From contig CACEWU010000008.1 in NCBI GenBank assembly GCA_902563335.1, positions 1-46,576 of the forward strand: DNA of 46,576 nucleotides. Direction: 5' to 3'. Shown one piece after another: positions 1 to 46,576 of the stretch (its first letter is position 1; each line of letters starts with the position of its first letter). The DNA is from an uncultured Prochlorococcus sp. (lineage in GTDB: Bacteria; Cyanobacteriota; Cyanobacteriia; PCC-6307; Cyanobiaceae). A program made the position numbers and the translations under genes. The notes under the pieces were generated by a model. The model ran no database searches. It saw only the letters and a list, made by a program, of their open reading frames with translations, and was not told the DNA's origin.

Positions 1-876
1 GATATTACTACTGCTCTAAGCGAAAAAGGCTTAAGTCAACAACCATGGTGGGTAGAGCAATGGATGGAATTGATTAATTCATATCGCTTTAAAAAAAGAC
101 TAGAAAGAGCCTGGACGTACGCAAGAGAAGGAAATGTTACGTCAATTCGATTTGAAGGACGTAGGGTTCATGCACGAGTACAAGGTACCGATGAAGATCC
201 GTACAAAGTCAAACTATGGCTTGATGTTCTAAATGACGAAGATTGGAGCTATGTCCTTGAAGCACTAACCCAAAAAGCACGTTGGTCAGCGCAGTTATTA
301 GCAGGAATCATGCCAGCAGATATAGAAAGAGCCTTTGCAGCAAGTGGACGGCGTCTATTTCCTTTTAAACTGCAAGAAGTAAGAAGCGAATGCAGTTGTC
401 CCGATAAAGCTAATCCTTGCAAACACATAAGTGCAATATATTTTCTAATGGGAGATCGATTTAGTGAAGATCCATTTGTACTCTTTCAACTGAGAGGTCG
501 TACCAGATCAAAGTTACTTGCAGATCTAGCCGAACAACGTCGAGCAGTCCTAGCAGCAGTTGCAAAAGCTTCTTTGAAAAATGATGATGACGAAAAAAAG
601 GAGACGTCTATTAATCATGAAATACCGATTCCACCTCATCCAGCAGTTGTCGATCCAAGCTTATGGTGGAGCTATGAAGCCAACCTCAATGCAGATCTAG
701 TAGTAATCACACCTGCATTAGAAGGTGACACTGGGATAAATGCTGCTGGAGAACTACCACTTGCTGCAGAGCCACGCTTCCCTAAATCCCCACAAATCTT
801 CTTAAAGCATTTAAATGAACAAGGAAAAATACTAGCCCAACAAGCAATGCTAGAAGCGATGTCTAGTGGACAATGA
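1..876 (+). CDS. SWIM zinc-finger protein (5' end outside window)
   Basis: The reading frame is open from base 1 and already reads as protein (tryptophan-rich PWWVEQW) before the first ATG at 64, so the true start lies left of the window. Counting from that ATG, the SWIM zinc ligands CxC-x6-CxH are C110, C112, C119 and H121. SWIM domains bind DNA or protein. In cyanobacteria this family commonly sits beside a large SNF2-type helicase, so such a gene may lie just upstream; that is inference. The C-terminal third has an acidic/lysine-rich linker followed by a region with no recognised domain. The gene overlaps the next one by 11 bp, which suggests co-transcription and translational coupling. 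The exact role is unknown. Confidence 0.85.
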   Translation, partial: DITTALSEKGLSQQPWWVEQWMELINSYRFKKRLERAWTYAREGNVTSIRFEGRRVHARVQGTDEDPYKVKLWLDVLNDEDWSYVLEALTQKARWSAQLLAGIMPADIERAFAASGRRLFPFKLQEVRSECSCPDKANPCKHISAIYFLMGDRFSEDPFVLFQLRGRTRSKLLADLAEQRRAVLAAVAKASLKNDDDEKKETSINHEIPIPPHPAVVDPSLWWSYEANLNADLVVITPALEGDTGINAAGELPLAAEPRFPKSPQIFLKHLNEQGKILAQQAMLEAMSSGQ

Positions 877-1345
877 AACTCCTTGGCTCAAAGCAAAAAC
901 AATCGAATTAGTAGATCATATTTTAACGTCTCACAAAAGTACCTTTGGATACTCCTTAATTCAATCAAATAGCTTAGAAATATCCAACCATCTTGCAAGT
1001 CAAAGATTGTACAATCTACCAATACCAGTTATTGCACATGACAATCAGACAGATCCCTACATTACTTATGTAAATTGTTTAGGATTAACACTTTGGTGTC
1101 GACGATGGGAAGAAATGGTAGGCATACCTTCAAGACTTACAGCACCACCTGATGAGCAAATAGAACGTAAATCAGCTCTCAGCCAAGCACTGAAACAAGA
1201 ATCACTAATAAATTATCAGGCAATCAGAATTGATAGCAACGGGCACAGATTTGCCATAAGCAATGGCCGCATATGGTCTATCTTCAATCAAGAAGGCATA
1301 CGCCTTGGTCAAGCGGCTACTTTCACTAATTGGCGAAGACTTTAA
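866..1345 (+). CDS. MEKHLA domain-containing protein
   Basis: A 159-residue soluble protein that fits the MEKHLA domain family, a PAS-like fold found alone in cyanobacteria and at the C-terminus of plant HD-ZIP III proteins. The middle has the family-like stretch with NCLGLTLWCRRWEEMVGIPS, followed by a C-terminal part resembling a PAS beta-sheet (RIDSNGHRFAISNGRIW). The start is GTG at 866, because no in-frame ATG occurs early enough to keep the domain whole. No clear Shine-Dalgarno is visible, consistent with coupling to the overlapping SWIM gene. A sensory or ligand-binding role is possible but not shown. The family call is from memory of the sequence pattern. Confidence 0.75.
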   Translation: MDNETPWLKAKTIELVDHILTSHKSTFGYSLIQSNSLEISNHLASQRLYNLPIPVIAHDNQTDPYITYVNCLGLTLWCRRWEEMVGIPSRLTAPPDEQIERKSALSQALKQESLINYQAIRIDSNGHRFAISNGRIWSIFNQEGIRLGQAATFTNWRRL

Positions 1346-1360
1346 ATAAACAAAATTCCA

Positions 1361-1389
1361 TAGCCCCCTTAGGTGACTAGCCCCCTAAG
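1361..1389. repeat. Direct repeat plus hairpin before the TRAP operon
   Basis: TAGCCCCCT occurs at 1361-1369 and again at 1378-1386, a 17-bp period. CTTAGG at 1368-1373 can also pair with CCTAAG at 1384-1389, leaving a 10-nt loop. The element lies in the 64-bp gap between the MEKHLA gene and dctP, just before the AGGA Shine-Dalgarno of dctP. No T-run follows on either strand, so a classical terminator is unlikely. An operator or an attenuating 5' leader hairpin is possible. Confidence 0.45.
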
Positions 1390-1409
1390 ATCCAAAAAAC
1401 AGGAACTGT

Positions 1410-2534
1410 ATGAAACGCAGGAAGTTAATTGGTACTGGAGCTACTGCTCTTACAGCCGCGATAGGAACAGGATTACTCAGCTCATGCACTATCCGTCGAG
1501 AAGAAGCGAGTAACACTAATGGATTACCAAAAATACGCTGGCGAATGGCAACAAGCTGGCCTCTTTCATTAGACACAATTTATGGGGGAGCAGAAACTAT
1601 CTGTAAACGAGTCAATGCTCTTAGTGGTGGCAATTTTCAAATTAAATCATATGCAGGAGGAGAATTAGTCCCTGGCCTCGAGGTCCTTGATGCGGTGCAA
1701 GCAGGGTCGGTCGAATGCGGTCATACAGCAAGCTATTACTACAAAGGAAAAAACCCTTCCTTTGCTTTCGGAACCTCGGTTCCTTTTGGGCTTTCTGCGC
1801 AACAACAAAATTCCTGGCTCTACGAAGCTGGAGGCAATGAATCAATAAATCGAATCTATGCAGACTTTGGAGTCATTAGCTTCCCAGCCGGAAACACCGG
1901 CGCCCAAATGGGCGGATGGTTCAAACAAAAACTTGAGGGATTGAACTCATTACAAGGACTAAAAATGCGCATTCCTGGTCTCGGAGGCGATGTAATGGCT
2001 CAACTCGGCGTGAACGTGCAACAAATTGCTGCCGGTGAGATTTATCTGGCACTTGAACGTGGTGCAATTGACGCCGCAGAATGGACAGGGCCCTACGACG
2101 ATGAAAAACTTGGTTTACCCCGAGCAGCCAATTTCTACTACTACCCAGGATGGTGGGAGCCAGGCCCAACTCTAAGCGCAGTTGTCAACAAAAAAGCCTG
2201 GAACAAATTACCCAGCGAATACAAAGCAATATTCCAATCTGCTTGCTACGAAGCAAATCTAACCATGTTGAATCGTTATGAAAACTTAAACGGAATAGCA
2301 CTGCAAAGGATTATAAAAAATCAAGTAAATTTACTTGCTTATGACAACAACATCCTAAAAGCTGCAGAAACAGCAGCCTTTCAAATTTATGCAGATTACT
2401 CTTCTCAAGATATTGAATTTCGTCAACTCTTTGAAGAATGGCAGAATTTCCGCAACAAAGTTTATGACTGGAACAAAGTAAATCAATTTTCACTAGCACG
2501 CTATAACTACCCATCAATGCATCAAGCAATATGA
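1410..2534 (+). CDS. dctP: TRAP transporter substrate-binding protein, 2-oxo-acid (TakP)-like
   Basis: The extracytoplasmic solute receptor of a tripartite ATP-independent periplasmic (TRAP) transporter, 374 residues. The N-terminus MKRRKLIGTG followed by a hydrophobic run and LLSSC (Cys26) suggests export and lipid anchoring. The mature part has the pattern I recall from Rhodobacter TakP: ASWPLSLDTIYGGAE, GELVPGLEVLDAVQAG, MRIPGLGGDVM, GAIDAAEWTGPYDD and FYYYPGWWEPGP. TakP binds pyruvate and other 2-oxo monocarboxylates with a cation, so pyruvate or a related keto acid is the best guess for the ligand. AGGA 7 bases before the ATG supports the start. The stop overlaps the start of dctQ by 4 bp (ATGA). 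Family is sure; ligand is inference. Confidence 0.9.
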   Translation: MKRRKLIGTGATALTAAIGTGLLSSCTIRREEASNTNGLPKIRWRMATSWPLSLDTIYGGAETICKRVNALSGGNFQIKSYAGGELVPGLEVLDAVQAGSVECGHTASYYYKGKNPSFAFGTSVPFGLSAQQQNSWLYEAGGNESINRIYADFGVISFPAGNTGAQMGGWFKQKLEGLNSLQGLKMRIPGLGGDVMAQLGVNVQQIAAGEIYLALERGAIDAAEWTGPYDDEKLGLPRAANFYYYPGWWEPGPTLSAVVNKKAWNKLPSEYKAIFQSACYEANLTMLNRYENLNGIALQRIIKNQVNLLAYDNNILKAAETAAFQIYADYSSQDIEFRQLFEEWQNFRNKVYDWNKVNQFSLARYNYPSMHQAI

Positions 2535-3067
2535 AGCAATGGCTACGACTTGCAAGTCGACTAGACAAAATCAACCAAGCATTTGCATTTCTTGCTCGTT
2601 GGGCGGTCCTTTTAATGCTGGGACTAGGTCTATGGAATGTAATAGGTAGATATATGGGTGTGGCGATAGGTCACAATCTCAGTTCAAATGCATTAATAGA
2701 AGGCCAGTGGTATCTCTTTGATCTTATTTTTTTACTAGGTTTAGGCTGGACATTACAGCGAAATGGACATGTCCGAGTTGATGTCTTACAAAGTCGATGG
2801 GATCACAAACGTCAATCGCAAATAGAACTAACAGGAATACTCTTTTTATTGTTGCCTTTTGCGTTGAGCGTAATGCTCATCTCAATAGAGCCCGCTCTGA
2901 AATCTTGGAGTATTCAAGAAGCTTCTCCAGATGCATATGGACTTCCACGGTACTGGATAAAATCTCTCATTCCTATTGGATTTCTACTTCTAACTCTGCA
3001 GGGAATCGCTGAAGCAATTCGGCATTGGTCAAAAATCAAAAATGCAGGAGAAGCAAAACTTGATTGA
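2531..3067 (+). CDS. dctQ: TRAP transporter small permease (DctQ)
   Basis: The small integral-membrane subunit of the TRAP transporter, 178 residues, with about four hydrophobic segments (near residues 18-38, 62-80, 98-118 and 142-160). DctQ partners the large permease to drive Na+-coupled uptake of the solute delivered by the binding protein. The segment LGLGWTLQRNGHVRVDVL is the conserved DctQ signature region (hydrophobic helix, then H-V-R-V-D). The gene is coupled to dctP by a 4-bp overlap and to dctM by up to 26 bp, so the three subunits are almost certainly made from one mRNA. Confidence 0.92.
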   Translation: MKQWLRLASRLDKINQAFAFLARWAVLLMLGLGLWNVIGRYMGVAIGHNLSSNALIEGQWYLFDLIFLLGLGWTLQRNGHVRVDVLQSRWDHKRQSQIELTGILFLLLPFALSVMLISIEPALKSWSIQEASPDAYGLPRYWIKSLIPIGFLLLTLQGIAEAIRHWSKIKNAGEAKLD

Positions 3068-4430
3068 AGTCGAACTGCTAGGTTACGTAATCAGTCTGGA
3101 TCCAACTATCATCCTTGGTCCAGGAATGTTTATAGCACTTGTAATAGTACTTTTAACAGGCTTCCCAGTAGCTTTTTGCTTGGGTGGAGTCGCAGTATTT
3201 TTCTCTCTGTTAGGAATCATATTTGGTGAAATTGATCCACTTTTTGTAACTGCTCTTCCTCAAAGAATTCTGGGGATTATGGCCAACTTCACATTGTTAG
3301 CAATACCAGCTTTTATTTTTATGGGAGCAATGCTTGAGAACTCTGGCATCGCGGAACGGTTATTAATAAGTGTAAGTACCCTGCTTGGAAGACTTCGTGG
3401 CGGGCTTGCACTTGCCGTTGTTCTAGTTGGCTCATTGCTTGCGGCAACAACAGGTGTCGTTGCTGCAACAGTAACAACCATGGGATTAATATCCCTCCCT
3501 GCAATGTTAAAAGCAGGTTATAACCGCTCGCTTGCAACTGGAGTAATTGCCGCATCCGGAACTCTGGGACAAATTATTCCTCCAAGCATCGTTTTAGTTG
3601 TTCTAGGAGACCAACTGGGAATTTCAGTCGGCGACCTATTCCTTGGATCACTAATCCCTGGGATTTTAATGGCAAGTACCTTCGCCCTCTATGTCCTCAT
3701 CATCAGTGCTATAAAACCTGAGCTTGCTCCTCAACAAAGCTCAATACATCTAGATCCCATCAAATTAGTTAATTTAATACGCGTAATAATCCCTCCACTT
3801 GCACTTATCTTATTAGTACTAGGTAGCATATTTTTTGGCATTGCCACTCCTACAGAGGCAGGGACCTTAGGTGCAATTGGCTCTATGATACTTGCAACAA
3901 TACATAAAGGATTTAGCCGCAAAACCCTCTCAAAAGTATGCGACGAAACTCTTCGCACTACTGCAATGGTAATGGCAATATTACTTGGATCAACAGCATT
4001 TAGTCTGGTCTTCCGAGGAGTAGGTGGTGATGAACTGATTGCAAATTTATTGCTCAATCTTCCTGGTGGAAAAATAGGTTTCATGGCCTTCAGCATGATT
4101 ACAATTTTTATTCTGGGCTTTTTCATCGATTTTTTTGAAATTGCCTTTATTGCAGTTCCACTACTACTACCTTCAGCTCGTCAACTATTAGGGCCTGACG
4201 CACTGCTCTGGTTAGGAGTAGTGATTGGCGCAAACCTACAAACATCCTTTTTAACGCCTCCATTTGGTTTTGCACTCTTTTATTTGCGGGGAGTCGCTCC
4301 AAAATCAATTACAACTAATGAAATCTATAGAGGCGCAGTCCCATTTGTATCACTACAAATAGCTGTATTGATCATAATTATCGTCGCTCCAGGACTGGTA
4401 AATTGGCTTCCAAGAATATCCTGGTCCTGA
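3042..4430 (+). CDS. dctM: TRAP transporter large permease (DctM)
   Basis: The large permease of the TRAP system, 462 residues, strongly hydrophobic with about twelve membrane segments. It has DctM-type patterns: LLTGFPVAFCLGG near the N-terminus, GTLGQIIPPSIVLVVLGD in the middle, GIATPTEAGTLGAIGS, and the C-terminal TSFLTPPFGFALFYLRGV. It forms the transport channel with DctQ. The ATG at 3042 gives a 26-bp overlap with dctQ. A TTG at 3060 has a well-placed AGGAG at 3046-3050 and would cut the overlap to 8 bp, so the true start may be there, six residues shorter. No paralogue is seen in the window. Confidence 0.95.
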   Translation: MQEKQNLIEVELLGYVISLDPTIILGPGMFIALVIVLLTGFPVAFCLGGVAVFFSLLGIIFGEIDPLFVTALPQRILGIMANFTLLAIPAFIFMGAMLENSGIAERLLISVSTLLGRLRGGLALAVVLVGSLLAATTGVVAATVTTMGLISLPAMLKAGYNRSLATGVIAASGTLGQIIPPSIVLVVLGDQLGISVGDLFLGSLIPGILMASTFALYVLIISAIKPELAPQQSSIHLDPIKLVNLIRVIIPPLALILLVLGSIFFGIATPTEAGTLGAIGSMILATIHKGFSRKTLSKVCDETLRTTAMVMAILLGSTAFSLVFRGVGGDELIANLLLNLPGGKIGFMAFSMITIFILGFFIDFFEIAFIAVPLLLPSARQLLGPDALLWLGVVIGANLQTSFLTPPFGFALFYLRGVAPKSITTNEIYRGAVPFVSLQIAVLIIIIVAPGLVNWLPRISWS

Positions 4431-4488
4431 ATTAAGACACAATTTAGAACCACGCTTCTTAGAGTCTCAATAATGGTCAGATGAATCC

Positions 4489-6264
4489 ATGGCAAACTCC
4501 AAATCAATAGCCACGGTTAAAACGACCCATCAAGCTCCCAAGCTTTCCTTGCAATGTGCCCCTATTGGCACAGACAGCATCACTTTCAGATCTTTAGACT
4601 GGGAGCGAAGTCGTTTTGATATTGAATTTGGCCTTCGCAATGGCACCACATACAACAGCTTTCTTATAAAAGGATCTAAAACCGCGCTAATAGATACAAG
4701 TCACTTAAAATTTCAAAAAATTTGGATTCAATTGCTCAAAGAGGAAATTAATCCTCGTGATATTGATTTCCTAATAGTCAGTCATACCGAGCCAGATCAT
4801 TCAGGGCTCATTGGCGATGTACTCAATCTCAACCCTGAAATAGAAATTTTAGGATCAAAAGTAGCCATACAATTTCTGAACAACCAACTACATCGACCTT
4901 TTAATTCTAGAACAGTAAAAAGTGGTGATGAATTAAATCTTGGAAGCAATCCTTCAAGTGGAATTGACCATCGAATCGAATTCCTCAGCGCACCAAATCT
5001 ACATTGGCCAGATACAATTTTTTCCTTTGATCATGGCACTGGAGTGTTATATACATGTGATGCTTTTGGACTTCATTATTGCTCAGATGAACTTTTTGAT
5101 AACAACCCAGAAATTATAGCGCCCGATTTTCGTTTCTATTACGAATGCCTAATGGCTCCAAATTCAAGAAGTGTTCTACAAGCACTTAAGCGCATAAATA
5201 AATTGCCAGAAATAAGCACAATTGCAGTAGGTCATGGCCCTCTCCTGCATCATCATCTACAGCTATGGAAGAACAACTACTATGAATGGAGTAGCTCAAG
5301 AACTAAAGGGAATAAATATGCTGCTGTATGTTATTTAAGCCAATATGGATATTGTGATCAACTAAGCCAAGCTATTGCACATGGCATTGGAAAAACAGGC
5401 GCACATGTGCAACTAATAGATCTTCGAGGATCTGATGCTCAAGAACTCAGTGCTCTTATTGGAGAAGCAGAAGCTGTAGTAGTCCCTACATGGCCTAGCC
5501 AATCAGACTTCGAACTCCAAAATTCAATAAGCACTCTTCTTGCAGCTTTAACACAAAAACAATGGATTGCTATATATGAAGCATATGGCAATAGCGACAA
5601 CCCTATTGATTCAGTAGCCAATCAGCTACGTAGCCTTGGGCAAAAAGAAGCCTTTGCTCCATTACGAATCAAGGAAATGCCAGATGGCAGTACATATCAA
5701 AGATTTGAGGAGGCAGGCACTGATCTCGGACAATTACTCAATCGTCAAGAAAACATCTCAACAATGAAAAGTTTGGATGGTGATCTGGATAAAGCATTAG
5801 GTCGCCTATCTGGTGGACTTTATGTTGTAACAGCAAGTCAAGGAGAAGGTAATAATCACAGACAAAGTGCAATGGTCGCAAGTTGGATAAGTCAAGCCAG
5901 TTTCAATCCGCCAGGACTAACAGTTGCAGTCGCAAAAGATCGAGCAATTGAGACATTAATGCAGGTTGGAGATAATTTTGTTGTCAATGTACTTAAAGAT
6001 GACAACTATCAAATCTTATTAAGGCATTTCCTTAAACGATTTCCACCAGGAGCAGATCGTTTTGAAGGTGTAAACATCCTTAAAGATGTTGCTAAAGGTG
6101 GGCCAGTTCTTGCAGATTCTCTTGCCTTTTTAAGTTGTCGAGTTGAAAAAAGATTAGAGACTCCAGATCACTGGATCATTTACTCAATAGTCGAACAGGG
6201 AAATATCTCAGACACACATGCCAATACAGCGATCCATCATCGCAAAGTAGGAAACCACTACTAA
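4489..6264 (+). CDS. flv3: Flavodiiron protein Flv3 (O2 photoreduction)
   Basis: A cyanobacterial class C flavodiiron protein, 591 residues. Flv1/Flv3 reduce O2 to water with electrons from photosystem I (Mehler-like reaction), protecting it in fluctuating light. Order: metallo-beta-lactamase-like diiron domain (about 30-265), flavodoxin-like domain (about 275-415), C-terminal flavin reductase domain (about 435-591, with MVASWISQASFNPPG). All canonical diiron ligands are visible: HTEPDH (H99, E101, D103, H104), H172, D191 and H249. The full ligand set marks it as the Flv3 type. The unusual flavodoxin motif SQYGYCDQL is, as I recall, normal for Flv3. The stop shares a base with the next start (TAATG), so flv3-flv1 is an operon. 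Confidence 0.95.
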   Translation: MANSKSIATVKTTHQAPKLSLQCAPIGTDSITFRSLDWERSRFDIEFGLRNGTTYNSFLIKGSKTALIDTSHLKFQKIWIQLLKEEINPRDIDFLIVSHTEPDHSGLIGDVLNLNPEIEILGSKVAIQFLNNQLHRPFNSRTVKSGDELNLGSNPSSGIDHRIEFLSAPNLHWPDTIFSFDHGTGVLYTCDAFGLHYCSDELFDNNPEIIAPDFRFYYECLMAPNSRSVLQALKRINKLPEISTIAVGHGPLLHHHLQLWKNNYYEWSSSRTKGNKYAAVCYLSQYGYCDQLSQAIAHGIGKTGAHVQLIDLRGSDAQELSALIGEAEAVVVPTWPSQSDFELQNSISTLLAALTQKQWIAIYEAYGNSDNPIDSVANQLRSLGQKEAFAPLRIKEMPDGSTYQRFEEAGTDLGQLLNRQENISTMKSLDGDLDKALGRLSGGLYVVTASQGEGNNHRQSAMVASWISQASFNPPGLTVAVAKDRAIETLMQVGDNFVVNVLKDDNYQILLRHFLKRFPPGADRFEGVNILKDVAKGGPVLADSLAFLSCRVEKRLETPDHWIIYSIVEQGNISDTHANTAIHHRKVGNHY

Positions 6265-8117
6265 TGACAAATTCATCTGATCAACCATGCATAACACCCA
6301 TAGACAGGTTGCAAACAATCCATATCCCAATTGAATCTGGTCTTATTAGTCTGCGTGGACTGAGTCCTAAGAGACTGAGGTTTGAGCTTGAATACGGTTT
6401 AGAACGTGGTAGTACAGATAACAGTTTCTTATTTGCCGATTTTGAGAATGCTAAGACTCCTTGTGATCAAGCAATACTAATACATCCACCAGGAGCAACT
6501 TATGCCGACGTTTTCATACCAGCTTTAAAAGATGCTCTCCCAAAAGGGATCATCAAGCTTCTAGTTGTAGTTGGACATGTCAATCCTAATAGGGTCTCAA
6601 TGCTCAGGCAATTAACAGAAGCTTACCCTCAAATAGAATTAATTAGTTCCAATCCAGGTGCGAAATTACTTAAAGAGCTTTGGGTAAATCAAAAACCAAA
6701 TCGATCCAAAAGTTCAGAAGACAAAATACATCCTTCACTTCCTGCATTGCCAAAAATCAAGATAATTAAGCAAGAAGAGGAGCTCCCAACCAATCAAAAG
6801 TACAAATTACGTCTACTACCAGCACCTTCACCAAGGTGGCCAGGAGGATTGCTCGCATTTGAAGAACATCTAGGTCTGCTAATGAGTGACAAATTTTTCT
6901 CTGCTCATCTATGCACCAGAGATTGGGCTGAAGCTAATCCAAGTAGTACAGAAGAAGAACGTCGACATTTTTATGACTGTTTGATGGCACCGATGTCAAG
7001 TCAAGTGGCCTCAATTGTCAATAAGCTAGAGGAACTAGATATACAAAGTATTGCCCCTGGACATGGTCCAGCAATAGATACAAGTTGGCGTAGTTTATTA
7101 AATGACTACCAAAGGTGGAGTGAAGGACAACAACGAGCAAATATGAGAGTGATATTGCTCTTCGCGAGTGCCTATGGAAACACAGCAGCTATTGCAGATG
7201 CCTTAGCAAATGGTGTCAGTCGAACAGGTATTCAAGTAGAAATTCTCAATTGTGAGTTCATTTCACCAAATGATCTGATGAAGCACATCCGAAAAGCAGA
7301 TGCTTATCTAATCGGTTCACCTACCCTTGGAGGACATGCACCAACTCCAATAGTTTCCGCTCTAGGTACTCTCCTAGCAGAAGGAGATAGAAATAAACCA
7401 GTGGGAGTTTTTGGTAGTTATGGCTGGAGTGGCGAAGCTGTAGATCTACTCGAACAAAAATTGCGTGATGGTGGTTTCAAATTTGGCTTCCAAACAATCA
7501 AAATAAAATTTAGTCCAGATCCGAAAATGGTAAAAACAATTGAAGAAACAGGCACCATTTTTGGCAGAAACTTACTCACAACCCAACAGCGACGACAACG
7601 ACGAACCACTGAAGGCATGATTGCCAGTCGTAGTAATCCTGCAATATTGGCCTTAGGTCGTATCGTGGGGTCTCTTTGTATTTTGACTAGTCGAAAAAAG
7701 CAAGCAGAAGGGACCTTAAGTGGCGCAATGGTTGCCAGCTGGATCAGTCAAGCAAGCTTTGCTCCGCCAGGCATAAGTATTGCTGTAGCAAAAGACAGAG
7801 CCGTAGAAAACCTCTTACACAAAGACGATCGATTTGCACTCAATATTCTTGCTGCTGGGCGTCACAACAAACTGATGAAGCAATTTTTACATCCTTTTCC
7901 ACCAGGAGCCGATCGTTTTTCCGGACTCAAACTAGATCTCAGCCCCAATGGCCAACCATTACTACCTGATGCCTTAGCTTGGCTAGAAGGATCTGTCAAA
8001 CAACGAATGGAATGCAGTGATCATTGGCTGATCTATGCAGAAATTAATTACGGAAAAGTGTTAGATAATGATGGTGTCACTGCAGTACATCAACGCAAAA
8101 CCGGAGCAAATTATTAA
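6264..8117 (+). CDS. flv1: Flavodiiron protein Flv1 (ligand-poor partner of Flv3)
   Basis: The second class C flavodiiron protein, 617 residues, with the same three-domain order: beta-lactamase-like, flavodoxin-like from about residue 292 (FASAYGNTA) and flavin reductase from about 450 (MVASWISQASFAPPG). The diiron site is altered. The HxExDH motif reads HVNPNR (H105, N107, N109, R110), and the next ligand region reads APSPRWPG where Flv3 has APNLHWPD. This loss is the known mark of Flv1/Flv2-type subunits, which act with an Flv3/Flv4-type partner. The altered site is therefore expected and not a sign of decay. Translation is coupled to flv3 through TAATG. Confidence 0.95.
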   Translation: MTNSSDQPCITPIDRLQTIHIPIESGLISLRGLSPKRLRFELEYGLERGSTDNSFLFADFENAKTPCDQAILIHPPGATYADVFIPALKDALPKGIIKLLVVVGHVNPNRVSMLRQLTEAYPQIELISSNPGAKLLKELWVNQKPNRSKSSEDKIHPSLPALPKIKIIKQEEELPTNQKYKLRLLPAPSPRWPGGLLAFEEHLGLLMSDKFFSAHLCTRDWAEANPSSTEEERRHFYDCLMAPMSSQVASIVNKLEELDIQSIAPGHGPAIDTSWRSLLNDYQRWSEGQQRANMRVILLFASAYGNTAAIADALANGVSRTGIQVEILNCEFISPNDLMKHIRKADAYLIGSPTLGGHAPTPIVSALGTLLAEGDRNKPVGVFGSYGWSGEAVDLLEQKLRDGGFKFGFQTIKIKFSPDPKMVKTIEETGTIFGRNLLTTQQRRQRRTTEGMIASRSNPAILALGRIVGSLCILTSRKKQAEGTLSGAMVASWISQASFAPPGISIAVAKDRAVENLLHKDDRFALNILAAGRHNKLMKQFLHPFPPGADRFSGLKLDLSPNGQPLLPDALAWLEGSVKQRMECSDHWLIYAEINYGKVLDNDGVTAVHQRKTGANY

Positions 8118-8165
8118 TCAATAAAATAATCCAATCAAATCTATAGTCCTTCCACAATCATCTCA

Positions 8166-8690
8166 ATGGATAACAAAGACGACCTGCTGGTAGTAACCGC
8201 AAGTAGTGGTGAAAACCTAAAGCTGGCCCAGCGATTCGTTGCAATCGGAAAGAAGCTACAAATAAATGCCAAATTAATAGATTTAACAAGAATTGAACTA
8301 CCTCTTTATAACCCCCGTGTTCATGCCGAGACGGGAGTTCCACCTGCTGCAAAAAACTTAAGTACTCAAATGGGAGCTATACCACGCTGGGTCATTTGCG
8401 CACCTGAATACAACGGCTCAATTCCTCCTGTATTGACAAGTGCCATAGCTTGGCTATCGGTACAAGAGGAAGACTTTCGTTATTTATTTAATGGCCGACC
8501 AATCGCTATGGCTAGTCACTCAGGAGGAGGAGGCATGGAATTATTGCTTTCACTTCGCATACAACTCACACACTTGGGTGCACAAGTAGTAGGTCGTCAA
8601 CTTATGAGTAACAGCAACAAACCAGCCCAAGATGAATCCATAGAAGATTTATTGCGTCGATTATTACAAACCCAACCAATAGAAATCTAA
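8166..8690 (+). CDS. NAD(P)H-dependent FMN reductase family protein
   Basis: A 174-residue flavodoxin-fold protein of the NADPH-dependent FMN reductase family. The N-terminal strand-loop VVTASSGENLKLAQRF is the phosphate-binding loop. ICAPEYNGSIPPVLTSAIAW is the family signature with the P-E-Y-N-G flavin contact, and SHSGGGGMELLLSLR near residue 120 is a second conserved loop. Such enzymes use NAD(P)H to reduce FMN or small electrophiles such as quinones or azo compounds. It starts 48 bp after flv1 on the same strand, so read-through is likely. A link to redox balancing around the flavodiiron proteins is inference from position. Confidence 0.88.
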   Translation: MDNKDDLLVVTASSGENLKLAQRFVAIGKKLQINAKLIDLTRIELPLYNPRVHAETGVPPAAKNLSTQMGAIPRWVICAPEYNGSIPPVLTSAIAWLSVQEEDFRYLFNGRPIAMASHSGGGGMELLLSLRIQLTHLGAQVVGRQLMSNSNKPAQDESIEDLLRRLLQTQPIEI

Positions 8691-9018
8691 GCATCTAAAA
8701 GGTCCGACTCCTTTAGCAAGCCTCAGCCTTTCAACAGAAAAGGGCTTGAAATCATTCACTGAAGTGCTAAGAGCTCCACACCAACATCATCTATTAACAC
8801 CCCATATATAGCCTAGACGCTAAGTTATTTTAGAACCATCAATGGTATGTTGCACAATCGTAAAGCACTAAAGAAACCAAGGCTTCATAGCATTTATTGG
8901 TAATTCCTAACGCAAATACCAACTTGAATTGGTAATTCTTAAAAAATTCATGAATTAATAGCCACACCATATATTGTGTCTTGAAATGAGGTAACGCTTG
9001 GTATGAATCCTTTTGGTA
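8691..9018. other. 328-bp stretch without a gene; repeats and weak hairpins
   Basis: No convincing coding frame. Right after the FMN reductase stop, CTAAAAGG (8695-8702) pairs with CCTTTAG (8710-8716) with one bulged A, but no T-run follows, so it is at best a 3'-end hairpin. A direct repeat pair with an inverted half lies at 8896-8942 (separate entry). An open frame on the opposite strand overlaps the next gene and looks non-coding. The stretch probably holds the promoter of the small gene at 9019. Confidence 0.6.
8896..8942. repeat. Two 15-bp direct repeats, 32 bp apart, with an inverted half
   Basis: ATTGGTAATTCCTAA (8896-8910) recurs as ATTGGTAATTCTTAA (8928-8942), with one mismatch. The 32-bp period is about three helical turns. 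Between them TACCAA at 8917-8922 is the inverse of the TTGGTA inside each repeat; with the second copy it forms a 6-bp stem and a 6-nt loop. The layout resembles a regulator binding region upstream of the small gene at 9019. The regulator is unknown. Confidence 0.5.
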
Positions 9019-9225
9019 ATGGGATCTCACACTGATCACTACAGAACCTTCCGTTATAGAGGTTTCATTCTTATAGAGCACCCCAACCAAACATGGTTAG
9101 TGCGACCTGAACGGAGTCCGATGGTTTTACTTCCATTTCGTACACAAAGTTGTTCACTAGAAAAAGTAAAAGCAATTTTGGATTTAAGGCTGAGTGAGGC
9201 ACAAGCAATCCAACAAGCTGCATAA
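9019..9225 (+). CDS. Small conserved-looking protein of unknown function
   Basis: A 68-residue protein I cannot assign. It has a plausible compact sequence: a beta-rich first half (YRTFRYRGFILIEHPNQTWL, then VRPERSPMVLLPF) followed by an amphipathic helix (SLEKVKAILDLRLSEAQAI). The mix of charged and hydrophobic residues is what one expects of a folded protein and not of a chance frame. The start could also be a TTG two codons upstream at 9013. It is convergent with the PBP2 gene, 31 bp away. No signal peptide or membrane segment. Confidence 0.6.
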   Translation: MGSHTDHYRTFRYRGFILIEHPNQTWLVRPERSPMVLLPFRTQSCSLEKVKAILDLRLSEAQAIQQAA

Positions 9226-9256
9226 AACTATCAATATCTTTTCAATTGTAAAACCG

Positions 9257-11065
9257 TCATTTAGTGCGAATTTGATTCCAAGCTTCAAGGACTTTTTTTG
9301 CCATAGGTATTGCATGAACTGACCCACCTCCAGGAGTATTTTGAGCAAATGCAACGATCACTATCTCAGAAGAGTCATATGGAGCAAAACAAACAAACCA
9401 AGCATGGTCTGAACCACCAGTACTATCTTCTGCAGTACCTGTCTTACCAGCAACTGGAGGAAAATTCGTTAAGTTTGCAGTTATCGACCAGCCTGTACCC
9501 GATTTAACGACTTTTCTAAGGCCACTACGAATTGTTTGTAAGGTTGAAGCTTCCATATCTACTTTCTTTCGATATTGTCGCGAAGTCCAATCAATACCCA
9601 TATCTGCTAAATGTGGGGTAATCAAATACCCACCATTTGCAAATACTGCATAAGCTCGAGCCAATTGTAGAGGCGTTATCTGAACAACTGCTTGGCCTAT
9701 TGCCGCGCTAGCCATATCCTCAGGAATCCAAGGTGTTGTACCTGGTTGCCCCCAACCTCTTCCTTTTGACGCCCAGTCTTCATTACCTACCAGTCCTTTA
9801 CTTTCCTCATAAGTAATTTCAATACCAGTCAAAGAATCAAATCCTAATTTTGCAGCTGACTCATACAAAGCCTTAGAACCTACTCCTACACCAACCTGGT
9901 AGAAAAATGTGTTACTTGAAACTCGAAGCGCATCCTCATAGCCAATTGTTCCAAAACCTTTGCCGTTATGCTCATAAAAACAATGGCCACCATATTTAAT
10001 ACATGGAAAAGTATCTAAAAGTACATCTCGCGGAAATTTACCAGTCTCCATTCCAGCCATTGCTGTTACAGGTTTCCAAGTACTCCCCGGGTCATAGGCA
10101 TTAATTGCACGACTAAATAAAGGCATACGAGACGATGCAAAAAGATCGTCATACTCCTTCTGAGTCATAAACAATTTAGAAAAAAAATTAGGGTCATAAG
10201 TTGGTCGACTAGCCATCGCTCGAACTGCACCTGTTCGAGGATCAAGAGCCACTATTGCACCAGCAGCTTTATCAATTAACGCATTTTCAGCTGCCTTCTG
10301 CAGCTCAAGGTCAATAGTGAGGCGTAAATCTCTACCTGCTACTGGAGACTTGATCCCAAGACTTCGTTGGACGGTTCCAAAAGCATCAACTTCAAGCATT
10401 TCGCCTCCCCACTTTCCACGCAAATGAGTCTCATAAGCAGCCTCTATTCCAGTGCGACCTATACGATCACTAATTAAATAACCTTTCTTATCAAGGCTAA
10501 TAAGCTCCTTCTGAGTAATCGCTTGGGTATAACCCAACACATGAGATGCAAGAGTTCCATATGGATAGTGACGAAGCAACTCCACATCAACTTGAGCACC
10601 TTTCAGAGAGCCTTCCTGCTCCTTAAATCGCAATACTTGTTCTATTTTCAAATCTCTAACAAGAGTTATACGGAAAGGGTCATTCCGCACACCACTAGAA
10701 AAACGAAGATCAAGATTTTCTTTTGAAAGATCTAGTAAAACAGCTAAACGATCACGAAGAAAAGGCCATTGCTCCTGACTGACTAATCTTGGCTGAATCG
10801 AAAGAGTATACGTAAACCTACTATCTGCCAAAATCTTGCCATTGAGATCTAGTAATCGCCCCCGAGGTGGTTCACGAGAAACCAACCGAATTCTATTCTC
10901 GTCTGACAGTTTTCTATAAAAAGAACCCTGCACAATCTGCAGCCAAAAAAGGCGCCCAACCATTGATCCAAAACAAACAATAACCAATGCAATCAAAACT
11001 ATTGGTTGCTTTGATACACCTGTTTTCTGGTTATTAGTTAAAGATACTTTAATTTTACCAGTCAT
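9257..11065 (-). CDS. mrdA: Penicillin-binding protein 2 (elongation transpeptidase)
   Basis: A class B penicillin-binding protein, 602 residues, that cross-links peptidoglycan during side-wall growth with its RodA partner. One N-terminal membrane anchor (about 20-42) is followed by the dimerisation/pedestal domain (PPRGRLLDLNGKILADS) and the transpeptidase domain. The active-site motifs are intact: SxxK as STWK (S328, K331), SxN as SSN (383-385) and KTG at K541. Overall form and length fit PBP2 (MrdA) better than the septal PBP3/FtsI. It is the last gene of a minus-strand group; the gene before it ends 11 bp upstream, so joint transcription is likely. Confidence 0.93.
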   Translation of the reverse strand: MTGKIKVSLTNNQKTGVSKQPIVLIALVIVCFGSMVGRLFWLQIVQGSFYRKLSDENRIRLVSREPPRGRLLDLNGKILADSRFTYTLSIQPRLVSQEQWPFLRDRLAVLLDLSKENLDLRFSSGVRNDPFRITLVRDLKIEQVLRFKEQEGSLKGAQVDVELLRHYPYGTLASHVLGYTQAITQKELISLDKKGYLISDRIGRTGIEAAYETHLRGKWGGEMLEVDAFGTVQRSLGIKSPVAGRDLRLTIDLELQKAAENALIDKAAGAIVALDPRTGAVRAMASRPTYDPNFFSKLFMTQKEYDDLFASSRMPLFSRAINAYDPGSTWKPVTAMAGMETGKFPRDVLLDTFPCIKYGGHCFYEHNGKGFGTIGYEDALRVSSNTFFYQVGVGVGSKALYESAAKLGFDSLTGIEITYEESKGLVGNEDWASKGRGWGQPGTTPWIPEDMASAAIGQAVVQITPLQLARAYAVFANGGYLITPHLADMGIDWTSRQYRKKVDMEASTLQTIRSGLRKVVKSGTGWSITANLTNFPPVAGKTGTAEDSTGGSDHAWFVCFAPYDSSEIVIVAFAQNTPGGGSVHAIPMAKKVLEAWNQIRTK

Positions 11066-11076
11066 CTAAATATAAA

Positions 11077-11475
11077 TCAAATTGACCTATCTGAAGAGGC
11101 TACACTATCAACATTTTGAGCTTCTATATAAGCTTCAAGCTCTTCCAGTCGTCCCTCAATTCTACACAAAATAGCTAATAAAGATTCTTCATCCTCTATT
11201 TCATGGTTGTTAGATACCTCCTCATCAACAGCTACTTTTACTGACACAACAGGATTCCCAAGCCCTGGACTTACCTGGTCAAGCCGATCGCGCAAAGATC
11301 TAGCAGCAGTCTCTCCTTCTACACGTAGGTCTTGCAAGGGGTCTTTGGAATCCTTAAAAGCCTCAACAAGTTTGTTAGCACCTCCTTGTCTAGCTCTCTC
11401 TACCATTGCCAACCCAACTGGCAAAACATCCTGCATTAACAAAAGACGCAGATTTTCAAAAGGATCCTCGGCCAT
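11077..11475 (-). CDS. Conserved hypothetical protein upstream of PBP2
   Basis: A 132-residue soluble, acidic protein that I do not recognise. The N-terminal half is predicted helical (DPFENLRLLLMQDVLPVGLA, then MVERARQGGANKLVEAF), and LAILCRIEGRLEELEAYIEA near the C-terminus looks like a short coiled coil. No catalytic motif or signal peptide is seen. It sits 15 bp after the 203-residue membrane protein gene and 11 bp before the PBP2 gene, all on one strand, so the three probably form an operon. A role near cell-wall elongation is only suggested by position. Confidence 0.75.
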   Translation of the reverse strand: MAEDPFENLRLLLMQDVLPVGLAMVERARQGGANKLVEAFKDSKDPLQDLRVEGETAARSLRDRLDQVSPGLGNPVVSVKVAVDEEVSNNHEIEDEESLLAILCRIEGRLEELEAYIEAQNVDSVASSDRSI

Positions 11476-11490
11476 AAAAGCCTAAAAGTT

Positions 11491-12102
11491 CTATCTGATT
11501 CCAGTCTGCTCGATGGGTGTCAACAATGATGGGCAACTAATACTTGATACTCCAAAAGACCAACCGGTAAATCCGGTGAGCACAATAAGAGCAACCATTG
11601 GTCCAACAGCTTGATGAGTAGTTTCTAAACTCATCCATTCTTTCCATGTACGCCAAAAACGCTCGCGCGCAAATCTCTTTCGCTCTCTATGTTCTTCTTT
11701 AAAACGCCGACGAAATGACTTCTCTACCCAGCGTTCAAAAGCAAGCTTTTTAGTTACTGCCATTTTTCGCTCGATTTCGAGCAGCTGCCCGGCATTTAAT
11801 TCAGGATGAAAGGTGCCTATTAGTTCAAGGCTCTTAAGAAACATTTCAACAGAGCCATCCTTTAAAGCTCGCTCTTGTTCATCTAAATAGGTCCAATCCA
11901 ACTCTGGATAAAATCTCCTCCGATTAATTTTGATTTGATCCTCTCCAAGCTGGCCTGGCTCTCTTAACCAGCGATCAGTATTGCTATCAAAACGGCGCCA
12001 GTAAAGGAAAGGATTGATATAGACGGTTCTACCTGCAAGCTGAATACTGTCCTGCTGAAGACGCCGTTGCAGCTGAAAGTCATTAGGTTGAGCCGCCGTC
12101 AA
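11491..12102 (-). CDS. Conserved hypothetical protein with C-terminal membrane segment
   Basis: A 203-residue protein of unknown function. The first 150 residues are charged and rich in Arg, Trp and aromatics (INPFLYWRRFDSNTDRWLRE; later a basic run RRRFKEEHRERKRFARERFW). One hydrophobic segment at about 168-190 (VGPMVALIVLTGFTGWSFGV) would anchor it in the membrane with the bulk probably in the cytoplasm. It starts the group that runs into PBP2. The Arg-rich segment could bind RNA, DNA or membrane phosphate, but no motif proves it. Confidence 0.75.
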   Translation of the reverse strand: MTAAQPNDFQLQRRLQQDSIQLAGRTVYINPFLYWRRFDSNTDRWLREPGQLGEDQIKINRRRFYPELDWTYLDEQERALKDGSVEMFLKSLELIGTFHPELNAGQLLEIERKMAVTKKLAFERWVEKSFRRRFKEEHRERKRFARERFWRTWKEWMSLETTHQAVGPMVALIVLTGFTGWSFGVSSISCPSLLTPIEQTGIR

Positions 12103-12139
12103 TGAACTACAAGCTAGTGACCCAGACTATCTAGCGAAC

Positions 12140-12223
12140 ATGGCTCACACCAGTCCTAGACGAATAAAAAGTTATAGAGGTTTCCACCACGGTAATAAAA
12201 CAAACCCAAGTGAAGGGCTATAA
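12140..12223 (+). CDS. Possible 27-residue basic small protein
   Basis: An ATG-initiated frame of 27 codons in the 262-bp gap between guaA and the membrane protein gene, running opposite to both. The product is very basic and Gly/His/Ser-containing (MAHTSPRRIKSYRGFHHG at the start, ending NPSEGL). The gap is otherwise empty, and the composition looks more protein-like than chance. No strong Shine-Dalgarno is seen and I have no family for it. It could equally be a random frame. Confidence 0.25.
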   Translation: MAHTSPRRIKSYRGFHHGNKTNPSEGL

Positions 12224-12364
12224 ATTCGGGAAATTGGAGATTAATAATTTATCTGTGAAAAATCAACAAACAAGCTTCTTTGAAAAATAGAAAAAGTTTT
12301 CATCTTTAACAATAGCACGGTGAAGCATATCTTTTAATCTACAAATACTTCTTACTAGCCAATT

Positions 12365-13951
12365 CTATTCCCACTCAATAGTTCCAGGGGGCTTACTTGT
12401 TATATCTAAGACAACTCTATTAACTCCCTTAACTTCATTAACAATTCGATTAGAAATTGTCTCAAGGGTTTCATAAGGTATATGTGACCAATCAGCAGTC
12501 ATGCCATCTTCACTAGAGACACAACGCACCACTATTGGCCAAGCATAAGTTCTCTTATCTCCCATTACTCCAACAGTACAAACAGGTAATAAAACTGCAA
12601 AAGCTTGCCAGATTTCATTATAAAGACCAGCAGTATTTATTTCTTCTCTTACTATTAAATCAGCATCACGAAGACAATCAAGTTTTTGATTAGTAACTTC
12701 ACCAAGAATACGAATAGCTAAGCCTGGTCCTGGGAATGGATGTCTTCGAACAATCTCTTCTGGTAAACCTAAAGATCTACCAACCTTGCGCACCTCATCT
12801 TTAAAGAGGCGTCTAAGTGGCTCAACTAACTTAAATTGCAAGTCCTTAGGTAATCCACCAACATTATGATGACTCTTAATTTTAACAGCGACTCTTTCTC
12901 CTCCTTTGGTATCTAAATTAGTTCCCGCACTCTCAATCACATCTGGATAGAGAGTTCCCTGAGCTAGATAGTCAAAAGGACCCAAACGATTACTTTCTTC
13001 CTCAAATACTCTTATAAATTCAGTTCCAATTATTTTTCGTTTTTCTTCTGGATCTGTAATTCCATTCAGTTTAGAAATAAAACGTTCACGTGCATTTATA
13101 TATTGAACATTAATATTAAACTTTGCATCAAAGAATTCCATTAGAAACTCTGGCTCTCCTTTTCGCATAAAGCCCTGATCAATAAACATGCAAGTCAACT
13201 GATCACCAATTGCCTGATTAAGCAAGAATGCAAGAGTTGATGAATCAACACCTCCAGACAACGCAAGTAAAACACTTTTATCTCCGACTTGATCTTGCAC
13301 CAAAGCTATTGCTTCATCAATAAAAGCTGCCGTTGTCCAATCAGACTCACAACCACATATCTGATATACAAAATTTCGAATCAATACCATTCCGTTGGTT
13401 GAATGAACCACCTCAGGATGAAATTGCACCCCATAAAGATTTTGATCAATAGAAGCAATGGCAGCTTGAGCCGTATTAGCCGTATGAGCCAAACCAACAA
13501 AACCTGAAGGAAGAGACCTTACCGAATCTCCATGACTCATCCACATGGTGGAACCATCAACAACATTGGCTAGTAATGCTGTTGGATTATCAACATGCAA
13601 AGGGGCCTTCCCGTATTCCGCTTTACCAGTAGCAGCTTCCACTCGCCCACCTAGCTGATGAACCATTAACTGCATGCCATAACACACACCAAGAATTGGT
13701 ATACCCAAACCCCAAATTGCTTCGTCACATAAAGGAGCTCCTTCGGAATAAACAGAGCTAGGCCCCCCACTCAGAATTATTCCCTTAGGGGCAAGATCAC
13801 GAAGCTCCTCAACCGAGGTGTTGTAACTCATAACCAAGGAGAAGACATCCGTTTCGCGTACTCGCCGAGCAATTAGCTCGGAATACTGTGAGCCAAAATC
13901 AAGAATGACAATCGCCGGTTTGCGCTGACCATCAAATTGAGAGGAGGACAT
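12365..13951 (-). CDS. guaA: GMP synthase (glutamine-hydrolysing)
   Basis: Converts XMP to GMP using ATP and glutamine, the last step of GMP synthesis; 528 residues, the usual length. The N-terminal class I glutamine amidotransferase domain has the triad C90 (GVCYGMQL), H178 and E180 (FHPE). The ATP pyrophosphatase domain follows with the P-loop SGGVDSS at 232-238, and the C-terminal dimerisation domain ends in the conserved PPGTIEWE. It lies 65 bp downstream of cbiD on the same strand. I see no guanine riboswitch before it. Confidence 0.98.
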
Positions 13952-14016
13952 ATCATCAAAAAACGCGTTTACAGAAAATCTTCAGAGCACTCAGAGTAAA
14001 TAATGAAGTGATTTTG

Positions 14017-15174
14017 CTAAACCGCCAGATTGATATCCCAAAAAGACAACTGTCGCTGACCAAATGGCCCTGCCCAACGCAGCTGTCTCTGACGATCAAA
14101 CAAAGCAACTCCTACCTGAATAGTCCAAGATCCATAGCGTCTAACATAGTCAGCACTACGCTTTTCTATGGCTAAAGCCATATGATTCCATAACCTTTTA
14201 GCAACATCTGGATCGCGTGATTCCAACCTTAAGAAAGCATTCTCAAGTGAGTCGGATTGAGCGAGTTCCTTAACCAAGTGCAAGGGCAATCCTTCATTAA
14301 CTGCAAGAGCAGTAATTACCTCTAATCGAGCATCTGCCAAATGATGATGAGTATGAAATATTCCTCCAGCGAGCTTGACTAATTTCCCGTGGTAACCGAA
14401 AAGAAGCAATTTACCAACCCCTTCTTCAGCTGCCGCAACTAGCAACGGGCCTAACCAATTCCCCACTTTCAAAATTTGGTCTGAGTTAATACCCAACTTC
14501 AATGCTAAGTCGAGGCCGTTTTCTCCTAAAACAAAGGTCAAAGGAATATCAATTGGAAAATCAGCAGATTTGCAACGCAATTGATCAAGGGTTTTTTGAA
14601 GTTGCTGAGGCGAAGCACTGTCTTGAGTCTCAGCTTGCGTACCAATAAGAGCAAGACCGTCAACAACTCCAAAAGCCTTATTGCTAGTACGTGCTGCCAA
14701 CTCTTTCCCTCTTGGGAAAATAATCTCAAGCCTCAAAATGCGTCCAAGTGGAATCAAAGGTCGAAGATTACGAATCAACAATTGCCTTGCAAATCCTGAC
14801 AAACAAGCCTCTCCGCTACCTTCAAGAGTCCCTACACCTGCACCAGCTACTAAATACAACCAAGCTTCCAACTCATCACCTAATGACCTATCTAAAGAAT
14901 TCTGTTGCCATTGAACACAAGTCCAAATCTCTAGTCCTCGCGTGAGATCCAGTCCCAGTCCAGGCTCGCAATGATTAATAGCAATGGCCTGGGATCCTCC
15001 TGCAAACATCGCACTTGATGTGACAGGAACATACAAAGGCTCTGCGTTATTAGCATCACCAGGCAAATAAATCCGCTGACTAGAAGTAAAAGGCTGGTCA
15101 AGCAATACTTGAGTTGCCGCACAAGCTGCCGCTACAACCCAAATTGGTAGTGTTAAACCTTTAGTTTCAGACAA
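14017..15174 (-). CDS. cbiD: Cobalt-precorrin-5B (C1)-methyltransferase, divergent N-terminus
   Basis: The C-1 methylase of the early-cobalt-insertion corrin pathway, 385 residues. Prochlorococcus is known to make pseudocobalamin by this route. CbiD-like blocks are visible: GLGLDLTRGLEIW, GAGVGTLEG, and the strong C-terminal set KVGNWLGPLLVAAAEEGVGK, then LLFGYHGKLVKLAGGIFHTH and HHLADARLE. The N-terminal motif usually reads close to GYTTGxCAAAA, but here it is LTLPIWVVAAACAATQ, so the TTG part is gone while the Ala/Cys-rich helix remains. I take this as lineage divergence, since the rest is intact. It is divergent from the aminotransferase gene, with a 66-bp shared promoter region. Confidence 0.92.
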   Translation of the reverse strand: MSETKGLTLPIWVVAAACAATQVLLDQPFTSSQRIYLPGDANNAEPLYVPVTSSAMFAGGSQAIAINHCEPGLGLDLTRGLEIWTCVQWQQNSLDRSLGDELEAWLYLVAGAGVGTLEGSGEACLSGFARQLLIRNLRPLIPLGRILRLEIIFPRGKELAARTSNKAFGVVDGLALIGTQAETQDSASPQQLQKTLDQLRCKSADFPIDIPLTFVLGENGLDLALKLGINSDQILKVGNWLGPLLVAAAEEGVGKLLLFGYHGKLVKLAGGIFHTHHHLADARLEVITALAVNEGLPLHLVKELAQSDSLENAFLRLESRDPDVAKRLWNHMALAIEKRSADYVRRYGSWTIQVGVALFDRQRQLRWAGPFGQRQLSFWDINLAV

Positions 15175-15240
15175 TGAGTGCTCGATAGATACAACCTGGC
15201 TAACTGTTTTTTAAGATGAATACTTCTGTTTTCGGAAACC

Positions 15241-16395
15241 ATGCAGGACAAACTTACCCTGATGATCCCAGGGCCAACCCCTGTACCCGAAACAGTATTA
15301 AAGGCCCTTGGCCGTCACCCAATAGGCCATCGAAGTGCAGAATTTCAATCAATTGTCGAACGTACTACCAAACAACTGCAATGGTTGCATCAAACCACGA
15401 ATGATGTACTAACAATTACTGGTAGTGGAACTGCCGCAATGGAAGCAGGAATTATCAACACACTTAGCCGAGGGGACAAAGTCATCTGTGGTGACAATGG
15501 CAAATTTGGCGAGAGATGGGTAAAAGTTGCGAAAGCATATGGGTTAGAAGTACAAGTCTTAAAGGCAAAATGGGGACAACCCTTAAACACAAATGACTTT
15601 CGCCAATTACTTGAAACAGATACAAATAAAGAAATTAAAGCCGTAATCTTGACTCACTCAGAAACTTCAACAGGAGTAATTAATGATCTAGAAACTATTA
15701 GCAAGCATGTACTGAATCATGGCCACGCAATAACAATTGCTGACTGTGTTACTAGTATTGGTGCATGTAACATTCCAATGAATGATTGGGGTATAGATGT
15801 AATCGCATCAGGCTCGCAAAAAGGTTACATGATGCCACCTGGGCTCAGTTTTATTGCAATGAGCAAACGTGCATGGAAATTTAATGAAATATCAAATTTA
15901 CCAAAGTTTTATCTTGATCTAAAGCCTTATAAAAAAACATCAGATAAAAACAGCAATCCATATACCCCTGCAGTAAATCTCTACTTCGCCCTGGAAGCTG
16001 CTTTAACTATGATGCAAACAGAAGGATTGCAATCAATTTTTGCTAGACATGCCCGACATAGAGAAGCTGTTCATGCAGGGATGAAAGCAATAGGGCTTCA
16101 AATCTTTTCAGAAGAAGGTTACGGCAGTCCAGCAATAACAGCCATATCACCACAAAATATTGACGCAGAACAATTGCGAAAAGAAGTCAAAGAGAAATTT
16201 GACATCCTTTTGGCTGGTGGCCAAGATCACTTAAAAGGGAAAGTCTTTCGAATTGGCCACCTTGGCTTTGTAAATGATCGTGATGTTCTAACGGCAGTTG
16301 CTGCAATTGAAGCAACTCTTGGAGATTTAGGTATAAATAACGTCAAAACAGGTGCAGGAGTTGCAGCAACTGCGGAAATTCTCCAAAAAAGATAA
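15241..16395 (+). CDS. Class V aminotransferase (serine-pyruvate / alanine-glyoxylate type)
   Basis: A PLP enzyme of 384 residues that moves amino groups among serine, alanine, glyoxylate and pyruvate. In cyanobacteria it probably serves photorespiratory glyoxylate removal. The N-terminus MIPGPTPVPETVLKALGRHP is the family hallmark. The PLP phosphate loop is at TGSGTAAMEA (60-69), the ring-stacking Asp in IADCVTSIG is D168, and the Schiff-base lysine is K194 in SGSQKGYMMPPGL. Relatives are often annotated as soluble hydrogenase small subunit, a historical misnomer. A possible -10 box (TAAGAT) lies upstream at about 15210. Confidence 0.93.
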   Translation: MQDKLTLMIPGPTPVPETVLKALGRHPIGHRSAEFQSIVERTTKQLQWLHQTTNDVLTITGSGTAAMEAGIINTLSRGDKVICGDNGKFGERWVKVAKAYGLEVQVLKAKWGQPLNTNDFRQLLETDTNKEIKAVILTHSETSTGVINDLETISKHVLNHGHAITIADCVTSIGACNIPMNDWGIDVIASGSQKGYMMPPGLSFIAMSKRAWKFNEISNLPKFYLDLKPYKKTSDKNSNPYTPAVNLYFALEAALTMMQTEGLQSIFARHARHREAVHAGMKAIGLQIFSEEGYGSPAITAISPQNIDAEQLRKEVKEKFDILLAGGQDHLKGKVFRIGHLGFVNDRDVLTAVAAIEATLGDLGINNVKTGAGVAATAEILQKR

Positions 16396-16434
16396 TAAGA
16401 GATTCGTCATCTATTGTATTAAAATCACATCAAT

Positions 16435-16506
16435 GCGGGTGTAATTCAGTGGTAGAATGTCAGCTTCCCAAGCTGGACGTCGCCGGTTCGAATCCGGTCA
16501 CCCGCT
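16435..16506 (+). tRNA. tRNA-Gly (anticodon CCC)
   Basis: A complete cloverleaf is seen. The acceptor stem GCGGGTG (16435-16441) pairs with CACCCGC (16499-16505), followed by discriminator T. The anticodon stem TCAGC/GCTGG encloses the loop TTCCCAA with anticodon CCC. The T arm GCCGG-TTCGAAT-CCGGT is standard. CCA is not encoded. It decodes GGG. It lies 39 bp after the aminotransferase gene, and no integration-type repeat of its 3' end is seen nearby. Confidence 0.96.
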
Positions 16507-16642
16507 TATCTGCAAAAACTTAATAAGCTCTAAAAAGAAAATCAATTTGAATGTAACCTTTCTTGACTTCAAAATTAACACTTCATATCAAGCGTAAAAC
16601 TCTTCTGCACTAACTAATCAAAACAAACAGATATTACTAAAG

Positions 16643-16867
16643 TCAGGTACTAGGTTTTATGAGTTGTAATACTTGTGGTCCAGCAACACTTGCTTTTCGT
16701 TCCTGAGCTAATGCTTTGAGAATCAAAGTAGCAGCCGCCGTAAGATCTCCTGCTTCCGCTTGTTCGCTTGCTGAGTCAAAGTAATTCTCTGCGACCTTTA
16801 AAAAAGCATCGCCCTTACTTCTAGCACTATGCACTGTGGATCCTGGTCTCACAAAAGTAAATGTCAA
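16643..16867 (-). CDS. Small conserved-looking hypothetical protein
   Basis: A 74-residue protein with a TPR-like helical feel: KGDAFLKVAENYFDSASEQA, then EAGDLTAAATLILKALAQER, then a short C-terminus. The Ala-rich paired helices resemble a single helical-hairpin unit. No signal peptide or catalytic motif. I do not recognise a named family, though proteins like this are typical of picocyanobacteria. It sits alone between tRNA-Gly and a gene-poor stretch. Confidence 0.65.
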   Translation of the reverse strand: MTFTFVRPGSTVHSARSKGDAFLKVAENYFDSASEQAEAGDLTAAATLILKALAQERKASVAGPQVLQLIKPST

Positions 16868-17026
16868 GACTAAATTAGAGTCAGTTCTTACTCATCCAAC
16901 TTTAACGTGAATTTTGTGTAAAAAATCAATCAAAGGAATTAATTTTGAAAATTGCTTTGCAAAAGACTGAGCCTCAAATGATTTGAAAAAGAGAAATTTA
17001 GATTCCTGGCTCCCCAATGTTTCCTC

Positions 17027-17146
17027 TCACATCAGCAATTTGAGTTCGCAATAACGCTGACCTCTTGTAATCACCCGAGTTTCAGCGACAGTCAAAGCAA
17101 ATTCAAGCTTCTTTAACTGATGACATCCTTCAAAAAGCCTTACATC
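17027..17146 (-). pseudogene. Possible relic of a small coding gene
   Basis: A stop-to-stop minus-strand frame of 39 codons with protein-like composition (KKLEFALTVAETRVITRGQR) but no start codon in a useful place. It lies just downstream of the terminator at 17191-17227, so the gene at 17263 would not drive its transcription. It could be the surviving 3' part of a lost gene, or a short gene using a rare start. I have no homologue in mind. Confidence 0.3.
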
Positions 17147-17190
17147 TTATAAAAAAAGTGCCTAATGATGTGTTTCAGATAAGTTGACCT

Positions 17191-17227
17191 AAAAAAGCCA
17201 TTGGCAAAATGATTTTTGCCGAATGCC
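17191..17227 (-). terminator. Rho-independent terminator of the coiled-coil gene
   Basis: Read on the minus strand, GGCAAAA and TTTTGCC (17203-17209 and 17214-17220) form a perfect 7-bp stem with a 4-nt loop. It is extended by CATT/AATG across a single bulge and followed by a run of six T (complement of 17191-17196). It lies 36 bp beyond the stop of the gene ending at 17263, the expected place. Confidence 0.75.
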
Positions 17228-17262
17228 TTCTATTGATTTTTATTTTCTAATCTTTGGACTAT

Positions 17263-17547
17263 TTATGCTGCAACATCAACGTGCTCATCTTGATCCAACC
17301 AATTTTCTTCAAACTCATTGTTGGGAGAGGAACTCTCTAAGAGCTCTTGACACTCTCTTAAAAGTTGCTCAACTCCATCAAGTCTGGCAATCTCCTCAGC
17401 TGCTGGTTCTTGTTGTTGCTGACGCAACTGCATTTCAAAAGACTCTTGACGCTGTTCTAATTTGACCAGCCTCTGTGAAAGTGAATTAATAGTCTGAGCG
17501 AGATCTTCTGCCGTACGAGTAATCCTAAAAGAACACGAGGATGACAT
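17263..17547 (-). CDS. Small coiled-coil protein of unknown function
   Basis: A 94-residue acidic, Gln/Glu-rich protein. Residues about 10-45 (AEDLAQTINSLSQRLVKLEQ, RQESFEMQLRQQQQ) have heptad spacing of Leu/Ile typical of a coiled coil, followed by a second helix (GVEQLLRECQELLES) and an acidic tail. The start at 17547 (MSSSCSF) is preferred over an ATG 25 codons upstream, whose extra residues look non-native. A good terminator follows. Coiled-coil proteins of this size often act as adaptors, but no role can be assigned. Confidence 0.7.
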   Translation of the reverse strand: MSSSCSFRITRTAEDLAQTINSLSQRLVKLEQRQESFEMQLRQQQQEPAAEEIARLDGVEQLLRECQELLESSSPNNEFEENWLDQDEHVDVAA

Positions 17548-18139
17548 AGTAGAGAATTTAGGAGTTGGACCGATAACAACACATAGATAGAAAAGACTCA
17601 AGTCTCTTTTTACCAGTAGCACAAAAATGATTTGGGATCAGACTGAAACCAAAGGTCTCAATAAGCATGTATCTCAATGGGACTTTATTGATGTAGCGAG
17701 GAGCAGGAAATGCCCTTCATTTGATCACGTTCGTACAGGTATCCCAGCTGCGCCACTTGCAAGCACTTAACTAAGAGTCGGCACTGCCTTGGAACAGGGC
17801 TAACAAGAGAATCTCTTGAGCAATTACAAAATCTATAACGACCTTATTTCCTTATCATGCTTACTCTTGTCTGAACAGGAGTAGTCGCCTACTAGGAATT
17901 GATCCAATCATCTCACTCTTAGGTGCTGCACCTGGTGGAATTACTGGAATGAGCCTAGTAAGTGCAGAATTTGGTGTAGGTGTGCTGTAGCAGCCTTCCA
18001 TGCCATAAGGCTCATAACCGTATTACTTGTTTTACCCCTAATAGTTAAATTTCTTGTGATCTCTGGACTAACTAATCCCTAGAAGCCTAGACATCAATGA
18101 AGAAGTAGATACGTTAATAGGGTTGACTAATCTTCAACT
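17548..18139. other. 592-bp stretch holding a decayed membrane-protein gene
   Basis: No intact frame of protein-like character. The right half (17886-18082) is a frameshifted fragment of an AbrB-type membrane protein (separate entry). The left half (about 17640-17880) has only short broken frames. One of them, ending near 17772 on the plus strand (HLITFVQVSQLRHLQALN), could be an earlier piece of the same or another lost gene. The stretch looks like gene loss in progress. Confidence 0.6.
17886..18082 (+). pseudogene. Frameshifted C-terminal fragment of an AbrB-family (putative ammonia monooxygenase) membrane protein
   Basis: In one frame the DNA reads LLGIDPIISLLGAAPGGITG then MSLVSAEFGVGVL before a stop. 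Shifting frame just before that stop continues as AVAAFHAIRLITVLLVLPLI and VKFLVISGLTNP to a TAG at 18080-18082. The joined sequence matches, from memory, the C-terminal end of the duplicated AbrB membrane family (LLGTAPGG...M......A.FHxxR). One indel near 17985 explains the break, and the upstream part of the gene is missing or unrecognisable. A sequencing error cannot explain the missing N-terminal portion. Confidence 0.65.
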
Positions 18140-18532
18140 ATGATCAAACATCGATATTCCTTTGCTCTTCGACTCACAACTATAGGCTTAGCATGCATTG
18201 CTACGCTAGGGACTGGTGGTATTGCAGCCAGCACAGAAACTGGAAAGAAAGGTGCACAGATTTATTGTTTCATGCGCACAAATGGCAATGAACACGAAGT
18301 CAGTTGGAATGCGGCCTATGCGGTCATTAAACGCCAAACAAGCGGCATATTCAAAACTTCACCTAAACATGCTGCCGTAATGATTATAGAGACGGTTGTT
18401 CAAAATCCTAGTGAATATAAAAATTGTGGTAGCCATCTTGGTGATCTATTTGCTAAATCCAATACAAACAATGATAACATTAATAACTCTTATGATAGCA
18501 AAACAACTACTAAAGATAGATATAGCTATTGA
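18140..18532 (+). CDS. Secreted small protein of unknown function
   Basis: A 130-residue protein with an N-terminal signal peptide (basic MIKHRYSFALR, hydrophobic LTTIGLACIATLGTGGIAAS, cleavage probably after an Ala near residue 30). The mature part has two cysteines in CFMRTNGNEHEVSWNAAYAV and YKNCGSHLGDLF that could form a disulfide, and an Asn/Ser/Thr-rich low-complexity tail. I recall relatives in marine picocyanobacteria (possibly DUF6554) but cannot confirm. It is probably periplasmic or lumenal. It is convergent with the helicase gene, 4 bp apart. Confidence 0.75.
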   Translation: MIKHRYSFALRLTTIGLACIATLGTGGIAASTETGKKGAQIYCFMRTNGNEHEVSWNAAYAVIKRQTSGIFKTSPKHAAVMIIETVVQNPSEYKNCGSHLGDLFAKSNTNNDNINNSYDSKTTTKDRYSY

Positions 18533-18536
18533 TTAG

Positions 18537-20099
18537 TTATTGTTCTTTTATCTTAGCTAGATATGTCTTAAACATAGCAGGTAATGTTTGCCGTGTTAAG
18601 GATACTCGTCGTGTTCCCATAAGTACCTCTATTCGTTCAGCTTTATTCGCAACCAAGCCATCTACAAGTTCATCGATAAAACCCAATTTAAACCAATGAC
18701 TTGTTAGTGGACCATCCATCCCAAGTCGATGGCAACGATCCTCTGCCTGATCAACCTCTCCTGGAGTCCAAGGCCTTTCCAGCAAGACAACATCTCTAGC
18801 ACGATGCAATGTATAGCCAAGTCCAGCTGCACCATATGTAGCCAATAACAAAGATTCTTTTCCTGATTGAAACCTATTAATTGCTAATTCTCTTTCTTCC
18901 ATTGACTGTTTACCAGTTAATAACTCACCCCCCAACTCTTGATGAAGAAAGTGAAGAGGCTTTAAAAAGCTACTAAACAGAACAACTGGTCTTTTTAAGC
19001 TACGAAACTGTCCTAACAACTTGCTAACTGCCGGCAATTTAAACTCTGCTGATATTTGACGAAGTGCAGAAAGCACTACCAATGACTCAGCATCTGAATT
19101 CACCAAACCCTGTTCAATACGGAAACGATAATCATCAACAATCAAAGTCAGGCGATGCTCAAATCCCTTGCGTTCCTCGGGAGGTAGTACGACCGGATAC
19201 TCTTGACGCAACTTTGGCGGCAACTCCAATATACTTTTCTTAAAGCGGTTAAGAATTACAGGTTGAACTAAACGCCGTAGCTCTATCAAATTGCTAGCCC
19301 CAGTGCTATCCCAAGTTCGTCGACCATTCATCTGTTTCCAATGACCACAACAAAATTTTTTCTCAAAGTCTCTTTGATTAGATGCCAATGGATGATCAAT
19401 AGCCGCCAGAAGTGGATATAATTCTGAAGGTCTACCATTTTTCATAGGCGTACCAGTTACTAACCAAATACATGTAAGACGAGGATGACGCGCCAATCGC
19501 AATAAAGCTTTTGTCCGCTTTGCTTTTAAACGCTGTGCGAAATGAGCCTCATCTACTATTAATAACGTCCCATTATTAAATAACTCCTTTGGAATGCTTG
19601 CCCAACTTTGCAAATCTATCTGAACTCCAACTGCTTTTGCCTCCTGTTGCCAATGAGTATGTAACCCAACTGGAGCAATAACCATCAGGCGAACATCACT
19701 AGCTCTCACAATTGCTCGAGCAGCAAGCAAAGTAGTTACTGTTTTGCCTAAACCCATCTCATCAGCCAACAACGCTCCACTTCTCGACATAAGCCAACGC
19801 GCTCCAGAGCATTGATGTTGTAATGGTCTGCGGCCATCCAACAAAGGCTTTTCAAATTCTGCATGCCTAAGCAAATCAGGATAAGGAGGCAAAGGAGGCA
19901 AAGGATCTCTCAGCAATGTCAACCACTGAGAGAACTCATCCTGCAAGAAAAAGCGCGAGGCGAATTGTTCGTTAAGACATTCAGCTGCAGAAAAAGGAAA
20001 TTCCCAGCCTTTGACAAAGCCATGCCAAGTGCCAGGTGGCCGAATTTTTCTTAACTGGGCATGAGTGACAGCATCAAAAGGAAAAGATACTTGTATCAA
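18537..20099 (-). CDS. SNF2-family DNA helicase, HARP/SMARCAL1-like
   Basis: A compact SNF2 ATPase of 520 residues. Residues 1-60 contain LRKIRPPGTWHGFVKGWEFP, which resembles the HARP motif of SMARCAL1-type annealing helicases (R-x-x-W-x-x-x-x-K-x-W-x-F-P). Helicase motifs follow: Walker A DEMGLGKT (about 114-121), Walker B DEAH (about 182), motif III LVTGTPMKN, and C-terminal motifs V/VI in YGAAGLGYTLHRARDVVLLE and QAEDRCHRLG. Such enzymes rewind RPA- or SSB-coated DNA and remodel stalled forks. It is divergent from the HNH nuclease gene across 207 bp. The HARP assignment is by pattern and needs a profile search. Confidence 0.88.
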   Translation of the reverse strand: MIQVSFPFDAVTHAQLRKIRPPGTWHGFVKGWEFPFSAAECLNEQFASRFFLQDEFSQWLTLLRDPLPPLPPYPDLLRHAEFEKPLLDGRRPLQHQCSGARWLMSRSGALLADEMGLGKTVTTLLAARAIVRASDVRLMVIAPVGLHTHWQQEAKAVGVQIDLQSWASIPKELFNNGTLLIVDEAHFAQRLKAKRTKALLRLARHPRLTCIWLVTGTPMKNGRPSELYPLLAAIDHPLASNQRDFEKKFCCGHWKQMNGRRTWDSTGASNLIELRRLVQPVILNRFKKSILELPPKLRQEYPVVLPPEERKGFEHRLTLIVDDYRFRIEQGLVNSDAESLVVLSALRQISAEFKLPAVSKLLGQFRSLKRPVVLFSSFLKPLHFLHQELGGELLTGKQSMEERELAINRFQSGKESLLLATYGAAGLGYTLHRARDVVLLERPWTPGEVDQAEDRCHRLGMDGPLTSHWFKLGFIDELVDGLVANKAERIEVLMGTRRVSLTRQTLPAMFKTYLAKIKEQ

Positions 20100-20306
20100 G
20101 CCAGCCTCAGTTAAGCCTAAGTAGCAACTTGAAATTGATTCAAACGGAAACTCTCCGAATCAAAGAATATCAATTTACTTAGCTACTCAAAATCAACTAA
20201 GGGAGAATGCGCCTTAATACAAAACCATAGAAAAAACAGAAGACAATACTCAAGACATTGACGAGAGTGTCAGTCACGGCAAACTACGCTTAACCGAGAT
20301 GCTCGG

Positions 20307-20711
20307 ATGCAAGCAAGGGACGCCGTTTTCCTCGAAGAGCTCTGTCCCAAATTACGTGTCCGACGATGGCGACAATCACTACACACATATACCGACAAAA
20401 GTTGCATCTATTGTGGCAAGCCTTCTGAATCTATAGATCATGTTCTGCCACGCAGCCACGGCGGATTAAGTATCACAGAAAATTGTGTGCCAGCATGTTT
20501 AGCGTGTAACGGTGATAAGTCAAACAACGATGCCTTTGACTGGTATAGGCGTCAACGCTTCTATGACCCTAGACGAGCAATGGCAATTCGAGCTTGGATA
20601 GACGGAGATATACGCCTAGCTTTAAGGTTGTTGCAATGGGCTAAACCAAGCCACATAGAGCCTAACCAAAACAAAAAAACAAATACAGACTGGGCTTTAC
20701 AGGCCGCTTAA
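20307..20711 (+). CDS. HNH endonuclease
   Basis: A 134-residue protein with a complete HNH core: zinc pair CIYCGKPSESIDHVLPRSHG (CxxC plus the catalytic D-H), the Asn in SITENCVPAC, and a second CxxC in CLACNGDKS. The flanks add a basic N-terminus (LRVRRWRQSLHT) and an Arg-rich C-terminal helix. It should cut DNA, but specificity is unknown. Stand-alone HNH proteins of this form are common in cyanobacteria and need not be mobile; no intron or phage gene is next to it. Its head-to-head position with a SMARCAL1-like helicase suggests a repair role (inference). Confidence 0.88.
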   Translation: MQARDAVFLEELCPKLRVRRWRQSLHTYTDKSCIYCGKPSESIDHVLPRSHGGLSITENCVPACLACNGDKSNNDAFDWYRRQRFYDPRRAMAIRAWIDGDIRLALRLLQWAKPSHIEPNQNKKTNTDWALQAA

Positions 20712-20714
20712 AAA

Positions 20715-20933
20715 TCACCACACCTGACAAACAATTTCAGGATTGTGTCTTTCGCATATAGATGCCATCTCATGAGGAGTCTCAGGAGCAATAACATTTG
20801 TAAAAGCAATAAGCATTAAAGGGACCACAAAACGAAAATTTAAACTTTGGACTTGTTGAACAAGCAATCTTAGACATGAGCGATCCTTGAAAACAGTGCA
20901 AGAAACTTGAGAATCACGTAAAGAAGAAGTCAT
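20715..20933 (-). CDS. Small hypothetical protein with one hydrophobic segment
   Basis: A 72-residue protein starting at the ATG at 20933; an upstream ATG at 20957 would add 8 hydrophobic residues over promoter-like DNA. The centre (NFRFVVPLMLIAFTNVIA) is a membrane-like or signal-like segment. The C-terminus, PHEMASICERHNPEIVCQVW, with two Cys and a terminal Trp, looks conserved in character. A TATTAT box lies about 20 bp before the start. It is divergent from the SDR gene (32 bp) and convergent with the HNH gene (3 bp). Function unknown. Confidence 0.6.
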   Translation of the reverse strand: MTSSLRDSQVSCTVFKDRSCLRLLVQQVQSLNFRFVVPLMLIAFTNVIAPETPHEMASICERHNPEIVCQVW

Positions 20934-20965
20934 CACAAAAATCATCGGATAATACATTTGTACTC

Positions 20966-21895
20966 ATGCTTCAAGATCTTGTCAAGCAATGCACCCCACT
21001 TCCTCCAAACGCAAAGTTACTAGTATTAGGAGGTGGTTTTAGTGGTCAACATGTTGCTGCTTTAGCTAAACGACTTGGTAGCAATGTGATTTGTAGTCGA
21101 CGAAAAAAAGACAAGCCAGGTGCAAATGTTGTTTTCGACAGCGCGACAAAACAAACCCCTGCTCCAACAGCACTAAAAGAAATAACTCATCTAATTAGCT
21201 GCATACCTCCAGAAGCCAATGGAGAAGATCCAGTAATTAGCCTTTTGAGTAAGCAATTACACGACATGCCCTTGCAATGGGTTGGCTATCTCTCCACAAC
21301 AGGGGTATATGGCGACCATAAAGGAAACTGGGTTACAGAAGCTGATCTTCCAAGACCGCAACAACTTAGAAGCAAGAGAAGACTATCGTGTGAGCAAGCA
21401 TGGCAAGCTTCGGGTCTTCCCGTACAAATTCTTCGCCTCCCAGGAATATATGGACCAGGCAGATCAGCTCTTGAAGCAATAAATAAAGGAAAAAGCAAAA
21501 TGATAGATAAGCCAGGACAAGTTTTTTCTAGAATTCATGTAGATGATATTGCCGGAGCTATTTTTCATCTCATTAAATTAGCGTCTACAGGGATCAAGCC
21601 AAAAATAATCAACGTTGCTGACAATCAACCATCAACCAATGTTGAAGTTCTTGAATATGCAGCATCTCTACTAGGATCTTCATTGCCTCCTATCCAACCA
21701 TTCGAAATCGCATCAAAAGAAATGAGTCCAATGGCTCTTTCTTTTTGGGAAGAAAATCGTAGAGTGAGTAATCAAATGCTCTGCAAGAAACTTGGATATC
21801 CTCTATTGCATCCTAATTATCAAGTCGGGCTTAGAGACTGCTTAAACCAAAGAAATCAATCTTCTAGCTATTCATCATTTGTCGACTTTGAATGA
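20966..21895 (+). CDS. NAD(P)-dependent epimerase/dehydratase-like SDR protein
   Basis: A 309-residue Rossmann-fold protein of the extended/atypical SDR group. The N-terminal nucleotide site is LLVLGGGFSGQHVAALAKRL, an atypical GGGxxG pattern followed by SRR, suggesting NADP. The active-site region is YLSTTGVYGDHKGNWVTEAD, followed by LRLPGIYGPGRSAL and IHVDDIAGAI, all typical of the nucleotide-sugar epimerase-like family (YeeZ-like). The substrate cannot be told. It runs in the direction of pdxA with a small antisense gene between, and its 3' end overlaps that gene by 28 bp. Confidence 0.85.
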   Translation: MLQDLVKQCTPLPPNAKLLVLGGGFSGQHVAALAKRLGSNVICSRRKKDKPGANVVFDSATKQTPAPTALKEITHLISCIPPEANGEDPVISLLSKQLHDMPLQWVGYLSTTGVYGDHKGNWVTEADLPRPQQLRSKRRLSCEQAWQASGLPVQILRLPGIYGPGRSALEAINKGKSKMIDKPGQVFSRIHVDDIAGAIFHLIKLASTGIKPKIINVADNQPSTNVEVLEYAASLLGSSLPPIQPFEIASKEMSPMALSFWEENRRVSNQMLCKKLGYPLLHPNYQVGLRDCLNQRNQSSSYSSFVDFE

Positions 21896-22068
21896 TCAGT
21901 ATCAAACCTTTCAAGAATAAACTTAGACCAATCCAAGGGTTGTTCTGGGTCAATATGACTGAAACCCACTTCATGCAAAAACTGACTCCACTTAATAACC
22001 AACCAGCCATCTCGAAGACCAGCTCCAATGCCGTAAAACAAAAACCCAATCAACAACCAACGAAACAT
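21868..22068 (-). CDS. Small membrane protein lying antisense between the SDR gene and pdxA
   Basis: A 66-residue protein: hydrophobic N-terminal helix MFRWLLIGFLFYGIGAGLRD, then an amphipathic and acidic part (WSQFLHEVGFSHIDPEQPLD, WSKFILERF). The helix followed by a balanced soluble tail looks genuine, and the opposite-strand frame does not. Its start codon shares the tetramer CATG (22066-22069) with the pdxA start on the other strand, and its 3' end overlaps the SDR gene by 28 bp. The whole gene is therefore antisense to any SDR-pdxA read-through mRNA. Function unknown. Confidence 0.65.
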   Translation of the reverse strand: MFRWLLIGFLFYGIGAGLRDGWLVIKWSQFLHEVGFSHIDPEQPLDWSKFILERFDTDHSKSTNDE

Positions 22069-23092
22069 GGCAGATCTAAATCAATATCACGAAGCTAAAC
22101 ACTGTGTAGCCATCTGCATGGGAGATCCAGCAGGAATTGGAATAGAAATAACACTAAAAGCCATTGGATCATACAAATTACCCCTAGGAATTAAACCCGT
22201 ATTAGTGGGCTGCAGAAGAACTATTGAAATGGTCTATTCACAATTAACTGCACAAGGGGTCTCGCCGTTAGCCAACCCAAAAAATTTACATATTGAAGAT
22301 TTTCCATTCAAAGGCTCATTCACACCAGGTGAACCAAATGCAAATACTGGTGAAGCTAGTTTTCTTTGGTTAAAAAATGCTATCAATTTCGTACAAAAAG
22401 GACACGCTAGAGCCTTAGTAACAGGACCAATCGCTAAACATGCCTGGCATGAAGCTGGGCATTGCTATCCAGGACAAACAGAGCTGCTTGGAGAACTTAC
22501 TGGCATTGATCACCCTTCAATGCTTTTCACTGCGAAGTCTCCAGAAAACGGTTTGCGGCTAAATACCCTTCTTGCAACAACACATTTACCACTCTCAAAA
22601 ATTCATATAGAGCTAACACCTGAATTAATCAGTTCTAAACTTGATACCCTTGCTGACTTCTGTCAAAGATTTAAACCACATCCAAAGCTTGCTGTAGCAG
22701 GTCTAAATCCACATGCTGGAGAAAAAGGGAAACTAGGAGCAGAAGAAATAAATTGGCTATTACCAACATTGCAAAAGTGGCAAGCAAAAAATCAATCAAT
22801 AACTCTTAGTGGGCCTATTCCTCCAGACACTTGTTGGATTAATGCAGCCAAAGCATGGCAAGGAGTAGCCAATACAATCAGCCCAGATGGATTCTTAGCG
22901 TTATATCACGATCAAGGACTAATTCCTATGAAAATAATTGCTTTTGATGAAGCAGTAAATACAACATTAGGACTTCCCTTCATAAGAACATCTCCAGATC
23001 ATGGAACAGCATTTGATATAGCTGGACTTGGATGCGCAAGGCATAACAGCATGCTTGCCGCGATTCAAACGGCATGGGATCTCACTAATTGA
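22067..23092 (+). CDS. pdxA: 4-hydroxythreonine-4-phosphate dehydrogenase
   Basis: The NAD-dependent oxidative decarboxylation step of the DXP-dependent pyridoxal phosphate pathway; 341 residues, the normal length. The N-terminal GDPAGIGIEITLKAI is the PdxA signature. The metal/substrate regions are visible as LVTGPIAKHAW, GLNPHAGEKGKLGAEE and ALYHDQGLIPMKI, and the C-terminal RTSPDHGTAFDIAG is also conserved. The start overlaps the antisense small gene's start. It ends 1 bp from the convergent accB gene, so transcription of the two may interfere. Confidence 0.96.
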   Translation: MADLNQYHEAKHCVAICMGDPAGIGIEITLKAIGSYKLPLGIKPVLVGCRRTIEMVYSQLTAQGVSPLANPKNLHIEDFPFKGSFTPGEPNANTGEASFLWLKNAINFVQKGHARALVTGPIAKHAWHEAGHCYPGQTELLGELTGIDHPSMLFTAKSPENGLRLNTLLATTHLPLSKIHIELTPELISSKLDTLADFCQRFKPHPKLAVAGLNPHAGEKGKLGAEEINWLLPTLQKWQAKNQSITLSGPIPPDTCWINAAKAWQGVANTISPDGFLALYHDQGLIPMKIIAFDEAVNTTLGLPFIRTSPDHGTAFDIAGLGCARHNSMLAAIQTAWDLTN

Positions 23093-23093
23093 T

Positions 23094-23591
23094 TTAAGAA
23101 GGTTTAACTCTCATCAGAACTTGGCCAAACTCTACTGGCGTTCCATTATCAATCAGAATTTCTATTACTTCTCCACTGACCTCTGATTCAAGTTCATTCA
23201 TCAGTTTCATAGCTTCAAGAATGCAAACCGTCTGTCCAACACCAATACGACTGCCAACTTCTACAAAAGCTGGCTCTTCCGGTCCTGGTGCTCGATAGAA
23301 AGTTCCTACCATTGGAGCAGTTATATCAACTAAATCTGCTCGTGATGCGGGGACAGGAGGCGGAGGACTGCTAGGAGTAACAGTATCTACCTTCACCTGT
23401 GATGGGGATGAAGTAGGAGCTTCAATAAGCGAAGGAACTGCTTCAGAAGAGACAAATGCGGTTGCAGAAGGAAAGCTCCGCCTTATTTCAAGGCGAAAGT
23501 CTTCGCCTTCCAAACGAAATTCCTGAATATCACTGTCAGCTAAAGCATCCAGCAATTTGTGAAGTTGATCGTGATCAAGCTGCATGGTCAT
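23094..23591 (-). CDS. accB: Biotin carboxyl carrier protein of acetyl-CoA carboxylase
   Basis: Carries the biotin that AccC carboxylates and the AccA/AccD transferase uses to make malonyl-CoA; 165 residues. The C-terminal biotinyl domain contains the biotinylation site CILEAMKLMNELESE, with the Lys of EAMKLM modified. A Pro/Ser/Val-rich flexible linker (about 40-85) and a short N-terminal helix pair (LHKLLDALADSDIQEFRLEG) precede it, as usual. Its ATG overlaps the efp stop by one base (TAATG), so efp-accB is translationally coupled, an order I recall as conserved in cyanobacteria. Confidence 0.97.
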   Translation of the reverse strand: MTMQLDHDQLHKLLDALADSDIQEFRLEGEDFRLEIRRSFPSATAFVSSEAVPSLIEAPTSSPSQVKVDTVTPSSPPPPVPASRADLVDITAPMVGTFYRAPGPEEPAFVEVGSRIGVGQTVCILEAMKLMNELESEVSGEVIEILIDNGTPVEFGQVLMRVKPS

Positions 23592-24151
23592 TAATTCTCC
23601 CGACCGAGATAGCTGTCATTACGTGTGTCAACTTTAATTTTCTCCCCAACTGAAATAAATAGCGGCACCATTACCTGAGCACCAGTCTCAAGGATGGCAG
23701 GTTTCGTACCACCTGTAGCAGTATCTCCCTTCACACCAGGATCAGTCTCTTTTATTTCAAGCACGACCGAATTTGGTAATTCAACCTCTAAAGGTTTTCC
23801 ATTCCAAGAAACCACATTAACCTCCATACCTTCTTTTAAATACTTACGGCTCGAGCCAATCTGGTCAGCAGTCAACCTAGTTTCCTCATAACTAGACATA
23901 TCCATAAAAACGTAATCTCCAGATTCCATATAAGTGTGCTGAAGAATGGATTTCTCTAACAATGCCTGAGGCAGCATTTCCCCAGCACGGAAAGTTTTCT
24001 CAACAACACTGCCACTTTGAACAGCTTTCAATTTAGTTCGAACAAAAGCCGAGCCCTTGCCAGGCTTGACATGCAAGAACTCAACAACACGCCAAACAGC
24101 ACCATCCAATTCAATAGTGGTGCCAGTTCGAAAGTCATTACTGGAAATCAT
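23591..24151 (-). CDS. efp: Elongation factor P
   Basis: Relieves ribosome stalling at polyproline stretches; 186 residues, typical length. All three beta-barrel domains are present. The N-terminal KOW-like domain carries the loop [14 protein letters not shown], whose tip Lys is the position modified in other bacteria. The C-terminal oligonucleotide-binding domain has the family pattern [16 protein letters not shown]. No modifying enzyme is seen in the window. The start is only 9 bp from the cyclophilin start on the other strand. Confidence 0.97.
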
Positions 24152-24160
24152 TCACGAGGA

Positions 24161-25291
24161 ATGTCTCAGAGAATCATAAGGCTGTGCGAAAGTCGTGCAG
24201 TAACAGGATTCCCAATGGCAGTTCCTCATCTTCTCCTAAGCCTCTTAGCCATAGTCACAACAATGGGTCTGGCTTTTGATGCACCTGCAATAGCGGCCCT
24301 CCCTCCTGGTAATGCAGTAAAAGATCCTTATGCCATCCTTAGAAATGCCCTGCCAATAGAGCAAAAGGATCTGAGAGAGATCCAACATAATCTTGAGGAC
24401 ACTAGCAATTTAGTTCGGGGAAATCGCTGGCCTGCAGTGAATAAAGCCGCTTCATCAAGCGAATTTCTGCTCAATAAGCGTAAGCAATTTATTTTGGATT
24501 CCTTAGATGAAGAGAAGAGAGAAAAAGGAGAAAAAATTCTGAGTAAATTGAAACAAAACCTTGAAAATCTAGGAGAGTTAGCAAGTGCAAAAAATAAATT
24601 AGACTTTATTGAGGTCCGTCGAGCAAGTCTTAAAGAAATAGGGGATCTTGAACGACTTCTACTTGCTGAAGAATTTCCTTACACAATTCCTGAAGAATTT
24701 AATAACCTTCCAAGGCTTCTCGGTAGAGCAAACGTATCTATAAAAACCACTAAAGGTTCCATGAATGCAGTGATTGATGGGTATAACGCTCCACTAACTG
24801 CAGGTGCGTTTATAGATCTAGCTATCAAAGGTTTTTATGACGGATTGCCATTCACACGAGCAGAGGACTTTTATGTACTCCAAACAGGAGACCCAGAAGG
24901 GCAAGAAATTGGCTATATCGATCCTGAAACACAAGAGGAGCGTCATGTGCCTTTAGAAATACGAGTTCCTGGAGAAGAACAAACTATTTACAATCAAACA
25001 TTTGAAGAGCTAGGACTCTTTACTGAGATACCCGTTCTTCCATTTTCAACGCTGGGTACACTCGGATGGGCTCATTCAGGTGAAGCTCTTAACGATGGTT
25101 CCTCACAATTTTTCTTCTTTCTCTATGAAGCAGAACTTAATCCTGCAGGCCGAAACCTCATAGATGGCCGAAATGCAGCATTTGGCTATGTAGTTGAAGG
25201 TTCCGAAGTTCTCAACGAGCTAGGTGTTGATGATCGAATTATCTCCATCAAAGTTCTCGACGGCTCAGATCGACTGTTCTCCCACGCATAA
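24161..25291 (+). CDS. Cyclophilin-type peptidyl-prolyl isomerase, probably lumenal
   Basis: A 376-residue exported PPIase resembling the thylakoid-lumen TLP38/TLP40 group. The N-terminus has a signal peptide (MAVPHLLLSLLAIVTTMGLA, then cleavage near AIA). Residues about 60-180 are helical (Leu/Glu/Lys-rich), followed by a cyclophilin barrel (TTKGSMNAVIDGYNAPLTAG, DGLPFTRAEDFYVLQTGDPE, GSSQFFFFLYEAEL). The frame is open further upstream into the antisense of efp. I chose the ATG at 24161, just outside efp. An ATG at 24218, right at the signal peptide, is equally possible. It may assist folding of photosystem proteins (inference). Confidence 0.88.
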   Translation: MSQRIIRLCESRAVTGFPMAVPHLLLSLLAIVTTMGLAFDAPAIAALPPGNAVKDPYAILRNALPIEQKDLREIQHNLEDTSNLVRGNRWPAVNKAASSSEFLLNKRKQFILDSLDEEKREKGEKILSKLKQNLENLGELASAKNKLDFIEVRRASLKEIGDLERLLLAEEFPYTIPEEFNNLPRLLGRANVSIKTTKGSMNAVIDGYNAPLTAGAFIDLAIKGFYDGLPFTRAEDFYVLQTGDPEGQEIGYIDPETQEERHVPLEIRVPGEEQTIYNQTFEELGLFTEIPVLPFSTLGTLGWAHSGEALNDGSSQFFFFLYEAELNPAGRNLIDGRNAAFGYVVEGSEVLNELGVDDRIISIKVLDGSDRLFSHA

Positions 25292-25299
25292 CAAAAAAC

Positions 25300-26283
25300 T
25301 TGCACGAAACGCTTGCGCAACTTGGTGAGCGAGAAATCCTCAACCGCCTAAAGCCCTTTGTTGCAGTAGGACAAATAGATGATGACACTGCTCAAATAAA
25401 TCCACTCGGTCGAGAGTTGCTAATAAATACAGACGTATTAGTTGAAGGTATCCACTTCAGCACAAAAACTACCTCAGCCTCAGATGTGGGGTGGCGAGCA
25501 ATTTCCACCAATCTGTCTGATCTTGCCGCTAGCGGCGTCGACCAAGTTTTATGCATCACGGTTGGTCTAGTTGCCCCCAGCAATACACCTTGGCAATGGG
25601 TAGAAAATGCATATCAAGGTATGAAAGAAGCACTCGAGCTATTCGGTGGGGAATTAGTTGGAGGAGACTGCTCTCGGGGACAACAAAAACTTCTGGCAAT
25701 AACTGCAATTGGAACTCTTGGACCCTTAAGACTGCACAGATCAAAAGCCCAACCAGGAGATTGGCTTGTGACAAGTGGACCACATGGTCTCAGTCGACTT
25801 GGACTAGCACTACTGTCATCAGATCCAAAAGTAACTAACAAACAATTACCACTAAAACTCAAAACCAAAGCCATTAAGTGTCATCAACGACCTCAACCAC
25901 CATTGCAGGCACTCAAAACTCTCCAGAAATGCAAACCTCGAGGAATGCAATGGAGAGTTGGAGGCACTGACAGCAGTGATGGACTATTAGCTGCTATTGA
26001 AAATCTTTGTCTTTGTAGTGGCTGCCAAGCCGTTCTCTATCCTTCAGAGCTCCCAAGAGCAGAACAATGGCCTCTAGGGACGCATTGGGACAATTGGTGT
26101 ATGAATGGCGGTGAAGATTTTGAACTTGTTCTTAGCATGCCAAAAGAGTGGGCAAATGCTTTCCTAAAAACATTTCCCTCTAGCAGAGCAATAGGGACAA
26201 TGAAGGCTGGGCCACCCGAAATAACCTGGAATAGTGGAAAAAGAATTGAAATCTCCAAAACAGAAGAATTCAAACACTTTTAA
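25300..26283 (+). CDS. thiL: Thiamine-monophosphate kinase
   Basis: Phosphorylates thiamine monophosphate to the active diphosphate with ATP; 327 residues. ThiL-type motifs are visible: acidic DDDTAQI near residue 28 (metal binding), LLINTDVLVEGIHF, WRAISTNLSDLAASG, GGDCSRG, DSSDGLLAAI and MNGGEDFELVLS. The start is a TTG 8 bp after the cyclophilin stop; no ATG is available before the conserved region. The tight spacing suggests co-transcription with the cyclophilin gene. No TPP riboswitch is expected or seen at this junction. Confidence 0.95.
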   Translation: MHETLAQLGEREILNRLKPFVAVGQIDDDTAQINPLGRELLINTDVLVEGIHFSTKTTSASDVGWRAISTNLSDLAASGVDQVLCITVGLVAPSNTPWQWVENAYQGMKEALELFGGELVGGDCSRGQQKLLAITAIGTLGPLRLHRSKAQPGDWLVTSGPHGLSRLGLALLSSDPKVTNKQLPLKLKTKAIKCHQRPQPPLQALKTLQKCKPRGMQWRVGGTDSSDGLLAAIENLCLCSGCQAVLYPSELPRAEQWPLGTHWDNWCMNGGEDFELVLSMPKEWANAFLKTFPSSRAIGTMKAGPPEITWNSGKRIEISKTEEFKHF

Positions 26284-26356
26284 TTAACAGGAATTCAAAT
26301 CACTACTTTTTATGGAAAGAAAATCTATATATTTAAAATTAAAATTATTCTACTAG

Positions 26357-27379
26357 TTATTTCCAATTCTTGGAAACAATTTCTGCCAAATCTACAACTC
26401 TTTGACTATAACCCCATTCGTTATCATACCAAGCAAGAACTTTAACCATGTTATCTCCAATTGCCATTGTAAGGGCCTCATCTACAATCGTAGATTCATT
26501 CGTACCTGCATAATCAGTAGAAACTAATGGTAAGTCTCCATACTTAATAATCCCCTTCATTGATCCTTCTGAAGCTTTCTTCAAAGCTGCATTAACCTGT
26601 TCAGCGGTTACTGAACGACCAGCTTCAAATACTAAATCAACAGCTGAAACATTAGGAGTTGGAACACGCATAGCAATGCCAGTAAGTTTACCCTTCATTT
26701 GTGGATAAACTAAAGCCACAGCCTTTGCAGCACCAGTAGATGTAGGAACAATGTTCATCGCAGCTGCACGTGCACGGCGAAGATCACGATGACTATTATC
26801 TAAAATCCTTTGATCACCTGTATAACTATGAATAGTAGTCATTAAGCCTTTATTAATTCCAAATTCCTGATCAAGGATCTTCACAATCGGTGCCAAGCAA
26901 TTAGTCGTACAACTTGCATTACTTAAAATATCGTAATCCTCATGTCGATACTGATCAGCATTAACCCCAACTACAAATGTACCTACACCATCACCTTTTC
27001 CTGGAGCAGTAAGAATAACTTTCTTTGCACCTGCTTCAATATGCTTACTTGCTCCTACATCAGTATTAAACACACCAGTTGATTCAATCACCAAATCAAC
27101 TCCCCACTCTGTCCAAGGCAGATTTAGTGGATTACGATCCGAAAAGCACTTAATAGTCTTGCCATTAATTATAAAAGTATCATCGCTATGACTAATCTCA
27201 GCGTCTTTAATCTGACCCAAGATTGAGTCATATTTCAACAGGTGGGCACATGTCTTGGGATCTGAAGTGACATTAATACCAACTACTTCAATACCAGTAT
27301 TGCTGCCTCTACTAAGCCAGCAACGCATGAAATTGCGACCAATTCGGCCAAATCCATTGATCGCAACTCTCAAGGTCAT
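26357..27379 (-). CDS. gap2: Glyceraldehyde-3-phosphate dehydrogenase, Calvin-cycle type (Gap2)
   Basis: Reduces 1,3-bisphosphoglycerate in the Calvin cycle; 340 residues. The NAD(P) fold starts [16 protein letters not shown], the catalytic cysteine is C157 in [13 protein letters not shown], and the C-terminal [15 protein letters not shown] is intact. The segment [20 protein letters not shown] (Ser-Asp-Pro where strictly NAD-dependent Gap1 enzymes usually differ) matches the Gap2 type, which accepts NADPH. A small palindrome that can fold into a hairpin sits 8 bp before the ATG (27387-27399). It is divergent from murC across 197 bp. Confidence 0.96.
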
Positions 27380-27386
27380 GTCAAAA

Positions 27387-27399
27387 GCGGTAGTACCGC
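27387..27399 (-). promoter_or_regulatory. Palindrome just upstream of the gap2 start
   Basis: GCGGTA-G-TACCGC is a perfect 6-bp inverted repeat with a one-base centre. As RNA it can fold into GCGGT-loop-ACCGC with a 3-nt loop. It lies 8-20 bases before the gap2 ATG, where a Shine-Dalgarno would be, so it could act as an operator or as a hairpin affecting ribosome access. It could also be chance. Confidence 0.4.
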
Positions 27400-27576
27400 A
27401 AAGTCAGTGGGCGCTGATCATACAGACATGCGATGCACGGCTTTCTTCCGTTCCTTTGATCTCAAAACACAGAAGTCTTGACCAAGCCTGTTAAAACCGA
27501 GAAAACAACTAAAAATTTTGAATCGTGAGCCTGTCGCACAAGATTGACTTATCTTTCGAACCATTAGAAGCAACCC

Positions 27577-29025
27577 TTGGGTAATCTGATCGCAAATCGG
27601 AAGCACCTCCACTTCATTGGGGTTGGGGGGATTGGCATGTCCGCCTTGGCTCTAATTCTTGCCAAGCGTGGTTGTTCTGTATCAGGCTCAGATCAAAGGA
27701 AATCTCACACCATTCAAAAACTCTTAAATCAAGGCATCACAGTATTCGCCAGTCAACAAGCGTCAAACATCCACGCAATTTGTAAAAACAAAAACCTCTC
27801 TCCCTTAGTTGTTGTCAGCACAGCCATTCCACAGAACAATCCCGAATTACAAGCTGCCAAAGCTGCCCGGCTCAAGATCCTGCATCGATCAGATCTATTG
27901 GCTGAACTAATTCAGGACCAAGATTCAATCGTTGTCTCTGGCACCCATGGGAAAACAACTACAAGCACGATCATCACAACATTGTTATCCCACTCAGGAA
28001 TGGACCCCACTGCCGTCATAGGCGGTCGAGTTCCATTTCTGGACAGCAATGGTCATGCAGGTCAAAGCAAGCTTCTCGTGGCTGAAGCAGATGAGTCAGA
28101 TGGCAGCCTAATTCGATTCAAGCCCTCAATTGGCTTAATCACAAATCTGGAGCTTGATCACACAGATCACTATTCAGATTTAAACCATCTCATCAAAACC
28201 ATGAAAGCTTTTGGCAAAGGCTGTCAACAACTTCTAGGAAACTACGATTGTCCAAATTTACGAGCCAATTTCAAACCTTCAGCCTGGTGGTCAACACAAA
28301 CCTACAAAGAAGTTGAATTTGCAGCATTACCAACTTCAATAAATGGCAAAGAAACTATTGCAAATATCTACGAAAAAAATTTATTACTTGGACAAATAAA
28401 ATTACCTTTGCCTGGTATACATAATCTAAATAATACAATTGCAGCTATAGCGGCATGTCGAGTCCAAGGAATTCCATTTCATCGATTACAAAAAGCAATC
28501 GAAACTTTACAGGCTCCAAGTCGTAGATTTGATTTTCAAGGCGACTGGAATGGAAGACAAATTGTAGATGATTATGCACATCATCCAAGTGAGGTAAATG
28601 CGACTATAGAAATGGCAAGGTTAATGATTAAAACCAAACAATCTCCGCTGCCAAAAGTACCAAAACGCCTTGTCGCAATCTTTCAACCCCATCGTTATAG
28701 TCGTTTAAAAAAATTTGTTCATGAGTTTGCAGTTACTCTTGGAAAAGCAGATTTTGTTTTATTAGCTCCTGTTTACGGGGCGGGAGAGATGCATGATCAG
28801 ACAATCAACAGCAATGTATTAGCCAAAAGAATAAAAAAATTATATCCAAAGTTAAACGTCTTAGCTGCAAAAAGTATTGATGAGCTAATACTTCTAATCC
28901 AACAAAATACTTTCAAAGATGATCTAATTCTTACAATGGGTGCAGGCGATATCAACAACATCTGGACACGACTTCAAGATCAGCCCAATTCAAATCAATG
29001 GCTGTCAACACAGCAAGCAGCCTAA
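27577..29025 (+). CDS. murC: UDP-N-acetylmuramate--L-alanine ligase
   Basis: Adds the first amino acid to the peptidoglycan stem; 482 residues. The N-terminal Rossmann part reads [20 protein letters not shown], the ATP loop is [19 protein letters not shown] (about 130), the central motif is [11 protein letters not shown], and the C-terminal domain has [10 protein letters not shown] and FQPHRYSRL. The start is TTG at 27577, because no ATG precedes the conserved N-terminus; a 3-8 residue uncertainty remains. It overlaps murB by 28 bp, forming a murC-murB unit. Confidence 0.96.
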
Positions 29026-29924
29026 TCTCTTTACAAGAGATCAAGCTACAACCAAGTCAATCTTTAACTAATTTCACGACCTGGCGGGTTGGAGGACCAG
29101 CAGAATGGATCGCAGAGCCAACCACTATTGCAGAGATTAAACTATTAATAGCTTGGGCAAAACAACAACAAGTTCCATGTCATGTAATTGGCGCAGGATC
29201 AAATCTACTTATTCATGACTCAGGACTACAAGGTCTCTCAATTTGCATGAAAAAGTTCCATGGCAGCAAACTAAATATAAAAAATGGACTTGTAGAAGCA
29301 TCTGGAGGAGAGCCACTCCCCACTCTTGCCAGGCGAGCAGCCAAAGCAGGCCTTCATGGCCTTGAATGGGCTGTAGGGATTCCTGGAACCGTTGGCGGCG
29401 CGGCAGTGATGAATGCCGGCGCACAAGGCAGCTGCATGGCCGAGAAACTTGAATCTGTTCTAGTACTACCCCTCCAAGGGAAAGAACCTTTTGAACTAAA
29501 AAAAGACGAACTAGGTTTTGCCTACCGCAAAAGTGTTTTACAAGAAGAACAATTGATCGTCCTATCTGCACGTTTCAAGCTCGAACCAGGATATGACCAG
29601 CAAGAATTAACTCATATCACAAATCAAAATCTCAATCATCGCATCAATACACAGCCATATGATCTCCCTAGTTGTGGAAGCGTCTTTCGTAATCCAGAGC
29701 ATCTAAAGGCTGGTCAACTTATTGAGGAGCTAGGGTTAAAAGGTTACAAAATAGGTGGAGCGGAAATTTCTAAAACTCATGCAAATTTCATTGTAAACAC
29801 TGGCAATGCATCAGCAAAAGATATTAGTCAATTGATTGCGACAATACAAAAAAAAGTAAAAGAAGCACATGGTTTGTCTTTGCATACCGAAGTTAAACGA
29901 CTTGGTTTTGAATTAAAGGATTAA
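28998..29924 (+). CDS. murB: UDP-N-acetylenolpyruvoylglucosamine reductase
   Basis: The FAD- and NADPH-dependent step making UDP-MurNAc; 308 residues. FAD-binding motifs are [30 protein letters not shown] and [20 protein letters not shown]. The catalytic region has [17 protein letters not shown] (with the serine proton donor) and the C-terminal Glu in LHTEVKRLG. It overlaps the end of murC by 28 bp, so translation is likely coupled. ybaB follows 24 bp downstream. Confidence 0.96.
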
Positions 29925-29948
29925 TCTTCTAGCCCGTCCCCAAAGATC

Positions 29949-30290
29949 ATGGCAGGATTCGGACTTCCCAATCTAGGTCAACTAGCTGAGGCTTTTCGTA
30001 AAGCACAGCAGATACAACAAGACGCTCAAAAGCTGCAAGAAGAGCTCGACAATATGGAGCTTGAAGGAAGCAGCGAGGATGGTCGAGCAAGTATCTGGTT
30101 ATCAGGCAACCAACAACCACTAAAAGTAAAGATCGAAGCATCTCTAATTGCTGAAGGAAATCAAGTGACAGAAGACGCCGTACTTGAAGCCTTGCAAGAT
30201 GCTTATACCCTTTCTACAACAACAATGAAAACAAAAATGGAAGAACTAACGGGAGGTTTGAATTTACCTGGAATTAACGACAAGAGTTAA
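29949..30290 (+). CDS. YbaB/EbfC family nucleoid-associated protein
   Basis: A 113-residue DNA-binding protein of the EbfC family. It begins [20 protein letters not shown], then a helix ([16 protein letters not shown]), then the conserved beta-strand core ([20 protein letters not shown]), then a C-terminal dimerisation helix. It forms the dimeric tweezer that bends DNA. It lies directly after murB on the same strand. Its last 17 bp overlap the end of rsgA on the other strand, a convergent overlap. Confidence 0.93.
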
Positions 30291-31209
30291 GAATCTCTTC
30301 TAGATATAGCCTATAAAAAGGATATCTTTCCCAAGATTTATCAATGCCACAACCAAGCTCATCCCGATGCAAGCAATCTCTAAATCGACAGGGAAAATTA
30401 TGCAGTTGAATTCTAATTTCTGGAAAACAAATTGCCAGTTTATTTGGATTTGTTCCTATATGAGCTCTATTAAAGCCAGGTGTATCTGCTAAGCGTGAGC
30501 CATTGCCTACAGGATACAGCTCAATATGACGAGTAGTATGACGACCACGTTGCAATTTCCCAGACAAATCTCCAACAGGAAGAGAGGCCTTGGGCAATAA
30601 TAAATTAAGCAAACTAGTCTTTCCTACTCCAGAAGGACCACAAAGAACAGACAATTGACCAGTCCCTAAAAATTCATTAATCTCCTCAATCGCTACTCCG
30701 GTCTTGGAAGAAATAGCAATAGTTTCATAACCCCATGCTCTTAGACGTTCAACCTGCTGATCAACTTCACCAAGCTCAACTAGATCACGCTTTGTTAACA
30801 ACAATTTCACATCAACACCGCTTAATTCTCCAGCGATAAGAAAACGACTTGCTTGATCAATATCGAAAGAAGGATTTTTTAAAGATAAAGCAATAATTAT
30901 TAGAGTAACATTTGAAACAGCAGGTCGAGGAAGGAAAGTATTCCTAGGTTTTACATCACTAATAACTGCTCTAGATAGTTGCCAGTCAATAGCTTCAATC
31001 AATACCCGATCTCCAACATTTACCTCTAACCCTTTATGAATCAGTCGATTACGGCGAGTGCATAATAATCTTTTTGGAGGTGAATCTTTCAAAGCTCCAA
31101 TCGATTGACTTAATAGAGTCTCATCAAAATTATCCAATTCAACTTCAAGATAATTGGCCTGTAAGGCAACAACCATTCCAAAGACTGCCTCTTTATCAAA
31201 CGTCGCCAC
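30274..31209 (-). CDS. rsgA: Ribosome small-subunit assembly GTPase RsgA
   Basis: The circularly permuted GTPase that matures the 30S subunit; 311 residues. An N-terminal OB fold (about 1-70) is followed by G motifs in permuted order: G4 TKRDLVE, G1 [15 protein letters not shown]3 DTPGFN. The C-terminal zinc knuckle has Cys/His spacing [16 protein letters not shown]. It overlaps the TusA-like gene upstream by 14 bp and ybaB at its 3' end by 17 bp. It is the last gene of the grpE-dnaJ unit. Confidence 0.95.
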
Positions 31210-31441
31210 AAGTTACCTTTACTCTCAACCAACTTAAATCCTCGCAAATAATCTCAACATGATGTCCAGCATTCTTTAATCCAGGTATTACCATCATCTC
31301 TGGCTCACCTTTATCCAAATCAATATGAAGAGATTGATTTTGTTCAAGCTCTTCTATTGCAAGACTAGAACGAATAAAGTTTAAAGGGCAAGGCGTACCG
31401 CGAAGGTCAAGATAATGTTCAGAAGAAGATTCTCTGATCAT
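31196..31441 (-). CDS. TusA/SirA family sulfur-carrier-like protein
   Basis: An 81-residue protein with the TusA signature LDLRGTPCPLNFIRSSLAIE, where the Cys of CPxx is the sulfur-carrying residue in TusA. The rest fits the small alpha/beta fold (SLHIDLDKGEPEMMVIPGLK). TusA moves persulfide sulfur towards tRNA thiolation or cofactors, but this cyanobacterial version has no proven role. Its ATG shares a base with the dnaJ stop (TAATG), and its end overlaps rsgA, so it sits in one transcript with chaperone and ribosome-assembly genes. Confidence 0.9.
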   Translation of the reverse strand: MIRESSSEHYLDLRGTPCPLNFIRSSLAIEELEQNQSLHIDLDKGEPEMMVIPGLKNAGHHVEIICEDLSWLRVKVTCGDV

Positions 31442-32571
31442 TATTCTTGACCAAATAAACGACTAAATAATCCACTATTGTGATGGTGATGTTGACGACC
31501 CCGAGCGGAATAATGACTAGCTAATTCTTGCATTAAGCGACGTTCTTCTTCAGAAAGACGAGTAGGTAAATTAACAGTAACAGAAATCAATTGATCACCT
31601 CGTGCAACTGGATTACCTAACTTTGGAATACCTTTATTCTCCAAAGTGAGTACGGCATTTGGTTGTGTACCAACCGGAATCTCAAGACTAGTTGAGCCAT
31701 CAACAGTATCAACTTCAATTGTGTCTCCAAGAATGGCTTGCAAATAACTAACATTCACCTCTGAAATAACAGTTAGTCCATCTCGACGCAACTTCGGGTG
31801 ACTCTTAACTTTCAAAAATACATATAAATCGCCAGATGGCCCACCACGCAATCCGGCATTCCCTTCGCCAGCAACTCTCAACCGAGTGCCTGTATCAACT
31901 CCTGCTGGAATATTGATACGTAATTTTTTCCGGACTTGATTAACTCCCTTACCACTACATGAAGAACACGGGTCTGCAATTAATTGTCCTGTACCACCAC
32001 AACTGGGGCACTCAGCAACCTGTGTAAAACTCCCAAAAGGAGTTCTAGTCGCTCGTCTCACTTGACCAGCTCCTCCACATGTGGAGCAATTTGTTGGACC
32101 ACTGCCGGGTTTTGCACCAGTACCTCTACAGCCTGTACAGGTTTCTAAATGAGGAATTTTGATTTCCTTTTCCTGGCCAAACACAGCTTGACCAAATTCA
32201 ATAGTTAGGTCATATCGAAGATCATCTCCCTGTTGTGGACCACGTCGCTGAGTGCGACCTCCAGCGGCTCCAGCCCCACCAAAACCACTAAAAAAAGTCT
32301 CGAAGAGATCTGCAAACCCACCCATGTCTCCCATATCTGGCATACCACTACCACCACCTAAACCAGCTTCACCAAATTGGTCATAACGAGCACGTGTTTG
32401 AGGATCACCAAGAACCTCATAAGCTCTACCTATTTCTTTAAAACGATCTTCTGCTCCAGGATCTTTATTAACATCTGGGTGATATTGACGTGCTAAGCGC
32501 CTATATGCACGCTTAAGCGTGTCACTATCAGCATCTCTGCCAACCCCTAATAAATCATAATAATCAGCCAT
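31441..32571 (-). CDS. dnaJ: Chaperone DnaJ (type I Hsp40)
   Basis: The co-chaperone that stimulates DnaK ATPase; 376 residues. The J domain (1-70) has the HPD triad in [10 protein letters not shown] Gly/Phe/Met-rich linker follows, then four zinc repeats ([32 protein letters not shown]), then the substrate-binding C-terminal domains. The tail carries a His-rich HHHHNSGLF. All parts of a full type I DnaJ are present. grpE lies 45 bp upstream. Confidence 0.97.
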
Positions 32572-32616
32572 CAGATGATCCCCTCAACATGAACTCTAAA
32601 GGTACACTTCATAGGA

Positions 32617-33348
32617 TTAAACCTCAGAATCATTTGTTTCAGAGTCATTCTCATCAGACGAATCTGTCACTTTTTCATTAGCCTGATCTGACGAGGTTGG
32701 CACATCTCCTGGGCCCATTGATACCTTCACAAGAGCATGACGTAAAACTCGACCATTAAGGTGATATCCACGCTGAAGTTCGTCAATAATTATTTCCTCA
32801 GCAAACTTTTCACTAGGCTCTCTAAGAACAGCTTCATGCAAATTAGGGTCAAAAGCTTGTCCTACGACACGCATTGGTGCAACACCTAGCTGCTTCAGGA
32901 CTTCAACAAGTTGCTTGTAAAGGCCTTGATAACTGCGATGTAGAGCCTGTGCTTCTTCGCCCTGAGGATCAAGTTGCTGACGAGCTCTCTCAAAGTTGTC
33001 TACTACGGGCAAAATCTCAGTCAAAGTGTTGCAGGTCAATTGAAGCTTCAGATCATCATTGTCACGTGTCTGGCGCTTCCTAAAGTTGTCAAAATCAGCT
33101 GCAATCCTCATATATTGACTTCGTAGTGTCTCATGCTCTTTTTCTAATTGCTGTAAACGTGCCTCGTTGTCTAATCCAGAACCACCTTGAGGGCCAGAAG
33201 CCTCCATTTCATCAGGAATAGTTTCAGCTCCAGACAAAGACTCATTACTGCTCTCAGAATTCTCATTCAAATCAGATTCCTTTAAAGAAGCCGACTCTGA
33301 TCCCTCATTGACAGGCTCTTGCTCTGGAGATGGGGCTTCTGCACTCAT
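32617..33348 (-). CDS. grpE: Nucleotide exchange factor GrpE
   Basis: Releases ADP from DnaK; 243 residues. A long acidic Ser/Glu-rich N-terminal extension (about 1-65) comes before the coiled coil ([20 protein letters not shown]) and the core [12 protein letters not shown]. The C-terminal beta domain has [14 protein letters not shown] and [17 protein letters not shown]. The C-terminal tail is again acidic and disordered. It starts the grpE-dnaJ-tusA-like-rsgA unit. No CIRCE operator was seen in the 189 bp upstream; a large hairpin lies there at 33447-33489. Confidence 0.96.
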
Positions 33349-33446
33349 AAGAACCAGCTTGCAATTCTGTTTTACATATGTTGAACCGCAACATGCACTT
33401 CACACAAGCTACGGAAGCCCGCACCTTCCTTTTACTACCAGCTCAT

Positions 33447-33489
33447 AAATTATAAATAATGGCTATTCCATAGCCATTATTTATAATTT
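33447..33489. terminator. Perfect 19-bp inverted repeat with 5-nt loop
   Basis: Bases 33447-33465 and 33471-33489 are exact reverse complements with loop TTCCA. The stem core is TGGCTA/TAGCCA and the outer part is AT-only, so T-rich tracts follow the core on both strands. It lies 49 bp beyond the stop of the minus-strand oxidoreductase gene and about 100 bp before the grpE start. That fits a 3'-end terminator or stabiliser for the msrB-oxidoreductase mRNA. Confidence 0.65.
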
Positions 33490-33537
33490 GATTGATGAAA
33501 AAGTTTTCCATTCCATACATGTACAATACTTTTATAT

Positions 33538-34797
33538 TTATAAGGAGCTTGATTCTTTTGCTATTGAAACTCCTGAAAGCCACCCACTAGTCCAACAATG
33601 TTGAAAATTAAAACCACCTGTTATGCCATCTACATTTAAGACTTCACCAGCAAAATATAAGCCATTACATAATTTACTTTGCATAGTTAATAAATTTACT
33701 TCACTAAGTTCAACACCCCCAGCTGTAACAAATTCCTCTCCAAAAGGACCTTTACCCTTAATGGAATAATGACTAGATGTTAAAGCATTAATCAATAACC
33801 TTTGAAGACGAATGGGAAATTCTGCCCATCTCATTAAAGGATTAATCTCAACCTGCTCTAAAATTGCTAACCACAGATTTTTAGGAATACTTTCAATCGG
33901 GCATTTTGAACCCAAGGTTCTACGAGCATCCCTATCTCGTTTTTCTTGAAATAAATTTTCAATTTCTTTTGCGCTCAAGGGTGTCCAAGACACAATCAAT
34001 TCACTTTTATATTTGTCCTTATAAAGATCTCGTGCTGCAAATGCTGAAAGCTTTAATATGGCTGGTCCACTTAAACCCCAATGAGTAATTAGGATTCTAC
34101 CTATTTGGGTAAATTTATTCTGATTGGCAATTAAAGTAATTTTAATATCATCTAAAGCTATGCCAGAGCATTCTACTATCTTAGAACAATCCAGAGCAAA
34201 AGTAAAAAGAGATGGCACTGAGGCAATAACTTTATGTCCTAATTTAGCGGCTATTTTGTGACCACTTGGATGGCCACCTGTAGAGACTACAATACATTTA
34301 GAAGAGTAAATATCACCTCTTCGAGATTTAACTAAAAAAACATTTTCTTCTGTTTTCTTAACCAATTCAACCAAAATATTTCTTTTCAATTCAACACCTA
34401 CTCTTTTAGCAGAATTTTTAAGACAAGAAACAATCGCGGAAGAGTTATTTTCAATGGGAAACATGCGTCCATCTGGCTCAATAACTAAATCAACCCCTCT
34501 CTCAGCAAACCAAGAAACTGAATCTCCAGGGGCAAATCGGGTAAATGGTCCCAACAAAGGAACTGTTCCTCGAGGATAATTAAAAACTAAATCTTTTGGA
34601 TCCCAACAAGCATTGGTTACATTACATCGACCACCTCCACTTATTCTTACTTTTTCTAAAGCCTTTGATGTAGCTTCAAGAATAAGAATCGACTTAAGTC
34701 CATTTTCTGCAGCAGTAATTGCTGCCATAAAACCTGCAGCACCACCGCCAATAACAATCAGATCAAACAGTTGGTCGGAATGAAAGTGCGACTCCAT
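33538..34797 (-). CDS. NAD(P)/FAD-dependent oxidoreductase, HI0933/YhiN family
   Basis: A flavoprotein of 419 residues. The dinucleotide site is FDLIVIGGGAAGFMAAITAA near the N-terminus, followed by VRISGGGRCNVTNACWDPKD, the HI0933 family signature. The C-terminal FAD closure reads GLYFAGEVLNVDGITGGFNF. The biological reaction of this family is unknown. I chose the ATG at 34797 because the 33 residues from an upstream ATG (34896) are antifamily in character and lie inside msrB. The resulting 35-bp overlap with msrB suggests co-expression. Confidence 0.92.
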   Translation of the reverse strand: MESHFHSDQLFDLIVIGGGAAGFMAAITAAENGLKSILILEATSKALEKVRISGGGRCNVTNACWDPKDLVFNYPRGTVPLLGPFTRFAPGDSVSWFAERGVDLVIEPDGRMFPIENNSSAIVSCLKNSAKRVGVELKRNILVELVKKTEENVFLVKSRRGDIYSSKCIVVSTGGHPSGHKIAAKLGHKVIASVPSLFTFALDCSKIVECSGIALDDIKITLIANQNKFTQIGRILITHWGLSGPAILKLSAFAARDLYKDKYKSELIVSWTPLSAKEIENLFQEKRDRDARRTLGSKCPIESIPKNLWLAILEQVEINPLMRWAEFPIRLQRLLINALTSSHYSIKGKGPFGEEFVTAGGVELSEVNLLTMQSKLCNGLYFAGEVLNVDGITGGFNFQHCWTSGWLSGVSIAKESSSL

Positions 34798-35269
34798 TAT
34801 TGCAATAGCGTTTTCCAGTAGGTCTTGGACCATCATCAAAAACATGTCCCTGATGTCCACCACAACGAGAACAGTGATATTCAGTGCGAGGAACAATCAA
34901 TTTAAAATCTACTTTTGTTTCAATGGAATTAGGCAAAGATTGCCAAAAACTTGGCCATCCAGTACCACTTTCATACTTGGTTTCTGAAGAAAATAAGGGT
35001 TGATCACATCCTGCACAATGAAAAAATCCATTACGCTTCTCATCATTAAGAGAACTAGACAAAGGTCGCTCAGTCGACTCTTCTATAAGAACCGCATAAG
35101 CCTCTTTGGATAATCGTTTTCGCCATTCATCCTTACTTAAAGACCATTGATTGTTTCCTGTCTGATAAGCAGCAATAGAAGTGAAAGGTCGAGAAAATAA
35201 TGAAAAGAAACTAGTGAATAAAGTCATCAGAAACAAACGTCTAGAAAGAAACAAAGAGATCTTATTCAT
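34763..35269 (-). CDS. msrB: Peptide-methionine (R)-S-oxide reductase, probably exported
   Basis: Repairs oxidised methionine (R form); 168 residues. The N-terminus MNKISLFLSRRLFLMTLFTS, followed by a hydrophobic run, looks like a signal peptide (with a twin Arg) or membrane anchor, so the enzyme may act in the periplasm or lumen. Zinc is bound by CAGC (about 89-92) and CSRC (about 138-141). The fold markers GTGWPSFW and GHVFDDGPRPTGKRYCNNGV are present, the last with the catalytic Cys. It overlaps the FAD oxidoreductase gene by 35 bp. Confidence 0.95.
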   Translation of the reverse strand: MNKISLFLSRRLFLMTLFTSFFSLFSRPFTSIAAYQTGNNQWSLSKDEWRKRLSKEAYAVLIEESTERPLSSSLNDEKRNGFFHCAGCDQPLFSSETKYESGTGWPSFWQSLPNSIETKVDFKLIVPRTEYHCSRCGGHQGHVFDDGPRPTGKRYCNNGVALSFRPTV

Positions 35270-35316
35270 TAGATCAATAAAATGAAATCAAACTTGTCTC
35301 TTCAAAACGATGTCAG

Positions 35317-36342
35317 ATGTTGAGCCAATATGAAGGAATGGTTATCGAATTATCACCAAAATTTACTGGAGCTTATCGGTTCAGCGTTGCACCAATGCTC
35401 GACTGCACAGATAGACACTTTCGAGTACTGATGAGACAAATCAGTAGAAAAGCTTGGCTTTACACAGAAATGATCGTTGCCAAAGCATTGCAACGCAGCA
35501 ATCGACTTAATCAGCTACTCGATTTCGACGACATTGAACATCCGATTTCTTTACAAATTGGTGGAGATGATCCAGAGGTATTGGCAGAAGCTGCACGATT
35601 AGCAGATGCCTGGGGCTATGACGAAATCAATCTCAACATTGGCTGCCCTAGTCCAAGAGTTCAATCAGGAAAATTTGGAGCTTGCATGATGGCCAATCCA
35701 GACTTAGTAGCTCGATGCGTGGAAGCCATGTCACAAGCAAGTCCTCTTTCGGTAACAGTAAAACATCGTATTGGAATAGATAATCTTGACAGTGACATAT
35801 TGCTTACACAATTTGTTGATAGGCTAGCCTCAGCAGGTGCGAAAAGATTTACCATTCATGCCCGCAAAGCCTGGCTAAAAGGACTAAATCCAAAACAAAA
35901 TCGTACTATTCCTCCATTAGAATATGATCGAGTAACAAAATTAAAACGAAAAAGGCCAGAATTAATAATCGAATTAAATGGTGGACTAAATACCCAAGAA
36001 GATTGCCTCAACGCATTACTAACATTTGATGGTGTAATGGTTGGAAGATCTGCGTATGAACACCCATTACGATGGAGGAAAATTGATGAAGTCCTATTTC
36101 AAGATTCACCTCGAAATTTGACTGCATCAAAAGTAATACATGGAATGATTCCATATGCTCAAAAGCACATCAACCAAGGTGGGCGTTTATGGGATATATG
36201 TAGACATGTTTTGCAAATAGTTGAAAACACTCCTGGGGCTAAAGCCTGGAGAAGAGATCTAAGTTTGCAAGCACAAACAAAAAATGCTGATTTGAAAGTT
36301 CTAGAAATTGCAGCGCGAAAACTGGAAGATGTCGGGCTTTAA
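35317..36342 (+). CDS. dusA: tRNA-dihydrouridine(20/20a) synthase
   Basis: An FMN enzyme that reduces uridines in the D-loop of tRNA; 341 residues. It has VAPMLDCTDRHFRVLMRQIS at the N-terminus, NIGCPSPRVQSGKFGACMMA with the catalytic Cys in the second half, and TIHARKAWLKGLNPKQNR, which is a DusA-type pattern. An ATG at 35338 (seven codons in) is an alternative start and may be the real one. It is divergent from msrB (47 bp) and convergent with the RNA-binding protein gene (6 bp). Confidence 0.95.
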   Translation: MLSQYEGMVIELSPKFTGAYRFSVAPMLDCTDRHFRVLMRQISRKAWLYTEMIVAKALQRSNRLNQLLDFDDIEHPISLQIGGDDPEVLAEAARLADAWGYDEINLNIGCPSPRVQSGKFGACMMANPDLVARCVEAMSQASPLSVTVKHRIGIDNLDSDILLTQFVDRLASAGAKRFTIHARKAWLKGLNPKQNRTIPPLEYDRVTKLKRKRPELIIELNGGLNTQEDCLNALLTFDGVMVGRSAYEHPLRWRKIDEVLFQDSPRNLTASKVIHGMIPYAQKHINQGGRLWDICRHVLQIVENTPGAKAWRRDLSLQAQTKNADLKVLEIAARKLEDVGL

Positions 36343-36348
36343 AACTTC

Positions 36349-36879
36349 TCAGACCTCTGCGCCACCGTAATCAGAACCATTCCCATCAGATGATCCATCA
36401 TCTGGAGCAGTTCCTCTTCTCCGACGACTTCTCCCATCTTCATTCCCAGTGGGTTCTGGTGAAGAACCACCATAACTACGATCTTCCCATCCTTTAGCAC
36501 CAGAACTGCGCTCAGCTCCGCCGCCGCCGCCGCCGCCGTAGCCCCCCGCCCCCGCCGTACCGCCGCCGCCATAGCCGCCACCGCCACCGCCGTAGCCGCC
36601 GCCGCCGTAGCCGCCGCCGCCTCTTCGAGGTGCACTTCCTCGAGGCTCGGCTTTGTTAATGCGCAAGGGGCGCCCCATCATCTCTGCACCTTGAAGAGCC
36701 TCGATAGCTGCAGCTTCAGCCGCTTCATCAGACATCTCTACAAAGGCGAACCCCCTTTTACGACCTGTGTCGCGCTCTAGAGGGAGAGAACAATTTGCAA
36801 CCTCTCCAAAGGATGCAAATAATTCAATGACGTCTTCCTGCTCAGCGCGGAAGGGCAAATTGCCAACAAAAATACTCAC
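36349..36879 (-). CDS. RRM RNA-binding protein with glycine-rich tail
   Basis: A cyanobacterial Rbp-type protein. I chose GTG at 36879, giving 176 residues, because the RRM begins right there (SIFVGNLPFRAEQEDV holds RNP2) and cyanobacterial Rbps normally start in this way; an ATG at 36930 would add 17 odd residues. RNP1 is KRGFAFVEM at about residue 41. From about residue 80 the tail is Gly/Tyr-rich (GGYGGG repeats), then charged and Ser-rich. Relatives bind RNA in cold response and mRNA localisation. The tail DNA is far richer in G+C than its surroundings. Confidence 0.9.
   Translation of the reverse strand: MSIFVGNLPFRAEQEDVIELFASFGEVANCSLPLERDTGRKRGFAFVEMSDEAAEAAAIEALQGAEMMGRPLRINKAEPRGSAPRRGGGGYGGGGYGGGGGGYGGGGTAGAGGYGGGGGGGAERSSGAKGWEDRSYGGSSPEPTGNEDGRSRRRRGTAPDDGSSDGNGSDYGGAEV
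36520..36630 (-). repeat. GC-rich GGC-codon repeat in the RNA-binding protein gene
   Basis: About 110 bases made almost entirely of G and C on the sense strand, coding runs of Gly with interspersed Tyr (GGYGGGGYGGG). Most Gly codons are GGC, unlike the AT-rich codon use around it. Units such as GGCGGCGGCTAC recur imperfectly, so the tract can slip and change length. Confidence 0.85.
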
Positions 36880-36992
36880 TTGACTTGTGGACCGAAAAAG
36901 AAATGGACCTATAGGACCAAAAATAGCCAATTAGTTCATGATTCGAGAGAATCATTTCACCCTTGACTTAAATAGCGTAGCCGGCGAAGCGA

Positions 36993-38393
36993 TTAGCTCA
37001 TTTTTTTGGTCTCGTTAAGTTGACTTTTCCAATGCCTCAGTTGCTCATGAACTCGTTCAAACCCAGTACCTCCTTCACTTATCCGCGAAGCAACAACCTG
37101 CTTGGGAGCCAGTTTTTCAAAAATATCTTCGGAAAATAAAGGGTTAATTTGTTGCCAATTCTCAATACTGAGATTTCGCAACAAAATTCCTTCATCAATA
37201 CACCTCTTAACAACTCCACCGACTATCTGATAGGCCTCTCTAAAAGGGATTCCTTTTGCAACTAAATAATCAGCAACATCAGTAGCATTGGAAAAATCTG
37301 ATTCAACAGCAGCAGCAAGTCTGTCTATAGAAAATTCAAGACCTTCTTCCATAAGAATAGACATTGCTTCAAGTGAAGCTTTTAGGGTTGCTACTGTATC
37401 AAAAAGTGCTTCTTTATCCTCTTGAAAATCCTTGTTATAAGCCAACGGAAGCCCCTTAATCATTGTTAGCAATCCCTGCAAATGCCCAAAGACTCGTCCA
37501 CATTTACCACGTACTAGTTCGGGCACATCAGGGTTCTTTTTTTGAGGCATTAAACTACTACCGGTTGCACATCTATCAGTTAACTGAACAAAAGAAAATT
37601 CATCTGATGACCACAAAATAACTTCTTCAGCCAAACGACTGAGATGAACCATTACCAAAGAAGCCGCTGCAGCAAACTCAACTGCAAAATCTCTGTCACT
37701 AACTGCATCAAGACTATTTCTATAAATGTTTTCAAATCCAAGGGTTCTAGCTGTATGCAAACGATCAATAGGCACTGATGTCCCAGCAAGAGCTGCAGAA
37801 CCTAAAGGAGAAATATTTACACGTCGTTTTACATCAACAAACCTTTTCTTGTCTCTTTCTAACATCTCAATATAAGCAATAAGATGATGAGCTAGACATA
37901 TCGGCTGAGCTCTCTGAAGATGCGTATATCCAGGAATAAGCGTGTCGTGATGATTTTCTGCTTGAATCAATAAGGATATTTGTAATCTATGAATTTCAAG
38001 ATCTAGTTCATCCATACGACGCCTTAACCACAACCTTAAATCACAACCAACCTGATCATTTCGACTTCTTCCAGTATGCAATTTCTTTCCTATTGGTCCA
38101 AGCAAAGAAATCAAGCGCCTTTCAACCGCAAAATGCACATCCTCATCCGCTATAACTGGCCGAAATGCACCAGAAGCAGCTTCAGCCCTAATACTTTCAA
38201 GACCTGCTTCTAGCTCTGAAGCCTCTTTCAAAGTAATAACACCACAAGCACCAAGCATTCGTGCATGTGCAACCGATCCATCCAAGTCTTCCTGTAAGAG
38301 ATTGATATCAAAACCTATAGAGGCATTAAATCTCTCAATAGCAGGGTTTAATCCCTGTTCAAACCTATCGCTCCAAGCCTCTGGCAAAGCCAT
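36993..38393 (-). CDS. argH: Argininosuccinate lyase
   Basis: Splits argininosuccinate into arginine and fumarate, the last step of arginine synthesis; 466 residues. The superfamily signature [16 protein letters not shown] holds the flexible loop with the catalytic Ser. Other conserved regions are [20 protein letters not shown] and [20 protein letters not shown]. It lies 45 bp downstream of the GAF/PP2C phosphatase gene on the same strand, at the end of the DUF502-nusB-ftsY-phosphatase-argH run. Confidence 0.97.
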
Positions 38394-38438
38394 TGTGAAT
38401 TAACTACCTACTCAATAAAGCAGTTTGTCCTCGACTTG

Positions 38439-39848
38439 TCAGGCTATTGATTGTTTCAAAGGCGGAAGCCTCAATTCGTCATTAACCTTCAAAACAACCA
38501 TTGAAGCATCATCTTCTAATTGATGATCACTTCCCACAAAACGATCTAAACGAGAAAACAACTGCTCAAGAATTGCCTGAGCATCAAGTTCCTTCCGACA
38601 CGATTCGTCAAGTATTCGAATTAAACGAGCTTCATCAAAACGATCTCCAGCTATCCCAGAGGCCTCAGTTACACCATCTGTGTAATAAAGAAGCACATCA
38701 CCAGGTTCAAGAGTTATGTCTCCACAACCATATTCAGCTTCAGATTGAAGACCAATTAACAAGCCAGGAGCATCCAACCTAGATATTGATCTTTGTTCAG
38801 CCCTCCAAAGTAAAGGGGGATTATGTGCAGCATTTGAATATCTCAATCTGCGAGTACGCGGATCGTAATCCGAATAAAAAAGAGTAACAAACCTATGCGA
38901 ATGTGATAGGTCTTCCTGAGCAAGCTGATTCAGATCATGAAGGATGCGATCTGGAGGCAAACCACTCAACACTTCAGCCCGCAACATTCCTCGAAGCATG
39001 GTCATTAATAAACCAGCTGGTACTCCTTTGCCCATAACATCTCCTATAACAAATGCCCAACGCCCTCTTTCTCGTCTACTACCAATCAACTCTGGACGAG
39101 TAGGCATAAAATCATAATAATCACCTCCAACTTGAAAGGCTGGCCTACAAAGAGCTGCTAATTCAATCCCCTCTATAACTGGACAAGAATCTGGCAACAA
39201 TTGTGACTGAATCTCAGCTCCAGTACTTAATTGCCGATCAACACTTTCATGTCGTCGAATTTCTTCAGTAATCAAATCATTTTCAATTGCAACGCCAGTT
39301 AAATCGGCAACTAACTGCAAATGTTTTCTATGAACATCACTCCAAACCAGCGATCCTCTAGGGTCAAAAACATATAACCTACCTCTTTGACGCCCTCTAG
39401 CAACTAAAGAAGTGGAAAAGATTCCTGCACTAGACATATGACTTTGAACAAGACGATCCATTCCAAGAATTTGCTTTTCATCATTTCCAAAGCCAAGTTT
39501 TTTACCTGCCTGAAAAGAAGCCAAATGTCTTAACAACTCCTGATTTTGATCAAATGGAACCACCTGACATTTATCTCTCCACAAACGCCCATCAGGCTGA
39601 AATGGAACTAACAAAGAACCTTCAATTCCAACTAAACGAGAAGCTACAACTGGAACCAATTCAAGGAATCTATGCAAATTCGTAAAGCTACGTAGAGCAA
39701 AACCCAAAGAAACCAATAAATCTTGATTCCTCAATTGCTCTTTAGACAAACTATCAAGCAATTCCCGAAGAGATACAGAAGCAGAAAGCCTCTGTGAATT
39801 GCTATGAAGTGATGATTTGGGATGTCTCCTTGGTGGCGTAGTGCTCAC
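38439..39848 (-). CDS. GAF domain and PP2C-type (SpoIIE/RsbU) serine phosphatase
   Basis: A 469-residue signalling protein. The N-terminal half (about 50-205) looks like a GAF sensor domain. A helical linker (ITEEIRRHESVDRQLSTGAE) leads to a PP2C-like phosphatase: VGGDYYDF, VIGDVMGKGVPAGLLMTMLR, LLYYTDGVTEASG and DDASMVVLK supply the metal-binding aspartates. This layout is that of RsbU-like enzymes that dephosphorylate anti-sigma-factor antagonists. No anti-sigma or STAS partner is in the window. It follows ftsY by 57 bp. Confidence 0.93.
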   Translation of the reverse strand: MSTTPPRRHPKSSLHSNSQRLSASVSLRELLDSLSKEQLRNQDLLVSLGFALRSFTNLHRFLELVPVVASRLVGIEGSLLVPFQPDGRLWRDKCQVVPFDQNQELLRHLASFQAGKKLGFGNDEKQILGMDRLVQSHMSSAGIFSTSLVARGRQRGRLYVFDPRGSLVWSDVHRKHLQLVADLTGVAIENDLITEEIRRHESVDRQLSTGAEIQSQLLPDSCPVIEGIELAALCRPAFQVGGDYYDFMPTRPELIGSRRERGRWAFVIGDVMGKGVPAGLLMTMLRGMLRAEVLSGLPPDRILHDLNQLAQEDLSHSHRFVTLFYSDYDPRTRRLRYSNAAHNPPLLWRAEQRSISRLDAPGLLIGLQSEAEYGCGDITLEPGDVLLYYTDGVTEASGIAGDRFDEARLIRILDESCRKELDAQAILEQLFSRLDRFVGSDHQLEDDASMVVLKVNDELRLPPLKQSIA

Positions 39849-39905
39849 CGCAAAACCACATCAGGTTTTAAAACGTAGCAAAATCTCAAAAAATAAACAG
39901 CAAAC

Positions 39906-41264
39906 TCAACGGTTTGCCAAAAGAGCCTCAACAAACTCAAAGCTATTAAAAGGTCTCAAATCTCGTACTCCTTCACCAGCACCAATAAATCTTATTGGCA
40001 AATTAGCTTCAGATGCCACAGCCAAAGCAACACCTCCTCTCGAGGAACCATCGAGTTTTGTAATAACAACACCCGTTAAACCAGCAGATTTAGCAAATGC
40101 CATAGCTTGACGCAAACCATTTTGTCCTTGACTCGAATCAAGGACCAAAAGTGATTCAACATTCGATTCCGGCGCCAGTTTGTCAATAATCCGACGGACC
40201 TTTTTCAATTCTTCCATCAAATTGTGCTTGGTTTGCAGGCGACCAGCCGTGTCTACTAAGAGCAAATCAATTTCTTTAGACTTTGCAGCACCTATTGCAT
40301 CAAAAACTACTGCGGCAGGGTCTGCATTTGCTGTTGTATTTGCAATCACTTCCACACCACTACGTTCGCCCCAAACTTTTACTTGCTCAACGGCAGCAGC
40401 TCGAAATGTATCTGCAGCTGCTATTAATGCAGAATAACCACTTCTAATAGCAAGATTGGCGAGCTTACCTAATGTTGTTGTTTTGCCTACACCATTAACA
40501 CCTACAAAAAGCCAAATATTCAAAACACCCCTTTGAGGAACGAGCAAATCAACACCACTTCCTTGTATTGGACTCTCAATAATTTGACAAAGTTGCTCTT
40601 TCAAAAAGCGTAAACCTTCATCAGCATCTAGTACTTCTTCATTTAAACGACGCCTTAAAGCATCAAGAGCTTGATCAGTTGCTTTTACGCCTGCATCAGC
40701 ACGCAAAAGTAAAGTTTCAAGATCATCCAAAACCTCTGGAGTTAATGGATCATCTCCAAATTTATCTAATAGGTTAGTAACAAAACTCTGACGAGTTTTT
40801 TCAAGCCCTTGTCTTAATCGACCAAGCCAATCTACTTCTTCGACTGAAATCTCATCAGCCTTACGACCTTGAGCCGCAAGAACTTCAGAAGACCAAGTAA
40901 ATGTTTCGTCAAAATTTCCAAGAGTTGGTTTAGAAAGTTCAGGTGATATTTTTGCTTCCGATAAAGAAGAGAAATTTTGTTCTCTTGGAATAGTTGAATC
41001 ATCAGTTTCTACAGTTAAAAAATCATTAGAAATCAATTCTAAATTTTCTGAATCGGTACTAATATCAAGTTTTTTTTCTGCACTTTTATCCTCGGCTAAT
41101 TTTTGATCTTGCTGTTGAGATTTAAGGCGTGCATAGACCTCTTTTGCCCAATCCAATGAATCCTGTTCAGTCGATTCAAAAGAATTTTTTTCGGAGACAA
41201 GTTCTTTTTCAGGACTGCCTTCAGTAGGGTGAATATATTTTCGATTAAACTCGTCGTAAACCAT
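39906..41264 (-). CDS. ftsY: Signal recognition particle receptor FtsY
   Basis: Receives SRP-ribosome complexes at the membrane; 452 residues. A long acidic, Ser/Glu-rich A domain (about 1-130) is followed by the N helical bundle and the G domain: G1 [14 protein letters not shown] (K261), the insertion-box region [16 protein letters not shown]3 [10 protein letters not shown]4 [10 protein letters not shown]. Its ATG shares a base with the nusB stop (TAATG), so it is coupled to nusB. Confidence 0.96.
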
Positions 41265-41902
41265 TAGGAAACACGTGCTATTAAACTATTTTGTAATCTT
41301 CTCAAAACTCCATTAATCATTCGACGACCTTGTTCATCGCTGTAGCGATTTGCAAGGTCAACCGCTTCATTAAACGCAACAGGCGCAGGAGTATCGAGAT
41401 CAATTAAATCAACAACTGCCAATCTTAAAATATCTCGATCAATACGAGGTAAGCGATGTAATCTCCATCCTTCCATAACACCATCAAGGCGTTCATCAAT
41501 ACTCTGACGTTGTTTTAAAACCAAATTCACACGTTGGACTGCAGAAGCTCTAATTCCTTCATTCTCACTAAAAGCCAACAAACGTGACAAATCCAAACCT
41601 GCTGACACGCTATTTAAAACAGCTTCAACTTTTGAAATAGAAGTCTTTAAATGCATTCGAACCTTAGACAAAGAACCTTTTTCAGATTCTTGAAGCTCGC
41701 TATCAAGGAAATGTTGTTGAGCTATTTCTAATTGATTAGCAGAAGTATCCAATCCTTCACGCCAATGCTGAGTAAGGCTATTAATTGCTTGATGCAATAA
41801 ACTATCAAGCGAGAAAGAATTCGAATCTAATGTATGTTTTTCGGGGATTTGACCCAAAACCAAAAGAGCTAACTCCCTTGCTATTGATCTTGACTGCATC
41901 AT
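41264..41902 (-). CDS. nusB: Transcription antitermination factor NusB
   Basis: Binds boxA RNA with S10 during rRNA transcription; 212 residues, longer than E. coli NusB because of an N-terminal/central insertion. The start SIARELALLVLGQI and the C-terminal core RLPRIDRDILRLAVVDLI, APVAFNEAVDLANRYSDEQG and RMINGVLRRL are typical. It sits between the DUF502 gene (21 bp upstream) and ftsY (1-bp overlap). Confidence 0.94.
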   Translation of the reverse strand: MMQSRSIARELALLVLGQIPEKHTLDSNSFSLDSLLHQAINSLTQHWREGLDTSANQLEIAQQHFLDSELQESEKGSLSKVRMHLKTSISKVEAVLNSVSAGLDLSRLLAFSENEGIRASAVQRVNLVLKQRQSIDERLDGVMEGWRLHRLPRIDRDILRLAVVDLIDLDTPAPVAFNEAVDLANRYSDEQGRRMINGVLRRLQNSLIARVS

Positions 41903-41923
41903 CTAACTAATAAAGATTTCGAA

Positions 41924-42667
41924 TTAACTTTGTGGTGAAGATGAAGCTGTAGTAGCTCTCATCTGCGCAAATAAACTGGAAAAACTTCTATTGGCAGGAA
42001 CCTCTCGATCATCTGGATTAACAATGCCAGCAGAAATAATCGTGCGAAAAGCATCTTCAACAGAAATATTTAAATCCTTAACTGAAGATTCAGGAACCAA
42101 GGTATACCAACCAGTAGTTGGATTTGGTGCAGTGGGAATAAAAACACTTAATAACTTCTCATCCAATTCTGGCTGCAGAGAAGGGCCAACAATTCCAGTC
42201 ACAAAACCAACACTAAATAAACCTTCACGAGGATATTCAACTAAAACAACTCTACGAAATCTAGTGGAATTATCTCTAAGGAATGTTTCCAAAAGTTGTT
42301 TAAGAGTTTTATAAACTGAACCAGCCAATGGAATACGCGAAAGAGTCCCTTCACCAAACTCCAACAACCAACGACCTACAATATTTCTCGCCATCAATCC
42401 TATTAAAAGAATCCCCAATAAAGGAACTGTTAATCCCAAAGCAAGATTGATCAAATCCTGAAGCAATGGATTTAAAGTAATAAAAGGATTTAATTGCTTT
42501 GGAATAGAAGTAAGAAATGCCAAAACAAAGCGGCTAACAATTGTTGAAAGCCAAATCGTTGTGGCCAAAGGTATGACCACCAACAAACCTGCTATCAGGT
42601 CATTCTTAAGATCCTGCTGAAGCCTTGAAGCCAGGGGAAGATCTGGTTTGGGAGTGGTCTGAACCAA
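41924..42667 (-). CDS. DUF502 family membrane protein
   Basis: A 247-residue protein with two hydrophobic segments (about 23-48 and 68-92) and a C-terminal soluble domain containing the conserved GSVYKTLKQLLETFL, VVLVEYPREGLFSVGFVTG and FIPTAPNPTTGWYTLVPES. The last of these, with its N-P-x-x-G-W core, is characteristic of DUF502. A plant relative (COV1) influences vascular patterning, but the bacterial function is unknown. It heads the nusB-ftsY group and is divergent from queG across 321 bp. Confidence 0.92.
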   Translation of the reverse strand: MVQTTPKPDLPLASRLQQDLKNDLIAGLLVVIPLATTIWLSTIVSRFVLAFLTSIPKQLNPFITLNPLLQDLINLALGLTVPLLGILLIGLMARNIVGRWLLEFGEGTLSRIPLAGSVYKTLKQLLETFLRDNSTRFRRVVLVEYPREGLFSVGFVTGIVGPSLQPELDEKLLSVFIPTAPNPTTGWYTLVPESSVKDLNISVEDAFRTIISAGIVNPDDREVPANRSFSSLFAQMRATTASSSPQS

Positions 42668-42988
42668 GAAGCGTCAGATTCCTTTTGAGTATGTAATTTA
42701 CCTAAGGTAACCATTTTCAATTAAATAAAGGAGCTAAAAGCCACATAGATGATGTCAAGCAACACAAAAAGATAAGCAACGAAGACCATCAAAGCTTCCT
42801 CAGCTTTGCATTTGGTCAGTCGCCATGGGGTTCTCTCCAAAAAAACACCCCAGTAAGTAGAACTAATGGAACAGAAAAAAACATGAAAAATCAACACCCT
42901 GACAAGCCAGCCTTTGAAATAGATGGATTAGAAAGACTTCTACAATCAAGGCACTCTGCAAAAACTATCAATTGTCTGACCGTTTTTT
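42668..42988. other. 321-bp divergent intergenic region with strong secondary structure
   Basis: It lies between the DUF502 gene (minus) and queG (plus). It holds a palindrome TTACCT-A-AGGTAA at 42698-42710, close to the DUF502 start, and the two-hairpin element at 42780-42852 (separate entry). A 53-codon ATG frame from 42883 to 43044 overlaps queG in another frame and is not convincing. Confidence 0.6.
42780..42852. ncRNA. Candidate structured RNA element upstream of queG
   Basis: First hairpin: CGA-(a)-GACCA-(t)-CAAAGCT (42780-42796), loop TCCTC, then AGCTTTG-(catt)-TGGTC-(ag)-TCG (42802-42822). That gives 15 pairs broken only by small internal loops. Second hairpin: TGGGGT (42826-42831) with ACCCCA (42847-42852). 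The strand is not decided. It could be a 5' leader of queG, a small RNA, or a bidirectional structure. It matches no RNA family I can name. Confidence 0.4.
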
Positions 42989-43945
42989 GTGAAACCAAAC
43001 AACTGCCAAAACCAATTAAGCCACGAATTAAAAGAGAAAGCTAAAACAGAAGGCTTTAGCCCTGTTGGGATTGCCAGAGTGCCAGGCAGTAAACGCATAA
43101 ACCTTCGCACTGCTTCCTTAGAACGATGGCTAAATGCTGGATATCACGCTGACATGAATTGGATGGCAGCTCCTAAACGTAGACAAATCGAGGAGCTGTT
43201 AGAAGGAGTTAATAGCCTGCTTGCAGTAGGCCTGAATTACTACACAGCTATCAATAAAAATCCCGAAGCCTTATCTGTCGCAAAATATGGATGGGGTCGC
43301 GACTATCACAAAGTGATCTCTCAAAGATTAAAACGTGTAGGGAAATGGCTTGAAAAACAAAGACCCAGCTGTAAATGGAAAGTTTGCGTAGATTCCACTC
43401 CCCTACTCGACAAAGTCTGGGCAGAAGAAGCTGGCATTGGTTGGATTGGAAAACACAGCAATCTAATTAATTCACAACAAGGCTCTTGGATGGCAATAGG
43501 TCACTTGCTGTGTACTGAGCCACTAACCCCTGATAAACCAGCACAAGCTCTATGTGGAAGATGTCAAAAATGCATGGATGCTTGCCCAACAAAAGCAATT
43601 ACAGAACCATTCGTTGTAGATGCAAGAAAATGCTTGGCATATCACACGATAGAGAATAGAAATTCTGAGATTCCTGAAAACATCAAGCAATCACTTGGAA
43701 CATGGATCGCAGGATGCGATATCTGCCAAGAAGTCTGTCCATGGAATCAAAGATCAATTCCAAGAAGTGTCGACCCGGAAATAATGCCAAAGGATTGGAT
43801 ACTTAATCTTACAAAAGAACAAGTATTGTCCTGGGATGATGATCAATGGGCAAAAAACTTACAGGGATCCGCATTATCTCGAATAAAGCCTTGGATGTGG
43901 AGAAGAAACGCAAAAGCAATAGAAGAGAAAATCTCTGATATCTAA
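42989..43945 (+). CDS. queG: Epoxyqueuosine reductase
   Basis: Makes queuosine in the tRNA anticodon from epoxyqueuosine, using cobalamin and two [4Fe-4S] clusters; 318 residues. Cluster ligands are in CGRCQKCMDACP (C189, C192, C195, C199) and CDICQEVCPWN (C243, C246, C250) with C215. AEEAGIGWIGKHSNLI is the family core. The start is GTG at 42989; the conserved part begins about ten residues in. Because it needs a cobamide, its activity depends on the corrin pathway represented here by cbiD. The TPR protein gene follows 18 bp downstream. Confidence 0.95.
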   Translation: MKPNNCQNQLSHELKEKAKTEGFSPVGIARVPGSKRINLRTASLERWLNAGYHADMNWMAAPKRRQIEELLEGVNSLLAVGLNYYTAINKNPEALSVAKYGWGRDYHKVISQRLKRVGKWLEKQRPSCKWKVCVDSTPLLDKVWAEEAGIGWIGKHSNLINSQQGSWMAIGHLLCTEPLTPDKPAQALCGRCQKCMDACPTKAITEPFVVDARKCLAYHTIENRNSEIPENIKQSLGTWIAGCDICQEVCPWNQRSIPRSVDPEIMPKDWILNLTKEQVLSWDDDQWAKNLQGSALSRIKPWMWRRNAKAIEEKISDI

Positions 43946-43963
43946 AACATCTCAATCTTTCCA

Positions 43964-44851
43964 ATGAAATCACCTCTCCAAGCACATAAAAACACAAGTA
44001 AATTACTAAAATATATCCTAATAGGAGTTTTCTACTTATACAATTTACCAAACGCCAAAGCGGTTATTCCTTACATCTACCAACCCAATCCAAAAGAACT
44101 AAAAAATACAGGAATAAATATTGCCAAAAATGCTGAGCAATTATTAAAAATGGGTGCAAACAAAGAAGCAATTCGTTTGGCAAAACTAGCAATATCAATA
44201 GAACCAAATGATTACCGAATTTGGTCAATTCTTGGAGAGGCTCAAAGAAGAGATCGTCTTCTTGACCAAGCAAAAGTATCCCTTAAAAAAGCTAAGGAAT
44301 TAAGTCCTCAAAACAGCTCATTGTGGTTTGCTCAAGCTTCTTTAGCTCTACAACAAAAAGATCCAAATACTGCTGAAAAACTACTCAAACAAGGCCTAGC
44401 TCTTGACCCTAATAACCCTATTGCATATTTTCAACTAGGCAATGCAAGGATTATGCAGTTTAAACCAAAACTAGCACTTAATGCCTTCAAAAAAGCAACA
44501 GCAATTCAACCAAAATTTTGGGAAGCTTTAAACAATCAAGGTATTGTCTTGTTCGAAATTGGCAACAAAAAACAAGCTATTAATACCTGGCGAAATGTTC
44601 TAAAAATTAAAGAAAATGCTGAACCAATGCTTGCACTAGCAGCTGCTTTAAATCATGTTGAACCAGGCAACAAAAAAGTGATAGAACTAGCTAAAGAAGC
44701 TTTGGCAAAAAACCCTAATTACATTTCATCGACATATCAAAAAGAACAACTATGGGGAGTCAAACTGCGAGAGGCAACCCGAAAGCTACTAAAGAAGCCA
44801 ATCCTTGCAGAAGCAGTAAAGAAAGCGTTAGCCAACTCGGACGTAAAATGA
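43964..44851 (+). CDS. TPR-repeat protein, membrane-anchored or secreted
   Basis: A 295-residue protein with an N-terminal hydrophobic segment (LLKYILIGVFYLYNLPNAKA) ending in a likely signal-peptidase site. About five tetratricopeptide repeats follow; clear units include AIRLAKLAISIEPNDYRIWS, AKVSLKKAKELSPQNSSLWF, and AEKLLKQGLALDPNNPIAYF. TPRs bind protein partners, and in cyanobacteria several assist photosystem assembly, but nothing here fixes its role. It lies between queG and gyrA, a place I recall as conserved in Prochlorococcus. Confidence 0.9.
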   Translation: MKSPLQAHKNTSKLLKYILIGVFYLYNLPNAKAVIPYIYQPNPKELKNTGINIAKNAEQLLKMGANKEAIRLAKLAISIEPNDYRIWSILGEAQRRDRLLDQAKVSLKKAKELSPQNSSLWFAQASLALQQKDPNTAEKLLKQGLALDPNNPIAYFQLGNARIMQFKPKLALNAFKKATAIQPKFWEALNNQGIVLFEIGNKKQAINTWRNVLKIKENAEPMLALAAALNHVEPGNKKVIELAKEALAKNPNYISSTYQKEQLWGVKLREATRKLLKKPILAEAVKKALANSDVK

Positions 44852-44931
44852 TTGATCATTAATAAACCTGATATAAAGAGCATATATAACTAGGCTGAGC
44901 CATCATTCTCACCTTCTAATTCCTAGTCAGG

Positions 44932-46576
44932 ATGGCTGAGGAGCGACTTCAACCAATTTCCCTGCATCAGGAGATGCAGCGCTCCTACCTCGAATACGCA
45001 ATGAGCGTAATCGTGGGAAGAGCCCTTCCTGACGCTAGAGATGGACTTAAACCAGTTCAAAGGCGCATTCTTTTTGCAATGCACGAGCTTGGATTGTCTC
45101 CCGATCGTCCATATAGAAAATGTGCTCGTGTAGTAGGAGATGTTCTAGGGAAATACCACCCTCATGGAGATCAAGCTGTTTACGACGCATTAGTTCGATT
45201 GGTTCAACACTTTGCTAGTCGATACCCAGTACTTGATGGACATGGAAACTTCGGGTCTGTCGATGACGACCCAGCAGCAGCTATGAGATATACCGAAACA
45301 AGACTGGCACCAATTGCACATGAAGCACTATTGGATGAAATTGGATCAGAAACTGTCGATTTTGCTGCCAATTTTGATGGATCCCAACAAGAACCGGTTG
45401 TTCTGCCTGCACAATTACCGTTTCTTTTATTAAATGGATGCTCGGGAATAGCTGTGGGAATGGCAACTAGCATTCCTCCACACAATTTAAATGAAATAGT
45501 TAATGGCTTAATCGCACTAATTAAGACACCAGAACTGAACAATGACAGGCTATTAGAAATCATCCCAGGACCAGACTTCCCAACAGGAGGAGAAGTTCTT
45601 CTTGGTACTGGAATAAAAGAAACCTACGCCAAAGGAAGAGGTAGTATTCCTATGAGAGGCGTAGCGCATATTGAAGAAATTCAACCTGGCAAAGGAAAAC
45701 ACAAAAAAAATGCAGTAATCGTAACAGAATTACCATATCAATTAAGCAAAGCAGGCTGGATTGAAAAACTAGCAGATCTTGTAAATGACGGAAAAATCAG
45801 TGACGTTGCAGATATCAGAGATGAAAGCGATCGAGATGGAATGAGAGTCGTAATTGAACTTAGAAGAGATGGAAATCCTGATAACGTTATTAATGAACTA
45901 CAACGAAAAACAGCACTACAAAGTAACTTTGGAGCAATATTACTAGCCCTAGTAAATGGACAACCCAAACAACTATCTCTTAAAAACTTATTAAAAGAAT
46001 TTTTAGAATATAGGGAACTTACAATAGTTAGAAGAACACAATTTCAACTGAGCAAAACAAACACAAGGCTACACATAGTTAAAGGATTAATTAAAGCTTT
46101 AAAAAGTCTAAAAAGTGTTATTGAAATGATACAAGCTGCAAATGATGCTATGGAAGCAAGGAGCAAGTTAATGGTTCAATTGGATTTAAGTGACAAACAA
46201 GCAGAAGCTGTTTTAGCAATGCCTTTGAGACGGTTAACAGGACTAGAACAAAATAGCTTATATCAAGAAGCAGATGAGTTAAAAACAAAAAGAGAGAAAT
46301 TAGAATTATTGCTCAAAAACAGAAGTAAGCTATTAGACACATTGATCAATGAACTAAAAAAACTAAAAAAAAGATATGGTAGCCCAAGAAAAACAAAACT
46401 AGTCGAAGGAGGAGATAAGCTAGTAGCGGAAAAACAAGCAAGCCAAAGACCAAATGCAGAGCGCCAAAGAGAAAATGCTCTAGCATCTTTACCTGTTGAT
46501 AGTAAATTACTAATACAGAGTGATGATCAAGTAAAAATTGTTAGTCCGCAAATCATAGGAAGACTACATCTAAACG
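44932..46576 (+). CDS. gyrA: DNA gyrase/topoisomerase IV subunit A (3' end outside window)
   Basis: The DNA-cutting subunit of a type IIA topoisomerase. 548 codons are visible before the right edge. Conserved parts: [20 protein letters not shown], the helix-turn-helix region [20 protein letters not shown], and [10 protein letters not shown] with catalytic Tyr120. The residue matching E. coli Ser83 (the main quinolone contact) is Gln81, while the Asp87 equivalent (D85) is kept. The GyrA-box that separates gyrase from topoisomerase IV would lie outside the window, so a ParC-type paralogue is not excluded. The ATG at 44932 follows a CAGG. Its place suggests the replication-origin region is close on the right. 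Confidence 0.93.

Follow-up and report, generated by a model that had tools for sequence, protein, structure and literature searches.

Do a motor gene and a nuclease gene that stand side by side in a picocyanobacterial genome encode one machine, or two proteins that happen to be neighbors? The locus lies on an uncultured Prochlorococcus contig, within the 46,576-nucleotide stretch of DNA that we analyzed (hereafter the window), and its source genome is 65.4% complete, with 1.25 Mb in 58 contigs. An SNF2-family motor and an HNH nuclease are encoded here next to each other on opposite strands, and the original prediction read them as a split version of ZRANB3 (AH2), the human enzyme that carries both activities in one chain. 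The open reading frame (ORF) list and Pfam searches confirmed that the divergent pair is real, and relatives of both ORFs are present in most sampled genomes of the Cyanobiaceae, which sets the pair above a chance arrangement. The features used below are these:

18140..18532, plus strand: DUF6554 gene abutting the motor gene on its 3' side, serving as a synteny control (PF20191, 2.2e-42)
18537..20099, minus strand: compact SNF2-family ATPase, a predicted dsDNA translocase with a HARP-like N-terminal domain, 520 aa (ORF, Pfam, motifs, model)
19962..20099, minus strand: HARP-like domain, motor residues 1-46 (hhalign, PDB profile search, model)
20100..20306, no strand assigned: intergenic region with a promoter-like block before the HNH gene (alignment of 23 intergenic regions)
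20307..20711, plus strand: stand-alone HNH endonuclease, 134 aa (ORF, PF01844 at 7.3e-9, 55 invariant positions)
20403..20525, plus strand: HNH zinc-binding and catalytic core, residues 33-73 (Pfam range, invariance in 55 distinct sequences)
20966..21895, plus strand: NAD-dependent epimerase-like gene downstream of the HNH gene, serving as a synteny control (PF01370, 5.8e-8)
22067..23092, plus strand: gene that we take from its sequence to be pdxA-like, member of the frozen gene block (ORF, synteny)
23094..23591, minus strand: gene for a biotin carrier, presumably accB-like judging by its sequence, member of the frozen gene block (ORF, synteny)

The divergent genes are separated by 207 bp. The HNH gene starts with ATG and the motor gene with TTG; the latter codon, at 20099, is not conserved, and conservation at the protein level reaches approximately 10 codons further upstream. 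When 23 intergenic regions were aligned, a promoter-like CATTGAC block before the HNH gene proved invariant. Neither of two LexA-like patterns found a match in these 23 regions, and LexA/SOS control of the pair was set aside for this reason.

The motor possesses an intact SNF2 ATPase core. Pfam assigns it SNF2-rel_dom (5.2e-26) and Helicase_C (2.3e-11), and 23 aligned relatives show little or no variation in motif I DEMGLGKT (D113, MGLGKT), the DEAH box (residues 183-186), TP in motif III or QAEDR in motif VI. Its layout consists of the HARP-like domain (about 46 residues) followed by a complete two-lobe SNF2 ATPase, and nothing else. An AlphaFold model of the protein, built with nine sequences in the alignment, reached a mean pLDDT of 82.9; its best matches were SNF2 ATPases and remodellers in the PDB and phage SNF2 helicases in BFVD. 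In a separate listing of PDB chains for the motor, no SMARCAL1 ATPase core appeared. The SNF2/RAD54 helicase of Prochlorococcus SS120, which spans approximately 3.2 kb according to a passage in PMC6102989, is probably a larger paralogue and not the counterpart of the window motor.

A HARP-like motif had been predicted at the N terminus of the motor. Searched directly, the Pfam HARP profile (PF07443) gave no match in the window motor at E ≤ 10 and none in the window's own genome. Among 339 genomes of the phylum, 9 gave a match at E ≤ 0.01, several of these matches falling in very short or broken frames, and none exceeded the Pfam cut-off. Two of the 23 members of our motor alignment (A1) were matched, both of them distant (L059, 0.014; L060, 0.011), and sub-threshold matches occupied the same N-terminal place in L219 (5.5e-4), L060, L059 and L149.

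The connection to HARP emerged through relatives. A search of a viral collection yielded compact SNF2 proteins that share the motor's N-terminal block, and two SNF2 proteins from IMG/VR pass the Pfam HARP cut-off of 25 bits (L257 at 27.0 bits, L279 at 25.7 bits). We aligned 14 HARP domains from IMG/VR SNF2 proteins (A7) and 21 motor N-termini from the family (A8); comparison of A8 with A7 by hhalign scored 49.5 over 58 columns, whereas 200 column shuffles of A7 reached at most 18.0 and A7 reversed 8.0. Searched against the PDB, the A7 profile found the HARP domain of SMARCAL1 (4O66) as its top match (E = 0.0046), and hhalign of A7 with the 4O66 fragment scored 33.4, the best of 200 shuffles reaching 19.0. 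A mixed profile (A6) likewise placed 4O66 first (E = 0.0054), as one of two matches at E ≤ 10. With the IMG/VR intermediates removed, the link to HARP is weak: the family N-termini alone scored 15.6 against the 4O66 fragment, a value that 1 of 200 shuffles reached, and a profile that combined the family N-termini with those of two distant relatives (A3) returned five PDB matches at E ≤ 10, 4O66 not among them. The homology therefore runs from the family N-termini to the IMG/VR HARP domains and from these to 4O66. A model of the N-terminal region shows a beta-alpha-beta-beta-alpha order (mean pLDDT 76.7; about 80-88 for residues 1-40). Used as a query, it obtained 17 Foldseek matches (best E = 2.5) and a best VIA-align Z of 3.6 to an unrelated chain, with no HARP entry in either search. 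What survives of the predicted motif is thus a divergent HARP-like domain, whose homology to HARP is supported by a chain of intermediate sequences; membership in the Pfam HARP family does not.

The neighboring protein is a bona fide HNH nuclease by Pfam (PF01844, 7.3e-9, 36.1 bits against a curated cut-off of 21.4; HNH_5, 4.3e-8), and its conservation exceeds that of the motor. Comparison of the 55 distinct sequences obtained from the loci read showed no variation at 55 of the 134 positions. These include C33, C36, D44, H45, N59, C64, C67, N68 and K71 of the core, and with them both CxxC pairs, the catalytic DH and the N; the tail is largely invariant up to W111. A phmmer search of the PDB matched the Geobacter nicking endonuclease 4H9D and Cas9/IscB-type chains, with no chain labeled ZRANB3 up to E = 1. 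Judged by sequence, the zinc-ribbon HNH fold appears common to this protein, 4H9D and the HNH domains of Cas9d and IscB, although the window HNH comes without guide-RNA or Cas9 parts and shows high conservation in N- and C-terminal regions of its own. The account of the ZRANB3 nuclease in PMC5481773 describes a helical insert at approximately residues 972-1013, before the catalytic D1020-H1021, whose deletion abolishes nuclease activity. Only seven residues separate C36, in the first CxxC pair, from D44-H45 in the window protein, making it too compact to accommodate such an insert. A UV-induced HNH gene, PMM1528, appears in PMC2921402; as a counterpart of the window HNH it was set aside, since no tie could be established.

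The two genes remain neighbors far beyond a single genus, as the original prediction required of a functional pair. A motor match at E ≤ 0.001 was present in 212 of 251 sampled family genomes, of which 46 were weak (E > 1e-60, mostly 1e-8 to 1e-20) and were taken for paralogues, leaving 166 strong ones; we made this division by hand in the table for the 251 genomes. Motor and HNH genes are adjacent and divergent in 105 of 105 genomes where both are listed, and adjacent in 58 of the remaining 61 genomes with a motor. A further genome, G018, was first counted as a miss, its HNH start lying 300 bp past the motor at a contig end, and the total stands at 164 of the 166 genomes with a strong motor match. 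The exceptions are G119, where a contig edge leaves the motor as a fragment and the HNH gene was not found, and G183, in which a truncated epimerase sits beside the motor and the HNH gene is missing.

The surroundings are conserved as well. In the motor-bearing loci from the family and phylum searches, the motor is followed by DUF6554 and the HNH gene by the epimerase wherever the sequence stretch reaches; DUF6554 was not matched in L008, which has 450 bp of sequence left beyond the motor, and the stretch of L009 stops before the epimerase. Twenty of 20 further regions from other genomes display the same order, orf17263/DUF6554-motor-HNH-epimerase-pdxA-accB, where their reach allows. Deviations among these 20 are slight: L337 ends inside the HNH gene, L336 has no orf17263 match, and L339 has a longer gap between HNH and epimerase with nothing further in reach. 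One locus drawn from the viral collection, L228, has a host-type backbone. Since DUF6554, the epimerase, pdxA and accB are conserved as strongly as the motor-HNH pair, the adjacency of the latter says little about function.

More can be learned from genomes in which the pair is incomplete. The HNH gene was matched at E ≤ 0.001 in 247 of the 251 family genomes. For a table of presence and absence, we used 167 near-complete genomes (at least 90% complete, at most 5% contaminated) and read strong matches by hand (motor E < 1e-60, HNH E < 1e-30); the 19 genomes unlisted for the motor were taken as those listed for HNH alone, in agreement with a tally of 137. Without correction for shared ancestry, 122 genomes carry both genes, 36 only the HNH gene, 0 only the motor and 9 neither. 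The HNH-only genomes fall in genera g4, g11, g18, g40 and g56. At five of their loci (L304, L305, L306, L308 and L309), the motor is gone, with DUF6554, HNH, epimerase and pdxA still in position; three further motor-less loci (L041, L061 and L063) keep DUF6554-HNH-epimerase. In L307, motor and HNH have both disappeared while the DUF6554 and epimerase flanks stay. The absence of motor-only genomes fits dependence of the motor on the nuclease, and it also fits a handful of deletion events.

Beyond the family, the motor and the nuclease both become scarce. Of 339 phylum genomes, 32 have a motor match at E ≤ 1e-30; four lie outside the family (G495, G271, G291 and G294), and the other 28 belong to it. 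In a phylum sample of 292 genomes, the HNH gene reached E ≤ 1e-15 in 37, of which only G373 is not a member of the family, leaving 36 that are; no motor is present in the 8 kb stretch around the G373 match. Elsewhere in the phylum, all four distant HARP-SNF2 loci carry the HARP-like block, and no HNH gene occurs in the 15-18 kb read around each. A separate scan of genome contigs collected 80 loci, mostly generic large SNF2 proteins; strong matches to the A3 profile came from L070, L071 and L072, and a weak one from L069. L071 is a locus of Synechococcus sp. UW140. In IMG/VR, the profile identified a HARP-SNF2 ORF on 16 distinct contigs, counted by hand after removal of repeats of the same contig. 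On one of these, L247, the ORF is immediately followed by an HNH gene (PF01844, 9.2e-12); a second candidate, L274, was discarded because its regex match was false. Given the four distant loci without an HNH gene and the single case among 16 contigs, the association of HARP-SNF2 with HNH recurs at most rarely outside the family. Fusions of motor and HNH were looked for as well, and none occurs among the loci read.

These observations bear on the idea that motor and HNH form a single two-protein, ATP-dependent fork nuclease. In its fullest form, both genes would have entered the family ancestor together from a phage-like source and would still work as a prokaryotic counterpart of ZRANB3, the motor needing HNH and a second use of HNH keeping it in motor-less lineages. 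Divergent adjacency in 164 of 166 genomes, the lack of motor-only genomes among the 167, the near confinement of both families to the Cyanobiaceae, which may reflect a joint arrival, the combined loss in L307 and the neighboring HNH gene of L247 can all be read in this direction. We nevertheless set it aside on the strength of the synteny control and of the tabulated presence and absence of the two genes. The adjacency sits within a frozen block whose flanking genes are conserved as strongly as the pair, 36 of 167 genomes keep HNH without a motor, and distant relatives of the motor have no HNH gene within the 15-18 kb read at the four phylum loci, nor one beside them on the 16 IMG/VR contigs, L247 excepted. 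The nuclease, moreover, has too little space between its CxxC and DH to house the ZRANB3 insert (compare PMC5481773) and retrieves no ZRANB3-labeled chain from the PDB. We regard a split ZRANB3, in the simple form and in the elaborated one alike, as very improbable.

A nuclease acting on its own accounts for the HNH data far better. It is probably a chromosomal relative of cyanophage homing-type HNH endonucleases that came to lie beside the motor by accident and has a conserved job of its own. Relatives at below 60% identity occur in 180 phage records, mostly cyanophages, 135 of which are named Synechococcus phage, cyanophage or Prochlorococcus phage. The 55 invariant positions, which extend into the C-terminal tail, are unlike those of a decaying selfish gene; the gene has its own conserved promoter-like block, and it is kept where the motor has been lost. 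This account does not compete with an independent fork-rewinding motor, with which it is compatible. For the motor itself, the alternative is a generic SNF2 protein of the RapA or defence-helicase kind, serving transcription recycling or anti-phage activity, whose resemblance to HARP has no function. Many SNF2 defence helicase models of PADLOC and NCBIfam match the motor core, with E down to 2.6e-25, and the phage DNA helicase family phrog_62 matches at 5.9e-65. Every such match is, however, confined to the shared motor; at 520 aa the protein is devoid of the large extra domains of ZorD, DrmD, DpdE and RapA (models of approximately 750-1300 positions), and its N-terminal domain is conserved and HARP-like. 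A generic motor consequently seems unlikely to us, if clearly less so than a split ZRANB3. The suggestion that the pair defends against damaged or foreign DNA fares no better: its PADLOC matches are partial and generic, motor-only or HNH-only, and its flanks are housekeeping genes (DUF6554, epimerase, pdxA-like and accB-like) rather than a defence island, and we rejected an anti-phage system on these grounds.

We favor, with a probability of roughly 0.6, a fork-rewinding motor of the SMARCAL1/UvsW type that acts independently of the HNH protein, in a gene block frozen by inheritance from which the motor has been deleted in several lineages. By analogy with SMARCAL1 and T4 UvsW, we infer that the HARP-like domain would bind branched DNA or junctions of single- and double-stranded DNA, and that the motor would use ATP to translocate on duplex DNA. 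Translocation would reanneal strands, regress stalled forks or migrate branches. The motor would do this without the neighboring nuclease; vertical inheritance of the block across the family would explain why the two genes remain side by side, and deletion of the motor from several lineages would have left HNH behind.

Among the closest known systems is SMARCAL1/HARP, the animal annealing helicase, in which HARP directly precedes the SNF2 ATPase as in the window motor. Citing earlier work, passages of PMC4035279 give one HARP domain plus the SNF2 core as the minimal set for SMARCAL1 annealing helicase activity, state that this activity can be passed to other SNF2 motors via HARP domains, and mention the HARP protein of Drosophila as active with a single HARP domain. 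By its predicted domain content, the window motor is this minimal set. It differs from SMARCAL1 in having only 520 aa and a divergent HARP domain below the Pfam cut-off, and it begins almost at that domain, with no room ahead for an RPA-binding region. IMG/VR HARP-SNF2 proteins (L149, L150, L219, L249, L257, L264, L279 and others) share the combination, and L149, L150, L219 and L148 are 30-36% identical to the window motor over the aligned length. Unlike it, L219, L264, L269 and L279 have tandem HARP domains, and L249, L251, L257 and L274 carry a DUF6011 domain in front. The likeness to ZRANB3 is limited to SNF2 motor and HNH nuclease being encoded side by side: the window genes are two ORFs on opposite strands rather than one chain, the nuclease is without the ZRANB3 insert and often kept without the motor, and no NZF or PCNA motif of ZRANB3 was matched in the pair. 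Among prokaryotic fork-regression motors, T4 UvsW and RecG likely have the same job that we propose by analogy for the window motor, namely fork regression and branch migration. The N-terminal domain of UvsW resembles HARP; UvsW and RecG are not known to be SNF2 proteins, whereas the window motor is of the SNF2 type.

A passage in a 2022 review of fork regression describes a SMARCAL1 homologue as not known in prokaryotes (PMC9368896), and the HARP-SNF2 motor is for this reason the noteworthy part of the locus. The notion of a bacterial ZRANB3 is already in print, as the legend to Figure 1 of PMC5481773 names "bacterial ZRANB3-like proteins". Our literature search recognized no publication on a bacterial or phage HARP-SNF2 protein; older SNF2 classification work lay outside its reach, and we accordingly claim no priority for the prokaryotic combination.

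If the fork-rewinding reading is correct, the HARP-SNF2 motor present in most picocyanobacterial genera sampled would be a small, tractable, minimal version of a human fork-rewinding enzyme. Its IMG/VR relatives, some with tandem HARP domains, hint at a combination of HARP and SNF2 that is either old or phage-borne. The several lineages that have lost the motor amount to a natural set of knockouts for the study of DNA repair in the most abundant phototrophs.

Pairing of a gene for a HARP-domain SNF2 protein with a neighbouring HNH gene recurs independently at a single locus, the IMG/VR contig L247, where the HARP-SNF2 gene (4938-7600) is followed immediately 3' by an HNH gene on the same strand (PF01844, 9.2e-12). 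Among HARP-SNF2 proteins of IMG/VR loci, those of L219, L264, L269 and L279 carry a tandem pair of HARP-like domains, an arrangement shared with vertebrate SMARCAL1, and those of L249, L251, L257 and L274 bear a DUF6011 domain (PF19474) N-terminal to the HARP region.

L228 (IMG/VR, 4160 bp) reads aminotransferase-DUF6554-HNH, without the SNF2 motor gene; because this is the host-type backbone, the contig was probably mis-sorted into the viral collection. At L034 (contig C37 of genome G183), an epimerase gene without its first 43 codons directly adjoins the motor gene and HNH is absent, reflecting either a deletion or a misassembly.

In genomes of genus g18, a second copy of the HNH gene occurs whose identity with the one in the window is 54-60%; in three of these genomes this copy has in-frame TAA codons.

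Second HNH copies with in-frame TAA codons
G116, C1:919925-920269
G151, C1:937981-938319
G135, C1:19030-19383

The motor start codon (TTG at window position 20099) varies among relatives, and protein-level conservation (SCYLGLT-like) extends approximately 10 codons 5' of it. At the related locus L019, no in-frame ATG, GTG or TTG was found when searching back to the stop upstream of the motor; a non-standard start is possible for this gene. Alignment of 23 regions 5' of the HNH start revealed an invariant CATTGAC block and further near-invariant bases (window 20249-20306), a conserved stretch that appears promoter-like.
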